Source: Streptomyces rubiginosohelvolus
Lineage (GTDB): Bacteria; Actinomycetota; Actinomycetes; Streptomycetales; Streptomycetaceae
DNA: 64,000 nt
Direction of reading: 5' to 3'
Assembly (NCBI RefSeq): GCF_014649875.1
Contig: NZ_BMTW01000003.1
Span: forward strand, 62,001-126,000
Positions within the stretch are counted from its first letter, which is position 1. Each line of letters opens with the position of its first letter. This document shows, piece by piece, positions 1-64,000 of the stretch. The notes under the pieces were generated by a model, which saw only the letters and a list, made by a program, of their open reading frames with translations, was not told the origin of the DNA and ran no database searches. A program made the translations under genes and the position numbers.

Positions 1-25
1 CCAGTACTTCAGAGGTGTCTTCAGC

Positions 26-1618
26 ATGCCCATGCACCAATTCCCCCGCCGCGCCGTGCTCGGCGCCGCTCTCGCCGTCGCCGGTACGGGAGCCCTCGCC
101 GCCTGTTCCGACGGCGGCAGCGGCCACGGCGGCGCCCACTCCCCCGGCGGCGGGGCCCAGGACTCCGGTACGTACGTCACGCCCGGCGGCAAGGAGGTCG
201 AGGCCGCCGAGGCGGCGCGCGGCTCCGGGCCCGTACGGAAGGTCTCCCTCACCGCCACCCGGACCCGGCTCGATCTGGGCGGCGGCACCACCGTCGCCTC
301 CTGGGCCTACGGGGACCGGCTGCCCGGGCGTGAGGTGCGGGTGACGGCCGGGGACACCCTCGCCCTCACCCTGGCCAACCACCTTCCGCAGCCCACCTCC
401 CTGCACTGGCACGGGCTCGCGCTGCGCAACGACATGGACGGGGTTCCCGGGCTGACCCAGCGGGACATCGCCCCGGGGGCCGAGTTCGCCTACCGGTTCG
501 CCGTACCGCATCCGGGGACGTACTGGTTCCACCCGCACTCCGGTGTCCAGCAGGACCGGGGGCTGTACGCGCCGCTGATCGTCGAGGACCCGAAGGAGCC
601 GTTGGCGTACGACAAGGAGTGGGTCGTCGTCCTCGACGACTGGGTCGACGGGGTGGACGGGTCCACTCCGGACGCCGTCCTCGATGAGTTGTCCGGAGGT
701 ATGAGCGGCGGCGGGCACGGCGGGATGGATCATGGCGCGCACACCATGTCCGGTTCCGGTGAGGACGATCCCGGTGACAGCGGGCCCTCCCGGATGATGA
801 TGGGCGCCCGCAGTGAGCTGCTCGGGGGCGACGCCGGAGATGTCGCCTATCCGCACTACCTCGTCAACGGGCGCGTCGCGGACGATCCGGAGACGTTCCG
901 GGCGCGGCCCGGGGACCGTATCCGGCTGCGGATCATCAACGCAGGCGGCGACACCGCCTACCGCGTCGCGCTCGGCGGGCACCGGATGACCGTGACGCAC
1001 ACCGACGGGTTCCCTGTCCGGCACACCACGGGGGACGCGCTGCTGCTGGGGATGGGTGAGCGGTACGACGTCCTCGTCACCGCCGGGGACGGGGTCTTCC
1101 CGCTGACCGCCCTGGCCGAGGGGAAGAAGGCGGCCGCCCTCGCCGTCCTGCGGACCGGGGGCGGGGCCGCGCCCGCCGCCTCCGTACGGCCGAAGGAGCT
1201 GGAGGGAAAGGTGGTGCAGGCGGGGCGGCTCGCGCCCGACCCGTCGGTGGCGCTGCCCGCCCGTCTGCCGGACCGGACCATCCGGATGAGGCTCACCGGC
1301 GGGATGGCGATGTACGACTGGGCCTTCGACGGACAGCCGTACGACGCGAAGCGGCGGCGGCCGGTGGAGGCGGGCGAGCGGGTGCGGCTGATCTTCGACA
1401 ACGGGACGGCCATGTGGCATCCGCTGCATCTGCACGGGCACACGTTCGCGCTCGGCGGGAACGCCGCCGGGGCCCGTAAGGACACCGCGATCGTGCTGCC
1501 GCACCGGTCGTTGACGGTGGACTTCGACGCCGACAACCCGGGGCTGTGGATGGTCCACTGCCACAACGTCTACCACGCGGAGGCGGGGATGATGACGGTC
1601 CTCGGTTACCGGGGCTGA
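26..1618 (+). CDS. Tat-exported multicopper oxidase (CueO/laccase-like)
   Basis: Probably oxidises Cu(I) or phenolic substrates outside the membrane. The 530-residue protein opens with a twin-arginine signal (R8-R9, then a hydrophobic run ending LAACS), so it may be exported folded and lipid-anchored. All four copper-ligand motifs of a three-domain multicopper oxidase are present: HWHG at 127-130, HPHS at 169-172, HPLHLHGH from 465 and HCHNVYH at 511-517. Between domains 1 and 2 (about residues 228-262) is a Met/His/Gly-rich insert resembling the methionine-rich copper-binding segment of CueO. This suggests copper tolerance rather than a plain laccase. A GAGGTG ribosome site lies 8 bp before ATG 26. 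No copper chaperone or copper regulator gene is visible beside it, though the left neighbour is outside the window. Confidence 0.9.
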   Translation: MPMHQFPRRAVLGAALAVAGTGALAACSDGGSGHGGAHSPGGGAQDSGTYVTPGGKEVEAAEAARGSGPVRKVSLTATRTRLDLGGGTTVASWAYGDRLPGREVRVTAGDTLALTLANHLPQPTSLHWHGLALRNDMDGVPGLTQRDIAPGAEFAYRFAVPHPGTYWFHPHSGVQQDRGLYAPLIVEDPKEPLAYDKEWVVVLDDWVDGVDGSTPDAVLDELSGGMSGGGHGGMDHGAHTMSGSGEDDPGDSGPSRMMMGARSELLGGDAGDVAYPHYLVNGRVADDPETFRARPGDRIRLRIINAGGDTAYRVALGGHRMTVTHTDGFPVRHTTGDALLLGMGERYDVLVTAGDGVFPLTALAEGKKAAALAVLRTGGGAAPAASVRPKELEGKVVQAGRLAPDPSVALPARLPDRTIRMRLTGGMAMYDWAFDGQPYDAKRRRPVEAGERVRLIFDNGTAMWHPLHLHGHTFALGGNAAGARKDTAIVLPHRSLTVDFDADNPGLWMVHCHNVYHAEAGMMTVLGYRG

Positions 1619-1740
1619 CCTTCCGCGACTCTCGGTGGGCGGCGCGGACAGCCGCTCCCACCTGCGGTTCCGGTGGGCCGGAGCAGATTTTGCCCGGCCC
1701 GCCGGGACATCGCGTCAGAAAGACGATTACACTGGCGGAC

Positions 1741-3495
1741 GTGCCTCAACTACGCCTCGCACTGAATCAGATCGACTCGACCGTCGGCGACCTCGCCGGC
1801 AACTCCGAGGCGATCGTCCACTGGACCCGGCACGCCGCCGAGCAGGGCGCCCACCTCGTGGCGTTCCCCGAGATGGTGCTGACCGGATACCCCGTCGAGG
1901 ACCTGGCCCTGCGGTCGTCCTTCGTCGAGGCCTCGCGGCAGGCGCTCCGCGCGCTGGCCGTCCGGCTCGACGCGGAGGGCTTCGGCGAACTGCCGGTCGT
2001 CGTCGGCTACCTGGACCGCTCCGAGCACGCCGCGGCGCGCTACGGACAGCCGGCCGGCTCTCCGCGCAACGCCGCAGCGGTGCTGCACCGCGGCGGGATC
2101 GCGCTCAACTTCGCCAAGCACCACCTGCCGAACTACGGCGTCTTCGACGAGTTCCGGTACTTCGTGCCGGGCGATTCGATGCCCGTCGTGCGGGTCCACG
2201 GCATCGACGTGGCCCTCGCCATCTGCGAGGACCTGTGGCAGGACGGCGGGCGCGTCCCGGCCGCCCGGTCCGCCGGGGCCGGGCTGCTGCTGTCGATCAA
2301 CGCCTCGCCGTACGAGCGGGACAAGGACGACACCCGGCTCGACCTGGTCCGTAAGCGGGCCCAGGAGGCCGGCTGCACGACGGCCTATCTGGCGATGATC
2401 GGCGGTCAGGACGAGCTGGTCTTCGACGGTGACTCGATCGTCGTCGACAAGGAGGGCGAGGTCATCGCCCGCGCCCCGCAGTTCTCCGAGGGCAGTGTGA
2501 TCCTCGATCTGGAGCTGCCCGCCGCGGCGGCCGAGGCGCCTTCGGGCGTGGTGGACGACGGGCTGCGGATCGACCATGTCGTGCTGTCGGACGAGCCGGT
2601 CGCCGCGTACGAGCCGGAGCTCGCGGGCGGGTACGCGGAGCGGCTGGAGGACGAGGAGGAGATCTACTCGGCGCTGGTCGTGGGGCTCCGTGCGTACGCT
2701 GCGAAGAACGGTTTCAGCAGTGTGCTGATCGGGCTCTCCGGCGGGATCGACTCGGCGATCTGCGCGGCCATCGCGTGCGATGCACTCGGTGCGCAGAACG
2801 TGTACGGGGTCTCGATGCCGTCGAAGTACTCCTCGGACCACTCCAAGGGCGACGCGGCCGAGCTGGCGCGGCGTACCGGGCTCAACTTCCGTACGGTGCC
2901 GATCGCGCCGATGTTCGACGCGTACATGGAGTCGCTGGAGCTCACCGGGCTCGCGGAGGAGAACCTCCAGGCCCGGCTGCGCGGGACGACGCTGATGGCC
3001 ATCTCCAACCAGGAGGGGCAGATCGTGCTGGCGCCCGGCAACAAGTCGGAGCTGGCGGTCGGCTACTCCACGCTGTACGGGGACGCGGTCGGGGCGTACG
3101 GGCCGATCAAGGACGTCTACAAGTCGTCGGTGTTCCGGCTGGCGAAGTGGCGCAACCGGGCGGCGGAGGAGCGGGGGCAGACCCCGCCGATCCCCGAGGC
3201 CTCGATCACCAAGCCGCCGAGCGCGGAGCTGCGGCCGGGGCAGGTCGACACGGACTCGCTGCCGGACTACGAGGTGCTCGACGCGATCCTGGAGATGTAC
3301 GTGGACCGGGATCAGGGGATGGACGCGATTGTCGCGGCCGGGTTCGATGCGGAGCTGGTCGCGAAGACGTTGCGGATGGTGGATACGGCGGAGTACAAGC
3401 GGCGGCAGTATCCGCCGGGGACGAAGATTTCGCCGAAGGGGTTCGGGAAGGATCGGCGGTTGCCGATCACGAATCGCTGGCGCGAGTCGTCTTAG
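1741..3495 (+). CDS. nadE: Glutamine-dependent NAD+ synthetase
   Basis: Last step of NAD synthesis: amidates nicotinate adenine dinucleotide using ATP and ammonia released from glutamine. The 584-residue protein has an N-terminal nitrilase-type glutaminase domain with the E-K-C triad visible (E44 in FPEM, K126 in KHHLPNYG, C162 in ICEDLW). A C-terminal synthetase domain follows, with the PP-loop SGGIDS starting at about residue 333. The reading frame stays open upstream into the oxidase gene, but homology begins at GTG 1741 (VPQLRLALNQ). There is no Shine-Dalgarno before it; instead TACACT lies 7 bp upstream, which fits a leaderless mRNA. The gene ends just before a repeat/hairpin block shared with the convergent MFS gene. 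Confidence 0.95.
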   Translation: MPQLRLALNQIDSTVGDLAGNSEAIVHWTRHAAEQGAHLVAFPEMVLTGYPVEDLALRSSFVEASRQALRALAVRLDAEGFGELPVVVGYLDRSEHAAARYGQPAGSPRNAAAVLHRGGIALNFAKHHLPNYGVFDEFRYFVPGDSMPVVRVHGIDVALAICEDLWQDGGRVPAARSAGAGLLLSINASPYERDKDDTRLDLVRKRAQEAGCTTAYLAMIGGQDELVFDGDSIVVDKEGEVIARAPQFSEGSVILDLELPAAAAEAPSGVVDDGLRIDHVVLSDEPVAAYEPELAGGYAERLEDEEEIYSALVVGLRAYAAKNGFSSVLIGLSGGIDSAICAAIACDALGAQNVYGVSMPSKYSSDHSKGDAAELARRTGLNFRTVPIAPMFDAYMESLELTGLAEENLQARLRGTTLMAISNQEGQIVLAPGNKSELAVGYSTLYGDAVGAYGPIKDVYKSSVFRLAKWRNRAAEERGQTPPIPEASITKPPSAELRPGQVDTDSLPDYEVLDAILEMYVDRDQGMDAIVAAGFDAELVAKTLRMVDTAEYKRRQYPPGTKISPKGFGKDRRLPITNRWRESS

Positions 3496-3536
3496 TGGGG
3501 GGTGGCGGTTGCCGGGGGCGTCCGGCGGCCGCCCTT

Positions 3537-3715
3537 GTCCTCAAGCGCCGGACGGGCTGGGCTCCCACGGGGGTGTCCGGCCCGTCCGGCGTGTCGGTTC
3601 CGTCCTCAAGCGCCGGACGGGCTGGAGTTGGCGGATTTGGCTGCGGGCCCACCCGGCGAACCGGTTCCGTCCTCAAACGCCGGACGGGCTGAAGCGGGTG
3701 CCGGACGGGCTGGAG
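3537..3715. repeat. GCCGGACGGGCTG repeat array at a convergent junction
   Basis: Three near-identical copies of a 24-bp unit containing AAGCGCCGGACGGGCTG start at 3537, 3602 and 3669 (about 65-bp period), and a shorter fourth copy lies at 3700-3714. The later copies are also preceded by CGGTTCC. The array lies between the 3' end of nadE and the 3' end of the convergent MFS gene and runs into the coding sequence of the latter. A related pair of copies occurs at 19583-19635. Such intergenic repeats are abundant in Streptomyces chromosomes. Confidence 0.85.
3546..3591. terminator. Bidirectional hairpin between nadE and MFS gene
   Basis: CGCCGGACGGGC (3546-3557) is perfectly complementary to GCCCGTCCGGCG (3580-3591), giving a 12-bp stem with a 22-nt loop. 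It has no U-run, as is usual for Streptomyces terminators, and lies between two convergent genes. It is built from the local repeat unit. Confidence 0.6.
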
Positions 3716-4895
3716 TGGCCGAGTGCGCCGCCACCACCCGGGAGCTCTTCCCCTCGCCCCGGTCCAGGAATCCCGCCGTCGCCGCTATCGCCAGGCCCGC
3801 CACCGCCAGGACCGCGCCCACGAACGCCGGGGACGTCCAGCCCCAGCCTGCCGCTATCGCCACGCCGCCCAGCCAGGCGCCGCCCGCGTTGGCCAGGTTG
3901 AAGGCGGAGTGGTTGGAGGCGGAGGCCAGGGTCGGGGCGTCCTTCGCCTTGTTCATGACCAGCATCTGGAGCGGGGTCGTCGTCATGAAGCCGACCGCGC
4001 CCAGCAGCATCACCATCGTCAGCGCCGCCCACTGCACGTGCACCGTGAACGGGAACGCCACCAGCACCACCGCGAGGGCGCCGAGCGAGCCGTACAGGGT
4101 GGGGCGCAGCGCGCGGTCCGTCAGGGGGCCCGCGGCGAGGGCGCCCAGGGTCATGCCGATGCCGAAGAGGGCCAGGACCAGGGTCACGGAGGACTCGCCG
4201 AAGCCCATCGCCTTCGTCGTCATCGCCGAGAGGTACGAGTAGACCGCGAAGACGCCGGCGAAGCCGAAGACCGCGGTGAGCAGGCCGAGGAGCACCTGGC
4301 GGTTGCCGAGGGCGCGCAGTTCGCGGCGTACGTCCTGATGGGCCTCGACGGGGATGTGCGGTACCAGGCGGGCCAGGGCTGCCATGGCCGCCAAGCCGAT
4401 CGCCGCGACGACGAGGAACGTGGCCCGCCAGCCGAGGTGCTGACCGAGGAGGGTGGCGGCGGGGACGCCGACGATGTTCGCCACCGTCAGGCCGAGGAAC
4501 ATCGTCGCGACCGCACGCGCCTGGCGGCCCTCGGAGACCAGCCGGGCGGCGACCACCGCGCCGACGCCGAAGAACGCGCCGTGCGGAAGACCGGCGAGGA
4601 GGCGGCCCGCGACCAGCCAGCCGAAGTCCGGGGCGAGCGCGGAGGCCAGGTTGCCGATGGTGAACAGCGCCATCAGGAGCAGTAGCATCTTCTTGCGCGG
4701 GACGCGGGAGCCGAGGCCGGTGAGCAGCGGTGCGCCGAGGACGACGCCGATCGCGTACGCGGAGACGAGGTATCCGGCGGTGGGCACGGACGTGCCGAGG
4801 TCGTCCGCCACGTTGGGCAGCAGGCCCATCATGACGAACTCCGTCGTGCCTATGCCGAAGGCGCTCACGGCCAGGGCGAGCAGGGCCAGGGGCAT
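3606..4895 (-). CDS. MFS exporter, DHA1 family (AraJ/sugar-efflux type)
   Basis: Predicted proton-driven exporter of drugs or sugars with 12 membrane segments. The N-terminus MPLALLALAVSAFGIGTTEF and the SRVPRKK loop between TM2 and TM3 are typical of the AraJ/SotB branch. ATG 4895 is chosen because GAAGG lies 6 bp upstream; the frame could extend five codons to a TTG. The last 34 or so residues (from ARPAPASARPAF to SSPSGA) are encoded by the intergenic repeat array, so the tail is a repeat-derived extension rather than part of the family fold. A 23-bp dyad and a strong hairpin lie upstream of the start. The substrate cannot be told from sequence. Confidence 0.85.
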   Translation of the reverse strand: MPLALLALAVSAFGIGTTEFVMMGLLPNVADDLGTSVPTAGYLVSAYAIGVVLGAPLLTGLGSRVPRKKMLLLLMALFTIGNLASALAPDFGWLVAGRLLAGLPHGAFFGVGAVVAARLVSEGRQARAVATMFLGLTVANIVGVPAATLLGQHLGWRATFLVVAAIGLAAMAALARLVPHIPVEAHQDVRRELRALGNRQVLLGLLTAVFGFAGVFAVYSYLSAMTTKAMGFGESSVTLVLALFGIGMTLGALAAGPLTDRALRPTLYGSLGALAVVLVAFPFTVHVQWAALTMVMLLGAVGFMTTTPLQMLVMNKAKDAPTLASASNHSAFNLANAGGAWLGGVAIAAGWGWTSPAFVGAVLAVAGLAIAATAGFLDRGEGKSSRVVAAHSATPARPAPASARPAFEDGTGSPGGPAAKSANSSPSGA

Positions 4896-4932
4896 GGGGA
4901 ACCTTCGCAATCTCGGAGCGGGGGCAACGAAG

Positions 4933-4967
4933 AGCCGTCGCCTCGGCGTGGACGCCGGGCGACGGCT
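4933..4967. terminator. Strong hairpin between EEP gene and MFS gene
   Basis: AGCCGTCGCC (4933-4942) pairs with GGCGACGGCT (4958-4967). Inside it CGGCGT (4944-4949) pairs with ACGCCG (4952-4957), giving a nearly continuous 16-bp stem with a 2-nt loop. It lies downstream of the EEP-family gene and upstream of the MFS gene, both on the minus strand. It could end the first transcript or sit in the 5' leader of the second. Confidence 0.55.
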
Positions 4968-4983
4968 GGGTCTTCTTTATGTA

Positions 4984-5006
4984 TGCGACTGGAACAAATT
5001 GTCGCA
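4984..5006. promoter_or_regulatory. Dyad operator candidate upstream of MFS gene
   Basis: TGCGAC (4984-4989) and GTCGCA (5001-5006) form a perfect inverted repeat around an 11-bp AT-rich centre. Matching bases extend the dyad outward to 4981 and 5009 with one mismatch. It lies in an unusually AT-rich island about 90 bp upstream of the MFS start. The size and symmetry suit a dimeric HTH repressor site, but no adjacent regulator gene is present. Confidence 0.45.
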
Positions 5007-5050
5007 GACGTTTTATGCCGCGCGGTGAACGGGCGGTTGCGTGGCCGTGA

Positions 5051-6076
5051 TCACAGCTCCACGCGGGCCGCGATCGGGAGGTGGTCGCTGTCGGTCGCCG
5101 CGAGGGTCCAGGAGGCCATCGGCTCGACGCCCTTGACCATGATCTGGTCGATCCGGGCCATCGGGAACGAGGCGGGCCAGCTGAAGCCGAAGCCGTCGCC
5201 CGCCGCGCCCTGGGTGGAGCGCATCTGGGCGGTGACCGCGTTCAGCGAGCGGTCGTTCATCGTGCCGTTCAGGTCGCCGAGCAGGACGACGCGCTCCACG
5301 CGTTCGTCGGCGATGGCCTCGCCGAGCGCGTCGGCGCTGTCGTCGCGCTGGTTGGCGGTGAACCCGGCGTGCAGCTTCACGCGGACGGACGGCAGGTGGG
5401 CCACGTACACCGCGACCTCGCCCTGCGGGGTCTTCACCGTCGAGCGCATCGCCCGGGTCCAGCCCATCTTGATGTCGACGGGCTTGGTGTCGGCCAGCGG
5501 GTACTTGCTCCACAGGCCCACGGTCCCCTGGACCGAGTGGTACGGGTAGCGGCCGGCCAGCGACTTCTCGTACGTGGAGACCTGCCGGCCCGGGAGTTCC
5601 TGGAGGGCCACGACGTCCGCGCCGGATCCGGCGACCTGCTGGGCGGTGCCCTCGGGGTCGGGGTTGCCCGCGTTGACGTTGTGGGTGGCGACGGTGAGGT
5701 CGCCGCCGCCGCCGGACTTGTCGGTGAGCAGGCCGCCGAACACGTTGAGCCAGACCACGGCGGGCAGCAGGAGCGCGATCAGGGCGGTCGCGGAGCGCCG
5801 CAGCAGGCCCAGGACCAGCAGGACCGGGATGAAGAGCGCGAGCCACGGCAGGAACGTCTCGATGAGGCTGCCGAGGTTGCCGAGCCGGTTGGGGATCTGC
5901 GCGTGGACGACCATCAGCAGGGTCACCAGCACCGAGCAGAGGGCCAGGAGGATGCCGCGCCGCCAGTAGCCCGGGTCGTTTCTCAGCCGGTCCCACAGGC
6001 CCCGGAAGCGGGATCCGCGGGCCCCGGGCTGCTCGGCGCTGCCGTTGTCCGTGTCCGCTCCGTACGCCTGCACCAT
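5051..6076 (-). CDS. Membrane-anchored endonuclease/exonuclease/phosphatase family protein
   Basis: Predicted metal-dependent phosphoesterase of the EEP superfamily (DNase I / sphingomyelinase fold) held at the cell surface. The first 120 or so of 341 residues contain three hydrophobic segments (around WRRGILLALCSVLVTLLMVV, FLPWLALFIPVLLVLGLL and ALIALLLPAVVWLNVFGG). The catalytic domain follows, with THNVNAG, ALQELPG (metal-binding Glu), GDLNGTMND (catalytic D-x-N) and the C-terminal SDHLPI motif. All key residues look intact. GAGGA lies 5 bp before ATG 6076. Family members cut phospholipids, nucleic acids or sugar phosphates, and the substrate is not predictable here. Confidence 0.88.
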   Translation of the reverse strand: MVQAYGADTDNGSAEQPGARGSRFRGLWDRLRNDPGYWRRGILLALCSVLVTLLMVVHAQIPNRLGNLGSLIETFLPWLALFIPVLLVLGLLRRSATALIALLLPAVVWLNVFGGLLTDKSGGGGDLTVATHNVNAGNPDPEGTAQQVAGSGADVVALQELPGRQVSTYEKSLAGRYPYHSVQGTVGLWSKYPLADTKPVDIKMGWTRAMRSTVKTPQGEVAVYVAHLPSVRVKLHAGFTANQRDDSADALGEAIADERVERVVLLGDLNGTMNDRSLNAVTAQMRSTQGAAGDGFGFSWPASFPMARIDQIMVKGVEPMASWTLAATDSDHLPIAARVEL

Positions 6077-6160
6077 CGCGCTGTCCTCACTGCCTTGCCC
6101 TGCACATCGCCGCGCCCTCGACCCTAGGTGATGAGCGGCGCCTTTCCCGCCGTCGACCTA

Positions 6161-6193
6161 CCGGCCCGCCGGGCCGCCTGTGTGGCGGGCCGG
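6161..6193 (-). terminator. Hairpin downstream of TetR gene
   Basis: CCGGCCCGCC (6161-6170) and GGCGGGCCGG (6184-6193) form a perfect 10-bp GC stem with a 13-nt loop. The hairpin lies about 125 bp beyond the TetR stop codon, before the EEP gene. No U-run follows. Confidence 0.5.
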
Positions 6194-6315
6194 CCGGTGC
6201 CCGGTGTGCGACGGCCGTACGGAGATCTCTCGGACCCCGTACGGAGAGCAGGACGACGGAGGCGGGACGAGGGGTTCCGGTCCGGGGCGGACCGGGGCGG
6301 CTTGTGACAGAACGA

Positions 6316-7092
6316 TCACACTCGTGCCGCGGGGGCGAGCCCCTGCAGGAGGGCGGTGATGATGCGGTCCGCGAGGTCGTCGGGCAGCGGCGCGTCGGGG
6401 CGGTGCACCGTCCGGACGAGCATGGGGCCGACGAAGAGGTCGTCGATCAGCTCCACGTCGAGGTCGTCGCGCAGCTCCCCGGCGGCCACCGCGCGCCGCA
6501 CCGCCTCCACCATCGCGAGGCGGCGGGGGGCGATGACCGTGCCGTGGTACTCGTTCCACAGCTTCGGGTGGCTCTTCATCTGGGCGAAGATGTTGTGCAG
6601 CAGCGCCGAGGAGCGCTGGGCGAGGCCCCGGGTGCGCAGGGATTCCAGCATGACGCGGAGGTCGGCGAGGCCCTCGGTGCCGGAGACCGGCGGGTCGTCG
6701 GGCTCCATGTCCCGTACGACGTCGACGAACAGCTCCTCCTTGTCCGACCAGCGGCGGTAGATCGTGGCCTTGCCGACGCCGGCCGTGCGGGCGATGCGCT
6801 CGATGGAGAGGCCCGCGAGCGGTTCGCCCGCCTCCAGGAGGGCGATGACGGCGTCCAGGATCGCCCGTTCCGCCGCCGCGGAGCGGGGGCGTCCGCGGCG
6901 CGGCTCCGGATCGGGCGTTCCGGGCGGGGGCCCGGGCGGAACCTCTGCCGCCGTCCCGGCCGACGCCCCATGCGGAGACCCTGCCGCCGTCCCGGCCGAC
7001 GCCCCGGCGGGCATCCCGTCCGGAGCCCCGGGCGACCGGTCGCCCCCGCTCCGTGCCCCGTGCCGGTCCCGCTCGCCGTCCTGGCCTTGCAC
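6316..7092 (-). CDS. TetR-family repressor of the adjacent DHA2 exporter
   Basis: Likely local drug-responsive repressor. After about 65 low-complexity residues comes a clear TetR DNA-binding domain, RRGRPRSAAAERAILDA followed by the HTH LSIERIARTAGVGKATIYRRW. The ligand-binding half (AQMKSHPKLWNEYH and onward) resembles the TetR_C_11-type domain. The gene lies 142 bp downstream of the DHA2 MFS gene in the same direction, the usual exporter-repressor operon. The GTG at 7092 is weak; ATG 7014 is an alternative. The N-terminal tail contains a perfect 25-bp direct repeat (6945-6969 and 6981-7005), 36 bp apart and in frame, which duplicates GASAGTAA. The 19-bp palindrome at 8867-8885 is the best candidate binding site. 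Confidence 0.85.
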   Translation of the reverse strand: MQGQDGERDRHGARSGGDRSPGAPDGMPAGASAGTAAGSPHGASAGTAAEVPPGPPPGTPDPEPRRGRPRSAAAERAILDAVIALLEAGEPLAGLSIERIARTAGVGKATIYRRWSDKEELFVDVVRDMEPDDPPVSGTEGLADLRVMLESLRTRGLAQRSSALLHNIFAQMKSHPKLWNEYHGTVIAPRRLAMVEAVRRAVAAGELRDDLDVELIDDLFVGPMLVRTVHRPDAPLPDDLADRIITALLQGLAPAARV

Positions 7093-7210
7093 CGTAAGCC
7101 GCCTCTCGCCGCGCCGTCGTCGTCCCTCGTACGCCCGCCGTGCGTTCCGCGTACGTCCGTCGCCTCGATTCTCGCCGACCCGGGGTGCGCGGATCGACGG
7201 GCCTCGTCGG

Positions 7211-7249
7211 TCAGCGGGTCAGCGGCTCAGCGGCTCAGCGGCTCAGCTG
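7211..7249. repeat. 8-bp microsatellite (TCAGCGGC) at the stop codon of the DHA2 gene
   Basis: About five tandem copies of an 8-bp unit (TCAGCGGG, then TCAGCGGC three times, then TCAGCTG). On the minus strand the unit reads GCCGCTGA, and the MFS gene stops at a TGA inside the fourth unit (7235-7237). The same repeat ends the gene at 30029. Confidence 0.9.
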
Positions 7250-8842
7250 TTCCGCCGGGGGGCGGGCTTCCTCGGGGGCCTCGGTCGTCGCCGGGGGCCG
7301 GCCCGGCAGGAACAGGCCGACGACCACCGCGCCGATCAGGGCGACGGCCGCCGAGCCGAGCGCGGTCACGTGCATGGCGCTGATGAACGCGTCGTTGGCG
7401 GCGGCGGCCAGCGGCTTTCCGGCCACCGGGCCGAGCTTCTCCGCGACGCCGAGCGTGGCCTCGATGGACTCGCCCGCCACGTCCCTGGCCCCGGCCGGCA
7501 CCGCGCCGAGGTGACCCTCGATGTCGCCCCGGTAGACGGTGGAGAGCACCGAGCCGAGCACCGCGATCCCGAGCGCCCCGCCGACCTGGCGGAAGGTGTT
7601 GTTGATGGCCGAACCGGAACCGGCCTTCTCACGGGGCAGCGCCTGCATCACGGCGACGGTGACGGGCGGCATGATGTGCGCCATCCCGGTGCCCTGGACG
7701 AAGAAGACGAGGCACATCACCCACACCGGCGTACCGGCGTCGAACAGGGCGAACGACGCGAGTCCGGCCGCGACGAGCAGCATGCCGACCGTGCAGACCG
7801 CGCGGGCGCCGAAGCGGTCGACGACCAGCCGGGCCCGGGGCGCGAAGATCATCTGGGCGGCCGCGAGCGGAACGATCAGCAGGCCCGACTCCAGGGCGGT
7901 GTAGCCGCGCACGCTCTGGAGGTAGAAGGCGGAGAAGAACGTCACGCCCATGAGGGCGAAGAAGACCAGCGCGATGGCGGCGACGGCGGCGGAGAACGCG
8001 GGCTTCCGGAAGTACGTGATGTCGATGGCCGGGTGGCTGCTGCGCTTCTCGTGCCAGACGAATCCGGCCAGGACGAGCAGCCCGCCGGCGATGGCGAGGA
8101 GGACGGTGGCGTCGGTGAAGTCGGCCAGTTCGCCGCCCCGGATGATCCCGTACACCAGCAGGACCAGGCCCACGATGGAGAGGGCGACGCCCAGCGGGTC
8201 GACCTTGCCGGGCTTCGGGTCGCGGGAGTCGGGGACCAGGACCGCCATCGCGATCAGGGCGATCACGACGACGGGGACGTTCACCAGGAAGATCGAGCCC
8301 CACCAGAAGTGCTCCAGGAGCAGTCCGCCGGTGATCGGGCCGATGGCGATGCCGAGGCCGACGCTGCCCGCCCAGATGCCGATGGCCTTGGGCTGTTCGT
8401 CGCGCTCGAAGACGTTCACCAGGACGGCGAGGGTGGCGGGCATCACGAAGGCGGCGCCGAAGCCCATCAGCGCCCGCCAGGTGATGAGCTCACCGGGCGA
8501 GGCGGAGAAGGCGGCCAGCGCGGAGCCGAGGCCGAAGACCAGGATGCCGGCGAGGAGGACCTTCTTTCGGCCGATCCGGTCGCCGAGCAGGCCCGCGGTG
8601 AACAGCAGTCCGGCGAAGACGAGCGTGTAGGAGTTGATCGCCCACTCCAGCTCGCTCTGGGTGGCGCCGATGCCGGTGGGGGCGGGGCTCGCGATCGTCT
8701 TGACCGCGACGTTCAGGATCGAGTTGTCCAGCACCACGATGAGCAGGCTGAACATGAGGACGGCGAGGATCCACCAGCGGCGGCGGTGGATCGCCTCGGG
8801 AACACGGGGCGCGGCGGCGGGAGCGCCGGACGGTATGGGCAT
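7235..8842 (-). CDS. DHA2-family MFS multidrug exporter (14 TM)
   Basis: Predicted proton antiporter for cationic drugs or antibiotics (EmrB/QacA type). It has 535 residues and 14 hydrophobic segments. TM1 contains the DHA2 signature region [14 protein letters not shown], and the loop between TM2 and TM3 reads GDRIGRKK. The first 20 residues are a Pro/Ala tail. ATG 8842 has TAGGCT 6 bp upstream (8849-8854) and no Shine-Dalgarno, implying a leaderless transcript whose -35 region lies in the 19-bp palindrome at 8867-8885. The C-terminal LSR-stop is encoded by the 8-bp microsatellite. The TetR gene follows in the same direction. Confidence 0.92.
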
Positions 8843-8848
8843 GGGGAG

Positions 8849-8885
8849 AGCCTAGACCTCATTTCGATACGAGACCGTCTCGTAT
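8849..8885 (-). promoter_or_regulatory. Promoter with 19-bp TetR operator for the DHA2 exporter
   Basis: ATACGAGAC-C-GTCTCGTAT (8867-8885) is a perfect 9+1+9 palindrome. The minus-strand -10 element TAGGCT (8849-8854) lies 6 bp before the start codon, so the -35 region falls inside the palindrome. The position and size suit a TetR dimer blocking RNA polymerase. Confidence 0.75.
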
Positions 8886-9024
8886 TGTTAAAGCTTTTCC
8901 CAACGAGGCCGTACGGAGGTGGTGTGCGCGGGCCCACTTCACGAGGGGCGGGGCGGGATGCCACCATGGAAGGGATCCGGGGACGCCGTCAGGGCGCCTC
9001 GAGATGACGAAGGAGCCGTTGGCC

Positions 9025-9906
9025 ATGTCGCTTCAGGCTGCGCAGAATCAGTCCTCCCCCGCGGGCCCGTCCACCGACAGCAGCAAAGCGCTGTACGGAG
9101 GGAAGTCCACCCGCCGCATCACCGTCCACGACATCGCCGCCGCCACCGAGCGCGGCGAGAAGTGGCCCATGCTGACCGCATACGACGCGATGACCGCGTC
9201 CGTCTTCGACGAGGCCGGGATCCCGGTCATGCTCGTCGGGGACTCGATGGGCAACGTCCACCTCGGCTACGAGACCACCGTGCCCGTCACGATGGACGAG
9301 ATCGCTATGCTGTCCGCCGCCGTCGTACGCGGCACCAAGCGCGCCATGGTCGTCGCCGACCTGCCCTTCGGCTCGTACCAGGAAGGTCCCGTCCAGGCCC
9401 TGCGCAACGCCACCCGGCTGATCAAGGAGTCGGGCGTCGGCGCGGTCAAGCTGGAGGGCGGCGAGCGGTCCCACGAGCAGATCCGGCTGCTGGTCGAGGC
9501 CGGTATCCCCGTCATGGCCCACATCGGCCTGACCCCCCAGTCCGTCAACGCGATGGGCTACCGGGTCCAGGGCCGCGGCGAGGAGGCCGCCCAGCAGCTG
9601 CTGCGGGACGCCAAGGCCGTCCAGGACGCGGGCGCGTTCGCCGTCGTGCTGGAGCTGGTCCCCGCGGAGCTGGCCGCCGAGGTCACCCGTACGCTGCACA
9701 TCCCGACCGTCGGCATCGGCGCCGGGGCCGGGACCGACGCGCAGGTCCTCGTCTACACGGACATGGTCGGGCTGACCGGCGGCAAGGTGCCGCGCTTCAC
9801 CAAGCAGTACGCGAATCTGCGCCAGGTCCTCGGTGACGCGGCGAAGGAGTTCGCGGACGAGGTCGTCGGGGGCACGTTCCCGGCGGCGGAGCACACCTTC
9901 CACTGA
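9025..9906 (+). CDS. panB: 3-methyl-2-oxobutanoate hydroxymethyltransferase
   Basis: First committed step of pantothenate (coenzyme A) synthesis: transfers the hydroxymethyl group of 5,10-methylene-THF to alpha-ketoisovalerate to give ketopantoate. The 293-residue protein shows the PanB fold motifs MLTAYDAMTA, LVGDSMGNV (metal Asp), KLEGG (catalytic region) and HIGLTPQS, with GIGAGAGTDAQVLV near the end. An in-frame ATG exists at 9004, but GAAGGAG (9009-9015) is 9 bp from ATG 9025, so the later start is preferred. No panC or panD lies beside it. A 13-bp-stem hairpin follows at 9966-10000, so it is probably monocistronic. Confidence 0.95.
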   Translation: MSLQAAQNQSSPAGPSTDSSKALYGGKSTRRITVHDIAAATERGEKWPMLTAYDAMTASVFDEAGIPVMLVGDSMGNVHLGYETTVPVTMDEIAMLSAAVVRGTKRAMVVADLPFGSYQEGPVQALRNATRLIKESGVGAVKLEGGERSHEQIRLLVEAGIPVMAHIGLTPQSVNAMGYRVQGRGEEAAQQLLRDAKAVQDAGAFAVVLELVPAELAAEVTRTLHIPTVGIGAGAGTDAQVLVYTDMVGLTGGKVPRFTKQYANLRQVLGDAAKEFADEVVGGTFPAAEHTFH

Positions 9907-9965
9907 TCCACCCGGCCGCCGCCGCTCCCTGACGGCGGCTCCCACCAGCCATTTCCCGCACCACC

Positions 9966-10000
9966 GACAGCCCGCCGACATCCCCCATCGGCGGGCTGTC
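9966..10000 (+). terminator. panB terminator hairpin
   Basis: GACAGCCCGCCGA (9966-9978) pairs perfectly with TCGGCGGGCTGTC (9988-10000), a 13-bp stem with a 9-nt loop about 60 bp beyond the panB stop. No U-run follows. Confidence 0.7.
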
Positions 10001-10078
10001 GCGCGTCCGGAGCCCGGCCGGAGCCCGTGTCGGCGGCCTGTCGGTGAGCTGTCGGCGGGCGCTGGTCTGCTGGTGGGC

Positions 10079-11088
<1,010 letters not shown>

Positions 11089-11092
<4 letters not shown>

Positions 11093-11955
11093 GCACCACC
11101 ACCACTGCACCGACCCCCGCGCCCGCCGGCTCCCCGAGCACCGCACCGGTGAAGGCGGCTGCGGCGGACGAGGGCCGGATCGGTCTGCGGGCCAACCTCC
11201 GGCACATCGGGGCCCTGGCGCGGCGGAACATGCTCCAGATCAAGAAGGACCCGGAGTCGATGTTCGACGTCCTTCTGATGCCGATCATCTTCATCCTGCT
11301 CTTCGTGTACGTCTTCGGCGGCTCGGTCGGCGCCAGCCTCGGCGGGAACCGGCAGGAGTATGTGAACTACCTGGTGCCGGGGCTGATGGCGATGATGGGG
11401 CTGAACATCGCCATGGCCGTCGGGACCGGCGTCAACGACGACTTCCGCAAGGGGGTCATGGACCGGTTCCGGACGATGCCGATCGCCCGGTCCTCGGTGC
11501 TCATCGCCAAGATCGTGGTCGAGCTGGGCCGGCTGATGGTCGCCATGTTCATCCTGCTCGTCATGGGGTTCGTCGTCGGCATGGAGCTGCACGGCTCGGT
11601 GTTCGGGCTCCTCGCGGCGGTCGCGCTGTCGGCGGTGTTCGGCGCCGCCATCATGTGGATCTTCATCCTGCTCGGGCTGTCCATGAAGACGGCCCAGGCT
11701 GTTCAAGGGACGGCGATGCTCGTGCTGATGCCCCTGCAGTTCGGATCCTCGATCTTCGTGCCGACCCAGACCATGCCGGGCTGGCTCCAGGCCTTCACCG
11801 ACTACAACCCGCTCTCCAACCTCGCCGACGCGGCGCGGGCGCTCATGCAGGGCGGCCCCGTCGGCGACTCGGTCTGGTGGACGCTCGCCTGGGCCGCCGG
11901 GATCACGCTGGTGATGGCTCCGCTGGCGGTGGCCAAGTTCCGCAAGAAGGCCTGA
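11089..11955 (+). CDS. DrrB-type ABC-2 exporter permease
   Basis: Membrane half of the ABC exporter. It has 288 residues, with about 45 Pro/Ala/Thr-rich residues and then six hydrophobic helices. Typical ABC-2 features include IKKDPESMFDVLLMPIIFILLFVYVFGG in TM1, the coupling helix FRKGVMDRFRTMPIARSS, and YNPLSNLADAARALMQGG near the end. It starts at ATG 11089 inside the stop of the ATPase gene. The stop is only 12 bp from the stop of the convergent SARP gene, so the transcripts must terminate within or beyond one another. Whether the SARP controls this pair is unknown. Confidence 0.9.
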
Positions 11956-11967
11956 GCGGAAGGGATG

Positions 11968-14900
11968 TCACGCCGACGAGTGCGCTCGCCGGTACGTCTC
12001 CGCCAGGGCGGTGGCCTCGTCGAAGGTGAGGCCGCCGCCCTGCTCGTACGCCGCCGTGTACACCGCTCCGTCGCCGAGCCGGTCCCGGGCGGCCTGCTCG
12101 GTGAGCGCCCAGTTGCGTCTCTCCATCACGGTCGGCACATGCCCCTCCGGCAGAAGCCTCTCCTGGAACCCGAGCAGCCGTACGGCGTCCCGCGCCGCGT
12201 CGGCGCCTTCGAACCCGGCGATCGCCTGGGCCATGGCCGTCACATAGGCCGACGGCATCTGCGGGGCCACCATCATCGACAACGGCTCCCGAGCGCTCTC
12301 CAGTGCGGTCAGCGCGTTGGAGAGCGCGGACACGTGGTCGCCGTCGAGATTGTCGAGCCAGGCAAGCACGCCGTGGACGAAGCCGCCGAAGATGGCGACG
12401 TCCCGGTCCTTGAAGTCCTCCCGGACCAGATGCGTCTGCTGCCGGGCCTCGTCCACCTGCCCCTGGAGCCCGAGGACGAACGCCAGATGCATCCGGGCCA
12501 TCGGCAGCGCCTCGTGGCTCAGGTGGCGGCCGTTCTCGATGACGTCACGCAGGATGGCCTCGGCCTCCGGGAGCCGTTCGAGCTCGATGAGGGATCCCGC
12601 GTACCGTGCCCGCAGCAGCGCCGCCTGGCTCTGGGCTCCGATCTTCCGCGCGTACTCCACGGCCTCCCGGTAGTCGTCCAGGGCGGCCAGGAAGCGGCCC
12701 GCCCGCTCGTTGGCCTCGCCCCGCGCGGCGAGTGCCTCGGCGGCTCCCCAGTCGTCGCCGAGCCGGGTGTAGATCTCCAGGCTCTCGTCGGCGTCGGCCC
12801 GCGCATCCGCCACCCGCTCGGGGCTGTTGGACCGGATGTTGGCGCGGGTGTGCAGCGCGGAACCCAGCTCCCACTCACCGCCGTGGACCCGCGAGGCCCG
12901 GACCGTCTCGTCGAGAACCGTGTTCAGCCGGTCCTCGTCACCGGCGATCATGTTCGCGAACAGCCACAGCGTCCCGGGCAGCCGGCAGGTCTGCGGCATG
13001 CCGGGCCGGTAGGTGTCAGCGATGATCCGCAGCCGCTCCTTGCCCTCCGGGCTCGACCAGGTGCTGATCGCGTCGTCCACACCGGCCAGTTGGAGGAGCG
13101 CCGCTCCACGCCGCGCCTCCGCGAGCTGGTCGTCGTCCATCGGCGGCGGCCGGTCGATGGGGTGCTCCAGGAGCGCCGGGGCCCGGACGCCGGGCGCCGC
13201 GAAGGGGTCGGGGCCGAGCGCCGCCACGGACGCGCTCCACTGGCCGGCGTCCGAGCGCAGGTCCCGCAGCATCCAGTACCAGGCCATCGAGAGCACGATG
13301 CACAGCGCCTCGTGCTCGTCCCGGGCGGTGACGGCGTGGCGCAGCGCGGTGCGCAGGTTCTCGTACTCGCGCTGGAGGACCGCGATGGCCTCGCGCTGGC
13401 CGCTGCCGCGCACCCGGGGGCCGGTGATCCGGGCCAGCTCCCGGAAGTGGACGAGGTGGCGCCGCTCGACGGCCTCTCTCTCGCCCGCCTCCGCCAGGCG
13501 CTCGGCGGCGTACTCACCGACCGTTTCCAGCAGCCGGTAGCGCATCTCCCCGTCGTCGCCGGGTGCGGCGACGACCAGGGACTTGTCGACGAGGGAGCCG
13601 AGCAGGGCGGCCACGTCGAGGCTGTCGACGGCGGGGCCGCCCGGTGCGGCGGGCAGAGCGCAGACCTCCTCGGCGGCGGCCAGCGAGCAGCCTCCGGCGA
13701 AGACGGAGAGGCGGCGCAGCACGGCGCGTTCGGCGTCGTCGAGCAGATCCCAGGACCAGTCGACGACGGCGCGCAGGGTCTGCTGGCGGGGCAGCACGGT
13801 GCGGCTGCCGTTGGTGAGGAGGCGGAAGCGGTCGTCGAGCCGGTCGGCGATCTGGCGCGGGGTGAGCATCCGCAGCCGGGCGGCGGCGAGTTCGATGGCG
13901 AGCGGCAGCCCGTCGAGCCGCCGGCAGATCTCGGCGCAGGCGGCGGCGGTCGCCTCGTCGGCGTCCGTGCGGAAGCCGGGCCGGGCCGCCGCACCGCGCT
14001 CGGCGAGCAGGCGCAGGGCCATCGGGTCGGGCAGCGGGTCGACGGGGCGCACGAACTCGCCGGGTACGCCGAGGGGTTCGCGGCTGGTCGCGAGAATCGT
14101 CAATCGCGGGCAGTGGGACAGCAGTTGGTCGGCCAGTGCGGCGGCCCCGCCGATGACGTGCTCGCAGTTGTCCAGCAGGAGCAGCATGCTGCGCGGGGCG
14201 CAGTGCTCGGTGAGCCGTACGAGAGGGTCGGCTGCGGTGCGGTCGGTGGCGCGCAGCTCCTCGGCCCCGGCGCCGCGCAGCACGGTCTCGCGGGCCCCGA
14301 GCGCGGTCAGGACGGCCTCGGGCACGGTGTCCGGGTCGTCGACGGGGGCCAGTTCGGCGAGCCAGACGCCGTCGGGCCAGGCCTCGGCAGCGGCCTCCGC
14401 GGTCTCCTGCGACAGCCGGGTCTTGCCCGCGCCGCCAGGCCCGAGCAGGGTGACGAGCCGGGCGCGGCCGAGGTCCTCGCGCAGGGCGGCCATGTCGGTG
14501 TCGCGCCCGACGAAGCTGGTGAGCCGGGCGCGGAGGTTGCCGGGGGCGGGCGGGGGCGGGGTGGCGGGCGGCTGGGTCGCGGCGGGGACGGCCTCAGGGG
14601 CGGGGGCAGCCCTGGTCGCGGGCGCGGACCCAGGGGTAGGCGCGACCCCGGTCCCGCGTACCGGGTGCAGCAGCTCCGCGTGCAGGGCGCGCAGGGCCGG
14701 GCCCGGGGCGGTGCCGAGGCGGTCGTCGAGCAGGGTGCGGACCTCCTCGTACGCGGCCAGCGCCTCGGCGGGGCGTCCGGCGTCCCGCAGCGCCCTGATG
14801 CGGAGGACCTGGAGCGGTTCGTCGAGCGGGTGGGCGTCGCAGAGCACGGCCAGTTCCGGCAGCGCCTCCCCCGGTCTGCCCAGGGCGAGGAGCGCCCCGA

Positions 14901-15378
14901 GCGCGGCCCGCCGTGCGTCGAGCCTGCGGGCCTCCCAGCGGGACGCGGCCGCCGTACGGTCGGGGAGATCGGCGAGGGCGGGCCCGCTCCACAGGGCGAG
15001 GGCCTCCCCCAGGACGGCGAGGGCGTCGGCGGCGTCGCCGTTCTCCAGGGCCCGGCTCCCCTCCCCCGCCAGCCGCTCGAAGCGGTGCAGGTCCACGGCG
15101 TCCGGCGGGGCGGCGAGCCGGTAGCCGCCCGCCACGGACTCGACGGCGCTGTGGCCCAGGGCCCGCCGCAACCGTCCGATCAGGGCCTGGAGGGCGCCGG
15201 CCGCGTCGGCGGGCGGGTCGCCGTCCCACACCTCGTCGACGAGGACCCCGGCCGGGACCGTCCGTCCGGGGCGCAGCGCGAGGACGGTGAGCAGGGCGCG
15301 CAGCCGCGCCCCGCCGAGGGTGACGGCCGTGCCGTCGTCGCGGAGTGCCCGGGTGGTGCCGAGGACGCAGTAGTGCAC
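11968..15378 (-). CDS. AfsR/SARP-type transcriptional regulator with BTAD, NB-ARC and TPR regions
   Basis: Large pathway-type regulator of 1136 residues. Residues 1 to about 95 form an OmpR-like winged helix (VDEVWDGDPPADAAGALQAL). A bacterial transcriptional activation domain (BTAD) follows to about 245, then a Pro/Ala linker. An NB-ARC ATPase begins at LTSFVGRDTDMAALRED, with P-loop GPGGAGKT and LLLLDNCEHV. The last third is TPR-like. GTG 15378 is chosen because the family fold begins at VHYCVLG; GACAAT lies 6 bp upstream, so the mRNA may be leaderless. A GTG at 15432 would add 18 residues. It diverges from an M50 protease gene and converges on the DrrAB-type exporter. There is no biosynthetic cluster beside it. 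Confidence 0.9.
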   Translation of the reverse strand: MHYCVLGTTRALRDDGTAVTLGGARLRALLTVLALRPGRTVPAGVLVDEVWDGDPPADAAGALQALIGRLRRALGHSAVESVAGGYRLAAPPDAVDLHRFERLAGEGSRALENGDAADALAVLGEALALWSGPALADLPDRTAAASRWEARRLDARRAALGALLALGRPGEALPELAVLCDAHPLDEPLQVLRIRALRDAGRPAEALAAYEEVRTLLDDRLGTAPGPALRALHAELLHPVRGTGVAPTPGSAPATRAAPAPEAVPAATQPPATPPPPAPGNLRARLTSFVGRDTDMAALREDLGRARLVTLLGPGGAGKTRLSQETAEAAAEAWPDGVWLAELAPVDDPDTVPEAVLTALGARETVLRGAGAEELRATDRTAADPLVRLTEHCAPRSMLLLLDNCEHVIGGAAALADQLLSHCPRLTILATSREPLGVPGEFVRPVDPLPDPMALRLLAERGAAARPGFRTDADEATAAACAEICRRLDGLPLAIELAAARLRMLTPRQIADRLDDRFRLLTNGSRTVLPRQQTLRAVVDWSWDLLDDAERAVLRRLSVFAGGCSLAAAEEVCALPAAPGGPAVDSLDVAALLGSLVDKSLVVAAPGDDGEMRYRLLETVGEYAAERLAEAGEREAVERRHLVHFRELARITGPRVRGSGQREAIAVLQREYENLRTALRHAVTARDEHEALCIVLSMAWYWMLRDLRSDAGQWSASVAALGPDPFAAPGVRAPALLEHPIDRPPPMDDDQLAEARRGAALLQLAGVDDAISTWSSPEGKERLRIIADTYRPGMPQTCRLPGTLWLFANMIAGDEDRLNTVLDETVRASRVHGGEWELGSALHTRANIRSNSPERVADARADADESLEIYTRLGDDWGAAEALAARGEANERAGRFLAALDDYREAVEYARKIGAQSQAALLRARYAGSLIELERLPEAEAILRDVIENGRHLSHEALPMARMHLAFVLGLQGQVDEARQQTHLVREDFKDRDVAIFGGFVHGVLAWLDNLDGDHVSALSNALTALESAREPLSMMVAPQMPSAYVTAMAQAIAGFEGADAARDAVRLLGFQERLLPEGHVPTVMERRNWALTEQAARDRLGDGAVYTAAYEQGGGLTFDEATALAETYRRAHSSA

Positions 15379-15506
15379 GGGCCTATTGTCCGTGACGGAC
15401 GGCGGACGGGCGTTGACCGGGTGGAACTCCACAAGCGGTCGCGGACGTTCCAGTCCTGCCGGACCGTACGGTCACCCCGTCCCCCACCCGAGGGAGTCGA
15501 ACGCCG

Positions 15507-16313
15507 ATGACCACCGCAGCCACCCGTGGCGACCGCAGGATCAGCCCGGTCTTCCTCGGCATCGCCGCCGTCACCGCGGTCGCGGGCTGGGCGGTGTGGA
15601 CGGGCTTCGCGGACGCCACCGGCTTCGCGGTCTTCCTGTTCGTCACCGGGGCCTGGATCGTCTCGCTCTGCCTCCACGAGTACGCGCACGCCCGCACCGC
15701 GCTGCACAGCGGGGACCTGTCGGTGGGGGCGAAGGGCTATCTGACGCTCAACCCGCTGAAGTACACGCACGCGCTGCTGAGCATCGTGCTCCCGGTGCTC
15801 TTCGTGATCATGGGCGGGATCGGGCTGCCCGGCGGTGCGGTCTACATCGAGCGCGGCCGGATCCACGGCCGGTGGAAGCACAGCCTGATCTCGGCGGCGG
15901 GCCCGCTGACGAACGTGGCGTTCGCGATCGTGTGTACGGCCCCGTTCTGGCTGGACGCGCTGGACGGGGTGCCGCGCGCCTTCCAGTACGCGCTGGCGTT
16001 CCTGGCAATGCTCCAGGTGACGGCGGCGATCCTGAACTTTCTGCCGATCCCCGGTCTCGACGGGTACGGGGTGATCGAGCCCTGGCTCCCGTACCGGATC
16101 CGCCGCCAGGTGGAGCCGATCGCGCCGTTCGGGCTGATCGCCGTCTTCGCGATCCTGTGGATCCCCGAGGTGAACATCGCCTTCTTCGACGCCATCCACG
16201 CGCTGCTGCGGGGGCTGGGCGTCGAGGAGTTCCAGCGGTACTGCGGCTATGACCTGTACCGCTTCTGGCGGGGCCTCTTCGACGAGCAGGACCCGGGCTG
16301 CGCGGTCGGCTGA
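15507..16313 (+). CDS. Site-2 protease-like membrane zinc metalloprotease (M50)
   Basis: Predicted intramembrane protease of the rhomboid-unrelated M50 class. The 268-residue, multi-TM protein has the zinc-binding HEYAH (HExxH) in a membrane helix and the second motif NFLPIPGLDGYG (the LDG aspartate). It lacks the PDZ domain of RseP, so it belongs to the compact group. The AA-PLTN-type segment AAGPLTNVAFA is also present. The start ATG 15507 has GAGGGAGTC upstream (15490s). It diverges from the SARP gene with about 130 bp between starts. A GCCGGGCCCGGC palindrome marks the junction with the convergent small gene at 16339. Substrates are unknown. Confidence 0.88.
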   Translation: MTTAATRGDRRISPVFLGIAAVTAVAGWAVWTGFADATGFAVFLFVTGAWIVSLCLHEYAHARTALHSGDLSVGAKGYLTLNPLKYTHALLSIVLPVLFVIMGGIGLPGGAVYIERGRIHGRWKHSLISAAGPLTNVAFAIVCTAPFWLDALDGVPRAFQYALAFLAMLQVTAAILNFLPIPGLDGYGVIEPWLPYRIRRQVEPIAPFGLIAVFAILWIPEVNIAFFDAIHALLRGLGVEEFQRYCGYDLYRFWRGLFDEQDPGCAVG

Positions 16314-16338
16314 CCGGGGCCGGGCCCGGCGGGGTGGT

Positions 16339-16521
16339 TCAGCCCGCGTCGGGGGCGGCGGTCAGGCGGTGCCTGCGCACGTAGAACCAGGTCATGTTGG
16401 ACGAGAGACCCGCGATGAGCACCCAGACGATCCCGAGCAGGCTGCCCTGGGCGAAGGAGACCACGGCCGCCACGACGGCGAGGACGCAGACGACGAGGGC
16501 GTAGAGGGCGATGCGGGGCAT
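16339..16521 (-). CDS. Small two-TM membrane protein, unknown function
   Basis: A 60-residue protein with two hydrophobic helices (IALYALVVCVLAVVAAVVSF and LLGIVWVLIAGLSSNMTWFY) and a short basic/polar tail (VRRHRL). AGGAG lies 9 bp before ATG 16521. I do not recognise the family. It lies between the M50 protease gene (convergent) and the F420 oxidoreductase gene (same direction, 142 bp upstream). Confidence 0.65.
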   Translation of the reverse strand: MPRIALYALVVCVLAVVAAVVSFAQGSLLGIVWVLIAGLSSNMTWFYVRRHRLTAAPDAG

Positions 16522-16663
16522 GGGGGTCGGCTCCTGTCGGGAACGGGTCGCGCTCCCTGCCGGGAACGGTCGCGGTCCCGTCCAGTGTCCCCCATGCCCC
16601 GTTGTGCCCCGCCCCGGGGAGCGCCCGGACCCATGGCCGGAGCGCCCGCCGGGGCCGGCCCGG

Positions 16664-17377
16664 TCAGACGTCGGTGGTGCGCAGTCCGGCGTGGGCCTTG
16701 TAGCGGCGGTTGACCGAGATCAGGTTGGCGACCAGCGACTCGACCTGGTGGGCGTTGCGCAGCCGGCCGGCGAAGATGCCCCGCATGCCGGGGATCCGCC
16801 CGGCCAGCGCCTGGACGAGGTCCGTGTCGGCGCGCGCCTCGCCCAGGACCAGCACATCGGTGTCGATCTCCTCGATGGACTCGTCCTGGAGCAGGACGGC
16901 CGAGAGGTGGTGGAACGCGGCGGTCACCCGGGAGTCCGGCAGCAGGGCCGCTGCCTGTTCGGCGGCGCTGCCCTCCTCGGGCTTGAGGGCGTAGGCGCCC
17001 TTCTTGTCGAAGCCGAGCGGGTTGACGCAGTCGATGACGAGCTTGCCCGCGAGCTCCTCGCGCAGGGACTGGAGCGTCTTGGCGTGGCCGTCCCACGGCA
17101 CGGCGACGATCACGATGTCGCTGCGCCGGGCGCATTCCGCGTTGTCCGCGCCCTCAACGCCGAACCCCAGCTCGGCCGCCGCCTGCTCGGCGCGGGCCGC
17201 GTCCCGGGAGCCGAGGGTGACCTTCTGTCCGGCGCGGGCGAGCCGGTAGGCGAGGCCGCGCCCCTGCGGTCCGGTCCCGCCGAGCACGCCGACGCTCAGG
17301 CCGGATACGTCGGGGAGGTCCCAGGGGTCCTTGGCGGGGGGCTTGGGGGCGCTGCCGCTGCTGTCCTGTGTAGTCAT
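16664..17377 (-). CDS. F420H2:NADP+ oxidoreductase
   Basis: Moves hydride between coenzyme F420 and NADP, linking the F420 and NADPH pools. The 237-residue protein starts with about 28 flexible residues and then the Rossmann motif VGVLGGTGPQGRGLAYRLARAG, with the NADP-phosphate-binding SRDAARA. VIDCVNPLGFD and the C-terminal region RNAHQVESLVANLISVNRRYK are typical of the Fno/NpdG family. F420 is characteristic of actinobacteria and methanogens, which supports the host assignment. TAGGGT (17384-17389) lies 6 bp before ATG 17377 with no Shine-Dalgarno, pointing to a leaderless mRNA. Confidence 0.9.
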   Translation of the reverse strand: MTTQDSSGSAPKPPAKDPWDLPDVSGLSVGVLGGTGPQGRGLAYRLARAGQKVTLGSRDAARAEQAAAELGFGVEGADNAECARRSDIVIVAVPWDGHAKTLQSLREELAGKLVIDCVNPLGFDKKGAYALKPEEGSAAEQAAALLPDSRVTAAFHHLSAVLLQDESIEEIDTDVLVLGEARADTDLVQALAGRIPGMRGIFAGRLRNAHQVESLVANLISVNRRYKAHAGLRTTDV

Positions 17378-17564
17378 GGGCCGACCCTACTGCCAGGTAG
17401 GACGCGGGGAAGCCGCCCCGTCCGCCTCGGTCGGGCTCCATCCGGTCCCGGTTCCGCCCGTCGGTTCCGCTCTCCGGTTCCGTTTCCCGCCGGGTCCTCC
17501 GTTCGGGTGAGGGGACGGCCGACGGGGCCGGCCGGGGCTGCGGGCCCGGGCAGGATGCCGGGCC

Positions 17565-18167
17565 ATGGATGCCGTACGCGTCGCCCTGCTCCGTGATGTG
17601 CTGGCCGGGACCCGGTGGCCGCAGGACGCCCGCCGGTTCGCGCTGGCCCTGCGCTCCTCCGTCGTCCCGCGCGGCGGCGGGCTGCTGCTGGCGGGGACCG
17701 AGGCGTACGAGCCGTGGCATCTGGCGGCCCATCTGTCTGACGAGTCCGCCTGGTCGGGGCTGCCGGAGCTGGCTCCCACGCTCGTGCGGCACCGGGTGGC
17801 GGCGGGCGACCCCGCGCACCTGGCGGTCGGGCTCGGCCGGATCGCGGCGGCGGGGCGGGGTGAGACGGTGCTGCTGGTCGCGCCGGAGCGGCCGGGCGAC
17901 GGCCTGCTGGAGCGGGTGCACGACGCCCGGCGGGCCGGGGCGCGGGTGCTCACCCTGGACGGCGGCGACCCCGAGGTCGGCGGGCTTGCGCACGAGTCGC
18001 TGGTGGTCGGCGGGGACGACGAGGTGGACCTGGACATCGTGCAGCACCTGGTGAGCGCGGCCGCCGGGGAGAACGGGAGGCCTCCGGCGGGCGGGCGGCA
18101 CACGTTCCGGGACCGGCTCGCCCGGCTGGCCGACCGGCTGACCCAGCCGCCGCCGGCCCGCTGGTAG
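17565..18167 (+). CDS. Conserved hypothetical protein
   Basis: A 200-residue soluble protein of unrecognised family. It shows alternating hydrophobic strands with glycine turns (VPRGGGLLLAGT, GRGETVLLVAPERPG, GARVLTLDGGDPEVGGLAHESLVVGGDDEVDLDIVQHLVSAAAG). This suggests a Rossmann-like alpha/beta fold similar to SIS or sugar-isomerase domains, but no catalytic motif is obvious. It ends with a basic, proline-rich tail. CAGGAT lies 8 bp before ATG 17565 and there is no clear Shine-Dalgarno, so it could be leaderless. It is followed 60 bp later by an MFS gene in the same direction. Confidence 0.7.
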   Translation: MDAVRVALLRDVLAGTRWPQDARRFALALRSSVVPRGGGLLLAGTEAYEPWHLAAHLSDESAWSGLPELAPTLVRHRVAAGDPAHLAVGLGRIAAAGRGETVLLVAPERPGDGLLERVHDARRAGARVLTLDGGDPEVGGLAHESLVVGGDDEVDLDIVQHLVSAAAGENGRPPAGGRHTFRDRLARLADRLTQPPPARW

Positions 18168-18227
18168 CGGGGACGGGCCGGAAACCCGCTTGCCCGGTAC
18201 ACCCTGTTGTACGGATCATGGCCCTTC

Positions 18228-19553
18228 GTGACCTCTGCACCTCCCCCACCCCCCGCCTCTCCCTCGTCCCCGCCGCCGCCACGGCCGGGGCGGTTGCGCG
18301 CCCTGCTGCCCGATCTCGCGCCGTGGCGTTCCTCGCCGGACTTCCGGCTGCTGTGGGTGCAGGGCCTGATCACGTACTTCGGCAGCTTCATGGCGCTCAT
18401 CGCCCTGCCGCTCCAGATCAAGGACCTCACGGGCTCCCCGCTCGCGGTCGGGGCGATGGGCGCGGTGGAGCTGGTGCCGCTGGTGGTCTTCGGGCTGTAC
18501 GGCGGGGCGCTCGCGGACTCGGTGGACCGCCGCCGGGTCATCCTGCTCACCGAGGCGGGGCTCGGGGTGCTCGCCGCGATCCTGCTGGTCAACGCCCTGC
18601 TCCCGGAGCCGCTGCTGTGGCCGCTGTACGTGGTGGCCGGCGGGGTCTCCGCGCTCGCCGGGCTCCAGCGGCCCGCGCTGGACTCCCTGATGGCCCGGAT
18701 CGTGCCGCACGCCCAGCAGACGGCGGCGGCCGCGCTGAACTCGCTGCGCTGGCAGATCGGGGCGATCGCGGGCCCGGCGCTGGCCGGTCTGGTGGTGGCG
18801 TACGCCGGTCACGGCACGGCGTACGCGGTGACGGTGTGCACGTTCGCCGTCTCCGTCGTGCTCTGTCTGCGGCTCTCGCCCGCACCGCCCGCCAAGGAGG
18901 CGGCGAAGCCGTCGCTGCGCGGGATCGTGGAGGGCGCGCGGTACGCCTGGAGTCGGCCGGTGCTGCTGGGGACGTACGCGATCGACCTGGCGGCGATGTT
19001 CTTCGCCTTCCCGAACACGATCTTCCCGTTCCTGGCGGACGAGCTGGACGCCGAGTGGTCGCTGGGGCTGATGTACGCGGCGGGCTCGGTCGGTTCGCTG
19101 GTGCTGGGGCTGACCAGCGGCTGGACGAGCCGGGTGCGCAGGCACGGGCTGTTCGTGGTGTTCGGCGCGGCGGCGTGGGGTCTGGCGATCGCGGCGGCGG
19201 GCTGGTTCTCCAGCGTGTGGGTGGTGCTGATCTGCCTGGCGGTGGCGGGGGCGGGCGACATGCTGAGCGGGCTGGGGCGCTCGACGATCTGGAACCAGAC
19301 GATCCCGGAGGAGCTGCGGGGGCGGCTGGCGGGCATCGAGGTGCTGTCGTACAGCGTCGGGCCGCAGCTGGGGCAGGTGCGGGCCGGGGCGATGGCCGGC
19401 TGGACCGGGACCCGGTCGGCGATCTGGACGGGCGGGGTGGCGTGCGTGGCGTCGGTGGTGCTGTTGACGGCCGCGTTGCCGAAGTTGGTGCGGTACGACT
19501 CGGAGACGGATGAGGATGCGGTGCGGAGGCGGGAGGCCCGGGTGGAGGGGTGA
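18228..19553 (+). CDS. MFS exporter (EntS-like)
   Basis: A predicted 12-TM exporter of 441 residues whose sequence pattern (FRLLWVQGLITYFGSFMALIALPLQIKDLTGSPLAVG, the loop ADSVDRRRV, and IWNQTIPEELRGRLAGIE in the C-half) places it in the enterobactin-exporter (EntS/DHA3) group. GTG 18228 is the likely start; a TTG seven codons upstream is possible. The first 25 residues are almost all Pro/Ser/Ala. A small dyad GTACA-6bp-TGTAC (18197-18212) lies just before the start and may be regulatory. No siderophore biosynthesis gene lies nearby, so the cargo is unknown. Confidence 0.85.
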   Translation: MTSAPPPPPASPSSPPPPRPGRLRALLPDLAPWRSSPDFRLLWVQGLITYFGSFMALIALPLQIKDLTGSPLAVGAMGAVELVPLVVFGLYGGALADSVDRRRVILLTEAGLGVLAAILLVNALLPEPLLWPLYVVAGGVSALAGLQRPALDSLMARIVPHAQQTAAAALNSLRWQIGAIAGPALAGLVVAYAGHGTAYAVTVCTFAVSVVLCLRLSPAPPAKEAAKPSLRGIVEGARYAWSRPVLLGTYAIDLAAMFFAFPNTIFPFLADELDAEWSLGLMYAAGSVGSLVLGLTSGWTSRVRRHGLFVVFGAAAWGLAIAAAGWFSSVWVVLICLAVAGAGDMLSGLGRSTIWNQTIPEELRGRLAGIEVLSYSVGPQLGQVRAGAMAGWTGTRSAIWTGGVACVASVVLLTAALPKLVRYDSETDEDAVRRREARVEG

Positions 19554-19560
19554 CCCGGTC

Positions 19561-19635
19561 CGGGGCTCCGCCCCGCGCCCCGCTCCTCAAACGCCGGAGG
19601 GGCTGAAAGATGTCCTCAATCGCCGGACGGGCTGG
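19561..19635. repeat. Hairpin plus two GCCGGA(C/G)GGGCTG repeats at a convergent junction
   Basis: CGGGGC-TCC-GCCCCG (19561-19575) is a tight 6-bp hairpin immediately after the MFS stop. It is followed by two copies of the unit also found at 3537-3715 (19583-19607 and 19612-19635). The second copy contains the last codons and the stop of the minus-strand gene at 19616. It probably acts as the terminator for both genes. Confidence 0.8.
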
Positions 19636-19876
19636 GGTTACCCCCGGACGGGCTTGATCGGTCGCCCTTGTCCTCGTCGTGCCACTTCGGGTCCGTGTCC
19701 CATTCCAGGTTGCGGTCGCGCGCTGTGTCCATCGCGTGCTGGGCCGCCTCGCGGGAGGTGTAGGGGCCGAAACGGTTCAGCGCCGGGCACTCCGGGCCCT
19801 CCTCGACCTTCTTGTGCTCCAGGCAGTAGTACCACTCGCCCGGCTTGCCGACCGTGCGCTTCTTGAACAGAGCCAT
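19616..19876 (-). CDS. Small conserved hypothetical protein (SPOR-like pattern)
   Basis: An 86-residue basic/polar protein: [39 protein letters not shown], then [17 protein letters not shown]. The pattern of aromatic residues with [14 protein letters not shown] recalls SPOR-type repeats, and the two cysteines could bind metal, but I cannot assign a family. AAGGAG lies upstream of ATG 19876. The last residues ([13 protein letters not shown]) and the stop are encoded by the intergenic repeat. It diverges from map by about 60 bp. Confidence 0.7.
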
Positions 19877-19935
19877 CGACTGCTCCTTTCCTTGTCGCCA
19901 TGGTGCCCCCGAGGCCGCTGGTTAGACTCGCTGAC

Positions 19936-20793
19936 ATGTCTGGCCAGTCGCTTCTCGTACCAGGGGAGATCACTCCCGTCCGTTCCGTCCCCGGAAACAT
20001 CCGGCGCCCCGAGTACGTGGGGAAGCCGGCTCCGACGCCGTACACCGGCCCGGAGGTCCAGGACACCGACACCGTCGAGCGGATGCGCATCGCGGGCCGT
20101 ATCGCCGCGCAGGCGATGGAGGAGGCCGCCAAGCACATCGCCCCGGGCGTCACCACGGACCAGCTCGACAAGGTCGCCCACGACTTCATGGTCGACCACG
20201 GCGCGTACCCCTCGACCCTCGGCTACCGGGGCTTCCCGAAGTCGCTGTGCACCTCGCTGAACGAGGTCATCTGCCACGGCATCCCCGACTCCACCGTGCT
20301 GCGCGACGGCGACATCGTGAACCTGGACGTCACCGCGTACATCAACGGGGTGCACGGCGACAACAACGCCACCTACCTCTGCGGCGACGTGGACGAGGAG
20401 TCGCGGCTGCTGGTCGAGCGCACCCGGGAGTCGCTGAACCGGGCCATCAAGGCGGTCAAGCCGGGCCGGCAGATCAACGTCATCGGCCGGGTCATCGAGT
20501 CGTACGCCAAGCGGTTCGGCTACGGGGTCGTCCGCGACTTCACCGGGCACGGGATCAACACCTCGTTCCACTCCGGTCTGATCATCCCGCACTACGACAG
20601 CCCGCACGCCACCACGGTGATGCAGCCGGGCATGACGTTCACCATCGAACCGATGCTGACGCTCGGCACCCACGAGTACGACATGTGGGAGGACGGCTGG
20701 ACCGTGGTGACGAAGGACCGGAAGCGAACGGCCCAGTTCGAGCACACGCTGGTCGTCACCGAGACCGGAGCGGAGATCCTCACCCTCCCGTAA
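19936..20793 (+). CDS. map: Methionine aminopeptidase, type I
   Basis: Removes the initiator methionine from new proteins. The 285-residue protein carries an N-terminal extension of about 40 residues ([25 protein letters not shown]) before the pita-bread catalytic domain. The metal ligands are visible in NLDVTAY (Asp), HGDNNATY (Asp), GHGIN (His), FTIEPML (Glu) and QFEHT (Glu). Substrate-pocket residues such as [21 protein letters not shown] are conserved. ATG 19936 has TAGACT 7 bp upstream and no Shine-Dalgarno, so a leaderless transcript is likely. An extended frame from 19900 would add 12 residues without support. Confidence 0.95.
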
Positions 20794-20838
20794 TCACCCG
20801 ATCCGCAATCACCCCGAACTGTCCGATATCGGGCCTTC

Positions 20839-20862
20839 CGCCCCCTCGTGGCGTAGTTTTTT
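20839..20862 (+). terminator. Weak terminator-like element after map
   Basis: A short imperfect stem (CGCC at 20839, GGCG at 20850) is followed by six T residues at 20857-20862. A T-run is rare in this genome and the element lies 45 bp after the map stop, but the stem is only 4 bp. Confidence 0.35.
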
Positions 20863-20885
20863 ACCGACAAGCAGTCGGGAACCAG

Positions 20886-20914
20886 TTGACTTAGGTAAAC
20901 CTAAGTAGGAGGAT
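20886..20914 (+). promoter_or_regulatory. Heme oxygenase promoter with iron-box-like palindrome in the spacer
   Basis: A -35 element TTGACT (20886-20891) and a -10-like GAGGAT (20909-20914) are separated by 17 bp. The spacer is occupied by ACTTAGGT-AA-ACCTAAGT (20889-20906), a perfect 8+2+8 palindrome. TTAGG/CCTAA are the half-sites of DtxR/IdeR (DmdR) iron boxes, but here they are 4 bp apart rather than the usual 9 bp. Confidence 0.75.
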
Positions 20915-21014
20915 CGGCGTACCGGCAAGCGCCGCCGCACCGTCGCGGCGGCCGCCTGTCGATATTTCCGTCTGTTTCTGGACTTCCCGTCCCCTCGGTC
21001 CCCGGAGGCCCGCC

Positions 21015-21680
21015 TTGGACGCAACCGCCACCGTCACTCCCTTCTCGACGCTCATCCGCACCGCGTCGCACGAGCAGCACACCGAGGCCGAGACCTCGAC
21101 CTTCATGAGTGACCTCCTCGGCGGGCGGCTGGGAGTGGACGCGTACACGCGCTACACCGAGCAGCTGTGGTTCGTGTACCGGGCGCTGGAGGAGGCCGCG
21201 GAGGCCCTGCGGAACGACCCGGTCGCGGGCCCCTTCATACAGTCCGAGCTGATGCGCTCCACCGAGCTGGAGCGCGACCTCGCCCATCTGCGCGGGGAGA
21301 ACTGGCGCGAGGGTCTTGAGCCGCTGCCCGCCACCGCGGCGTACGCGGCCCGGGTCGCGGAGTGCGCGCGTACCTGGCCCGCCGGCTACATCGCCCACCA
21401 CTACACGCGCTACCTGGGCGACCTGTCGGGCGGTCAGATCATCCGCGACAAGGCGGAGAAGACCTGGGGCTTCGAGCGCAAGGGCGACGGCGTCCGCTTC
21501 TACGTCTTCGAGCAGATCACCAACCCGGCCGCTTTCAAGCGGGGTTACCGCGAGCTGCTGGACGGCGTGAACGCGGACGACCTGGAGAAGCAGCGCATCA
21601 TCGAGGAGTGCAAGCGCGCCTTCGCGCTGAACACCGCGGTCTTCCGCGAGCTGGGCGAGGTCTTCCCGCTCAGCGCCTAG
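21015..21680 (+). CDS. hmuO: Heme oxygenase (biliverdin-producing)
   Basis: Opens the heme ring with O2 and reductant, releasing iron, CO and biliverdin, so imported heme can serve as iron source. The 221-residue protein matches the HmuO/HO-1 family. The proximal heme ligand is H22 (HTEAETSTFM), and the distal helix carries the glycine motif YLGDLSGGQII that lets O2 bind. FKRGYRELLD near the C-terminus is also typical. It starts at TTG 21015, with GGAGG 6 bp upstream. The roughly 95-nt leader follows a promoter whose spacer holds an iron-box-like palindrome. The heme-uptake genes lie 1-8 kb downstream. Confidence 0.95.
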   Translation: MDATATVTPFSTLIRTASHEQHTEAETSTFMSDLLGGRLGVDAYTRYTEQLWFVYRALEEAAEALRNDPVAGPFIQSELMRSTELERDLAHLRGENWREGLEPLPATAAYAARVAECARTWPAGYIAHHYTRYLGDLSGGQIIRDKAEKTWGFERKGDGVRFYVFEQITNPAAFKRGYRELLDGVNADDLEKQRIIEECKRAFALNTAVFRELGEVFPLSA

Positions 21681-21711
21681 TCACTCGTCCACGGTTCGCC
21701 GCCGCCCGGGT

Positions 21712-22389
21712 TCAGCCCCGGGCGGCCATCAGGACGCGGCCCCCGACCTCCACCGTGCCGTCCGGCGCGGGTGCGGTGAGGATCTGGGAGCCGCGTCCTT
21801 GTGCGATGTTCAGGGCCCGGCCGAGGTGCGCGCTCAGCAGCATGGCCGCGGCCCCCGTCGCCTCGTCCTCGACGATCCCCGACTCCTCTCCCCGCCTCGG
21901 GAAGGCCCGCGCCCGGACCCGTCCGGCCGCCTCGTCCTCCCAGGCCCAGGCGTAGAGCCAGCCCTCGCCGGGCGGCGGTCCCGGCAGCGCCTCGATCTCG
22001 GCGGCGCTCGCGTACTGCTGGAGCGTGCGCGGCGGGGCCCACTCCGGGCGGGCGGTGATCCAGGTGAACTCGCCGTCCTGGCGCGCGAACACGTCCCCGA
22101 CGGCCAGTTCCAGGATCTCCAGGTCGAGCAGCCAGGCCGCGCCGACCAGCGGGTGTCCGGCGAACGGCAGCCGGAGCCCCGGGGTGTGGATGTCCACCCG
22201 GCCGCGCTCCGGGTCGTCGACGAACACGGTCTCGCTGAAGCCCAGTTGCCGGGTCAGCCGCTGCCGGGAGGCCTCGTCGGGGTGGCCGCTTCCGTCGCGT
22301 ACGACGCCGAGGGCGTTGCCGTACCGGCCGTCGGGTCCGCAGAACACCCGTAGGACGTCGATGCCCCGGGGTACGTCGTAGTCGTTCAC
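21712..22389 (-). CDS. PhzF-family isomerase/epimerase-like protein
   Basis: A 225-residue member of the PhzF (diaminopimelate-epimerase fold) family: VLRVFCGPDGRYGNALGVV at the N-terminus, DIHTPGLRLPFAGHPLVGAAWLL in the first half and DEATGAAAMLL in the second. The usual catalytic glutamate of PhzF falls within the first strand-helix region and cannot be assigned with certainty. GTG 22389 is the best guess for the start because homology begins at NDYDVPRGIDVLRVF, but no ribosome site is clear and the frame is open upstream to 22464. It separates heme oxygenase from the HtaA genes and has no obvious role in heme use. A second, unrelated-looking PhzF is at 41205. Confidence 0.75.
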   Translation of the reverse strand: MNDYDVPRGIDVLRVFCGPDGRYGNALGVVRDGSGHPDEASRQRLTRQLGFSETVFVDDPERGRVDIHTPGLRLPFAGHPLVGAAWLLDLEILELAVGDVFARQDGEFTWITARPEWAPPRTLQQYASAAEIEALPGPPPGEGWLYAWAWEDEAAGRVRARAFPRRGEESGIVEDEATGAAAMLLSAHLGRALNIAQGRGSQILTAPAPDGTVEVGGRVLMAARG

Positions 22390-22502
22390 CAGGGCATTCA
22401 AGCACTGCCGGGCACGGGCGCGGGAAGCGAGCGGGCATGACCGCGCGGCCGTACCGGCGAGCACTGCTGCCGCCGGTACGGCCCCGGGGATGTGCGGGAG
22501 GA

Positions 22503-24113
22503 TCAGGCGGTGGTGTCGCGGCGGCGGCGCGCCGCGATCACGATACCGGCGCCGGCCGCCACGACCACGCCGGACGCGGCGATCAGGGCGCCGGTCGGGA
22601 CGTCGGAGCCGGTGGCCGCCAGGGAGCCGGAGCCGCCGACCGAACCGCCGGTGGAGCCGCCGCCGACCGTGCCGCCGCCGGTGGTCGAACCGCCCGCCGT
22701 GGAACCGCCGGTGGAGCCCGAACCGCCGGTGGAGCCGGAGCCGCCGGTGGAGCCGGAGCCGCCGGTGGAGCCGCCCGGGAGCTGGGCGTCCTTGTCGACG
22801 GAGACCGCGACGTTCAGTGCGTCGAGCGCCTCGCCCTTCTTGTAGAAGCCGCCGAACGCCTTGGCGCCGTCGGTGGTGAGCGTCGCCGGGACGTCTCGGA
22901 GGTTCACGATGCCGCCCTTGGCGGCGAGCGCGCCGGCGGGCACCTTCAGGTCGGCGAAGGACAGGCCGGTGAACTTGCTGACCTTGCCGGTCTGCTGGTC
23001 CTTGGTGGAGACGTCGGCGAGGAGCGTGCCGGAGGTGCCCTCGATGTCGACCTTCAGGTTGCTGAGGGACAGGTCGAGGACGTACGCGCCCTTGGTCTCG
23101 TGGCCGAGGAAGCGCACCTTGCCCTGGAACGCGGCGTCGAGGGTGTTCTTGTCGGCGTCGAGGCGGCCGGTGGCCTTGGTGAAGCGGTAGCTGTCGCCGT
23201 TGTCGGACGCGCCGCCGCTCGTCACGATCTTGCCGTGCGCGATCGGGCCGACCACGTAGTCGCGGAACTTCTCCCTGACGCCCCAGTCGAGATTGCCGTC
23301 GACGACCGGGCCGCTGACGGGCGCGGCGGTCTCGGAGGCGGTCGGGGCGGGCTCGGTGCTGGGCTTCTCGGTGGGCTTGCCCGTCGGCTTGTCGGTGGGC
23401 TTGTCCGTGGGCTTGTCCGTGGGCTTATCGGTGGGCTTATCGGTGGGCTTGTCCGTGGGGGGTGTCGACGGGGTCTTCACGGACAGCGTCGCCGGGTCGA
23501 GCTCGGTGCCCACCGGGTACATGCCGCCGAATGCGTCGGAGCCGTCGGCGGTCAGCTTGGCGGGGATGTCGGCGAAGACCATCGCGCCGCCCGCGCCGCC
23601 GCCCCGCTTGGCCTTGGTCATGTCCAGATCGGCGATGGGCGCGTCGTTCTTGCTGACGACGGTGCCGTCCATCTTCTTGCTGGTGAAGTCGGCGGTGATC
23701 GTGCCGGTCTCCCGGCCCGTGGTGACCTTGACGTCGCTCACCTGGACGTCGAGCACCCCGTGGTGGCCCTCGAACCGGACGCCGCCCTTGAACGCGGTGT
23801 CGGAGGCGTGCGTCCCGGTGTCGTAGGAGCCCTTGCCGTCGACGAAGGTGAACACCCCGTTGTCCGCGGCCTGCTTGGCGCCGTCCGCGAGGGTGATCTT
23901 GCCCTGCGCGATCGGGCCGACCACGTAGTCGCGGAACTTCTCCTTGATGCCCCAGTCCAGGGTTCCGTCCACCAGCTCCAGCTTCGGGGCGGCGGCGGGC
24001 GGGGCGGCCTCGGAGTTGTCGGCGGCGAGTGCGGGGAGGGAGAAGGTCGCGCCCAGGACGGCGGCCGTGGCGACGGCCGCGGCAAGGGCTATGGGGCGGC
24101 GGGTTGCTGCCAT
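22503..24113 (-). CDS. HtaA-domain surface heme-binding protein with LAXTG sorting signal
   Basis: Predicted cell-wall-attached heme receptor, 536 residues. After a signal peptide (about 1-31, ending LPALA) come two HtaA domains, each opening with a near-identical block (TLDWGIKEKFRDYVVGPIAQGK and NLDWGVREKFRDYVVGPIAHGK). The domains are separated by a Thr-Asp-Lys-Pro repeat linker (DNA 23361-23458). A Gly/Ser/Thr repeat stalk (DNA about 22680-22780) leads to LAATG, a hydrophobic helix and RRRR, which is a sortase class E-type LAXTG signal. Tyr/His heme ligands in HtaA domains are not assignable by eye. AGGAG lies 10 bp before ATG 24113. It is cotranscribed with the second HtaA gene upstream, under the iron box at 25696. 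Confidence 0.9.
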   Translation of the reverse strand: MAATRRPIALAAAVATAAVLGATFSLPALAADNSEAAPPAAAPKLELVDGTLDWGIKEKFRDYVVGPIAQGKITLADGAKQAADNGVFTFVDGKGSYDTGTHASDTAFKGGVRFEGHHGVLDVQVSDVKVTTGRETGTITADFTSKKMDGTVVSKNDAPIADLDMTKAKRGGGAGGAMVFADIPAKLTADGSDAFGGMYPVGTELDPATLSVKTPSTPPTDKPTDKPTDKPTDKPTDKPTDKPTGKPTEKPSTEPAPTASETAAPVSGPVVDGNLDWGVREKFRDYVVGPIAHGKIVTSGGASDNGDSYRFTKATGRLDADKNTLDAAFQGKVRFLGHETKGAYVLDLSLSNLKVDIEGTSGTLLADVSTKDQQTGKVSKFTGLSFADLKVPAGALAAKGGIVNLRDVPATLTTDGAKAFGGFYKKGEALDALNVAVSVDKDAQLPGGSTGGSGSTGGSGSTGGSGSTGGSTAGGSTTGGGTVGGGSTGGSVGGSGSLAATGSDVPTGALIAASGVVVAAGAGIVIAARRRRDTTA

Positions 24114-24206
24114 GTCGGTGGGTCTCCTAGCGAAGAGGGAGGGGGAAGAGAAGCGCGGGGGGAGGGGGTGAGGATCCATAAGGCACGCATGGGGGGGATG
24201 CCGGGG

Positions 24207-25670
24207 TCAGAAAGTCTGCGAGGAGTCGGGGGCCGCGGAGGCGTCGGCGGCCTCGGGGGCCGGCCGCGCGGACCGGCGGCGCAGGGCGAAGAACGCCGCC
24301 ACGGCGCCGAGGAGGAGCAGCGCACCGCCACCGATGGCCGCCCAGGTGCCGGCGCCCGGGCCGGAGTCGGAGGAGGCGGCCGCCGGTGCGGCGGAGGGCT
24401 TCTCGGCGGCCTTCTTCGTGGGCTCGGCGGCCGCGGTCGGCTCGCTGCCGAGGTCGGGCAGCGCGGGCAGCTGGGCCTTCTCGTCGACGGTCACGGCGAG
24501 CGAGACCGGGTCCATCGCGGTGCCCGCCTTGTACATCGAACCGAACGCCTTGGAGCCTTCGGCGGTGAGGGCGGCGGGAGCTTCGGTGAGGGCGGCGAGG
24601 CCGTCCTTCGGGGCGAAGTCCTCGGCCTCGAAGGTGACGATCGGGACGTTCTTCGTGGTGTTGCCCTCGCTGGTGACGTCGGCCGACAGGGTGCCCTCGC
24701 CCTTGGTGACGGCGACGGTGACGGCGGCGAACTTCAGGTCGAGGTCATGGGCGCCGGTGAAGCGGACGCTGCCGCTGAACTCCGCGTCCAGCGTCTCCTT
24801 CTTCGCGTCGTACGTCCCCTTGCCCCGCGGGAAGCGGAACAGGGCCCCGCCGTCCTGGGCGCCGTCGGCGAGCGTCCACTTGCCCTGGCCGATGGAGCCG
24901 GTGACGTACTCGCGGAAGGTGCGGCGTACGCCCCAGTCGACGGCGGCGTCCTCGAAGCGGCCCGCCTTCTCCTTCTGCGCCTTGTCCTTCTTCTCGCCCT
25001 CGTCCTTCTTCTCGTCCGGGGCGGACGGCTTCGGCTGGGCGGCGGCGCCCTTGGTGTCGACGGAGAGGCTGACCGGGTCGAGCGGGGTGCCCTCGGTGTA
25101 GTAGCCGGCGAAGGCGGAGGCACCCTCGGCGGTCAGCGTGGTGGGGACGTTGGTGAGGGCGATGGGGGTGGAACCGCCCTTCATGTCGATCCCGCCGAGA
25201 CCGAGCTCGGCCAGGGGCACCTGGGAGCGGTTGGAGACCTTGCCGGTCCCCCGCTCCTTGCTGACCATGTCCGCGTGGAGCACGCCGCTGCCGCCGCTGA
25301 TGCGGATCGTGGGGCGGCTGATCGTGAGGTCCAGCTCGTTGCCGCCGTCGGCCTTCTTGTGGCCGGTGAAGTGCACACCGCCGGAGAAGCCGGAGCTGAA
25401 CGCGCCGGAGTCCGGGTCGTAGGAGCCGGTCGCCGAGTGGAAGCGGAACTGGCTGCCGCCGACCGTGGCCGCGCCGCCGGTCAGGCTCCAACTGCCGTTC
25501 GCGATGGGACCGGTGACATAGCTCTGGAAGGAGGCCTTGATGCCCCAGTCCAGCCGTCCGCCCTGCACCGTGCGGCTTGCCGCTTGCGCGGTGGCGGCGG
25601 GGAGAAGGGCCCCCAGCAGTACCGCGAGGAGCGCGACGGCGAGCGCGCGGCTGGATCTGGACGACGGCAT
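24207..25670 (-). CDS. HtaA-domain membrane-anchored heme-binding protein
   Basis: A 487-residue surface protein with a signal peptide (cleavage near ATAQA), HtaA domain 1 (about 36-205, starting RLDWGIKASFQSYVTGPI), and a Lys/Glu-rich linker (about 206-238). HtaA domain 2 (about 240-410, starting AVDWGVRRTFREYVTGSI) is followed by a Pro/Ala stretch, one transmembrane helix (about 442-462) and a short RRR-containing tail. It has no LPXTG-type motif, so it is likely membrane- rather than wall-anchored, unlike its partner. GGAGGG precedes ATG 25670; longer frames upstream run through the promoter and are not credible. It is first gene of the two-gene HtaA operon, divergent from hmuT. Confidence 0.9.
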   Translation of the reverse strand: MPSSRSSRALAVALLAVLLGALLPAATAQAASRTVQGGRLDWGIKASFQSYVTGPIANGSWSLTGGAATVGGSQFRFHSATGSYDPDSGAFSSGFSGGVHFTGHKKADGGNELDLTISRPTIRISGGSGVLHADMVSKERGTGKVSNRSQVPLAELGLGGIDMKGGSTPIALTNVPTTLTAEGASAFAGYYTEGTPLDPVSLSVDTKGAAAQPKPSAPDEKKDEGEKKDKAQKEKAGRFEDAAVDWGVRRTFREYVTGSIGQGKWTLADGAQDGGALFRFPRGKGTYDAKKETLDAEFSGSVRFTGAHDLDLKFAAVTVAVTKGEGTLSADVTSEGNTTKNVPIVTFEAEDFAPKDGLAALTEAPAALTAEGSKAFGSMYKAGTAMDPVSLAVTVDEKAQLPALPDLGSEPTAAAEPTKKAAEKPSAAPAAASSDSGPGAGTWAAIGGGALLLLGAVAAFFALRRRSARPAPEAADASAAPDSSQTF

Positions 25671-25695
25671 GACGGACCCTCCGAGGACTGGATAC

Positions 25696-25714
25696 ACAGG
25701 TAAGGCTAACCTAA
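25696..25714. promoter_or_regulatory. Iron box in the divergent HtaA / hmuTUV promoter
   Basis: ACAGGTAAGGCTAACCTAA matches the 19-bp actinobacterial iron box TTAGGTTAGGCTAACCTAA at 16 of 19 positions. It lies 26 bp upstream of the HtaA start and 92 bp upstream of hmuT, placed to repress both directions when iron is plentiful (DtxR/IdeR/DmdR family). Confidence 0.85.
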
Positions 25715-25805
25715 GGTATTCCCAGCCCGGGCCGGAACCCCTTCCGGTCACGCCGGTACGGCGAACGGCCGACCGCACGCCGCAGAACGACAGGACGGTG
25801 CCCCA

Positions 25806-26888
25806 GTGCGCATCTCGCAGGACTTCGCCCCGACGGGCCCGGACGCCGCGACGGCGGCCCGCCGTCGCCCGGCCCGGGGCAGGGCTGCCGCCGCGCTCAC
25901 CGCCGCCGTCGCCTTCGCCGTGGTCCTGACCGGCTGCGGCGGCGGGAGCGACGCGGCGCCGAAGTCCGCGTCCGCGAAGAGCTCCGCCGACGCGGACCGG
26001 GTCGAGCCGCTGGCCGGTGCGCCCGCGCCGAAGCTGCCGGTGACGGTCGACTCGGCGGACGGCAAGAAGGTCACGATCGACTCCACCGACCGGATCGTGC
26101 CGCTGACGGGGTCGCTGAGCGAGATCGTCTTCACCCTCGGCTTCGGCAAGCAGGTCGTCGCCCGGGACATCACCGCCACCTTCGAACAGGCGGAAAAGCT
26201 CCCGGTGGTGACCCGGGCCCACGACGTCTCGGCGGAGAGCGTCCTCTCCCTGAAGCCGACGATCGTGCTGGCCGACACCACCACGGGACCGTCCGAGGCC
26301 ATCGACCAGATCCGGGACGCGGGCATCCCGCTGCTGGTCGTCGAACCCGCCAAGGGACTGTCCGACGTGGGCCGCCGGATCGACACCGTCGCCGAGGCCC
26401 TCGGCGTACCGTCGGCCGGCACGGAGCTCAAGGAGCGCACCGAGAAGCGGATCGCCGACGTCCAGAAGTCCATCCCGGACCGCACCGACGGCAAGAAGCC
26501 CCGGGTCGCCTTCCTCTATCTGCGCGGCTCGGCCTCCGTCTATCTGCTGGGCGGCGCGGAGTCCGGGGCCAGTTCGCTGCTGGAGGCGGCGGGCGCGGTC
26601 GACGCCGGGAAGGAGTCCGGTCTGGACAAGGACTTCACCGCCATCACCAGCGAGGCCCTCGCCAAGGCCGCCCCGGACGCGATCCTGCTGATGACCAAGG
26701 GGTTCGAGTCGGTCGGCGGCATGGACGGTCTGGTGAAGATCCCGGGCATCGCGGAGACCCCGGCCGGGATGGACCGCCGGGTCGTCACGGTCGACGACGG
26801 CGTGCTGCTGAACTACGGGCCGCGCACCGACCGGGTGCTCACCGAGATTGTCGAGCAGCTGTACGCGAAGGGCGGAAAGGGCCAGTGA
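25806..26888 (+). CDS. hmuT: Heme ABC transporter substrate-binding lipoprotein
   Basis: Extracytoplasmic heme-binding component. The 360-residue protein has an unusually long, basic N-region, then a signal helix ending in the lipobox LTGC. The mature part is a class III (helical-backbone) binding protein: RIVPLTGSLSEIVFTLGFGKQVVARD, LKPTIVLADTTTGP and FLYLRGSASVYLLGG are typical of HmuT. The conserved His/Tyr heme ligands cannot be assigned by eye, although Y in FLYLRG and RDITAT are near the expected places. It starts at GTG 25806. The stop overlaps the permease start by GTGA, so hmuTUV are translated as a coupled unit. Confidence 0.92.
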   Translation: MRISQDFAPTGPDAATAARRRPARGRAAAALTAAVAFAVVLTGCGGGSDAAPKSASAKSSADADRVEPLAGAPAPKLPVTVDSADGKKVTIDSTDRIVPLTGSLSEIVFTLGFGKQVVARDITATFEQAEKLPVVTRAHDVSAESVLSLKPTIVLADTTTGPSEAIDQIRDAGIPLLVVEPAKGLSDVGRRIDTVAEALGVPSAGTELKERTEKRIADVQKSIPDRTDGKKPRVAFLYLRGSASVYLLGGAESGASSLLEAAGAVDAGKESGLDKDFTAITSEALAKAAPDAILLMTKGFESVGGMDGLVKIPGIAETPAGMDRRVVTVDDGVLLNYGPRTDRVLTEIVEQLYAKGGKGQ

Positions 26889-27994
26889 CCACCTCGTACG
26901 AGGAACGCACCGGGTCCGTGGAGAAGTCCCCGGACGGGCCGGTGGCGAAAGCCGCCCCCAAGTCCTCGCGCAGCACGGCGTATCTGCTCACCGTCGGGCT
27001 CTCCCTCGCCCTGCTCGCCGGATGTCTGCTGTCGGCGGCGATCGGCGCGTACAACATCCCGCTCGGGGACGTCCTGTCCTCCGTGCAGCACCGGATCGGG
27101 CTCGGCGGGCAGGCACTGGACCGGGTCGGCGAGAGCGTCCTGTGGAACGTGCGGCTCCCCCGGGTCGCCCTCGCTGTGCTCGTCGGCGCGTCGCTCGGCT
27201 GCGCGGGCGCCCTGATGCAGGGCGTGTTCGGCAATCCGCTCGCCGAACCCGGCGTGATCGGGATCTCGGCGGGCGCGGCGGTCGGCGCGGTCGCCTCGAT
27301 CGCGCTCGGCCTGACCTTCTTCGGCAACTGGACCATCACCGTCTTCGCGTTCATCGCGGGACTGGCCACCGTGCTGCTCGTCTACGCGCTGTCCCGCTCC
27401 GGCGGCCGGACCGAAGTGGTCACGCTGATCCTCACCGGTATCGCCGTCAACGCCTTCGCGGGCGCGCTGATCGGGCTCTTCATCTTCTTCGCGGACAACG
27501 CTCAGATCACCCAGATCACCTTCTGGCAGCTCGGTTCGCTCTCCCAGGCGACCTGGCCCAAGGTGCTGGCCGTGCTGCCGTGCGCGCTGGCCGGGCTGCT
27601 CATCGCCCCGTTCTACTCCCGCAAGCTGGACCTGCTGGCCCTCGGCGAACGGCCCGCCCGGCACCTGGGCGTGGACGTGGAGCGGCTGCGGATCGTGCTG
27701 GTGCTGGTGGTGGCGCTGCTGACGGCCGCCGCGGTCGCCGTGGCCGGGATCATCTCCTTCGTCGGGCTGCTCGTCCCGCATCTGCTGCGGATGGCGAACG
27801 GCCCCGGTCACCGCTTCCTCGTCCCGGGCAGCGCGCTCGGCGGCGCCCTGGTCCTGGTGGCGGGCGACCTCGCGGCCCGGACGGTGGCGGCCCCGGCCGA
27901 ACTGCCGCTCGGGGTGCTGACCGCGCTCTTCGGCAGCCCGTTCTTCTTCTGGCTGCTGCGCAGGACCCGTCGTAAGCAAGGTGGTTGGGCATGA
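26885..27994 (+). CDS. hmuU: Heme ABC transporter permease (FecCD/BtuC family)
   Basis: Membrane channel of the heme importer, 369 residues with about ten hydrophobic helices after a 35-residue cytoplasmic tail. BtuC-family landmarks are present: WNVRLPRVALAVLVGASLGCAGALMQGVFGNPLAEPGVIGISAGAA, the gate region FWQLGSLSQATW, and the cytoplasmic coupling loop LGERPARHLGVDVERLR. The sequence ends with PHLLRMANGPGHRFLVPGSALGGA. It starts inside the hmuT stop codon and overlaps the hmuV start by ATGA. Confidence 0.93.
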   Translation: MTTSYEERTGSVEKSPDGPVAKAAPKSSRSTAYLLTVGLSLALLAGCLLSAAIGAYNIPLGDVLSSVQHRIGLGGQALDRVGESVLWNVRLPRVALAVLVGASLGCAGALMQGVFGNPLAEPGVIGISAGAAVGAVASIALGLTFFGNWTITVFAFIAGLATVLLVYALSRSGGRTEVVTLILTGIAVNAFAGALIGLFIFFADNAQITQITFWQLGSLSQATWPKVLAVLPCALAGLLIAPFYSRKLDLLALGERPARHLGVDVERLRIVLVLVVALLTAAAVAVAGIISFVGLLVPHLLRMANGPGHRFLVPGSALGGALVLVAGDLAARTVAAPAELPLGVLTALFGSPFFFWLLRRTRRKQGGWA

Positions 27995-28830
27995 GGACGC
28001 TGAGAGATCTGTTCGCGGTACGCACCCGGGAGCTGCCCTCGCCCGTCGCGCCCGGCTCCCCCGCCGTCGAGGCCGCCGGGCTCTCGGTCCGCCTCGGGCA
28101 GCGGCAGGTGCTGGACTCCGTCGACCTGACCGCGCACGCCGGGGAGGTGGTCGCCCTGGTCGGGCCGAACGGGGCCGGCAAGTCGACGCTGCTGGCCGCG
28201 CTCGCCGCCGATCTGGCCCCCGCGGGCGGCGAGGTGCGGATCGACGGCCGCCCGGCCGCCGCGTGGTCCGCGCCCGAACTGGCGCTGCGCCGCTCGGTGC
28301 TGCCGCAGTCGGCCGTGCTGTCCTTCCCGTTCCCGGTGGAGGACGTCGTACGGATGGGGCGGGCGCCCTGGGCGGGTACGGAGCGGGAGGACGAGGACGA
28401 CGCGGCGGTGGCCGCGGCGATGGCGGCGACCGAGGTGACCCGGTTCGCGGCCCGCCCGTTCTCGGCGCTGTCGGGCGGGGAGAAGGCGCGGGTGGCGCTG
28501 GCCCGGGTGCTGGCGCAGCGGGCCCCTCTGATGCTGCTCGACGAGCCGACCGCCGCCCTGGACCTGCGCCACCAGGAGCTGGTGCTGCGGATCTGCCGGG
28601 AGCGGGCCGCCGCCGGGGACGCGGTGGTCGTCGTCCTGCACGATCTGGGTCTCGCCGCGGCGTACGCGGACCGGGCCGCCGTGCTGCACGACGGGCGGAT
28701 CGCGGAACTGGGCCCGCCGGAGACGGTGTTCAGCGGCGAACTGCTCGGCGAGGTCTACCGGCAGCCGGTGGAGGTCTTCCCCCATCCGCGTACGGGCACA
28801 CCGCTGATCGTGCCGGTACGTCAGAACTGA
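27991..28830 (+). CDS. hmuV: Heme ABC transporter ATPase
   Basis: ATPase driving heme import. In 279 residues it shows Walker A GPNGAGKST, Q-loop region LPQSAVLSFPFPVEDVV (typical of the heme/siderophore/B12 group), signature LSGGEKARVALAR, Walker B LMLLDEPTAALDL and H-loop VVLHDLGLAAAYADR. The C-terminus (VYRQPVEVFPHPRTGTPLIVP) matches HmuV. ATG 27991, 6 bp after AAGGTGG, is preferred to the TTG at 27985. It is the last clear member of the hmuTUV operon. Confidence 0.93.
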   Translation: MRTLRDLFAVRTRELPSPVAPGSPAVEAAGLSVRLGQRQVLDSVDLTAHAGEVVALVGPNGAGKSTLLAALAADLAPAGGEVRIDGRPAAAWSAPELALRRSVLPQSAVLSFPFPVEDVVRMGRAPWAGTEREDEDDAAVAAAMAATEVTRFAARPFSALSGGEKARVALARVLAQRAPLMLLDEPTAALDLRHQELVLRICRERAAAGDAVVVVLHDLGLAAAYADRAAVLHDGRIAELGPPETVFSGELLGEVYRQPVEVFPHPRTGTPLIVPVRQN

Positions 28831-28967
28831 GGCGGTTCCAGGGGGTGTCCGGCCGGCAGGTCACGGTGTGGACGCTGTATCCGGTCCGCGCCCGCACGCC
28901 CGTCGCGGCCCCGGTAGGGTTTCGACGGTCAGTGCGGGCGACGGATGCAGAAGGCGCAGAGCAACGG

Positions 28968-29990
28968 ATGACGAGACACCCTGGGCTGGGTCGGCTGACG
29001 GCGGGGCTCGCGACGGCGACGGTGCTGTGCGTGACGGCGACCGGCTGTGTGACGGTGCACGGGGAGCTGGAAGTGCTGCCGGGGGCGAAGAAGTCCGAGG
29101 CCGCCCAGGCGCTCAAGGACTTCACCGACGCCTACAACGCGGCGGACAAGGCGTTCGATCCGGCGCTGGACGCGGACCGGGTGACGGGTTCGCTCGGCGC
29201 GATCAATCAGGCCGGGTTGAAGGCCCGGCAGACGTACAACCCCGACGGGAACAAGGCGCACAAGCCGTTGGTGCTGGACGACGCGACGTACGTCATCCCC
29301 AAGAAGGCGGGCTGGCCCCGCTGGTTCCTCGCGGACACCGACTCGAACCGGGACCAGGACGGCGGAAAGCTGGACACCCGCTGGCTGGTGGTGTTCGTGC
29401 GGACGGGCCCCGACGCGCTGTGGAAGGCGGCCTACCTCGGGGTTCTCCCGGCCTCCCAGGTGCCGGAGTTCGCCCTGGACGGGGACGGGCTCGCGACCCC
29501 GGTGAAGCCGCAGGACGACGAGCTGGCCGTGGCACCGGCGGACCTGAGCGCCTCGTACACGGGCTATCTGCAGAACGGCTCCCCGGACGTGTTCACCCCT
29601 TCCACGTCGACCTCCGGCTGGCGCGAGACGCGCCGCACCACACGGCGGGCGGGGTTTTCGTACCAGTACATCGACCAGCCGCTCACGGGCAGCACGTTCG
29701 CACCGCTGGGGCTGCGCACCGAGGACGGCGGGGCGCTGGTCTTCTTCACCAGCAAGCACTTCGAACGGCAGGTCGCCGCGAAGGGGCTGCGGCCCGAGGT
29801 CAACCCGGATGTGAAGGCGCTGCTCACCGGCGAGGTGAACAGCACCCTCACCAAGGAGCGCGTCTCCAGCCAGCTGGTGCACGTACCGCCGCGGGCCGCT
29901 GGGGCCGGTTCCGGTGCGGACACGGGCTCCGGCGGCAAGGTGCGGATGCTGAACCGGCTGCCGGGCCTGATCGCGGCGAAGGGCGAGTAG
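28968..29990 (+). CDS. Hypothetical lipoprotein
   Basis: A 340-residue secreted lipoprotein: signal helix LTAGLATATVLCVTATGC with a lipobox at TATGC, then a globular part of alternating strands and loops. Features include an opening helix (EAAQALKDFTDAYNAADKAFD), a WPRWFLADTDSNRDQDGGKLDTRWLVVFVR core and the aromatic motif SYQYIDQPLTGSTFAPLGLR. I do not recognise a named family. It lies 137 bp after hmuV in the same direction, so it might be part of the heme regulon or have its own promoter. The in-frame extension upstream through the hmuV region is spurious. Confidence 0.75.
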   Translation: MTRHPGLGRLTAGLATATVLCVTATGCVTVHGELEVLPGAKKSEAAQALKDFTDAYNAADKAFDPALDADRVTGSLGAINQAGLKARQTYNPDGNKAHKPLVLDDATYVIPKKAGWPRWFLADTDSNRDQDGGKLDTRWLVVFVRTGPDALWKAAYLGVLPASQVPEFALDGDGLATPVKPQDDELAVAPADLSASYTGYLQNGSPDVFTPSTSTSGWRETRRTTRRAGFSYQYIDQPLTGSTFAPLGLRTEDGGALVFFTSKHFERQVAAKGLRPEVNPDVKALLTGEVNSTLTKERVSSQLVHVPPRAAGAGSGADTGSGGKVRMLNRLPGLIAAKGE

Positions 29991-30004
29991 CGCCTCCGCG
30001 CTGC

Positions 30005-30044
30005 TCAGCGGCTCAGCGGCTCAGCGGCTCAGCGGCTCAGCGGC
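30005..30044. repeat. 8-bp microsatellite (TCAGCGGC x5) at the stop codon of the PrimPol-like gene
   Basis: Five perfect tandem copies of TCAGCGGC. On the minus strand each unit contains TGA, and the gene stops at the TGA in the fourth unit (30029-30031). The same unit ends the DHA2 gene at 7235. Confidence 0.92.
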
Positions 30045-30775
30045 CAGGCGATCGCGTCGTGGTCCAGCTCGCTCTGCTCGGCGCTGCCCGCGTACCGGGC
30101 GCAGGCGTCGGTGAGCGTCTCCAGCAGGGTCAGCGGGTCGGGCAGCTCGTGCTCGGGCCCGCGCACCCAGTGGACGTCCAGCTCACCGGGGAGCCGGGCG
30201 GGCGGCAGGAGGACATAGCTGCCCCGGCAGTGCCAGCGCAGGCCCGGGTGGGCGTCCAAGGTCTCGGGGTGGCAGTCCAGCTCGCAGGGCCACCACTCGT
30301 CCTCGTCCTCGGGGGTGCCGCGGGTGGCGGTGAAGAAGAGCAGACGGTCGTCGCCGGACTGCGCGACCGGGCCGACGTCGATCCCCGCGTCGAGAAGACG
30401 CTCCAGGGCGCTGAGGCCGGCGGTGAGCGGGACGTCCAGCACGTCGTGGATCATGCCGGTCGCGGTGATGAAGTTGGCCTCCGGCTGACCGGCGGCCCAG
30501 CGCTCGATCTGGGCCCGGTCGGTGGTCGACTGCGTCTGCCAGGCGAAGGAGACGGGATGCCGGGCGGGGGTGGGACAGCCGATGCGTTCGCACGAACATC
30601 GGTATCCGACGGGGTGGGCAGCGGGCGCGATCGGCATGCCCGCGTCGGCGACGGCCACGAGCATCGCCACCCGGGCCGACTCGTCGGTCTCGGCCCCGGA
30701 TGATTTGGGACGTCGCCGCAGCCACTGGGAGATCCTGCTCTCTGTGCCGCGGAAACGGCCGGAATCGGCGCCCAT
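30029..30775 (-). CDS. PrimPol-like (bifunctional primase/polymerase N-terminal domain) protein, probably degenerate
   Basis: A 248-residue protein resembling the archaeo-eukaryotic primase (PrimPol) fold: a cysteine cluster (YRCSCERIGCPTPARHPVSFAWQT), the TTDRAQIERWAAGQPEANFITATG segment and HDVLDVPLTAGLSALERLL. The canonical motif I has an hDhD pair; here the equivalent reads DVLDV (D-x-x-D). The helicase partner usually fused to such domains is also missing. It is therefore likely not an active primase, and may be a nucleotide-sensing or DNA-binding relative specific to actinomycetes. It is monocistronic, and its C-terminal LSR-stop is encoded by the 8-bp microsatellite. Confidence 0.7.
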   Translation of the reverse strand: MGADSGRFRGTESRISQWLRRRPKSSGAETDESARVAMLVAVADAGMPIAPAAHPVGYRCSCERIGCPTPARHPVSFAWQTQSTTDRAQIERWAAGQPEANFITATGMIHDVLDVPLTAGLSALERLLDAGIDVGPVAQSGDDRLLFFTATRGTPEDEDEWWPCELDCHPETLDAHPGLRWHCRGSYVLLPPARLPGELDVHWVRGPEHELPDPLTLLETLTDACARYAGSAEQSELDHDAIAWPLSR

Positions 30776-30940
30776 CTATCCCCTCACCTCAGCAGTTCAC
30801 CTCAGCGTTGCCTGTCCATGGTCGCACCATCCTGCGGTTCGGGTGGCCAGAGTTCACCAGCGGGGCCGTGTACCACTGCACCGAGTGAGCACCATCACGC
30901 CCGATGTCGCCACATATCGGATACGACGGCGGGTCCGGCG

Positions 30941-31594
30941 TCACGGTCGCGGGGCGAGCCCGCCGACCGCGTACTCGACGATCTCGTCGGCGTACGCGTG
31001 GGTGAGCGGCAGCGTCCGGAGCAGCCAGCGGTGCATCAGCGGGCCGATGAGCAGCTCCAGGGCGATCCGGGGATCGACGTCGGCGCGGACGTCCCCGGCC
31101 TCCTGGGCGGCCCGCAGCCGTGTGACGTACAACGCGAGCTGCGGGTCGAGCAGCTTGTGGACGAATGCGGCGCCGAGCTTGGCGTCCACGATGCCCTCGG
31201 CGGTCAGCGCGCGGGTGGGGGCCTCCAGCACCGGGTCGTTCAGCTCGTCGACGGTGGCCCGCAGGACGAGCTTGAGGTCGGCGACCAGGTCACCGGTGTC
31301 GGGGATGCCCGGCGCCTGCTCTCCTTCGTCCGGCTCACCGGCGGACTCGGACTCGGCCGCGACCCCCTCGGCGGACCGGCCCGCCAGGTCCAGGAAGGCG
31401 TCCATCAGCACGGCGGCCTTGGAGGGCCACCAGCGGTAGATGGTCTGCTTGCCGACCCCGGCACGGGCGGCGATACCCTCGATCGTCGTACGCCGGTACC
31501 CCACCTCCGTGACGAGGGCGAGGGCGGCGTCGAGGATGGCGCGGCGGGAGCGGTCGCTGCGGCGGCTGGAGTCGGGGGCCTTGGTGGGTGCCAT
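30941..31594 (-). CDS. TetR-family regulator
   Basis: A 217-residue repressor. Its HTH domain is RRAILDAALALVTEVGYRRTTIEGIAARAGVGKQTIYRWWPSKAAVL, and the ligand domain (ALELLIGPLMHRWLL) resembles TetR_C_11. ATG 31594 has TAGATT 6 bp upstream (31601-31606) and no Shine-Dalgarno. The -35 position falls within the 12-bp palindrome CGATACGTATCG, so autorepression is likely. It diverges from the dimethylargininase gene, whose promoter could share the operator. Confidence 0.88.
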   Translation of the reverse strand: MAPTKAPDSSRRSDRSRRAILDAALALVTEVGYRRTTIEGIAARAGVGKQTIYRWWPSKAAVLMDAFLDLAGRSAEGVAAESESAGEPDEGEQAPGIPDTGDLVADLKLVLRATVDELNDPVLEAPTRALTAEGIVDAKLGAAFVHKLLDPQLALYVTRLRAAQEAGDVRADVDPRIALELLIGPLMHRWLLRTLPLTHAYADEIVEYAVGGLAPRP

Positions 31595-31600
31595 GCGGCC

Positions 31601-31630
31601 AATCTACCCCGCACGAGCCGATACGTATCG
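31601..31630. promoter_or_regulatory. TetR autoregulatory promoter/operator
   Basis: The minus-strand -10 TAGATT (31601-31606) lies 6 bp before the tetR start codon. The 12-bp perfect palindrome CGATACGTATCG (31619-31630) overlaps the matching -35 region. It contains the same ATACG/CGTAT core seen in the operator at 8867-8885. Confidence 0.6.
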
Positions 31631-31797
31631 TCTTGCAATACCCCGGTGACGTCCTGATGATGTCCTGTGCGGCGTCCGGTGAACCACCCGATCGGATCAC
31701 TGCGGATCCGGCGCGCACGGCGCACCATGGGCTCACGCACAGACCGTGCGCATCCCACCGTTCCGCGGCCCCGGCCGCCGATCGCGAGGAGCCCGAG

Positions 31798-32613
31798 TTG
31801 AACCGTGACGCCACCCCTCGTCGCTACCTGATGTGCGCACCGACGCACTTCCGGGTCACCTACTCCATCAACCCGTGGATGGACCCGTCCAAACCCGTCG
31901 ACCTGCCGCTGGCCCAGACCCAGTGGGAGGACCTGCGCGACCGCTACCGCGCCCTCGGCCACACCGTCGAGCTGCTCACTCCCCGCCCCGACCTGCCCGA
32001 CATGGTCTTCGCCGCCAACGGCGCCACGGTGATCGACGGCCGGGTGCTCGGCGCGCTGTTCGCGTACCGGGAGCGGTTCGAGGAGGCCGGGGCCCACCGG
32101 GACTGGTTCCGGGAGAACGGCTTCGCCGAGGTCCATGAGCCGGAGCACGTCAACGAGGGCGAGGGTGACTTCGCCGTCACCGCCTCCTACCTGCTGGCCG
32201 GGCGCGGCTTCCGCTCCAGCCCGCTGTCGCACATGGAGGCCCAGGAGTTCTTCGGGGTGCCGGTGATCGGCCTCGATCTGGTGGACCCGCGCTACTACCA
32301 CCTGGACACCGCGCTCTGTGTGCTGGACGCGGCGGCCGACGAGATCATGTACTACCCGGACGCGTTCTCCGCGGGCAGCCGGGCGGTGCTGCGCCGGCTG
32401 TTCCCGGACGCGCTGCTGGCCCGGGAGGAGGACGCGGCGGCGTTCGGGCTCAACTCGGTGAGCGACGGGCGTCATGTGCTGCTGCCGCAGGGGGCGACCG
32501 GGCTGCTCGATCCGCTGCGGGACCGGGGCTTCGAACCGATCCCGATGGACCTGGGCGAGCTGCTCAAGGGCGGCGGCAGCGTGAAGTGCTGTACGCAGGA
32601 GCTGCGCGGCTAG
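31798..32613 (+). CDS. ddaH: Dimethylarginine dimethylaminohydrolase (DDAH) / amidinotransferase family
   Basis: Hydrolyses N-omega-methylated arginines to citrulline and methylamines. The 271-residue protein has the guanidine-modifying enzyme fold: MCAPTHFRVTYSINPWMD at the N-terminus, FAANGATVIDG and EGEGDFAVT, the catalytic histidine in YYHLDTALCVLD, and the nucleophile cysteine in the C-terminal KCCTQELRG (C264/C265). It starts at TTG 31798, with GAGGAG 6 bp upstream. Its TAG stop shares CTAG with the TAG stop of the convergent Rsm22-like gene, a 4-bp tail-to-tail overlap. Related enzymes act on arginine itself, so the exact substrate is inferred. Confidence 0.88.
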   Translation: MNRDATPRRYLMCAPTHFRVTYSINPWMDPSKPVDLPLAQTQWEDLRDRYRALGHTVELLTPRPDLPDMVFAANGATVIDGRVLGALFAYRERFEEAGAHRDWFRENGFAEVHEPEHVNEGEGDFAVTASYLLAGRGFRSSPLSHMEAQEFFGVPVIGLDLVDPRYYHLDTALCVLDAAADEIMYYPDAFSAGSRAVLRRLFPDALLAREEDAAAFGLNSVSDGRHVLLPQGATGLLDPLRDRGFEPIPMDLGELLKGGGSVKCCTQELRG

Positions 32614-33617
32614 CCTTCGGTGCCATCGGCGCCTTCCGGCGGCCAGGGTTCGCCCCAGGCGACGTCCCTGGCCGCCCGGTACAGCTCGCCGTGGCGCTTG
32701 CTCACCGTGGCGCGGGCCAGCCCTTCGTCCCGGGTGCACAGCTCCAGCTGGACCAGGCCCTTGCGGATCTGCGGTTTGCGGGTGATCCGGGCGGGCGCCG
32801 GGGCGGCCGGGAAGCGGGTGCCGACGACGTAACTGAACTTCTCGTCCTCGTGGCTCAGCGAGCCGCCCTTGACCTGCCGGTGCAGCGACGAGCGGCTGAC
32901 CCGGGCCGAGAAGTGGCACCAGTCGGCCCCGGGGGTGATCGGGCAGGCGTCGCTGTGCGGGCAGGGGGCCGCGATCCGGAGCCCGGCGGCGATCAGCCGG
33001 TCGCGGGCCTCGATGATCCGGGCGTAGCCGTCGGGGGTGCCGGGCTCGACGATCACCACGGCCTGCCCGGCTGCCGCGGCCGCGTCGACCAGTTCGGTCC
33101 TGGCGGCGGCCGTCAGCTCCTTGAGGACGTAGCTGACGGTGATCAGGTCGGCCGGGGCCAGCTCCAGGGCCGCGCCGATCCGGGCCCGCTCCCAGCGCGC
33201 GTCGCGCAGCGAGGGCACGCCGGACGCCTCGGCCAGCTCACGGCCGAGCGCGAGGGCCGGTTCGGCCCAGTCCAGGACGGTGGTGGCCGGGCCCTCCCAG
33301 GCCCCGGCGACCGCCCAGCTCGCCGCGCCCGTGCCGCCGCCGACGTCGGTGTGGGTGGCCGGCGTCCAGTCGGGCGCGGCCTCGACGAGGGCGTCGAGGG
33401 CGGACCGTACGGCTTCGAAGGTGGCGGGCATCCGGTACGCCGCGTAGGCGACGACGTCGGAGCGGTCCCGCAGGATCGGGGCGTTCGTCGGGGTCTCCCC
33501 GCGGTAGCTGGCGATCAGCCGGTCGACGGCCTGCGTGGCCTGCTTGGGCGGCAGTCCGTCGAGCAGCCCGGCCAGCGCCGCGCGCAGGGACTGTGCGGTG
33601 GGGAGGGTGACGTTCAC
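32610..33617 (-). CDS. Rsm22/METTL17-family small-subunit rRNA methyltransferase-like protein
   Basis: Related to the mitochondrial ribosome assembly factor Rsm22. The 335-residue protein has an SAM-binding segment (THTDVGGGTGAASWAVAG, then VLDWAEPALALGREL) and a cysteine-rich stretch (PCPHSDACPITPGADWCHFSARV). In METTL17 the equivalent cysteines hold an Fe-S cluster. GTG 33617 is chosen because a perfect -10 TACAAT (33624-33629) lies 6 bp upstream, implying a leaderless mRNA; longer in-frame sequence is proline-rich and unsupported. Whether it methylates rRNA in bacteria is not established. Confidence 0.82.
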   Translation of the reverse strand: MNVTLPTAQSLRAALAGLLDGLPPKQATQAVDRLIASYRGETPTNAPILRDRSDVVAYAAYRMPATFEAVRSALDALVEAAPDWTPATHTDVGGGTGAASWAVAGAWEGPATTVLDWAEPALALGRELAEASGVPSLRDARWERARIGAALELAPADLITVSYVLKELTAAARTELVDAAAAAGQAVVIVEPGTPDGYARIIEARDRLIAAGLRIAAPCPHSDACPITPGADWCHFSARVSRSSLHRQVKGGSLSHEDEKFSYVVGTRFPAAPAPARITRKPQIRKGLVQLELCTRDEGLARATVSKRHGELYRAARDVAWGEPWPPEGADGTEG

Positions 33618-33859
33618 CGCCGAATTGTAGGCGGAGGCGACCCGTCGGCCGCATTCCGCTTCCGCCGGGGCGGGAGGGGGTACGCAGGGACGTACGCGAG
33701 CGGGACGGGGCACGGGCCCGGGGCCGGGTGGGCCCGCACCGAGGGTTCACGTAACCGGTACGGAACAGGAATCCGGCGAACTCCACGTGGCCGGAGGCCT
33801 GTTGCTACGCTGGCCCGCGCGTGCACGGCACCAGATCAAGATGGTCCAGCGGGGGAGCC

Positions 33860-35179
33860 ATGAGGCAGAAGATCGTGCGGCTGACGCTGGTCGGCGGGGT
33901 GGTCTTTCTCGCCCTGCTCCTGCTGCTGGCGACCTGCGGCGGCGATCCCGAGGGCGAGAAGAAGGACGGCGCGGCCACCGCGACGGCGAAGCCGGTGCTG
34001 CCGAGCGCGGGTCCGGTGACCCGGCTGACCGTTCCGCCCGAGTACGCGACGGACCGGGGCTGGGAGATCATCGGCTCCTCCCCGGATGTCGCGGTCTCCC
34101 ATACGACGGGTCTGCTGGCCTATCTGGAGCGCTCCGAGGGGAACCGCTACCGGCTGCGCACGGTCGACACGGCCACCGGCGAGCTGGGCTGGCGGGGACA
34201 GGCCTGGCAGCCGCCGGACCCGCTGCACTACCCGAAGCTCGCCACGGTGGCCAAGGGCGACCGGCAGTACTTCGTGACCTGGTCCTACGGGAAGGTCGGC
34301 GACGGCCTCTCCCCGTCGAGCACCTTCCTCGCCCTCGATCTGTACGACGTGACGAACGGGAACCGGCAGCGCGTCGAGGTGCCGTGGTCCGGGGCCCCGA
34401 AGGTGACCACGACCGGGCCGGGCATCGTGATCAGCGACGCGAAGGCGAACAGCACCCTGATCGACCCGGTCACCGGCGAGGTGACCGAGCTGGGCGCGGA
34501 CAAGCTCGGGTATCCCAAGGGCTGCCCGGCCTGCAAGCAGCTCACCGAGGTGCACGGGCAGACCGCCGACGGCCTGCTGCTGGGCGGGGCGCGGGAGTTC
34601 TGGGTGCGCGGCGGCTGGTTCAGCCGGAACGTGGCCCCCAAGGGGACCGAGAAGGGCAGCGGCGTGGTGACGTCGATGACCCCGGACCAGGTGCTGGCGA
34701 AGTGGCAGCCCGCGAAGAAGACCAAGCGGGCGGCGACCCATGAGCTGTGGGCGGTGCACGACGCGGCGACCGGGGAGGTGCTCACCTCGGTGGAGTGCCA
34801 CAAGCCGGCCATAAAGCCGGGGCGCTACCCGCAGGCGGTCCTCTCCCCTTCGGGCGACTACCTGATCGCCGGGAACCTGGCCTTCGACCTGGAGGCCAAG
34901 CAGGGCCGCTGCTTCGAGGACGAGGGCGGCACCGCGCATCTGACGCTGGCCACGGTGACGGACGACGGCATCGCGTACGGGGCGGAGAACGCCCGCGACG
35001 CCTCGGAGGCGCTGTCCGGCGGCGGGCTCCCGGTCGCGATGGACTTCGCCACCTGGAGCACCGAGCGGCTGTCGCGCAACGCCCGGCTGCCGGGGACGGA
35101 GACGACGGGGGTCGGGGTGTTCCGCTGGACCGACCGGCAGGACCGTACGCATCTGATCGGGTATCCGCGCACGGGCTGA
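33860..35179 (+). CDS. Hypothetical lipoprotein with beta-propeller-like repeats
   Basis: A 439-residue exported protein. A short basic start and hydrophobic helix (VRLTLVGGVVFLALLLLLATCGG) end in a probable lipobox (LLATC). The rest shows repeating strand patterns such as RLRTVDTATGELGW, LIDPVTGEVTELG, VHDAATGEVLTSVECHK and FRWTDRQDRTHLIGYP, as in PQQ- or WD-type propellers. Cysteines in KGCPACKQ and RCFEDE might form disulfides. No family name can be given. GGGGGAG lies just before ATG 33860. Confidence 0.75.
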   Translation: MRQKIVRLTLVGGVVFLALLLLLATCGGDPEGEKKDGAATATAKPVLPSAGPVTRLTVPPEYATDRGWEIIGSSPDVAVSHTTGLLAYLERSEGNRYRLRTVDTATGELGWRGQAWQPPDPLHYPKLATVAKGDRQYFVTWSYGKVGDGLSPSSTFLALDLYDVTNGNRQRVEVPWSGAPKVTTTGPGIVISDAKANSTLIDPVTGEVTELGADKLGYPKGCPACKQLTEVHGQTADGLLLGGAREFWVRGGWFSRNVAPKGTEKGSGVVTSMTPDQVLAKWQPAKKTKRAATHELWAVHDAATGEVLTSVECHKPAIKPGRYPQAVLSPSGDYLIAGNLAFDLEAKQGRCFEDEGGTAHLTLATVTDDGIAYGAENARDASEALSGGGLPVAMDFATWSTERLSRNARLPGTETTGVGVFRWTDRQDRTHLIGYPRTG

Positions 35180-35231
35180 GACCGCCCGGCCGCGTACGGG
35201 CCGAGCCCTCCCCGGCCGGCCCCTCCGGACC

Positions 35232-36677
35232 TCAGAGGCCGCCGGCCTCGCGTCCCGCGCGCTGCCAGGGGCGGCACAGGAGCAGGAAGCAGCCCACCGC
35301 CGCCACCGCGCAGACCACCTGGACGACGGCCATCGGGACGGCCGTGTCCTCCCCCGCGATGCCGACCAGCGGCGAGGCGACGGCCCCGATGAGGAACGAG
35401 GACGTGCCGAGCAGCGCGGAGGCGGAGCCCGCCGCGTGCTTGGTCCGCATGAGCGCCTGGGCGTTGGTGTTCGGCATCGCGAGGCCCATGGCCGACATCA
35501 GGACGAACAGCCCGGCGGCGACGGGGACGAGCCCGACCTCGCCGAAGACGCCGGTCGTCATGAGGAGCAGCGCGACGGCGGCCAGCACGATCACGGCGAG
35601 GCCGAAGCCGAGCACCTTGTCGAGGCGGAACCGGCCCACGAGGAGCTTGCCGTTGATCTGCCCGACGGCGATCAGGCCGATGGAGTTGAGCCCGAAGAGC
35701 AGGCTGAAGGTCTGCGGCGAGGCCCCGTAGATCTCCTGCACGACGAACGGAGAGGCGGAGATGTACGCGAACAGGACCGCGAAGGCGAGCCCGCCCGCGA
35801 TCATGTAGCCGGTGAAGACCCGGTCGGCGAGCAGCCCGCGCATGGTGCGCAGGGCGTCGGTGACACCGCCGGTGTGGCGGGCGGCGGGCGGCAGCGTCTC
35901 GTGCAGCCACTTCCACACGACGAGGGTGAGCGCGATGCCGACGGCGGTCAGCACGACGAAGATGCCCCGCCAGTCGGTGAACCGCATCACCTGCCCGCCG
36001 ATCAGCGGCGCGACGATCGGTGCGGCCCCGGAGATCAGCATCAGGGTGGAGAAGAACCGGGCCATCTCCACGCCGTCGTAGAGGTCGCGCACCACGGCTC
36101 GCGCGATGACGATCCCGGCCGCGCCCGCGAGCCCCTGGAGGAGGCGGAAGCCGATGAGGAGTCCGGCGGTGGGGGCCAGGGCGCAGAGCGCGGTGGCGAG
36201 GACGTAGACGACCATGCCGAGGAGCAGCGGGGTGCGGCGGCCCCACCGGTCGCTCATCGGTCCGACGACGAGCTGGCCGAGCGCCATCCCGGCCAGGCAC
36301 GCGGTCAGCGTGAGCTGGATGGTGGCGGCGGGGGCGCTCAGGGAGTCGGTGACGGCGGGGAGCGCCGGGAGGTACATGTCCATGGACAGCGGCGGCAGGG
36401 CGGTGAGCCCGCCGAGGACCAGGGTGACCAGGAGTCCGGTGCGCCGGGCGGCCTTCGCGGCCGGGCCGGACAGCGCGGAGGGTCCGGGCGCTCCCGGAAT
36501 GCCCGCGGGGGCGGTGGTCTGCGGCGCCGCCGGGTCGACGGCGAGGGCTCCCGCGTCCCCGTGCGGGACGGCCGGGTGGCCGTCGGCTCCGGTGGCGAGG
36601 TCCGCGTCGGTTCCGGGTCCGGTCCCGGAGGTGGGTATGTGTGCTCGCTGGGCCCGGCTGCCGCCGCTCTCCGGCAT
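35232..36677 (-). CDS. Bcr/CflA-family MFS drug exporter
   Basis: A 12-TM proton antiporter of 481 residues. The Bcr/CflA signature ALPPLSMDMYLPALPAV is at TM1 and the SDRWGRRTPLL loop follows TM2; SDAMYLP-type motifs mark exporters of bicyclomycin, chloramphenicol and similar drugs. It begins with an unusual 70-residue Pro/Ala/Gly-rich cytoplasmic tail. ATG 36677 has GGAG 6 bp upstream and is preferred to ATG 36683. A 17-bp dyad (36719-36735) separates it from the divergent oxidoreductase gene. Confidence 0.88.
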   Translation of the reverse strand: MPESGGSRAQRAHIPTSGTGPGTDADLATGADGHPAVPHGDAGALAVDPAAPQTTAPAGIPGAPGPSALSGPAAKAARRTGLLVTLVLGGLTALPPLSMDMYLPALPAVTDSLSAPAATIQLTLTACLAGMALGQLVVGPMSDRWGRRTPLLLGMVVYVLATALCALAPTAGLLIGFRLLQGLAGAAGIVIARAVVRDLYDGVEMARFFSTLMLISGAAPIVAPLIGGQVMRFTDWRGIFVVLTAVGIALTLVVWKWLHETLPPAARHTGGVTDALRTMRGLLADRVFTGYMIAGGLAFAVLFAYISASPFVVQEIYGASPQTFSLLFGLNSIGLIAVGQINGKLLVGRFRLDKVLGFGLAVIVLAAVALLLMTTGVFGEVGLVPVAAGLFVLMSAMGLAMPNTNAQALMRTKHAAGSASALLGTSSFLIGAVASPLVGIAGEDTAVPMAVVQVVCAVAAVGCFLLLCRPWQRAGREAGGL

Positions 36678-36718
36678 TCTCATCTCCGCATCGTTGAATC
36701 CGCATCTATGCTCTCAGC

Positions 36719-36735
36719 TCGACCGGAGTGGTCGA
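36719..36735. promoter_or_regulatory. Dyad operator candidate between divergent genes
   Basis: TCGACC-GGAGT-GGTCGA is a perfect 6+5+6 inverted repeat lying 42 bp from the Bcr/CflA start and 32 bp from the oxidoreductase start. It could control both. Confidence 0.45.
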
Positions 36736-36766
36736 TACCTTTTTCGGGCGGGCTGGGGTGGCGGGC

Positions 36767-37762
36767 ATGGGTGACAGGGTGCGCTGGGGTGTTCTGGCGA
36801 CGGGCGGCATAGCCGGGACCTTCACGGCGGACGTTCAGGGGCTCCCGGACGCCGAGGTGGTGGCCGTCGCCTCGCGTACGGAGGCCTCGGCGCGGGCCTT
36901 CGCCGACCGGCACGGGATCGCCCGGGCGTACGGGAGCTGGGCGGAGCTGGTCGCCGACGACACGGTGGACGTGGTCTACGTGGCCACCCCGCACTCGGCG
37001 CACCACGCGGCGGCCTCGCTCGCGCTGAAGGCCGGAAAGCACGTGCTGTGCGAGAAGGCGTTCACGCTCAACAGCCGGGAGGCGAAGGAGCTGGTGGCGC
37101 TCGCCCGGGAGCGCGGTCTCTTCCTGATGGAGGCCATGTGGACCTACCTCAACCCGGTGGTCCGCCGGCTGACCGAGCTGGTCCGGGACGGGGCGATCGG
37201 CGAGATCCGTACCGTCCAGGCCGACTTCGGCTTCGCGGGCGACTTCGCCCCCGGCCACCGGCTGCGCGACCCGGCCCTGGGCGGCGGGGCCCTGCTGGAC
37301 CTCGGGGTCTACCCGGTGTCGTTCGCCCACCTGCTGCTGGGCGAGCCGGACCGGATCCAGGCCGACGCGCTGCTGTCGCCGGAGGGTGTGGACCTGAACA
37401 CGGGGATGCTGCTCGGCTGGGACTCCGGTGCGACCGCGCTGCTGTCCTGCTCGATCGTCGGGCACCATCCGACGGCGGCCACCGTGATCGGCACGGCCGG
37501 GCGGATCGACATCCCGCGCGACTTCTTCCACCCGGACCACTTCGTCCTGCGCCGGGTGGGTGCGGAGCCGGAGACGATCACGTCGGGGCCGGGCCCGCAG
37601 GGGCTGTCCGGCATGCAGTACGAGGCGGTCGAGGTGGCACGCGCGGTGCGGGCGGGCGAGCAGGAGTCCCCGCTCGTCCCGCTGGAGGGTTCGCTGGCGG
37701 TGATGCGGACGCTCGACGCGGTACGGGACCGCATCGGCGTCCGCTACCCGGCGGATGCCTGA
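36767..37762 (+). CDS. Gfo/Idh/MocA-family NAD(P)-dependent oxidoreductase
   Basis: A 331-residue dehydrogenase with Rossmann motif RWGVLATGGIAGTFTADV, the catalytic EKAFTLNSREAKEL (the EKP-type lysine is in CEKAF) and the second-domain strands DFGFAGDF and GGALLDLGVYPVSFAHLLLG. The family oxidises or reduces sugars, inositols and related compounds; the closest pattern is that of trans-1,2-dihydrobenzene-1,2-diol dehydrogenase/xylose dehydrogenases. ATG 36767 (MGDRVRWGVL) matches the family start; an upstream GTG at 36728 would add 13 residues. It is convergent with phoD, only 6 bp between stops. Confidence 0.87.
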   Translation: MGDRVRWGVLATGGIAGTFTADVQGLPDAEVVAVASRTEASARAFADRHGIARAYGSWAELVADDTVDVVYVATPHSAHHAAASLALKAGKHVLCEKAFTLNSREAKELVALARERGLFLMEAMWTYLNPVVRRLTELVRDGAIGEIRTVQADFGFAGDFAPGHRLRDPALGGGALLDLGVYPVSFAHLLLGEPDRIQADALLSPEGVDLNTGMLLGWDSGATALLSCSIVGHHPTAATVIGTAGRIDIPRDFFHPDHFVLRRVGAEPETITSGPGPQGLSGMQYEAVEVARAVRAGEQESPLVPLEGSLAVMRTLDAVRDRIGVRYPADA

Positions 37763-37768
37763 GCCCGG

Positions 37769-39436
37769 TTATGCGGGCGTGAGCCCCGGGTTCCCGGCCT
37801 CCGTGACGAACGAGGCCGCGGTGGTGACGGGCGCCCCGGGGGTCGTGACGGCCGCGACCGTACGGAAGTCGGCGCGGGCCTCCTTCGTGCCGAGGGTGAC
37901 GACCGCGTAGCCGCGCCGCCCGTTGTAGTGCTTGAGGTGCGGGTTGGCGCGGGTCTGGTTCTCCCAGTTGGCGGGCCGGTCCGCGCCGTCCTTGCCGCTG
38001 GCGATGGAGGTGGTGACGATCTCCGTGCCGATCGTGCGCGAGGCGGGGTCGGCGAAGTCCTTCTTCAGGTCGAAGGCGTACGAGACGTGGACGTCGCCGG
38101 TGAGGACCATCAGGTTGTCCACCCCGGCGGCCTCGGCGCCGGCCAGCACCCGCTGCCGGGAGGCGGGGTAGCCGTCCCAGGAGTCCATGGAGAGCTTGAA
38201 GGCGCCGGTGGGCACATCGCGCCGCTGGGCGAAGGTGACCTGCTGCGGGACGACGTTCCAGGTGGCGTTCGAGGCCCGCCAGCCGTCGATCAGCCAGCGT
38301 TCCTGGGTGGCCCCGGTCATGGTGCGCGCGGGGTCCTCGGACTCGGGGCCCGGGGTGCGCCAGCCGTCACCGTACGCCTGGTCGCTGCGGTACTGCCGGG
38401 TGTCGAGGATGTCGAACTGGGCGAGCCGCCCGAAGCGGAGGCGGCGGTACAGCGTCATGTCGGGTCCGGTGGGGCGCTGCGGGGTGCGCAGCGGCTGGTT
38501 CTCCCAGTACGCGCGGTACGCGGCGGCCCGGCGGAGCAGGAACTCCTCGGGGGTGACGTCGTTCTCGGGGATCCCGCCCGCGTAGTTGTTCTCGGTCTCG
38601 TGGTCGTCCCAGGTGACGACGAAGGGGTGGGCGGCGTGGGCGGCGCGCAGGTCCGGGTCGGACTTGTAGAGGGCGTAGCGCAGCCGGTAGTCCTCCAGGT
38701 TCTGCGTCTCGCGGTTGTAGTGCGCGGGGAGGGTGCGGTCGGTGTAGTTGCGGGCCCCGCCGGTGGCGTTGACGGCGTACTCGTAGAGGTAGTCGCCGAG
38801 GTGGAAGACCACGTCGACGTCCTCGGCCGCGAGGTGGCCGAGGGCGGTGAAGTACCCGTCGTGGTACGCCTGGCAGGAGACGGCGGCCAGGGCGAGGGAG
38901 CTGTTACGGGCGCCGGGGGCGGGGGCGGTGCGGGTGCGGCCGACGGGGCTGGTCCAGTTGCCGGTGCGGAAGCGGTAGTAGTAGAGGCGGCCGGAGGCGA
39001 GGCCCCGGACCTCGGCGCGGACGCTGTGGGCGAACTCGGGGTGGGCGGTGACGGAGCCGCGCCGCTCGATCCGGCGGAAGCGCTCGTCGCGGGCGATCTC
39101 CCAGCGCACCTCGACCCGGCCGTTCGGCAGTCCGCCGCCCGGCTCGTAGGGGCGGGGGGCGAGCCGGGTCCAGATGAGGACGGACGTGGGGTGCGGATCG
39201 CCGGAGGCGACGCCGAGGGTGAAGGGGTCCTCGGCGATCCGGCGGGCGTCGACCTCGGCGGCGCTCGCCGTGCCGGCGGCGGGCAGGTTGACGGCGAAGG
39301 CGAGCGCGGCGGCGGCTCCGGTGACGGTCAGGAAGCGCCGGCGGCCGACGCCCGGTTCCAGTAAGCGGGCGGCGGTGCGGAGTTCGATGGCTCGGGTGCC
39401 CTGATCGGGCGTCATGATGGTCCGTGCGGCTGTCAT
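37769..39436 (-). CDS. phoD: Alkaline phosphatase D (Tat-exported)
   Basis: Secreted phosphodiesterase/phosphatase that releases phosphate from organic esters. The 555-residue protein has a twin-arginine signal ([20 protein letters not shown]), a fibronectin-like N-domain ([25 protein letters not shown]) and the PhoD catalytic core with [34 protein letters not shown] and [11 protein letters not shown]. These carry the Ca/Fe ligands. GAGGAG lies 8 bp before ATG 39436. I looked for a clear PHO box upstream and did not find one. PhoD enzymes usually belong to the phosphate-starvation regulon. Confidence 0.93.
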
Positions 39437-39580
39437 ATGCCCCTCCTCAGCCCGGATGCTGTCGGGATTCATGGCAGTGGGAGGGAACGACGCACCGTTG
39501 TCGCGTGCACAACATCCACATGGCGGGTCGATGAGCACCGCGTGCCCTGTGCACGGATCTGTCCCGTACGCTGCCGGGCC

Positions 39581-40408
39581 ATGAACACAGAGCAGACAGA
39601 GCAGGCAGGGCGGACCGAACGGGCCGCGCAGACCGGGCGCGCCGGGGACGCCGGGCAGTCCGGCCGGAAGGTCGCCGTCGTCACGGGGGCGGGGTCGGGG
39701 ATCGGACGGGCGGTCGCGCTCGCCCTCGCGAGCGGGGGCTGGTCGCTGGCGCTCGCGGGCCGACAGGCCGAGCCGCTGGCGGAGACGGCGGCCGCCGCCG
39801 GGGACACCGAGGCGCTGTGCGTCACCACGGACGTGACGGACGCCGACGAGGTGGCCGCGCTCTTCACCGCCGTACGGGACCGGTTCGGCCGGCTGGACCT
39901 GCTGTTCAACAACGCGGGCACGTTCGGTCCCGGCGGCGTACCGCTGGAGGATCTGACCGTCGCGGACTGGCGGGCGGTCGTCGATGTGAACCTGACGGGC
40001 GCTTTCCTGTGCGCGCAGGCGGCCTACCGGCTGATGAAGGAGCAGGACCCGCAGGGCGGCCGGATCATCAACAACGGTTCGATCTCCGCCCACGCACCGC
40101 GCCCGCACTCGATCGCGTACACGGCGACCAAGCACGCGATCACCGGGCTGACGAAGTCGCTGTCGCTGGACGGCCGTCCCTACCGGATCGCCTGCGGCCA
40201 GATCGACATCGGCAACGCGGCGACGGAGATGACCGAGCGGATGCAGACCGGGATCCTCCAGGCCAACGGGGAGCTGGCGGTGGAGCCGGTGATGGCGGCG
40301 GCGGACGTGGCGCGGACGGTGCTGCACATGGCGGAGCTGCCGCTGGAGGCGAACGTCCAGTTCGCCACGGTGATGGCGACGAACATGCCGTACGTCGGGC
40401 GGGGCTGA
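39581..40408 (+). CDS. Short-chain dehydrogenase/reductase
   Basis: A 275-residue SDR: about 28 polar residues ([16 protein letters not shown]), then [16 protein letters not shown] (cofactor motif), NNAGTF, NGSIS (catalytic Ser region) and the YTATK active-site Tyr/Lys pair. ATG 39581 lacks a Shine-Dalgarno; TACGCT lies 8 bp upstream, consistent with a leaderless transcript. The substrate is unknown. It is divergent from phoD. Confidence 0.87.
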
Positions 40409-40449
40409 GACCCGGGGCGGGGCGGAGCCGGGGCCGGGCGCGGCGGCGC

Positions 40450-40467
40450 GTGATCACCTGCGATCAC
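40450..40467. promoter_or_regulatory. 18-bp palindrome upstream of the secreted LTD protein gene
   Basis: GTGATC-ACCTGC-GATCAC is a perfect 6+6+6 inverted repeat, with another GATC 3 bp further on (TCTGATCGA). It lies about 130 bp upstream of the lamin-tail-like gene and 42 bp after the SDR stop. It may be an operator or a terminator stem. Confidence 0.4.
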
Positions 40468-40595
40468 ATCTGATCGAACTGGCCAACGGATAACCGGATT
40501 TGCGGATTTCGCCGCCTGTGACCGGGCAAGCGCGTGCTGTCCGTATGATCGCATCCTGTTACGCCTTCACCAGAACGACACAGAAGGAACACCGC

Positions 40596-41075
40596 ATGCG
40601 CATACGCACCGCTGCGCCGATCGCCCTGGCCGCCGCCACCGCACTGGCCGGCTCGCTCCTCGCCACGGCGGCACCGGCCTCGGCGGCCGCCCACCAGGGC
40701 GGGCTGCACTTCGGGGCTGTTCAGTTCGACGGCCCCGGCAAGGACGACCGGTCGAAGAAGTCGCTGAACGCCGAGTGGGTGAACATCCACAACAACAGCA
40801 AGAAGAAGGTGCAGCTCAAGGGCTTCAAGGTGAAGGACAACACGGGCTACACCTACACCTTCGGCAGCTACACCATCGGCGCGGGCAAGACGGTCAAGGT
40901 CCGCACCGGCAAGGGCAAGAACGTCTCGGGCACCGTGTACTGGAACCGGGGCTCGTACGTCTGGAACAACACCGGCGACAAGGCGCGGCTGATCAAGCCG
41001 AACGGGAAGCTCCAGGACTCCTGCTCCTGGGGCAAGTCCACGAAGGCCAACAAGGGCGCCAAGAACTGCCACTGA
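40596..41075 (+). CDS. Secreted lamin-tail-domain (LTD)-like protein
   Basis: A 159-residue exported protein with a signal peptide (RTAAPIALAAATALAGSLLATAAPASA). The mature part is a small basic beta-sandwich: NAEWVNIHNNSKKKVQLKGFKVKD, YTFGSYTIGAGKTVKVRTGKGKN, YWNRGSYVWNNTGDKARLIKPNGKLQDSCSW. This is the pattern of bacterial LTD domains, which are found on secreted nucleases and adhesins. It stands alone without a catalytic domain, and two cysteines (CSW and NCH) could form a disulfide at the C-terminus. GAAGGA lies 8 bp before ATG 40596. Confidence 0.85.
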   Translation: MRIRTAAPIALAAATALAGSLLATAAPASAAAHQGGLHFGAVQFDGPGKDDRSKKSLNAEWVNIHNNSKKKVQLKGFKVKDNTGYTYTFGSYTIGAGKTVKVRTGKGKNVSGTVYWNRGSYVWNNTGDKARLIKPNGKLQDSCSWGKSTKANKGAKNCH

Positions 41076-41101
41076 CCCGCCCGGCGCCTTCGGGGAGGGC
41101 T

Positions 41102-41128
41102 GGTCGCGACTGCCGGGGAGTCGCGACC
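41102..41128 (+). terminator. Hairpin after the LTD-like gene
   Basis: GGTCGCGACT (41102-41111) pairs with AGTCGCGACC (41119-41128), a perfect 10-bp stem with a 7-nt loop starting 26 bp after the stop. Flanking GGGAG/CTCCC can extend the pairing. Confidence 0.7.
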
Positions 41129-41204
41129 GGCCCGCTCCCACGGCCCCGGCCGCCCCTCCCCACGGGCCGGGAATGGCGGGGGCGGCGGCACGGTTGTCTG
41201 CTGC

Positions 41205-42059
41205 ATGACACATGATCACCGGGCCGAGGTCCTGCGCTACACCGCCTTCTCCGCCGATCCCGCGGGCGGGAACCCCGCCGGGGTCGTCCTGGACGCCGCC
41301 GGTCTCGACGAGGAGCGGATGCTCGCGATCGCGGCGGAGCTGGGGTACAGCGAGTCGGCGTTCCTGACGGAGCGGACCGGCGAAGGCGCGTACACGATCC
41401 GCTACTTCAGCCCGAAGGCCGAGGTGCCGTTCTGCGGTCACGCCACGGTCGCCACGGCGCTCGCGCTGGCCGAACGGGACGGGCCGGGCGCACTGGAGTT
41501 CACGACGCCCGCGGGCCTGGTCCCGGTCTCCGTCGTCCGGGAGAGCGGCACACTCCGCGCCACGCTGACCAGTGTGGCGCCGCACGTCGAGGAGGCCGCC
41601 GAGGCCGATCTGACGGAGGCTCTGGCGGCCCTGGACTGGGCGGCCACCGATCTCGACCCGGCCCTGCCGCCCCGGATCGCCTACGCGGGGGCCCGGCACC
41701 TGGTGGTGGCCGCCGCCACCCGGGAACGGCTGGCGGACCTGGACTACGACTTCGCGCGGCTGGAGGCGCTGATGCGCCGGCTCGATCTGACCACCCTGCA
41801 ACTGGTGTGGCGCGAGGGGCCCGAGGTGTTCCACGTCCGGGACCCGTTCCCGGTGGGCGGGGTCGTCGAGGACCCGGCGACGGGCGCGGCCGCGGCCGCC
41901 TTCGGCGCGTACGCACGGGAGCTGGGGCTCGTCCCCGAGGCGGCGGTGCTGACCCTGCACCAGGGGGCGGACATGGGCCGCCCCGGCACCCTCACCGTCG
42001 AACTGCGCGCGGGCGACGCCCGGATCCGGGTCAGCGGAACGGGGACCCGGATCGGCTGA
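41205..42059 (+). CDS. PhzF-family protein
   Basis: A 284-residue PhzF/diaminopimelate-epimerase-fold protein of standard length: VLRYTAFSADPAGGNPAGVVLDA, LGYSESAFLTE (glutamate expected at the active site), RYFSPKAEVPFCGHATVATA and the C-half repeat VVEDPATGAAAAAFGAY. It is longer and more canonical than the protein at 21712. Family members isomerise trans-2,3-dihydro-3-hydroxyanthranilate, but most are of unknown substrate. Two ATGs (41205 and 41214) are close together; the first is given. Confidence 0.87.
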   Translation: MTHDHRAEVLRYTAFSADPAGGNPAGVVLDAAGLDEERMLAIAAELGYSESAFLTERTGEGAYTIRYFSPKAEVPFCGHATVATALALAERDGPGALEFTTPAGLVPVSVVRESGTLRATLTSVAPHVEEAAEADLTEALAALDWAATDLDPALPPRIAYAGARHLVVAAATRERLADLDYDFARLEALMRRLDLTTLQLVWREGPEVFHVRDPFPVGGVVEDPATGAAAAAFGAYARELGLVPEAAVLTLHQGADMGRPGTLTVELRAGDARIRVSGTGTRIG

Positions 42060-42155
42060 GAGCGGGAGGGCCGGGGGCCCGCGGGGGCCAGGGGCCGGCC
42101 GGGCTTCCGGCGTACGGGCCGGGACAGGACGGAAAGGGCGGGGCGAGGTCCGGAC

Positions 42156-43178
42156 TCAGCCGGTCGTGTTCTTGGCCGGGGAGACGTGGGCGTACCAGCG
42201 CTCCGTCTCCTCCTGGTCGAGGGCGCGCTCCAGCAGGGCGTCACCGCGCATGCCGGGGAAGAAGCGGCCCGCGGGCCAGGTCCGCCGGTAGGACGGCTCG
42301 TCCAGGACCAGCAGCCGGACGCCGTCGACGACGGGGATGTCGGCGGGGGTGCCCTCGTTCCAGATCAGTTCGCCGTCGGGGGCCACCAGGTCGAAGGAGC
42401 CCACGGTGCCCACCTGGCCGGGGGTCTCCCGGCAGACGGCCACCTCCTGCGACGACGGCGCGTGGCCCGCCACATGGCCACCGCCGATGAGCGCGTCGGC
42501 GAGCAGCGTGTGCAGCTGGAAGTTGTCCCCGATGCCGGAGATCCGCAGCAGGTAGCCGGTGCCGCTCGTCCGGTGGAGGGCGACGAGCGGTTCGTCGTCC
42601 AGCACCAGGAGGGCGTGGGCGAGGGACTTCAGCTCCAGGCCGGAGGCCCGCTCCACCGCGCCGAGCAGCCGCAGCGCGTCACCCCGGGAACCGGCCTCCC
42701 GCCGTACGCCGGGGTGGTTCAGCATCGCGACGGCGGCCATCTCCCACTGGGAAAGCGTCAGCCAGCCGACGGCCGCCTCGAAGCCGACGCGCTCCACGAG
42801 CTCCGGGCCCGGCTCGCCGCCGTCCGGGGCGGGAAACGCGCCGCCCCCGGTCGCGGCCCAGGCGTCGGCGAACGCCACGGCCTGCTCCAGGGCCCACCGC
42901 AGTCCGGCCAGCACCCCCGGGGCACAGCGCTCGGCGTCCGCACCCCGCTCGACGCAGGCCCCGACGAGCACGGCGACGACGGCACGCGGGCCGGGCGGCA
43001 CCTGCTCCAGCAAGGCGGCGAGCCGCGGCCCGCCGTCCAGCAGTTCCGGCTCCCTGGCCTGCCCGAAGGTCTCCTGCAACCGGACGAACGCCTTGCCGGA
43101 CCGCTTGGCGTCCTGCGCCGACACCGCCGCCTCGAAGTCGGCGACGGCTCCCCCGAACCCGGCTTTACCGAATATCAT
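42156..43178 (-). CDS. Conserved hypothetical protein
   Basis: A 340-residue soluble protein that I do not recognise. The N-terminal half is helical (ADFEAAVSAQDAKRSGKAFVRLQETFGQ, then a Cys-containing VLVGACVERGADAERCAPGVLAGLRWALEQAVAF). The C-terminal half is more strand-rich (SLAHALLVLDDEPLVALHRTSGTGYLLRISGIGDNFQLHTLLADALIGGG). TAAAGT lies 6 bp before ATG 43178 and there is no Shine-Dalgarno, so the transcript is probably leaderless. It is convergent with the PhzF gene and downstream of the TetR gene on the same strand. Confidence 0.75.
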   Translation of the reverse strand: MIFGKAGFGGAVADFEAAVSAQDAKRSGKAFVRLQETFGQAREPELLDGGPRLAALLEQVPPGPRAVVAVLVGACVERGADAERCAPGVLAGLRWALEQAVAFADAWAATGGGAFPAPDGGEPGPELVERVGFEAAVGWLTLSQWEMAAVAMLNHPGVRREAGSRGDALRLLGAVERASGLELKSLAHALLVLDDEPLVALHRTSGTGYLLRISGIGDNFQLHTLLADALIGGGHVAGHAPSSQEVAVCRETPGQVGTVGSFDLVAPDGELIWNEGTPADIPVVDGVRLLVLDEPSYRRTWPAGRFFPGMRGDALLERALDQEETERWYAHVSPAKNTTG

Positions 43179-43265
43179 TCCACCACTTTATCGACGGCCC
43201 GTTCGGTGCTACGAAGCCGGTCCCGCCCAAGGGAAACCAGCCCGGCCGCGGACCCCTCGCACCCC

Positions 43266-43919
43266 TCACCGTACGAACACTCCCGCCCGCGCGGCGGCGA
43301 CGGCCGCGGCGGCCGCCCGGTCGGCGGCCTCCTCGTCCAGCGGGGCGCCGCTGGCGAGCAGCCGGTAGTACAGCGGTGCCGACACCGCCGCGATCACCTC
43401 ACCCGGGTCCGTACCCGCGGGCAGTTCACCGCGTTCGACCGCCGCTTCGACGCAGCCGGACCACTCCCCGATCCGCACCGCGTAGAAGCGGTGGAGGGCC
43501 TCGGCGGTACGCGGATCGCAGGCGGCGGCCGCGATGACGGCCACGAAGAGGGCCCCTTGGCGGGGGTCGGTCAGCGTGCGGACCACCAGGCGGGCGTTGG
43601 CCCGGAGGTCCTCGGCCAGGGATCCGGTGTCCGTGCGCGGCAGTGACTGTTCCGCCATGTCCGTGAGCAGGTCGGCGACCAGCCCGGCGGGTGCGGACCA
43701 GCGACGGTAGACGGTCGTCTTGCCGACCTCGGCCCGCCGGGCGACGTCGGCCAGGTCGAGCCCGTCGAAGCCGTGCTCGACCAGGGCGTCACCGGCCGCG
43801 CGCAGCACCGCCTCGCGCACCCGGGCGGTGCGACCGCCGGGACGCACGGTGCCGGGCTCCACCCCCTCGAAGCCGACACCTTCGGCGCCTTCAGCACCTT
43901 CAGCACCTTCAGAAGTCAT
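43266..43919 (-). CDS. TetR-family repressor of the divergent MFS gene
   Basis: A 217-residue regulator with HTH VREAVLRAAGDALVEHGFDGLDLADVARRAEVGKTTVYRRW and a TetR_C_11-like ligand domain (GEVIAAVSAPLYYRLLASGAPL). The first 30 residues are acidic and repetitive (EGAEGAEGAEG), encoded by a 9-bp tandem repeat at about 43879-43905. GGAG lies 7 bp before ATG 43919. It is divergent from the DHA2 exporter gene with an inverted repeat in the shared control region. Confidence 0.87.
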   Translation of the reverse strand: MTSEGAEGAEGAEGVGFEGVEPGTVRPGGRTARVREAVLRAAGDALVEHGFDGLDLADVARRAEVGKTTVYRRWSAPAGLVADLLTDMAEQSLPRTDTGSLAEDLRANARLVVRTLTDPRQGALFVAVIAAAACDPRTAEALHRFYAVRIGEWSGCVEAAVERGELPAGTDPGEVIAAVSAPLYYRLLASGAPLDEEAADRAAAAAVAAARAGVFVR

Positions 43920-43971
43920 AACGGGTCTCCAGTTCCATTAACAACGCCTCCCCTGCTACGGTGACACCACC

Positions 43972-43999
43972 TTAACGGAACCACAGAACCGTTTAGCGT
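43972..43999 (+). promoter_or_regulatory. Promoter/operator of the DHA2 exporter divergent from TetR
   Basis: TTAACG (43972-43977) and TAGCGT (43994-43999) form a plausible -35/-10 pair with a 16-bp spacer. The inverted repeat TTAACGG (43972-43978) / CCGTTTA (43989-43995), with one mismatch, covers both elements. Confidence 0.5.
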
Positions 44000-44027
44000 T
44001 TCCCGTGTCCAGGAAGGCGCACCTGCC

Positions 44028-45509
44028 ATGCCCTCACCCTCACCCACTCCCCGGACCGCATCCTCCGACATCGGTCCCGCGGTGGGCCCCACGACCGCTC
44101 CGACCGCCGCCTCCCTCCGCATGTCCAGCCGCCAGAAACTCGTCCTGGCCCTGCTGCTCGGCTCACAGTTCATGATCGCGGTGGATTTCTCGATCCTGAA
44201 CGTGGCGCTGCCCGTCGTCGGGGAGGGGCTCGGCTTCTCCCTCGCCGGTCTCCAGTGGATCGCCACGTCCTTCGCGCTCGCCGCCGCCGGGTTCACCCTG
44301 CTCTTCGGCCGCGTCGCCGACCTCGTCGGCCGCAAGAACCTGTTCGTCGGCGGCATGGCCGTCCTCGGCCTCTCCTCCGTGCTCGGCGGCCTCGCCACCT
44401 CGCCCGAGGTGCTGCTCACGGCCCGGGTACTGCAGGGCCTGGCCACCGCGGCCGTCACCCCGGCCGGACTCGCGCTGCTGACCACCGCGTTCAGGGAGGG
44501 GCCGCTGCGTGAACGGGCGCTGGGGCTCAACGGGGCCCTGATGTCGGCCGGGTTCACCGCCGGGGCGATCCTCGGCGGGCTCCTGACGGACCTGCTCTCC
44601 TGGCGCTGGGCCTTCTTCATCAACGTCCCGGTGGCGGCACTGGTCGTGATCCTGGCTCCGTCCGTGATCGCCGACTCCCGGCCGGAGGACCGCCCGAAGC
44701 TGGACGTGCCCGGAGCCATCACCGTCACCGGCGGGCTGCTGCTCCTCGTCCTCGGGCTGACCCGGGCCGGCGAGACCGGCTGGACCAGGCCGACCACCCT
44801 GGCAGCGCTGGCCGCCGGAGCCGCCCTCCTGATCGCGTTCGTCCGCATCGAGCAGCGAGCTGCCGCGCCGCTCGTCCCGATCCGCATCCTGAAGCGGCGC
44901 AGCGTCGTCTGGGGCAACACCGCCGGGCTGATCGCCTTCGTCACCGAGACCTCGCTGGTCTTCCTGCTGACCCTCTATCTCCAGGAGGTCCTGGGCTACT
45001 CCGCACTCGCCACCGGGCTCGCGTTCGGCGTGCTCGGCGCGGGCACGGTCGTCGGTGGTGTGCTCGGCGGACGGGCGGTGGGCCGCTTCGGCAACCGCCG
45101 CGCCATCGTCCTGGGCGGCACCGTCCAGGCGGCCGCCACCCTCTCCCTCGTGGTGCTCGGCACCTCCGGGGCGTGGATCTGGCTCCTGCTGGCGGCCACC
45201 TTCGTCGGCGGCGTCGGCAACATGCTGATGATCGTCGGGTTCATGGTCACGGCGACCTCGGGCCTGCCGGACGAGGAGCAGGGGCGGGCCACCGGGCTGG
45301 CGACGATGACGCAGCAGGTGGGCATCGCCCTCGGCATTCCGGTGATGAGCGCGGTGGTCACCGCCCGGATGGGGGCCGCGAACGGGCCCGCCGCGGTACT
45401 GTCCGGCGTCTCCACCGCGATCCTGGTCAACTCCGCGCTGGTCCTGGCCGGTGCCGTACTGGCCGGGTACTTCCTGGCGGGAGGGGCCCGGAGGCGGGAG
45501 GACGGGTGA
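44028..45509 (+). CDS. DHA2-family MFS exporter (14 TM)
   Basis: A 493-residue multidrug-type exporter. After a 28-residue Pro/Thr/Ala tail, TM1 carries the DHA2 pattern FMIAVDFSILNVALPVVGEGLGF, and the loop between TM2 and TM3 reads GRVADLVGRKNLFVGG. Motif C-like glycine runs (AGFTAGAILGGLLTDLLSWRWAFFINVPVAAL) are present. GGAAGG lies about 9 bp before ATG 44028. It is divergent from the TetR gene and probably repressed by it. Confidence 0.92.
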   Translation: MPSPSPTPRTASSDIGPAVGPTTAPTAASLRMSSRQKLVLALLLGSQFMIAVDFSILNVALPVVGEGLGFSLAGLQWIATSFALAAAGFTLLFGRVADLVGRKNLFVGGMAVLGLSSVLGGLATSPEVLLTARVLQGLATAAVTPAGLALLTTAFREGPLRERALGLNGALMSAGFTAGAILGGLLTDLLSWRWAFFINVPVAALVVILAPSVIADSRPEDRPKLDVPGAITVTGGLLLLVLGLTRAGETGWTRPTTLAALAAGAALLIAFVRIEQRAAAPLVPIRILKRRSVVWGNTAGLIAFVTETSLVFLLTLYLQEVLGYSALATGLAFGVLGAGTVVGGVLGGRAVGRFGNRRAIVLGGTVQAAATLSLVVLGTSGAWIWLLLAATFVGGVGNMLMIVGFMVTATSGLPDEEQGRATGLATMTQQVGIALGIPVMSAVVTARMGAANGPAAVLSGVSTAILVNSALVLAGAVLAGYFLAGGARRREDG

Positions 45510-45561
45510 GCCGGTCCTGCGCCCGGGGCCGGCCCGGAAAGCGGGAACAGACCGGAGGGCG

Positions 45562-45654
45562 GGACGGCCCGGGAAGGCGGGGACGGCCCGGGAAGGCGGG
45601 GACGGCCCGGGAAGACGGGGACGGCTCAGGAACCAGGACCGGCCCGGGAAGCGG
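45562..45654. repeat. 19-bp tandem repeats upstream of the GNAT gene
   Basis: Five head-to-tail units: two identical GGACGGCCCGGGAAGGCGG (45562-45580, 45581-45599), one with a single change (45600-45618), and two diverging copies (45619-45637, 45638-45654). They fill the gap between the MFS stop and the GNAT ribosome site. Confidence 0.9.
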
Positions 45655-45683
45655 AATCGGATCGACAGCGGGAGGATACGGAC

Positions 45684-46382
45684 ATGGCTGCTCCCGAGCC
45701 TGACCCCGACCGCGCCCCCGGCACCGGCTCCACCCCCGGCACCCCCGGCACCACCGCCGACACCGACGACAACCCCGGCTCGGCCCCCGACACCACCCCC
45801 GGCCCCGAGCCGCTGACCGTCCCGAGCATGTCCGCGGGTCCGGACTTCGTCCTGCGCCCCTGGGAGATGAGCGACCTCCCGCTGATCCGCGAGGCCTCGC
45901 TCGACCCGTACATCCCGCTCATCACCACGATCCCGGCCCCCTACTCCGAAGCGGCGGCGGAGGCGTTCGTCCGCAGGCAGTGGGAGCGCGCGGCCACCGG
46001 CGCGGGGTACCCCTTCGCCATCGTGCGCTCCCGGGACCGGCGCCCGGTCGGCGCGATCGGGCTCTGGCTCCGGGAGCTGCCCGAGGGCCGCGCCTCCCTC
46101 GGCTACTGGCTCACCGACCTCGCCCGCGGCCAGGGCGTCGCCCGGGCCGCGCTGCGTACGGTCACGGGCTGGGCCCTGCGCGACCTCGGCGTCCCGCGCC
46201 TCCAGCTCTACATCGAGCCGTGGAACACCGCCTCCGCCCGGATCGCCGAGGACATCGGCTTCCGGCGGGAGGGCCTGCTGCGCGGCTGGCAGCAGGTGGG
46301 CGACGAGCGGCGGGACATGGCCGTGTACGCGCTGCTGAACAGCGACGGACCGGCGGATGGCCGGGCGGTAACCGCACACTGA
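45684..46382 (+). CDS. GNAT-family N-acetyltransferase (RimJ/RimL type)
   Basis: A 232-residue acetyltransferase. The first 48 residues are Pro/Thr/Asp-rich and unlike the family; the GNAT domain follows (FVLRPWEMSDLPLIREAS, GAIGLWLRELPEGRASLGYWLTDLARGQGVARAAL for acetyl-CoA binding, LYIEPWNTASARIAEDIGFRREG). GGGAGGA precedes ATG 45684. ATG 45828 would give a domain-only protein but has no ribosome site. Substrates of this group range from ribosomal proteins to antibiotics and cannot be told apart here. Confidence 0.85.
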   Translation: MAAPEPDPDRAPGTGSTPGTPGTTADTDDNPGSAPDTTPGPEPLTVPSMSAGPDFVLRPWEMSDLPLIREASLDPYIPLITTIPAPYSEAAAEAFVRRQWERAATGAGYPFAIVRSRDRRPVGAIGLWLRELPEGRASLGYWLTDLARGQGVARAALRTVTGWALRDLGVPRLQLYIEPWNTASARIAEDIGFRREGLLRGWQQVGDERRDMAVYALLNSDGPADGRAVTAH

Positions 46383-46461
46383 ACACCGAGGCGTTACGAT
46401 CGCGGGCACCGCTGCCGACCAGCAGCCGGCCACCGGCAGCCGAGCTCCAGGAGTACCGACC

Positions 46462-47364
46462 GTGTCCGCACCGCGCATCGGCGTATCCATCGTGACCATG
46501 GGAGACCGCCCGCAGGCGGTCGAGGCGCTGCTGGCGTCCGTGGCCATGCAGGACGTCCGGCCCACCCGGCTCGTGATCATCGGCAACGGTACGGCCCTCC
46601 CGGACTACTCCTCCACTCCCGGCCTGGAGGACCTCGACGGCGGGGTGACCACCATCGAGCTGCCGGAGAACCTCGGCTGCCCGGGCGGCCGGAACGAGGG
46701 GCTGCGCAGGCTCGCCGAGATCGGCGACGTGGACGTGGTGATCGAGCTGGACGACGACGGGCTGCTGGTCGACAAGGACGTCTTCCGCCGGGTGCGGGAC
46801 CACTTCGCGGCCGACGACCGGCTCGGCATCGTCGGCTTCCGGATCGCCGACGAGACCGGCGAGACGCAGCGCCGCCATGTGCCGCGGCTGCGGGCGGGCG
46901 ACCCGATGCGCGGCGGTCCGGTGACGGCGTTCCTGGGCGGCGGCCACGCGTTCTCGATGAAGATGCTGGCGGAGACCGGTCTGTGGCCCGCGGAGTTCTT
47001 CTTCACCCACGAGGAGACGGACCTGGCCTGGCGGGCGCTGGACGCCGGCTGGAAGGTGGAGTACGACCCCGAGCTGCTGCTCCAGCACCCGAAGACGAGC
47101 CCGGCCCGGCACGCGGTCTACTACCGGATGACGGCCCGCAACCGCGTCTGGCTGGCCCGCCGCAACCTGCCCCTCCCCCTGGTCCCCGCCTACCTCGGCA
47201 CCTGGACGCTGCTCACCCTCGCCCGCACCCGCGACCCGAAGGGCCTGCGGGCCTGGGCGGGCGGCTTCGTCGAGGGCGTCCGCACGCCGTGCGGTGAGCG
47301 GCGCCCGATGCGCTGGTCCACGGTGTGGCAGATGACACGGCTGGGCCGCCCGCCGGTCATCTGA
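46462..47364 (+). CDS. Family 2 glycosyltransferase
   Basis: A 300-residue GT-A fold enzyme: GVSIVTMGDRP at the N-terminus, ENLGCPGGRNEGLRR, the metal-binding DDD in VIELDDDGLLV, GGHAFSMKMLAETG and HEETDLAWRALDAGW (the ED-type acceptor motif). No signal peptide is present, but weakly hydrophobic C-terminal segments (LVPAYLGTWTLLTLA) may touch the membrane. It resembles rhamnosyl- or galactofuranosyl-type transferases acting on cell-wall or exopolysaccharide precursors. It starts at GTG 46462 with CAGGAG upstream. Confidence 0.88.
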   Translation: MSAPRIGVSIVTMGDRPQAVEALLASVAMQDVRPTRLVIIGNGTALPDYSSTPGLEDLDGGVTTIELPENLGCPGGRNEGLRRLAEIGDVDVVIELDDDGLLVDKDVFRRVRDHFAADDRLGIVGFRIADETGETQRRHVPRLRAGDPMRGGPVTAFLGGGHAFSMKMLAETGLWPAEFFFTHEETDLAWRALDAGWKVEYDPELLLQHPKTSPARHAVYYRMTARNRVWLARRNLPLPLVPAYLGTWTLLTLARTRDPKGLRAWAGGFVEGVRTPCGERRPMRWSTVWQMTRLGRPPVI

Positions 47365-47440
47365 CCGGCCGCCAGGGCGTGTCCGGCGGATCAGGGCCGG
47401 CCGGCCGAGCCGCACCGGAAGGGCCTCGGAGAGGTCACAA

Positions 47441-47454
47441 TGGAAGGGCTTCCA
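47441..47454. promoter_or_regulatory. LacI autoregulatory operator
   Basis: TGGAAGGGCTTCCA is a 14-bp palindrome 30 bp before the lacI start codon, directly after a CACAAT -10-like element. It closely resembles the two operators upstream of the lichenase gene (core TGGRAGCGCTYCCA). Confidence 0.7.
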
Positions 47455-47483
47455 GATCCGTTCCGAGGGAAGGCCCGTCCTCC

Positions 47484-48497
47484 ATGGCCGAGGAACTGCC
47501 GCACCGGCACGCCACGCTCGACGAGGTGGCCGCGCTGGCCGGTGTGTCGCGGTCGGTGGCCTCCCGGGTGATCAACAACGCCCCTCATGTCAGCCGGGCC
47601 AAGCGGGAGTCCGTCGAGAAGGCGATCAGGAAGCTCGGCTACGTACCCAACCCGAAGGCGCGCGCCCTGGCGACCCGTCAAGCGGGTGCGGCCGCGCTGG
47701 TCATCTCGCGGGACGACCCGGAGGTGCTGACGGACCCGTTCTTCGGGCAGCTCATCGCCGGAGTGGCCGGCGCCCTGGAGGAGGCCGACCTGCACATGAT
47801 GCTGTGCGTGGCCGCCACACCGCGCGGCCGGGAGCGGGTGGAACAGCTCGTGCGCTCCCGGGCCGTCGACGGGGTGATGCTAACGGCGTCGCACGAGGAC
47901 GACCCCCTGGCCCGGATCGCCAAGGAGAGCCCGCTGCCGGTCGTCTTCGGCGGGCGCCCGGTGGACTTCGAACCGCGCTGGTACGTCGACATCGACAACG
48001 TCGGCGGCGCGCGCGACGCGACCGAGCACCTGCTCGCGCGGGGGCGGACCCGGGTGGTCACGATCTGCGGGCCGCAGGACACCGAGGTGGCCAGATCCCG
48101 GCATCGCGGCTACCGGGAAGCCATGACCCTCGCCGGTCTGACGCCCCGTCCGCCAGAGGTCGGGGACTTCTCCGAAGCCGCCGGAGCCGCCGCGATGACC
48201 CGGCTGCTGGAAGCGCATCCGGATCTGGACGGGGTGTTCGCGGCCAACGACAACATGGCGGCGGGTGCGTTGCGCGCCTTGCGCGGAGCCGGCCGGTCGG
48301 TGCCCGAGGACGTGTCCGTGGTGGGGTTCGACGACCTCGCCGTCGCACAGCTCACCGATCCCGCGCTCACCACGATCCACCAGCCCATCCGGGATCTCGG
48401 GCGCGAGATGGCCCGGATGCTCGTCGGGGTCGTCGCGGGCCGTACGGCCGGCCCTCTGATCCTGCCCACGCATCTGGTGAAGCGTTCCAGCACCTGA
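47484..48497 (+). CDS. LacI-family repressor (CebR-like) controlling the lichenase gene
   Basis: A 337-residue regulator. The HTH is TLDEVAALAGVSRSVASRVINNAPHVSRAKRESVEKAI with hinge GYVPNPKARALATRQ. The periplasmic-binding-protein-like effector domain follows (GVFAANDNMAAGALRALRGAGRSVPEDVSVVGFDDLAVAQLTDPALTTIHQP). The frame is open to 47325, but ATG 47484 matches the family start. It precedes a secreted beta-glucanase gene by 223 bp, with two matching operators between them. The inducer is probably a beta-glucan oligosaccharide. Confidence 0.92.
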   Translation: MAEELPHRHATLDEVAALAGVSRSVASRVINNAPHVSRAKRESVEKAIRKLGYVPNPKARALATRQAGAAALVISRDDPEVLTDPFFGQLIAGVAGALEEADLHMMLCVAATPRGRERVEQLVRSRAVDGVMLTASHEDDPLARIAKESPLPVVFGGRPVDFEPRWYVDIDNVGGARDATEHLLARGRTRVVTICGPQDTEVARSRHRGYREAMTLAGLTPRPPEVGDFSEAAGAAAMTRLLEAHPDLDGVFAANDNMAAGALRALRGAGRSVPEDVSVVGFDDLAVAQLTDPALTTIHQPIRDLGREMARMLVGVVAGRTAGPLILPTHLVKRSST

Positions 48498-48538
48498 CGG
48501 CCGACCGGCTGCGTCGGCGTCCAGCCAGGCACCGATTC

Positions 48539-48620
48539 CGGGAGCGCTTCCATACAGACCGAGCCTGTCCGATCCATTGTCGGCCAGCTGGTGCGCTGCT
48601 ACTTTCTGGAAGCGCTCCCA
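48539..48620 (+). promoter_or_regulatory. Lichenase promoter flanked by two LacI operators
   Basis: -35 TTGTCG (48577-48582) and -10 TACTTT (48600-48605) have a 17-bp spacer. Operator O1 CGGGAGCGCTTCCA (48539-48552) lies upstream, and O2 TGGAAGCGCTCCCA (48607-48620) covers the expected start of transcription. Both match the CebR-type box TGGGAGCGCTCCCA closely. The 68-bp offset would allow looping or double repression. Confidence 0.85.
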
Positions 48621-48720
48621 GTTTCTCCCCCACGTAGGCGTCCTTCCCTCGCACAGACGTGCCGTCAGCGGACGCCGAGCCTGTCCCCGCACATGGGTTT
48701 CACGGCACAAGGAGGCCGAG

Positions 48721-49500
48721 ATGCACTCCCGCACGAGATCACGTCGGTTCCCCCCACCTCGCTGGCTGCTGGCTCCGCTGGCCGCCCTCGCGCTGATCTT
48801 CCAGCCGATGACCGCCCCCGCGTACGCCGTCGGCGGCAGCTTCACCGACACCTTCGACTCCTACGACACCGGCCGCTGGCACAAGGCCGACGGCTGGTCC
48901 AACGGAGGCATGTTCAACGTCGGCTGGCGCGCCGACCACACCTGGTTCAACGGCGGCGTCATGGGCCAGAACCTCGACGTCGCGACCTGCCCCTCCGGCT
49001 GCTCGGGCAAGCCCTACGCCTCCGGTGAGTACCGCACCAACGAGCTGTACTCGTACGGCCGCTTCGAGGCCCGGCTACAGGCGGTCAAGCGCGAAGGCGT
49101 CGTGACCGGGTTCTTCACGTACACCGGTCCGAGCGACGGTCAGGCCTGGGACGAGATCGACGTCGAGATCCTCGGCAAGAACACCACCCAGATGCAGACA
49201 AACTACTTCACCGACGGTGTCGGCGGCCACGAGACCGTCATCGACCTCGGGTTCGACGCCTCCGCCGGCTACCACGACTACGCCATCGAGTGGTGGAACC
49301 AGGGCACCATCAACTGGTTCGTGGACGGCAAACTCGTCCACCAGGAGAACGGCTCCCGCGGACCGCTCCCCACCCGCCCGATGCGCATCATGACCAACCT
49401 GTGGCCGGGGACGGGGGTCGACGGCTGGCTCGGCCCGTTCACGTATCCAGGCACGCCGCTGACCGCCCGCTACGACTGGATCAAGTACACGAAGTACTGA
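48721..49500 (+). CDS. Secreted lichenase (GH16 beta-1,3-1,4-glucanase)
   Basis: Cuts mixed-linkage beta-glucan (lichenan, cereal glucan) outside the cell. The 259-residue protein has a signal peptide cleaved near TAPAYA-VGG. The mature domain follows Bacillus lichenases closely: GRWHKADGWSNGGMFNVGWRADH, FFTYTG, and the catalytic WDEIDVEILGK with nucleophile E145 and acid/base E149. NYFTDGVGGHE and IKYTKY at the C-terminus also match. AAGGAGG lies 6 bp before ATG 48721. It carries no binding module. Transcription is probably under the adjacent LacI repressor. Confidence 0.93.
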   Translation: MHSRTRSRRFPPPRWLLAPLAALALIFQPMTAPAYAVGGSFTDTFDSYDTGRWHKADGWSNGGMFNVGWRADHTWFNGGVMGQNLDVATCPSGCSGKPYASGEYRTNELYSYGRFEARLQAVKREGVVTGFFTYTGPSDGQAWDEIDVEILGKNTTQMQTNYFTDGVGGHETVIDLGFDASAGYHDYAIEWWNQGTINWFVDGKLVHQENGSRGPLPTRPMRIMTNLWPGTGVDGWLGPFTYPGTPLTARYDWIKYTKY

Positions 49501-49525
49501 TGCCAGCAGAGGAAGCAGGGAAAAA

Positions 49526-49570
49526 GCCAAGAGCCCCTGACCGGCTCGACGCCGGTCAGGGGCTCTTGGC
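49526..49570 (-). terminator. Intrinsic terminator of rnpB
   Basis: A perfect 19-bp stem (49526-49544 with 49552-49570, 7-nt loop) directly abuts the 3' end of the RNase P RNA. On the minus strand it is followed by TTTTTCCC, a true U-tract. It also lies 25 bp after the convergent lichenase stop and may serve both. Confidence 0.92.
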
Positions 49571-49986
49571 GGCAGACGAGTCGTGCTGTACGCCGGGTTC
49601 TGTCTCCCGGTCGCCTCGCGGCGGCCGGGGAGACGGCCATCCATCTAGGGCCGGCATTGCTGCCGGCCTCGTGCGGTCTACCCGCGAACTCGGGCGAGCA
49701 GCCCTCGAACGTCCGCGCAGGGCCGTCCCGTTTCCGGCACGGCCCCTCTTGACCTTGCTCCGGGTGGGGTTTACCTAGCCGCCTGAGTCACCTCAGGCGC
49801 TGGTGGTCTCTTACACCACCGTTTCACCCTTACCCGCGACCGAAGTCGCGGGCGGTCTGTTTTCTGTGGCACTGTCCCGCGGGTCACCCCGGGTGGCCGT
49901 TAGCCACCACCCTGCCCTGTGGAGCCCGGACGTTCCTCGGGAGGATCCGGGGATCCTCACGCGGCCGTCCGCACGGCTCGTCTGCC
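49571..49986 (-). ncRNA. rnpB: RNase P RNA (class A)
   Basis: Catalytic RNA that trims tRNA 5' ends. Read on the minus strand, the roughly 416-nt RNA has the conserved core GAGGAACGTCCGGGCTCC, ACAGGGCAGGGTGGTGGC and GACAGTGCCACAGAAAACAG near the 5' end, and AAGGTCAAGAGGGGCCGTGC plus ACAGAACCCGGCGTACAG toward the 3' end. Helix P1 closes the ends: GGCAGACGAG at 49986 downward pairs with CTCGTCTGCC ending at 49571. A -10-like TAGGAT (49996-50001) lies just upstream, and a U-tailed hairpin follows. The exact mature ends may differ by a few nucleotides. Confidence 0.96.
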
Positions 49987-50035
49987 GTGATCGCCATCCT
50001 ACCGGGCTGTACCGACCGCCCCCTGTCGGTGCCCC

Positions 50036-50614
50036 TCAGCCGAAGTCCCCGGTCTCCAGGTCGAAGGCGAAGGGCTCGGGGAGCGGGAGCGGTTTCCCGT
50101 ACGGGATGGTCATGTGCTGGCGGTAGTCGTCACCCTCGGGCTCGCTGAACAGCGTCACCGAGCTGTCGTCCCGGTCGATGAGCAGGTAGAGCGGGATGGC
50201 ACCGCGTGCGTAGCAGCGGCGCTTGGCCTCCCGGTCGGCCTGCGGCTTGGTGGAGGTGACCTCGACCACCAGGGCGACGCCCTGGGGAGGCATCCAGGGG
50301 TCGGCGCCGCGGAAGAGCCGACGCTCGGTGGGAGCGAAGGTCCCGTCGGGGATGGCGTGGTTCTTGGGGCAGCCGCCCCCGCTGCGAAGCTTCAGGCCCT
50401 TGTTTCCGGAGAAATCCATGTCGGTGCGGGACTTCCTCAACACCTGCTTCAGAACCAGGCTGATGTAGTCCTCGTGGTCCCCGTCCGGCGGCGGCGTCAC
50501 GACAATCTCCCCCTCGATCAGCTCGGCCCGGAAGCCTTCCGGCGTGTCCAGGGCCAGGAAGCCCTCCAGAAGGACTTCTGCCTGCGTGAGCGGCTCGTGC
50601 GCCATGGCAGTCAT
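50036..50614 (-). CDS. Uma2-family putative restriction-endonuclease-fold protein
   Basis: A 192-residue protein with the Uma2 (DUF820) pattern: PEGFRAELIEGEIVVTPPPDGDHEDYI, IPDGTFAP, and the PD-(D/E)xK-like core VALVVEVTSTKPQADREAKRRCYARGAIPLYLLIDRDD. GGAAGGAG lies before ATG 50614. Uma2 proteins are numerous in Streptomyces and their roles are unclear; some resemble transposon- or toxin-linked nucleases, but nothing mobile lies nearby. It is upstream of rnpB on the same strand, separated by rnpB's own promoter. Confidence 0.87.
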   Translation of the reverse strand: MTAMAHEPLTQAEVLLEGFLALDTPEGFRAELIEGEIVVTPPPDGDHEDYISLVLKQVLRKSRTDMDFSGNKGLKLRSGGGCPKNHAIPDGTFAPTERRLFRGADPWMPPQGVALVVEVTSTKPQADREAKRRCYARGAIPLYLLIDRDDSSVTLFSEPEGDDYRQHMTIPYGKPLPLPEPFAFDLETGDFG

Positions 50615-50747
50615 GTCACGCTCCTTCCTCGGTCGCTCGCCAGACTCGGGCATCGGGGGACCAGCCGTCCGTGAGAGGGGAATTCTTCCTCCGATCGTGG
50701 CACAGGACCGCTCGGCTTGGACGAAAGCGCGGGAAGGAACGCGCCGC

Positions 50748-50778
50748 TTGACCTTGTCGCAGCGGCAACGTTTCTACT
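50748..50778 (+). promoter_or_regulatory. MerR-type promoter with 19-bp spacer
   Basis: TTGACC (50748-50753) and TCTACT (50773-50778) are 19 bp apart, the overlong spacer typical of MerR-activated promoters. The spacer holds an imperfect dyad, TTGTCGC-AGC-GGCAA-type. The -10 ends 6 bp before the merR ATG, implying a leaderless, self-regulated message. Confidence 0.7.
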
Positions 50779-50784
50779 GGCCGC

Positions 50785-51534
50785 ATGCGTATCGGAGAGA
50801 TCGCCGCGCTCGTGGGAGTCACCTCCCGGGCCGTCCGGCACTACCACCACATCGGCCTGCTGCCCGAGCCCGCCCGGCAGGCCAACGGCTATCGGGCGTA
50901 CACCGTCCGCGACGCCGTACTGCTGGCCAGGATCCGGCGGCTGACGGAGATCGGGCTCTCGCTGGACGAGGTCCGGGACGTGCTCGCCGATGACGCGGGG
51001 CGGGAGCTGGGCGAGGTGCTCACGGAGCTGGACGCCGATCTGGCGCGGCAGGAGCGGGAGATCCAGGAGCGGCGGCAGGTGCTGGCCGTGCTGCTGGAGG
51101 CGCCGCTCACGTCGGACGGGCCGCTCTCGCCCGCTCTGGCCGCGCTGCTGGAGCATGCGCCCGCCACCACCTCCCCGGCCGCCGCGAAGGACCGGGAGCA
51201 TCTGGCGCTGCTGGACGCGGCGGGCGACGAGGCCGGGGTCGCGGTGTTCGCGGCGCTGCGGCCGCTGGCCGAGGACCCGGGGGTGCTCGCGCTGTACGAG
51301 CGGCTCGACGAGCTGGAGGAGGCCGGGGTCGACGATCCGCGGATCGCGCCGCTGGCGGCCGAGCTGGCCGCCGCCGTACCGGACGAGGTCCTGGCGGTCA
51401 TCCCCGAGGGGGAGCCGTCGGCGACGGGGTTCGGGCGGGTGCTGCTCGACGACTATCCGCCCGCGCAGCGTGCGGTGGTGCGCCGGGTGATGGAGGAGCT
51501 GGCCGAGCGGGTGCGGAGGAGGGGGACGTCATGA
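50785..51534 (+). CDS. MerR-family transcriptional regulator
   Basis: A 249-residue regulator. The winged HTH (RIGEIAALVGVTSRAVRHYHHIGLLPEPARQANGYRAYTVRDAVLLARIRRLTEIGLSLDEV) is followed by the coiled dimerisation helix (LTELDADLARQEREIQERRQVLAVLL) and a roughly 130-residue C-terminal domain. That domain lacks metal-binding cysteines, so it senses an organic ligand or a protein signal rather than a metal. Its stop overlaps the start of the next gene by ATGA. The promoter has the MerR 19-bp-spacer layout. Confidence 0.92.
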   Translation: MRIGEIAALVGVTSRAVRHYHHIGLLPEPARQANGYRAYTVRDAVLLARIRRLTEIGLSLDEVRDVLADDAGRELGEVLTELDADLARQEREIQERRQVLAVLLEAPLTSDGPLSPALAALLEHAPATTSPAAAKDREHLALLDAAGDEAGVAVFAALRPLAEDPGVLALYERLDELEEAGVDDPRIAPLAAELAAAVPDEVLAVIPEGEPSATGFGRVLLDDYPPAQRAVVRRVMEELAERVRRRGTS

Positions 51535-52457
51535 GGGCACGGGTGGCGAGAGGCCTGCGGGTCGCGATGTGGGCGGTGCTGCCCGGGGAGCTGGCGCTGG
51601 TGGTCTGTCTGGTGGCCGGGGTGCGGATACCCGGTGCCGTTCTGCTGGCGGCCGAGGCGCTGGTGGTGGGGATGCTCGCGCTGGAGGCGTACGTGATGTG
51701 GCCCCTGTACGCGGCCCGGCGGCGGGCGGGCGACACCCGGCGGGAGGCCGGGCTCGCCGTGGTGCGTGCGGCGGTGCCGGTCGCCCTGCGGCGGCTGATC
51801 GTCCATGAGTTCCGGGCGCTGCACAGTCTCGGGCTGTGGACCGTACGGCGCCGCCACCGGATTCCGGAGGGGGCCAGGCCGTTCTCGTACACCGAACCGC
51901 AGACCGGGATCATGTGGGCGTTCCTCTTCGTCTCCGTCGTCGAGACCGTGGTGCTGGCCCTGGTGATCCCCTGGCCGCTGGTCCACGCGATCGTGCTCGT
52001 GGTGGACGTGTACGGGATCGTCATCATCCTCGCCCTGCACGCCGCCGCGGTGACCCGGCCGCATCTCGTGGGGGCCGACGGTTCGCTGCGGCTGCGGTAC
52101 GGGGCGTTGTTCGACCTCCGGGTGCCCGCCGCCGCCATCGCCTCCGCCCGGGTCGAGCGGCGCTTCCCGGACGGAGGTCTGGTCGGGGTCGACGAGGACG
52201 GGACGCTGGATCTGGCGGTGGGGAGCCAGACGACGGTGACCGTGGAGCTGACGGGGCCGGTGGAGTTCGTGCGGCCGCTCGGGCGGCACGGGAGTGCGCG
52301 GACGCTCCGGTTCCACGCGGACGATCCACGGGCGGTCGTCGCCGCGCTCACCGTTCCCGGGCGGGCCGCACCGTCTGCGCTGCCGACGGAGGACGCCGTG
52401 CCGCCCCGGGCCTCGCTCACGCCGGAGCAGGCCGCCCAGCCCCGACCTCGCCTCTGA
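51531..52457 (+). CDS. Integral membrane protein, unknown function, coupled to MerR
   Basis: A 308-residue protein with two N-terminal helices (MWAVLPGELALVVCLVAGV and VLLAAEALVVGMLALEAYVMWPLY) and a conserved-looking cytoplasmic stretch with RRLIVHEFRALHSLGLW. Two more helices (GIMWAFLFVSVVETVVLALV and IVLVVDVYGIVIILAL) precede a C-terminal soluble beta domain (LRYGALFDLRVPAAAIASARVERR, then LDLAVGSQTTVTVEL), which looks like a bacterial PH-type fold. I do not recognise the family. The start overlaps the merR stop, so it is probably the target and effector partner of that regulator. The C-terminal codons lie in a 28-bp repeat. Confidence 0.8.
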   Translation: MRARVARGLRVAMWAVLPGELALVVCLVAGVRIPGAVLLAAEALVVGMLALEAYVMWPLYAARRRAGDTRREAGLAVVRAAVPVALRRLIVHEFRALHSLGLWTVRRRHRIPEGARPFSYTEPQTGIMWAFLFVSVVETVVLALVIPWPLVHAIVLVVDVYGIVIILALHAAAVTRPHLVGADGSLRLRYGALFDLRVPAAAIASARVERRFPDGGLVGVDEDGTLDLAVGSQTTVTVELTGPVEFVRPLGRHGSARTLRFHADDPRAVVAALTVPGRAAPSALPTEDAVPPRASLTPEQAAQPRPRL

Positions 52458-52487
52458 CTCCGCCCCGGGCCTCGCTCACGCCGGAGC
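52401..52487. repeat. 28-bp direct repeat across a convergent junction
   Basis: An identical 28-bp sequence (beginning CCGCCCCGGGCCTCGC, ending GCCGGAGC) occurs at 52401-52428 and 52460-52487. The first copy lies in the 3' coding end of the membrane-protein gene; the second contains the stop codon of the convergent RNB gene. Confidence 0.9.
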
Positions 52488-53924
52488 GAACAGCACCGTC
52501 CCCGCCGCCGGCCCCGCCCGCGTGAGCCGGACCCGCAGCCGCTCCCCCAGCGGCAGCGGGGCCGTGCCGCCCTCGATCCGGCCGACGATCGCCGGGTCCC
52601 GGAGGTGCACCGTGCCGATGGCCGGGTCCCGGTCCTGGACGTCGACGACGTACGCGTCGAAGAGTTCGCCCTCGCGCCCCTCCAGCAGCGCCGCCTCGAC
52701 CAGATCGACGCAGGCCCGCTCCACGGTGCCCGCGCGGCGCGTCCCCTCGGCCATCTCCTTCGGGAGGGCGGGGAGGGCCTCCCGTACCCACTCCGGGGGC
52801 GCCTTCCCGGCTGTCGCGGCGAGGCTGAGTTCGGAGGCGTACCGGTCGACCAGGCGCCGCAGCGGTGCGGTGCAGTGCGTGTAGAGGTCGGCGACGGCGG
52901 CGTGCACGGCGGGGTCGGGGAGGTCGCCGCCCTCGAAGACGGTGTAGCCCGCGCCGCGCAGCAGGGTGGTGCACTCCTGGAGGAACGCCGCGTGGTTGCT
53001 CTTCCCCGGGTCGAGGGAGCGGACGACCTCGGCGTACGGGACATGGTGTGGCCAGTCGATGCGCAGGGCGTGGGCGGAGCGCCGCAGCCGGGCGACGGCC
53101 CCGTCGGGCGCGAGCGGCAGGGTGCGCAGGATGCCGGTGCCCGTGTCGGCCATGAGCCGGGCGGCGGCCATTCCGGTGAGGAGCGAGATCTGCGCGTTCC
53201 AGGCCTCGGCGGGGAGCGTGGCGCGGTAGGCGAGGCCGTACGAGCCGTCGTGCTCGGTGATCTCCTGCTCGGGGACGTCGAGCGAGATGCCGCCCCGGGC
53301 CACTTCCTGCTCGGCGCGCAGCCGCCCGATGTCCCGGAGCAGGGCGAGGGGTTCCTCCGCGGTGCCCGCGTCGATCTGCCGCTGGACGCCCGCGTAGTCG
53401 AGCTTCGCGCGGCTGCGGATCAGGGCCCTGCGTACGTCCGTGGCGACGGCCACCCCGTCGCCGTCCAGGTCGATCCGCCACAGCGCGGCCGGGCGCGTCT
53501 CGCCGGGGAGGAGGCTGGCGGCGCCCTCGGAGAGGACGGTGGGGTGGAGGGGGATCCGGTCGTCGGGGAAGTAGAGGGTGGTGACCCGGCGGTGGGCCTC
53601 GGCGTCGAGCGCGCCGCCCGGGCGGACGAAGGCGGCGACGTCCGCGATGGCGTAGTGCACCCGGTAGCCGCGCCCGTCCCGGCGGCGCTCCAGGTGCATC
53701 GCCTGGTCGAGGTCGGTGGAGGCGGGCGGGTCGATGGTGAGGAAGGGGAGGTCGGTGGCGTCCTCGTGGGCCGACAGGTCCGGGGCCCGGGCGGCTTCCG
53801 TCGCCTCCGCGAGTACGTCGGGCGGGAAGGCGCCGGGCAGGTCGAGTTCGGTGCGCAGCGCCCGCAGGGCGGCCCCGAGCGAGCAGTCGGCTGCGCCGGT
53901 CATACGCAGGTGGCGGCGGGGCAT
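52476..53924 (-). CDS. RNB-domain exoribonuclease (RNase II/R family), short form
   Basis: A 482-residue 3'-5' exoribonuclease-like protein consisting almost only of the RNB catalytic domain: FLTIDPPASTDLDQAMHLERR (the catalytic aspartates), VHYAIADVAAFV, LYFPDDRIPLHPTVLSEGAASLLPG and HCTAPLRRLVDRYA. It lacks the N-terminal cold-shock and C-terminal S1 domains of RNase R, as in the actinobacterial short form. ATG 53924 has TACGCT 6 bp upstream and no Shine-Dalgarno, so the message is probably leaderless. The stop is within the second copy of a 28-bp repeat. Confidence 0.88.
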   Translation of the reverse strand: MPRRHLRMTGAADCSLGAALRALRTELDLPGAFPPDVLAEATEAARAPDLSAHEDATDLPFLTIDPPASTDLDQAMHLERRRDGRGYRVHYAIADVAAFVRPGGALDAEAHRRVTTLYFPDDRIPLHPTVLSEGAASLLPGETRPAALWRIDLDGDGVAVATDVRRALIRSRAKLDYAGVQRQIDAGTAEEPLALLRDIGRLRAEQEVARGGISLDVPEQEITEHDGSYGLAYRATLPAEAWNAQISLLTGMAAARLMADTGTGILRTLPLAPDGAVARLRRSAHALRIDWPHHVPYAEVVRSLDPGKSNHAAFLQECTTLLRGAGYTVFEGGDLPDPAVHAAVADLYTHCTAPLRRLVDRYASELSLAATAGKAPPEWVREALPALPKEMAEGTRRAGTVERACVDLVEAALLEGREGELFDAYVVDVQDRDPAIGTVHLRDPAIVGRIEGGTAPLPLGERLRVRLTRAGPAAGTVLFAPA

Positions 53925-54002
53925 GGCCCGAGCGTAGGCCGGGAGGGGGCGGGCGGCATCCGGGGCGGTTCCGGGGCCCGGACGGTAGGTCCCGTCCGAG
54001 GG

Positions 54003-54094
54003 GACGAGGGCGCGCGGGAAGCCGCATCCGGAGGCAGCAGCTCCCGGGCCGCCGTTCGGGGGCGGTGGACGAGGGCCCGCGCGGGGAAGCCGCA
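54003..54094. repeat. Imperfect direct repeat upstream of yaaA
   Basis: Two copies of GACGAGGGCGCGCGGGAAGC-like sequence (54003-54026 and 54068-54094, the second with three extra bases) lie in the 293-bp gap between the RNB and yaaA starts. The rest of the gap holds a TACCCT -10-like element near 54145 but no gene that I can support. Confidence 0.55.
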
Positions 54095-54217
54095 GAAGGA
54101 TCCCCGGACCCGCCGCCGTACGGGAACCCCCGCCCCGCCCCCGTACCCTTGCCGAGGACCCGGCGAGCCCGCACGCCCCCGGATCCGCGCTCGCCGTACG
54201 TACGAAGGAGAACCGCC

Positions 54218-55018
54218 GTGCTCGTGCTGTTGCCGCCCTCCGAAGGAAAGGCCGCCTCGGGGCGCGGGGCCTCGCTGAAGCCGGAGTCGCTGTCGCTGCC
54301 TGGGCTCGCCCCGGCCCGTGCGGCGGTGCTGGACGAGCTGGTCGAGCTGTGCCAGGCGGACGAGGAGAAGGCCCGGGAGGTGCTCGGGCTGAGCGTGGGC
54401 CTTTCGGGCGAGGTCGGCAAGAACGCCGAGCTGCGCACCGCGGGGACCCGCCCGGCCGGGGAGCTGTACACCGGCGTGCTGTACGACGCCCTCGACCTGG
54501 CCACGCTGGAGACGGCCGCGCGACGCCGGGCGGCCGCCTCGCTGCTGGTCTTCTCGGGGCTGTGGGGCGCGGTCCGGATCGGTGACCGGATTCCGCCGTA
54601 CCGCTGCTCGATGGGGGTGAAGCTGCCCGGTCTCGGCGCCCTCGGCGCGTACTGGCGCACCCCCATGGAGACCGTGCTGCCCGAGGCCGCGGGCGACGGG
54701 CTCGTCCTGGACCTGCGGTCCTCCGCGTACACGGCGGCGTGGAAGCCGAAGGGCGAGGTGGCTTCCCGGACGGCGAGCGTGCGGGTGCTCCACTCGCAGA
54801 TCGTGGACGGCGTGGAGAAGCGGTCCGTGGTGAGCCACTTCAACAAGGCGACCAAGGGCCGGCTGGTCCGCGACCTGCTGGTGGCCGGTGCGCGGCCCAA
54901 GGACCCGGCGCGGCTGGTGGAGGTGTTGCGGGACCTCGGTTACGTGGTGGAGGCCGAGGCGCCCGCGCGGGCCGGGCGGCCGTGGTCGCTGGACGTGGTG
55001 GTGACGGAGATCCACTGA
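54218..55018 (+). CDS. yaaA: YaaA family peroxide-stress protein
   Basis: A 266-residue UPF0246/YaaA protein: VLLPPSEGKAA at the N-terminus, the helical substrate region, LYTGVLYDALDL, LLVFSGLWGAVRIGDRIPPYRCSMGVKLP and VSHFNKATKGRLVRDL. In E. coli YaaA limits intracellular free iron and protects DNA during peroxide stress; the fold is DNA-binding (helix-hairpin-helix). GTG 54218 with GAAGGAG 7 bp upstream is the start. It is followed 79 bp later by eda. Confidence 0.9.
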   Translation: MLVLLPPSEGKAASGRGASLKPESLSLPGLAPARAAVLDELVELCQADEEKAREVLGLSVGLSGEVGKNAELRTAGTRPAGELYTGVLYDALDLATLETAARRRAAASLLVFSGLWGAVRIGDRIPPYRCSMGVKLPGLGALGAYWRTPMETVLPEAAGDGLVLDLRSSAYTAAWKPKGEVASRTASVRVLHSQIVDGVEKRSVVSHFNKATKGRLVRDLLVAGARPKDPARLVEVLRDLGYVVEAEAPARAGRPWSLDVVVTEIH

Positions 55019-55037
55019 GCCGACCGCACGGGTAGGC

Positions 55038-55065
55038 GCGTTGCGCAGGACGCAACGCTCGTTGC
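55038..55065. promoter_or_regulatory. Overlapping palindromes in the eda promoter region
   Basis: GCGTTGCG-CAGGA-CGCAACGC (55038-55058) is a perfect 8+5+8 dyad. Its right half doubles as the left half of GCAACG-CT-CGTTGC (55052-55065). Three alternating CGTTGC half-sites in 28 bp, about 35 bp before eda, look like a cooperative operator. Confidence 0.6.
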
Positions 55066-55097
55066 AGATATTGGCGGCTGCGCGGCAGGATGACCCC

Positions 55098-55763
55098 ATG
55101 ACCTCCTCCGTGCCGCCCGCCGCGCCCTCCGCCGCACCCACCCCCGACGCCTCCGTGCTCGATCTCGCGCCCGTCGTCCCCGTCGTCGTCCTGCACGACG
55201 CCGCCGACGCGGTGCCGCTGGCTCGGGCGCTGGTGGCGGGCGGGCTCCCGGCGATCGAGGTGACGCTGCGGACGCCCGCCGCGCTGGAGTCGATCCGGGC
55301 CATGGCCGCCGAGGTGCCGGGCGCGGTGGTCGGCGCGGGCACGGTGATCTCGCCGGAGCACGTCCGGGAGACGGTGGCCGCCGGGGCCCGGTTCCTGGTC
55401 AGCCCGGGGTGGACGGACGCGCTGCTGGAGGCGATGAAGGCGTCCGGGCTGCCGTTCCTCCCGGGGGTCTCGACCACCTCCGAGGTGGTGGCCCTGCTGG
55501 AGCGCGGGGTGAGCGAGATGAAGTTCTTCCCGGCCGAGGCGGCGGGCGGCACGGCCTATCTCAAGGCCCTGTCGGCGCCTCTCCCTCAGGCCCGCTTCTG
55601 CCCCACCGGCGGCATCTCGCTCGCCTCCGCGCCCTCCTATCTCGCGCTGCCCAACGTCGGCTGTGTGGGCGGCAGTTGGATGGTCCCGGGCGATGCGGTG
55701 GCGGCGAAGGACTGGGACCGGGTGGCCCGTCTGGCGGCCGAGGCCGCGGCGCTCGCGCCGTAG
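55098..55763 (+). CDS. eda: 2-keto-3-deoxy-6-phosphogluconate aldolase
   Basis: Cleaves KDPG (or related 2-keto-4-hydroxyglutarate) to pyruvate and glyceraldehyde 3-phosphate. The 221-residue class I aldolase has PVVVLHDAADAVPLARALVAGGLPAIEVTLRTPAAL, the GAGTV loop, FLVSPGWT, and the Schiff-base lysine in EMKFFPAEAAGG. The C-terminal phosphate loop is FCPTGGIS. CAGGAT lies 6 bp before ATG 55098, so the mRNA may be leaderless. No KDPG dehydratase (edd) or KDG kinase is adjacent, so its pathway (Entner-Doudoroff, hexuronate or glyoxylate recycling) is open. Confidence 0.92.
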   Translation: MTSSVPPAAPSAAPTPDASVLDLAPVVPVVVLHDAADAVPLARALVAGGLPAIEVTLRTPAALESIRAMAAEVPGAVVGAGTVISPEHVRETVAAGARFLVSPGWTDALLEAMKASGLPFLPGVSTTSEVVALLERGVSEMKFFPAEAAGGTAYLKALSAPLPQARFCPTGGISLASAPSYLALPNVGCVGGSWMVPGDAVAAKDWDRVARLAAEAAALAP

Positions 55764-55765
55764 GC

Positions 55766-55813
55766 ATCCCGCCCGTCGGCGTCCGGCCCCGGGCGCACCC
55801 GACAGCGCGGGAT
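55766..55813. terminator. Nested inverted repeat between eda and the TauE gene
   Basis: ATCCCGC (55766-55772) pairs with GCGGGAT (55807-55813), and inside it GTCGG pairs with CCGAC. It lies between convergent stops and overlaps the TauE stop codon. Its loop is large. Confidence 0.4.
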
Positions 55814-56598
55814 CAGCGCAGGAGTTGCACCGCGTACAGCCCTCCGACGCCCAGGGCCAGCACCCCCAGCAGCAGCCGCAGCGCCGTTTCCGGCAGGCGC
55901 GGCTGGAGGCGGGCGCCCAGGTAGCCGCCGCAGAGTCCGCCGAGTCCGCAGGCCAGGCCGAGGGACCAGTACGGCGCGATGTCGCCCGTGGTGGTCAGGG
56001 ACAGCAGTGCGTACGTCCCCGCGCCCACCACCGAGGTCACGAAGGTGGCGGCGAGCGCGGCCGGGGCGACCTTCGCCACCGGCATGCCGCGTCCGACCAG
56101 GATCGGGCCGAGGAGTGAGCCGCCGCCGATCCCGTAGATCCCTCCGGCGACGCCGACCGCCATGGCCAGCCGGGTCACGGCGCGGGACGAGGGCTCCCGT
56201 GCGGGGGCCGGGCGGGAGGCGCGGCGCAGGGTGCGCAGGCAGAGCCAGCCGCCCAACGGCAGGAGCAGGACGGCGATGAGCAGCCGGAACACCGACGGGC
56301 CCGGCACCGCGAACACCCGGATCACCGCCCCGACGACGACCCCGGGCACGGTGCCCAGGACGAGCAGCCGGGTCAGCGGCCCCCGCAGGGTCCCGGCCCT
56401 GTGGTGCCGCAGCAGGGCCCCGGGGCCCGCCACCACGTTGTAGAGCAGGTTGGTCGGGGTGACCGCCGGGCTGGGCACCCCGAGCACGCTGACCTGGACC
56501 GGCAGCAGGAACACCGCGCCCGAGACGCCCACCGGCGCGGTGGCCACGGAGATCAGCAGCCCGGCGGCGAACCCGAGCAGCCCCGTCGGCCAGTCCAT
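55813..56598 (-). CDS. TauE/SafE-family membrane transporter
   Basis: A 261-residue protein with about eight hydrophobic helices in two repeats: LLGFAAGLLISVATAPVGVSGAVFLLPVQ in the first half and MAVGVAGGIYGIGGGSLLGPILV in the second, the signature of the sulfite/sulfonate exporter family. The gene starts 15 bp after the stop of the RNase H-phosphatase gene and probably ends that operon. The substrate (sulfite, sulfonate or another anion) is not predictable. Confidence 0.88.
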   Translation of the reverse strand: MDWPTGLLGFAAGLLISVATAPVGVSGAVFLLPVQVSVLGVPSPAVTPTNLLYNVVAGPGALLRHHRAGTLRGPLTRLLVLGTVPGVVVGAVIRVFAVPGPSVFRLLIAVLLLPLGGWLCLRTLRRASRPAPAREPSSRAVTRLAMAVGVAGGIYGIGGGSLLGPILVGRGMPVAKVAPAALAATFVTSVVGAGTYALLSLTTTGDIAPYWSLGLACGLGGLCGGYLGARLQPRLPETALRLLLGVLALGVGGLYAVQLLR

Positions 56599-56613
56599 GT
56601 GCGCCCGGCCCCG

Positions 56614-57957
56614 CTAGCGCAGGTGCGAGGTGTCGTTGAGCAGGCGTACGGAGGCGTTGCCGTCCGCGTAGTACGCGACGGTGGAGATCGAGGCCGCCGA
56701 CAGCTCCATCCGGAACAGTGCCTCGGGCGGGGCTCCAAGGGCGAGCCGGACGAACGTCTTGATCGGCGTCACATGCGTGACCAGCAGGACCGTGCGGCCC
56801 GCGTACCGGGCGACGAGCCGGTCCCGGGCGGCGGCGACCCGCTCGGCGACCTCGGCGAAGCTCTCGCCGCCGCCGGTCGGGGCGGTGTCCGGGGAGGCCA
56901 GCCAGGCGGTGAGGTCGTCGCCGTACCGCTCGCGTACCTCGCCGAAGGTCAGACCCTCCCACGCGCCGAAGTCCGTCTCGCGCAGGCTCTCGTCGATCCG
57001 GACGTCCAGGCCGAGGCGGGCGGCGACGGCGGCGGCGGTCTCGCGGCAGCGGCGCAGCGGGGAGCTGACGATCTCCTGGACGGTGCCGAGGGCGGCGAAG
57101 TGCCCGGCGGCCCGTTCGGCCTGGCCGCGGCCGACGGCGGAGAGTTCGGGGTCGGTGCCGCCGCTGCCGGAGAACCGCTTCTCGGGCGTGAGGGCGGTCT
57201 CGCCGTGCCGGAGCAGGACGAGGGTGGCGGGCGCGCCCAGATCGGGGGCCGCACCCCAGCCGGCCTGCGGGGTCCCGGCGGACTGCTGCGGGGCGGGGTG
57301 GGCGTCCGTCGGCTCGCCGCCCGATTCCGCCGTCTCCTCGGCCAGGGAGAAGAGCGCGTCGGCGGCCGGGGCGGCCGCACCACGGGCCGCCGCCAGCGCC
57401 GCGCGGGCCCTGGCGGCGCCCGCGGCCTGGTCGCCGACCGGGCCCTGCACCGGCGACGGGGTGCCCGGGGTGCGGGCGGACGGGGCGTCCAGGGCGGCCG
57501 TCGAGGCGGATGCCTCCCACTGCCGGCCGTCGCGCCCCGCGTCCATCGCCTCGTTGGCGAGCCGGTCCGCGTGCTTGTTCTGCGCGCGCGGGATCCATTC
57601 GTACGTCACCGAGGACGGCGGCAGGATCGCGGCGGCCCGGGCCGCCAGCGGCTTCATGTCGGGGTGCTTGATCTTCCAGCGCCCCGACATCTGCTCGACC
57701 ACGAGCTTGGAGTCCATCCGGACGTGGACCCGCAGCGCCTCCCCCGCATCCGGGAACAGCGCCTTCGCGGCCGTCAGTCCGGCGATCAGGCCCCGGTACT
57801 CGGCGACGTTGTTCGTCGCGACGCCGATGTACTCGGCGGCCTCGGCGAGGGGCTCCCCGGTGGCGGGGTCGATGACGACCGCGCCGTAACCGGCGGGTCC
57901 CGGGTTGCCCCGGGAGCCGCCGTCGGCCTCGACCACCACCTGGCGGGCGACGCTCAT
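56614..57957 (-). CDS. Bifunctional RNase HI / histidine phosphatase fusion
   Basis: A 447-residue two-domain enzyme. The N-domain (1 to about 140) is RNase HI: VEADGGSRGNPGPAGYGAVVID, AEYRGLIAGL, RMDSKLVVEQMSGRWKIKHPDM and KHADRLANEAMD, giving the D-E-D-D set, for RNA removal from RNA-DNA hybrids. After a Pro/Ala linker comes a CobC-type histidine phosphatase (LVLLRHGETALTPEKRFSG, the RHG active site, and VTHVTPIKTFVRLAL), active in alpha-ribazole-phosphate hydrolysis for B12. The same fusion exists in mycobacteria (Rv2228c). ATG 57957 overlaps the upstream stop as TAATG. Confidence 0.93.
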   Translation of the reverse strand: MSVARQVVVEADGGSRGNPGPAGYGAVVIDPATGEPLAEAAEYIGVATNNVAEYRGLIAGLTAAKALFPDAGEALRVHVRMDSKLVVEQMSGRWKIKHPDMKPLAARAAAILPPSSVTYEWIPRAQNKHADRLANEAMDAGRDGRQWEASASTAALDAPSARTPGTPSPVQGPVGDQAAGAARARAALAAARGAAAPAADALFSLAEETAESGGEPTDAHPAPQQSAGTPQAGWGAAPDLGAPATLVLLRHGETALTPEKRFSGSGGTDPELSAVGRGQAERAAGHFAALGTVQEIVSSPLRRCRETAAAVAARLGLDVRIDESLRETDFGAWEGLTFGEVRERYGDDLTAWLASPDTAPTGGGESFAEVAERVAAARDRLVARYAGRTVLLVTHVTPIKTFVRLALGAPPEALFRMELSAASISTVAYYADGNASVRLLNDTSHLR

Positions 57958-58700
57958 TACAGGCCCGACTCCGAGGTGCGGACCAGGATGCGGTGGCAGT
58001 TCTCGCAGCGCAGGACCGTCTCGGGGGAGGCGGCCTTCACGTCGTTGACCTCGGCCATGTTCAGCTCCAGGCGGCAGCCCTCGCAGCGGCGCTGGTAGAG
58101 CCGGGCGGCGCCGACCCCGCCCTGCTGGACGCGGAGCTTGTCGTACAGCTTCATCAGGTCGGCGGGGACGACCTCGGCGACGACCTGGCGGTCCTTGGTC
58201 ACCGTGGCGGCCTCGGCGTCCAGTTCGGTGGTGGCCGCGTCGCGGCGGGCGGTGGCGTCGTCGACCTTGGCCTGGACGGCGGATACCCGCTCGGTCAGCT
58301 CGGCGACCCGCTCCTGGGCGGCCTCGCGGCGCTCCATGATCTCCAGGACGACGTCCTCCAGGTCGCCCTGGCGCTTGGCGAGCGAGGTGATCTCGCGCTG
58401 GAGGCTCTCCAGGTCCTTGGGCGAGGAGACCGCGCCGGAGTCCAGGCGCTGCTGGTCGCGGACGGCGCGCTGACGCACCTGGTCGACGTCCTGCTCGGCC
58501 TTGGTCTGCTCGCGGGCGGTGTCGCTCTCCTCGGTGGTGGAGGCGACCAACAGGTCACGCAGCTGCGCGAGGTCGCTGCTGAGCTGCTCGATCTCGGCGT
58601 GCTCCGGCAGCGAGGACCGCTTGTGGGAGAGCTGGGCGAGACGGGTGTCGAGGGCCTGGACGTCGAGAAGTCGGATCTGGTCGGCGGGCGCGGCGTTCAG
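57957..58700 (-). CDS. Coiled-coil zinc-ribbon protein with a probable CTG start
   Basis: A 247-residue C4-type zinc-ribbon protein. Residues about 10-180 are a long coiled coil (LDTRLAQLSHKRSSLPEHAEIEQL and onward). The C-terminal ribbon is CEGCRLELN and CENCHRIL. Family members are thought to act in RNA or nucleic-acid handling, and this one lies between Nif3 and RNase H genes. No ATG, GTG or TTG precedes the conserved N-terminus (NAAPADQIRLLDVQALD). The codon at that point is CTG 58700, which overlaps the Nif3 TGA as CTGA and has GGAG 7 bp upstream. A CTG start is therefore proposed. Confidence 0.85.
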   Translation of the reverse strand: MNAAPADQIRLLDVQALDTRLAQLSHKRSSLPEHAEIEQLSSDLAQLRDLLVASTTEESDTAREQTKAEQDVDQVRQRAVRDQQRLDSGAVSSPKDLESLQREITSLAKRQGDLEDVVLEIMERREAAQERVAELTERVSAVQAKVDDATARRDAATTELDAEAATVTKDRQVVAEVVPADLMKLYDKLRVQQGGVGAARLYQRRCEGCRLELNMAEVNDVKAASPETVLRCENCHRILVRTSESGL

Positions 58701-59533
58701 TTGGGGGCTCCAGAGGAATGGTGGGTGGTCCAGGGGTCGGTGACCTGCTTCGAGACATGGACCCGCAGGTCCCATCCGTGGCGGTCGGAAAGCGCGTCGA
58801 GCTGGGCCGCCGCCTGCTCGCACCAGGGCCACTCGGTGGCCCAGTGCGCGGCGTCGACGAGGCCGAGCGGCGAGTGCTGCACGGCCTCGGACGCCGGGTG
58901 GTGGCGCAGGTCGGCGGTGAGGAAGGCGTCGACGCCCGCGGCGCGCACGGCGTCGAAGAGGCTGTCGCCGGAGCCGCCGCTGACGGCGACGGTGCGCACG
59001 AGCGCCTCCGGGTCGCCGGCCAGCCGGATGCCCTGCGCGGTGGCGGGGAGCCGGGCGGCGGCGCGGGCGGCGAAGGCGGCCAGGGTCTCGGGGTGGTCGA
59101 GCTCGCAGATCCGGCCGAGTCCGCGCCGCCCGTGGGGGTCGGTGGGGTCCGGTACGAGGGGTCCGGTGACGCGCAGGTCCAGGGCGCCGGCCAGCGCGTC
59201 GGAGACGCCGGGGTCGGCGGTGTCGGCGTTGGTGTGCGCGACGTGGAGGGCGATGTCGTGCTTGATGAGGGTGTGGACGACCTTGCCCTTGAAGGTGTCG
59301 GCGGCGACCGTCGTCGTCCCGCGCAGATAGAGCGGGTGGTGGGTGACGATCAGCTGGGCGCCGAGCTCCAGGGCCTCGTCGGCGATCTCGCGGACCGGGT
59401 CGACGGCGAACAGCACCCGGTCGATCTCCGCGTCCGGGTCGCCGCAGACCGTCCCGACCGCGTCCCATCCCTCGGCCCGCTCGGGTGGCCAGAGGGCGTC
59501 GAGGGCGGCGATGACTTCAGACAGACGGGGCAC
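58697..59533 (-). CDS. Nif3-like dinuclear metal protein
   Basis: A 278-residue NIF3/YbgI family protein. Metal-binding motifs are LIVTHHPLYLRG, HVAHTNADTADPG and the C-terminal HWATEWPWCEQAA (His, Glu). The family has been linked to GTP cyclohydrolase 1 type 2 activity in name only; its function is unresolved. GTG 59533 is chosen because TAGCCT (59541-59546) lies 7 bp upstream, suggesting a leaderless mRNA. It starts a tight operon of Nif3, zinc ribbon, RNase H-phosphatase and TauE. Confidence 0.88.
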   Translation of the reverse strand: MPRLSEVIAALDALWPPERAEGWDAVGTVCGDPDAEIDRVLFAVDPVREIADEALELGAQLIVTHHPLYLRGTTTVAADTFKGKVVHTLIKHDIALHVAHTNADTADPGVSDALAGALDLRVTGPLVPDPTDPHGRRGLGRICELDHPETLAAFAARAAARLPATAQGIRLAGDPEALVRTVAVSGGSGDSLFDAVRAAGVDAFLTADLRHHPASEAVQHSPLGLVDAAHWATEWPWCEQAAAQLDALSDRHGWDLRVHVSKQVTDPWTTHHSSGAPN

Positions 59534-59652
59534 GGGGGAAAGGCTACCTGTCCGGGGTGGTCCGCCGCCCCTGGCCGCCGGACCTGTACGCGAGGACCGG
59601 CGGCCGGACACGAATCGTTACGTCAGAGGTCGTCGCCTTCTCGGTGACGCGG

Positions 59653-60690
59653 TCACTTCGCCAGGTCCGCGCGGAGGTCGTCGAGGACCAGGTCGGCCGA
59701 GGTGACGCCGAGGCCCAGGTACCAGGTCTCGTCGGAGACGTCCTTGGCCCGGCCCTCCCTCACGGCCTTCAGGTTCTTCCACAGCGGGTTGGACCGGGCG
59801 GTGTCGCGCTGGGTGGCCTTCGGGTCGCCGTAGACGCCGGTGAAGATCCAGTCGGCGTCCGCCTCGTCGATCTTCTCCGGGCTGATCTCGGCGGCGAGGT
59901 CGTCGATCTGCTGGTTCTCCGGACGCGGAAGACCGACGTCTTCGAGGATCGTGCCGATGAACGAGGCCTTGGCGTAGAGCCGGAGGCGGTCGGGCATGTA
60001 GCGGACCATGGACACGGTCGGCTTGTCCGGGCCGATGTCGTCGCCGAGCTTCTCGGCCTTCTTCTCGTACGCGGCGAGCGCGGACTCGGCCTGCTGGGTG
60101 CGGTCCAGCGCCTGGGCGTTGAGGAGGTAGTTCTCCTTCCAGGTGAAGCCGGGGCGGATGGAGAACACCGTGGGCGCGATCTTGGACAGCTCGTCGTACT
60201 TGTCCGCGGCGCGGAGCTGGCTGCCGAGGATCAGGTCCGGCCGCAGGCCCGCGATGGCTTCGAGGTTGAGGCTGTTGATCGTGCCGACGCTCTTCGGTGC
60301 GCCCGCGTCCTTCTTCAGGTACGAGGGAATGGCCGCGTCGCCCTCGCTGGGGGCGTAGCCGACCGGCTTCAGGCCCAGCGACACCACGTTGTCGAACTCG
60401 CCGACGTCCAGCACGACCACACGCTGCGGCGCGGCCTTGATCTCGGTCTTCCCCATGGCGTGGGTGACCGTACGGGGGAACTCGCCGGCCTTCGCGTCCG
60501 TGCCGTACGACGCGGTCTTCTTCGCCGCGTCCGCGAAGTCCTTGCCGCCCGTGGCGACGGCGGCCTTCTTGCCGCCGTCGGCCTTCGCCGCGTCCGCGTC
60601 CCCGCCGTCACCGCCTCCACAGGCGGACAGTGCGAGGGCGGCCGCCACGGCCAGGGCTGCTGCGGCGGTACCGCGGGGGCGTAGGGACAT
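59653..60690 (-). CDS. Siderophore-binding lipoprotein (FecB/FhuD type), orphan
   Basis: Extracytoplasmic ferric-siderophore receptor. The 345-residue protein has a lipoprotein signal (LAVAAALALSACGGG), a Gly/Asp/Lys-rich linker, then a class III binding fold: QRVVVLDVGEFDNVVSLGLKPVGYAPS, LRPDLILGSQL and FTGVYGDPKATQRD. No permease or ATPase lies beside it, so it must share a transporter encoded elsewhere. GGAG lies 6 bp before ATG 60690. A partial iron box (60710-60728) lies just upstream. Confidence 0.9.
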   Translation of the reverse strand: MSLRPRGTAAAALAVAAALALSACGGGDGGDADAAKADGGKKAAVATGGKDFADAAKKTASYGTDAKAGEFPRTVTHAMGKTEIKAAPQRVVVLDVGEFDNVVSLGLKPVGYAPSEGDAAIPSYLKKDAGAPKSVGTINSLNLEAIAGLRPDLILGSQLRAADKYDELSKIAPTVFSIRPGFTWKENYLLNAQALDRTQQAESALAAYEKKAEKLGDDIGPDKPTVSMVRYMPDRLRLYAKASFIGTILEDVGLPRPENQQIDDLAAEISPEKIDEADADWIFTGVYGDPKATQRDTARSNPLWKNLKAVREGRAKDVSDETWYLGLGVTSADLVLDDLRADLAK

Positions 60691-60709
60691 CACTTGCTCC
60701 AGCACGGGT

Positions 60710-60728
60710 GTTGGTTAGGGCCGCCTCA
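60710..60728. promoter_or_regulatory. Partial iron box upstream of the siderophore-binding gene
   Basis: GTTGGTTAGGGCCGCCTCA matches the consensus TTAGGTTAGGCTCACCTAA at 13 of 19 positions, best in the left half (GGTTAGG). It lies 20 bp before the start codon on the minus strand, downstream of a TATGGT -10-like element (60730-60735). Confidence 0.5.
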
Positions 60729-60877
60729 CCATAGACAGGACCACCTCCAGCAGCACACTCACCCCCTCCACCTCAGGAGAATCCGGGCATCGCCACCCTT
60801 ATGTGTGAAGTGCGGTGGCTCGTGTTGTTCGGCTGGAAGTGCGAAAACTAGCTTTCGTAGCCGGAGGTGACGAGTCC

Positions 60878-62224
60878 ATGACTGCCTGTGCCATCGAGGG
60901 TGGATCCGCCGGGGCCGCCGCGACGGCGGACCCGGAAGCGGAACCCGAACCGGAAGAGCCCGGAGAGCCCGCCAGGGCGGACGGCTCCGGCCTGCTGCCC
61001 GCATCCACCGCGGCCGGACAAGCGGACGAGGGGAACGGGGAAACCGAAGAAGCGGAAGCATCGTCCACGGTGACCGACGCACGGTCGCACGCCGACGCCC
61101 CACCGCCCCCCGGCGGCTTCACGCTCACCGCGGACGGCGCCTATGCCGCCCGGCTCACCGCGGCTCCCGGGCCGCCGGGCGAGCGCGCCTGGTACCCCGA
61201 GCGGTGGACGCTGGACGGGCCCGAGCCGTACGCGGTGCCCCTCCCCCTCGACCAGCCCGAGGAGCCGGACTCCGAGGTGTCCCCGCTCGCCGACGGGCGG
61301 GTGCTGATCCGGCGGAGGGTGGCGGACCGGCAGATGTTCTCGCTGCTCTACCCGACCGGGCCCGGGACCGGCGAACTCCTGCTGGGCGCGGTCGGATGCG
61401 CGGAGATGACCCTGCTGCCGCCGTCGCCGGACGGCCGATGCGTGTACGCCCAGGCGGCCGGCGCGGACCACACATCGCTGTGGCTGGTGGCGGGCGGCGC
61501 GTTCGGGCCCGAGGAGGTCGCGCGGATTCCCGGGCACTGCTCGGGCGGGGTGTGGCTGGACCGGGCGGGCCGGATGCTGGCACTGGACCGGCAGGAGCCG
61601 GGCGGCGGGCCGGTCAAGGCGGTCGCCGTCGACCTCGGGCGGCAGGGTGAGGTGACGCCGCTGCTCCAGATCGCGCCGGGGAGCGACGACCGGCTGCTGC
61701 TCGCGGACCCGGACAGCGGGCTGCTGCTGCTCCGCTCCGACGCCCCGGGCCACGACCGGCTCGGCTGGGGCGTGCTGGGGAGCTGCCTGCCCGTGAGGTT
61801 CCCCGAGTGCCTGCGCCTCCCGGACGTGGCGGTGACGCCGTTCGCGGTGCAGCCGGGCCAGATGCTGATGCCGGAGAGCTGCGCGGTGGCGCTGCGGATC
61901 GACGGGGCGCCGGGCAGCTGGGTGGGCGTCTGGCGTCCGGCGGGCCGGCAACTGCACCAGTTCGCGGCCCCGTTGGGCTGGGTGCCGGGTGCCGGGTACT
62001 GGAGCCGGGACGGCGTGCTGCGCCTGCCGTACGCGAACGGGGCGACGCCCTGCGGTGTGGCGCTGCTGGAAGCCCCCGAGGACGTGGAACCCTCCGCCGT
62101 GACCGGCCGTACGGGGGGCGGGGAAGGCGGAGGGGAACCGTCCGCCGCCGATGCCGCTCCTGCTGTGTGTAAGCCCGTTCCGTTGGGGCAGGCGCCTCTG
62201 CACGGAGCCGCTCGACCTGATTGA
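60878..62224 (+). CDS. Conserved hypothetical protein, cytosolic beta-propeller-like
   Basis: A 448-residue protein without signal or membrane segment. An acidic, disordered N-terminal region (AEPEPEEPGEPARADG and so on, to about residue 75) leads to repeated strand units (VSPLADGRVLIRRRVADRQ, LPPSPDGRCVYAQAAGADHTSLWLV, GGVWLDRAGRMLALDRQ, LLLADPDSGLLLLRSDAPG, GYWSRDGVLRLPYANGATPCG) typical of a WD40-like propeller. The family is not named. GGAGGTGA lies 7 bp before ATG 60878. It is divergent from the siderophore-binding gene. Confidence 0.78.
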   Translation: MTACAIEGGSAGAAATADPEAEPEPEEPGEPARADGSGLLPASTAAGQADEGNGETEEAEASSTVTDARSHADAPPPPGGFTLTADGAYAARLTAAPGPPGERAWYPERWTLDGPEPYAVPLPLDQPEEPDSEVSPLADGRVLIRRRVADRQMFSLLYPTGPGTGELLLGAVGCAEMTLLPPSPDGRCVYAQAAGADHTSLWLVAGGAFGPEEVARIPGHCSGGVWLDRAGRMLALDRQEPGGGPVKAVAVDLGRQGEVTPLLQIAPGSDDRLLLADPDSGLLLLRSDAPGHDRLGWGVLGSCLPVRFPECLRLPDVAVTPFAVQPGQMLMPESCAVALRIDGAPGSWVGVWRPAGRQLHQFAAPLGWVPGAGYWSRDGVLRLPYANGATPCGVALLEAPEDVEPSAVTGRTGGGEGGGEPSAADAAPAVCKPVPLGQAPLHGAARPD

Positions 62225-62353
62225 ATTCGGGGCCTGGGCTACGCGACCGTTCCGGGCGGGTACCGACGGTGACCGGGTCGGACGACGGTGGCGGGCCTTG
62301 CGACACACGTAGGCGCGACACAAGCAAGCGATCACAACGGGGTGACTTCCCAC

Positions 62354-62524
62354 ATGTCCGAAGCACGGACCGACACGACCCACCAGCGCCCGACGGGGGC
62401 GGACGAGGGGACTGGAACCGGTGGTTCCGGAAAGCACCGAGGGGGTGCGTCGGCGGAGAACACGTCGGTGCAGCCGCACGGCCGCCACCGCCGGCCCGTC
62501 GAAGCGGAATCCTCGGCGGCCTGA
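62354..62524 (+). CDS. Small hydrophilic protein, unknown
   Basis: A possible 56-residue protein (MSEARTDTTHQRPTGADEG, then Gly/Ser and GRHRRPVEAESSAA), disordered and charged. GGGGTGA lies about 9 bp before ATG 62354. A 19-bp-stem hairpin 20 bp after its stop supports a real transcript. I do not recognise it, and codon evidence is limited by its length. Confidence 0.45.
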   Translation: MSEARTDTTHQRPTGADEGTGTGGSGKHRGGASAENTSVQPHGRHRRPVEAESSAA

Positions 62525-62544
62525 ACCGCCTGGCAGTGCACTGA

Positions 62545-62586
62545 GGAGGGCCGGGACCGGCGGACGACCGCCGGTCCCGGCCCTCC
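62545..62586. terminator. Long perfect hairpin
   Basis: GGAGGGCCGGGACCGGCGG (62545-62563) pairs perfectly with 62568-62586, a 19-bp stem with a 4-nt loop (ACGA). It lies between the small gene and the convergent SDR gene. No U-run follows. Confidence 0.8.
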
Positions 62587-62669
62587 CGTGCGTACGCCGG
62601 CCCTCCGGTGCGTACCGGGGATTCGGTTCGTGCACGGGATACGGCTACGGCTACGTACACGGGATTGGG

Positions 62670-63617
62670 CTACCGCCGCTTCAGCCCCAGCACTTCGGCG
62701 GCGGCGAACGTCTCGTTCGGCGGCCGGTCCGCGTAGTACGGGGTGAGCAGTTCGTCGAGCTCCGCGAAGGTGAACGTCTCCTTCGCCGCGTCGAACCGGG
62801 CCGCCACCCGCGGCCGTTCGACGACGGCGACCATCCCCCCGTGGACGACGAGCACCTGCCCGTTGACCCCGGCCGCCGCCGGTGAGGCGAGATAGCCGAC
62901 GAGCGGGGAGACATGCTCGGGCGCCAGCGGGTCGAGGGTGCCGTCCGCCGGTTCCTGGAAGCCCGCGAAGACGTCCTCGGTCATCCGGGTCCGGGCGCGC
63001 GGGCAGATGGCGTTGGCGGTGACGCCGTACTTCGCGAGGGCGAGCGCGGTGGAGGTGGTGAGCCCGACGATGCCGCCCTTGGCCGCCGCGTAGTTGGGCT
63101 GCCCCGCCGAGCCCGCGAGGAACGCCTCCGACGAGGTGTTGACGATCCGCCCGTAGACCGGGCCGCCGGTGGCCTTGGAGCGGGTACGCCAGTGGGCGGC
63201 GGCGAAGTGCGTGGTGTTGAAGTGGCCCTTGAGGTGGACGCGGACCACCGAGTCCCATTCCTCCTCGGTCATCGAGAAGACCATCCGGTCGCGCAGGATG
63301 CCCGCGTTGTTGACCAGGATGTCGAGCCGGCCGTGGGCGGAGATCGCCGACTCGACGAGTTCGCGGGCCTGTTCGTGGTCGGACACGTCGCCGAGGTGGG
63401 CGACGGCCTGCCCGCCGGCCGCGCGGATCTCGGCGGCGACCTCCTCGGCGGGGGCGGCGGACGCCTCGCCCGAGCCGTCGCGGCCGGGCTGCCCGTAGTC
63501 GTTGACGACGACGGCCGCGCCGAGACGGGCCAGTTCGAGGGCTTCGGCGCGGCCGAGGCCGCGGCCCGCGCCGGTGACGATCGCGGACAGCCCGTCCAGC
63601 GGGAGGGGAAGTGACAT
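62670..63617 (-). CDS. SDR-family 3-hydroxyacyl-CoA dehydrogenase-like enzyme
   Basis: A 315-residue short-chain dehydrogenase. GLSAIVTGAGRGLGRAEALELARLGAAVVVNDYG, NNAGILRDRM, the catalytic NTSSEAFLAGSAGQPNYAAAKGG and PRARTRMTEDVF resemble the hydroxyacyl-CoA dehydrogenase unit of peroxisomal multifunctional enzyme type 2. Its roughly 60-residue tail after the SDR core (RVAARFDAAKETFTFAELDELL) fits this group. GAGGA lies 5 bp before ATG 63617. It follows a zinc alcohol dehydrogenase gene on the same strand, so a fatty acid or steroid oxidation operon is possible. Confidence 0.88.
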   Translation of the reverse strand: MSLPLPLDGLSAIVTGAGRGLGRAEALELARLGAAVVVNDYGQPGRDGSGEASAAPAEEVAAEIRAAGGQAVAHLGDVSDHEQARELVESAISAHGRLDILVNNAGILRDRMVFSMTEEEWDSVVRVHLKGHFNTTHFAAAHWRTRSKATGGPVYGRIVNTSSEAFLAGSAGQPNYAAAKGGIVGLTTSTALALAKYGVTANAICPRARTRMTEDVFAGFQEPADGTLDPLAPEHVSPLVGYLASPAAAGVNGQVLVVHGGMVAVVERPRVAARFDAAKETFTFAELDELLTPYYADRPPNETFAAAEVLGLKRR

Positions 63618-63651
63618 CACGGTCCTCGGCTTCCTTGGATGCGGGCGGGGT

Positions 63652-64000
63652 TCAGAGCTCGATGCAGGTACGCAGCGCCTCGCCCGTGCGCATCTGGTCC
63701 AGGGCGTCGTTGATCCCGTCCAGCCGGACCCGGTGGGTGATCATCGACTCCAGGTCGATACGGCCCGCCCGCCAGAGCGCGATGGCCCGCTCGTAGGAGC
63801 GCAGGACGTCCCCGCCGCCGTACATGGAGGGCAGGATGCGCTTCTCGTCGAAGAACAGCTCGAACATGTTGACCTGGAAGGTGTCGTCCATGGCCCCGGC
63901 CCCGACGACGCAGAGGGTGCCGCCGCGGCGGGTGTTCTCGTAGGCGGTGCGGGCGGTGGCGGACTTTCCGACGACCTCGAAGACGTAGTCGAAGCCTTCG
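63652..64000 (-). CDS. Zinc-containing alcohol dehydrogenase, C-terminal part (cut by window edge)
   Basis: The last 115 or so residues of a medium-chain dehydrogenase. The frame remains open to the edge at 64000 and reads EGFDYVFEVVGKSATARTAY, then RRGGTLCVVGAGAMDDTFQV (end of the Rossmann domain), KRILPSMYGGGDVLRSYERAIALWRAGRID and THRVRLDGINDALDQMRTGEALRTCIEL. The KRILPS-YGGG-D segment is typical of the mycothiol/NDMA-dependent alcohol dehydrogenase branch in actinobacteria. Its stop is 35 bp from the SDR start, so they are probably cotranscribed. The N-terminal zinc-binding half is outside the window. Confidence 0.85.
   Translation of the reverse strand, partial: EGFDYVFEVVGKSATARTAYENTRRGGTLCVVGAGAMDDTFQVNMFELFFDEKRILPSMYGGGDVLRSYERAIALWRAGRIDLESMITHRVRLDGINDALDQMRTGEALRTCIEL

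Follow-up and report, generated by a model that had tools for sequence, protein, structure and literature searches.

Octamer arrays at two Streptomyces gene ends as probable microsatellites seeded by the genes' own last codons

In the window (the whole stretch of 64,000 nucleotides from Streptomyces rubiginosohelvolus analysed here), an MFS transporter gene and a Prim-Pol domain gene both terminate inside tandem arrays of a TGA-bearing octamer. A sequence-only reading had taken these arrays for a spreading 3'-end element acting as a frame-independent stop. The locus raises the question of whether such arrays travel between genes, are kept for their stops, or arise where they are found. The features concerned are:

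7211..7250, minus strand: array A, five octamer units, GCCGCTGA on the minus strand, the outer two imperfect
7235..7246, minus strand: seed of array A, CTG AGC CGC TGA (Leu-Ser-Arg-stop), present in the 98%-identical orthologue
7235..8842, minus strand: MFS efflux-type transporter gene (MFS_1; passes the NCBIfam DHA2/EmrB subfamily cut-off)
6316..7092, minus strand: TetR-family regulator, downstream of array A
30005..30044, minus strand: array B, five octamer units, all perfect, GCCGCTGA on the minus strand
30029..30046, minus strand: seed of array B, TGG CCG CTG AGC CGC TGA (Trp-Pro-Leu-Ser-Arg-stop), in some relatives without a further unit
30029..30775, minus strand: Prim-Pol domain gene (PF09250)
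29022..29990, plus strand: SCO2278-family lipoprotein gene, convergent neighbour, ending 14 bp before array B

The descriptive part of the sequence-only reading was borne out. Both arrays lie at gene ends and comprise five TCAGCGGC-type units each, those of array A starting at 7211 (TCAGCGGG), 7219 and 7227 (both perfect), 7235 (perfect, with the stop) and 7243 (TCAGCTGT, imperfect). The stop of the MFS gene (7235-7237; C-terminus AEQLSR*) falls inside array A and that of the Prim-Pol gene (30029-30031; C-terminus WPLSR*) inside array B. Since the five minus-strand TGAs of each array occupy frames 2, 1, 0, 2, 1, all three frames are closed in both, as had been claimed. It is likewise true of the ORFs 7235..8842(-) and 30029..30775(-) that they end with Leu-Ser-Arg-stop and use the TGA of the fourth unit from the left, which is the second TGA from the gene side; this position is shared because both genes end CTG AGC CGC TGA and have three units behind. 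With up to two mismatches, the two-unit pattern matched 8 times in the window against a shuffle mean of 0.23 and is thus commoner than chance, and at score 40 Tandem Repeats Finder gave no period-8 rows for the window other than arrays A and B. Head-to-tail copies of a short unit beyond chance, as in a microsatellite, are therefore present at both gene ends.

We consider it very probable that both arrays are ordinary, near-neutral microsatellites that grew where they stand, by slippage from the octamer in the last codons of the respective gene. Seed and unit sequence are local, arrays have appeared repeatedly in the genus, and one relative carries two units fewer. As to how this may have come about, Leu-Ser-Arg-stop written as YTG AGY CGN TGA repeats TGA at a spacing of 8 and would thereby offer a seed, from which extra copies could be produced by replication slippage or short tandem duplication. 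Such copies would pile up behind the stop, because gaining or losing 8 bp there spares the protein; the same change inside the gene shifts the frame. The TGA in every frame would be a by-product of the stop codon being part of the unit. The copying mechanism itself we infer, and likewise the neutrality of the arrays.

The seed of array B is an ordinary gene end, because TGG CCG CTG AGC CGC TGA is TG followed by two copies of GCCGCTGA. The Prim-Pol gene was present in 61 of the 61 genomes searched, and in the window's nearest relatives its end is WPLSR* both with and without arrays. Comparing orthologues with and without the repeat, as the sequence-only reading had suggested, shows that some relatives have the seed and lack the array. 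We compared 67 distinct Prim-Pol rows for an additional unit following the stop, with 7 or more of its 8 bases identical. Such a unit was found in 10 of the 24 rows that have the two-unit seed and in 0 of the 43 that lack it (Fisher 8e-6), where the seedless rows come only from the 50 of 61 genomes in which Prim-Pol ends were read, the seed rows were also drawn from pattern matches (7 of 29 of those loci are not Prim-Pol), and two seed rows scored as array-free carry mutated units. The variant with CTC for CTG, which encodes the same residues and lacks the first TGA, had no array in the five rows that carry it, one of which stops with TAG. Across 392 genus genomes the seed pattern matched in 31, not all at the Prim-Pol gene, and the seed plus one more degenerate unit in 10.

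Furthermore, the units found at Prim-Pol ends (GCCGCTGA, GTCGCTGA, GCCGTTGA and GTCGTTGA) each copy the upstream synonymous codons of the species in question. On a Prim-Pol gene tree from which the last codons were excluded, the array label required at least 7 changes against a shuffled mean of 9.5; the array has therefore been gained or lost repeatedly, and array-bearing rows are clustered on the tree. A local seed origin is found at both the Prim-Pol and the MFS end, the association of seed and array being not significant in an independent-pairs test on the Prim-Pol tree (p 0.25-1). Several Prim-Pol arrays have decayed, with TGA changed to TGG or CGA. The loci L207, L209, L245 and L252, all Prim-Pol ends, show a microsatellite site that recurs across the genus, with lineage-specific units and visible TGA decay.

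At the MFS gene, the same comparison caught a difference in copy number. Seven close genomes were picked from the Prim-Pol tree, six of which have the MFS gene at the threshold used. The closest orthologue (98%) reads CAG CTG AGC CGC TGA, then CCCGCTGA, then CCCGACGAGG, and the window reads CAG CTG AGC CGC TGA, then GCCGCTGA twice, CCCGCTGA and CCGACGAGG. Apart from one C that the window lacks, the two sites differ only in the two units that the window has in addition. Copy number at one site thus differs between close relatives, as is typical of microsatellites, for the MFS 98% orthologue as for Prim-Pol. Among the other close genomes, one has an MFS gene ending in LTR*, followed by a short degenerate run, and one carries the LSR* seed but no array. 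Array A was not found in a separate set of 29 MFS orthologues besides the window's own, and their tails vary.

Unit, orientation and phase are identical at two genes 22.8 kb apart, with no third copy found in the genome, and this could suggest that the unit was copied from one gene end to another, as the sequence-only reading had it. A mobile element would, however, be expected in many genomic copies, with a shared unit or shared flanks whatever gene lies beside them. The exact 16-base two-unit pattern occurs only in arrays A and B in the whole draft genome (7,546,942 bases, 39 contigs), giving 6 overlapping matches, all forward, and 0 for the reversed control; two-unit arrays in another rotation or with mismatches would escape this search. 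Beyond the repeat no alignment was found between the flanks of the two arrays (residual matches had E above 0.04), the units track local codons, other genomes carry different units, and the seeds and a shorter array are already in place in relatives. We therefore reject a spreading element, which is largely refuted by these data and in our view extremely improbable. That the sole arrays found in 7.5 Mb lie 22.8 kb apart is, taken alone, a 0.6% coincidence, softened because windows were screened for such pairs and because both genes happen to end Leu-Ser-Arg. A run of about three units (23 bases) was present in 26 of the 392 genus genomes, the window's own included, against 1 for the reversed pattern, and at least 117 stretches with such a run came from the genome_contigs scan, also in very different bacteria.

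We then asked how TGA-bearing arrays in general lie relative to genes, using a codon-usage gene caller written for this analysis. On an annotated Streptomyces plasmid stretch, the two genes cut by its ends being excluded, the caller found 14 of 15 complete annotated stops and none extra. TCA-S5 arrays (four TCAs, three full units) occurred in 25 of 41 relatives, with 49 arrays and many different units. Period-7 (TCA-S4) arrays were equally common (24 of 41 genomes), and we rejected period 8 as special; period-10 arrays were seen in 4 of 41 genomes, with three of the four arrays holding a stop. Replacing TCA with ACT gave 11 ACT-S5 octamer arrays in 10 of 41 genomes, 10 of them intergenic, one touching a gene end and none coding. 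As only one coding call was made among 47 TCA-S5, 48 TCA-S4 and 11 ACT-S5 arrays, such arrays mostly avoid gene interiors. Opposite-strand coding use was also rejected, 1 of 107 non-edge arrays being called antisense coding among the matches listed.

The stop codon was inside the array in 38-64% of the classified 7- and 8-bp arrays. As a baseline we took TCA-S5 octamers standing singly in non-coding DNA, of which 20 of 83 overlap a stop (window with arrays masked, 9 of 34; loci, 11 of 49), a figure from Streptomyces and relatives to which the taxonomically broad genome_contigs set was also compared. Against this share, a stop was held by 16 of 25 genus arrays (Fisher 5e-4), by 61 of 107 non-edge genome_contigs arrays among the matches listed (Fisher 4e-6) and by 23 of 47 TCA-S5 arrays in the 41 relatives (Fisher 6e-3); for heptamers, of which 48 of 54 listed places were classified, it was 18 of 48, not significant against the octamer baseline (p 0.11). 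The window's two arrays are excluded from the genus and TCA-S5 counts, and the 107 exclude 14 of 121 genome_contigs arrays among the matches listed that lie less than 300 bases from a locus end, 3 of which hold a stop. The sets are not independent, because 9 arrays are common to the genus and genome_contigs sets and L022 to the genus and S5 sets. Prim-Pol ends supply four of the 16 genus arrays that hold a stop, and leaving them out gives 12 of 21 (p 0.007).

A lone octamer closes one frame and an array three, so that it is fairer to count only arrays whose first TGA is the stop. This stricter count gave p 0.043, 0.002 and 0.19 for the partly overlapping genus, genome_contigs (among the matches listed) and TCA-S5 sets, with odds ratios of 1.8 to 3.2, and the gene-end excess is modest, two to three times the baseline share. 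Counting TGAs from the gene side, 60 of 90 arrays have the stop at the first, 27 at the second and 3 at the third, where random entry would give thirds; most arrays therefore begin at the stop codon itself, and arrays A and B belong to the second-TGA kind. The enrichment at gene 3' ends anticipated by the sequence-only reading thus holds, relative to single octamers, for this unit and other TGA octamers, whereas the consistent orientation it also anticipated shows as a non-significant lean: for intergenic arrays between co-directional genes (sets partly overlapping) the TGA strand agreed in 25 cases and disagreed in 14 (p=0.11). The orientation comparison is in part circular, because only the TGA strand can hold a stop. 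That stop codons are favoured two- to three-fold may be due to the lack of constraint immediately behind genes, or to arrays being born there more often. An excess of TCA over ACT arrays was rejected as a sign of function, as intergenic arrays (24:10) and the window's single intergenic octamers, its arrays masked (25:14), have similar ratios, so that composition explains most of it.

Arrays that close every frame, and that overlap stops more often than single non-coding octamers predict, might be selected back-up terminators, whose all-frame TGA would be kept to halt ribosomes that read through or shift frame, given that chance stops are scarce in a GC-rich genome. Purifying selection on the downstream stops should then be visible at gene ends, yet TGA accounted for 23 of 138 mismatches in the decayed downstream units of gene-end arrays and for 17 of 123 in intergenic ones (p=0.61). 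Because decayed units lose TGA equally at gene ends and elsewhere, we see no indication of such selection. Upstream of the core, 38 of 45 mismatches at gene ends fell in TGA against 62 of 141 between genes, a contrast expected because the walk enters coding sequence and from the manner of cutting units, and only the downstream side was used. Moreover, 14 of the 24 seeded Prim-Pol rows have no downstream unit at the 7-of-8 threshold, and a survey of eubacteria saw no compelling evidence that additional in-frame stops are selected for (PMC6764699). We regard selection for back-up stops as very unlikely, and the claim that the arrays act as a frame-independent stop finds no support, given that the stop is mostly the first TGA and that TGA is not better kept.

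An RNA function, as a hairpin, transcription terminator or 3' processing signal, would suit array B, as the genes on either side of it converge and would be expected to have a terminator between them, and array A (z -1.72) and the plus strand of array B (z -1.66) fold somewhat better than shuffles. Against this, the minus strand of array B folds like shuffles (z -0.64), the units differ widely in sequence, and no intrinsic terminator (stem plus U run) was seen in the scan of 29900-30150 around array B. With folding like or slightly better than shuffles and no terminator in that interval, we rejected the hairpin and terminator reading; an RNA role seems to us highly improbable.

Most likely, arrays A and B fall within the known bacterial microsatellites and are not a spreading stop signal. 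Mrazek (2007) reportedly deals with bacterial simple sequence repeats in general. The MIRU of mycobacteria are also repeats at gene ends, and differ in having longer units with a common sequence at many sites. Our literature search, for which most subscription journals were outside reach, found no report of octamer repeats at Streptomyces stop codons; the nearest match, as far as its accessible text goes, concerns heptameric repeats of Xanthomonas and Nostoc (GGGAATC, GGGGA(C/T)T), for which polymerase contact length is cited as a possible reason for the heptamers (PMC4692102). Like ours, those repeats vary in length and sequence between relatives; unlike ours, they are one unit type in many places (183 repeat sequences in one strain), whereas the units here are place-specific and track local codons (PMC4692102). 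Tandem arrays whose copy number differs between relatives are shared with bacterial simple sequence repeats and VNTR loci, as described in the available part of PMC4060949, the stop-codon seed being a particular feature of the present arrays. Additional (fail-safe) stop codons resemble them in lying downstream of the primary stop, and a sign of selection is seen neither here nor in the available text of the eubacteria survey (PMC6764699).

A broader reading, which we put forward as speculative and rather unlikely, is that 7-8 bp microsatellites of GC-rich bacteria arise preferentially at stop codons, and that the arrays may be incidental or weakly selected all-frame back-up stops. Last codons plus stop would then be a recurrent seed, the Prim-Pol end having grown arrays several times with lineage-specific units. 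In any case, two gene ends with stops in every frame look strikingly designed, yet such a feature can come about by slippage where the genetic code supplies a seed. The Prim-Pol end offers a natural experiment in which one gene end repeatedly grows microsatellites whose unit is readable from its own codons. Such arrays might serve as strain-typing markers and might help in understanding the concentration of frame-breaking repeats at gene ends.

Several other repeats were seen in passing. Besides arrays A and B, TGA-bearing arrays of different units lie at three places in the same genome (G000), G000:C22:58944-58978, G000:C3:530572-530602 and G000:C28:21087-21117 (L303, L269, L313); one is an octamer array (TCAGCCCG) and two are heptamer arrays (TCAGCGG and TCAGCCG). 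A relative (G010) carries an unusually long TCAGCCG heptamer array with 21 overlapping matches (G010:C2:838853-839016). In the window, the minus-strand gene 22503-24113 contains a 12-bp tandem repeat (8.3 copies, 23360-23459) and an 18-bp one (22616-22775), and a 19-bp tandem repeat of 6.9 copies (45524-45651) lies in the interval separating called genes 44082-45509 and 45684-46382.
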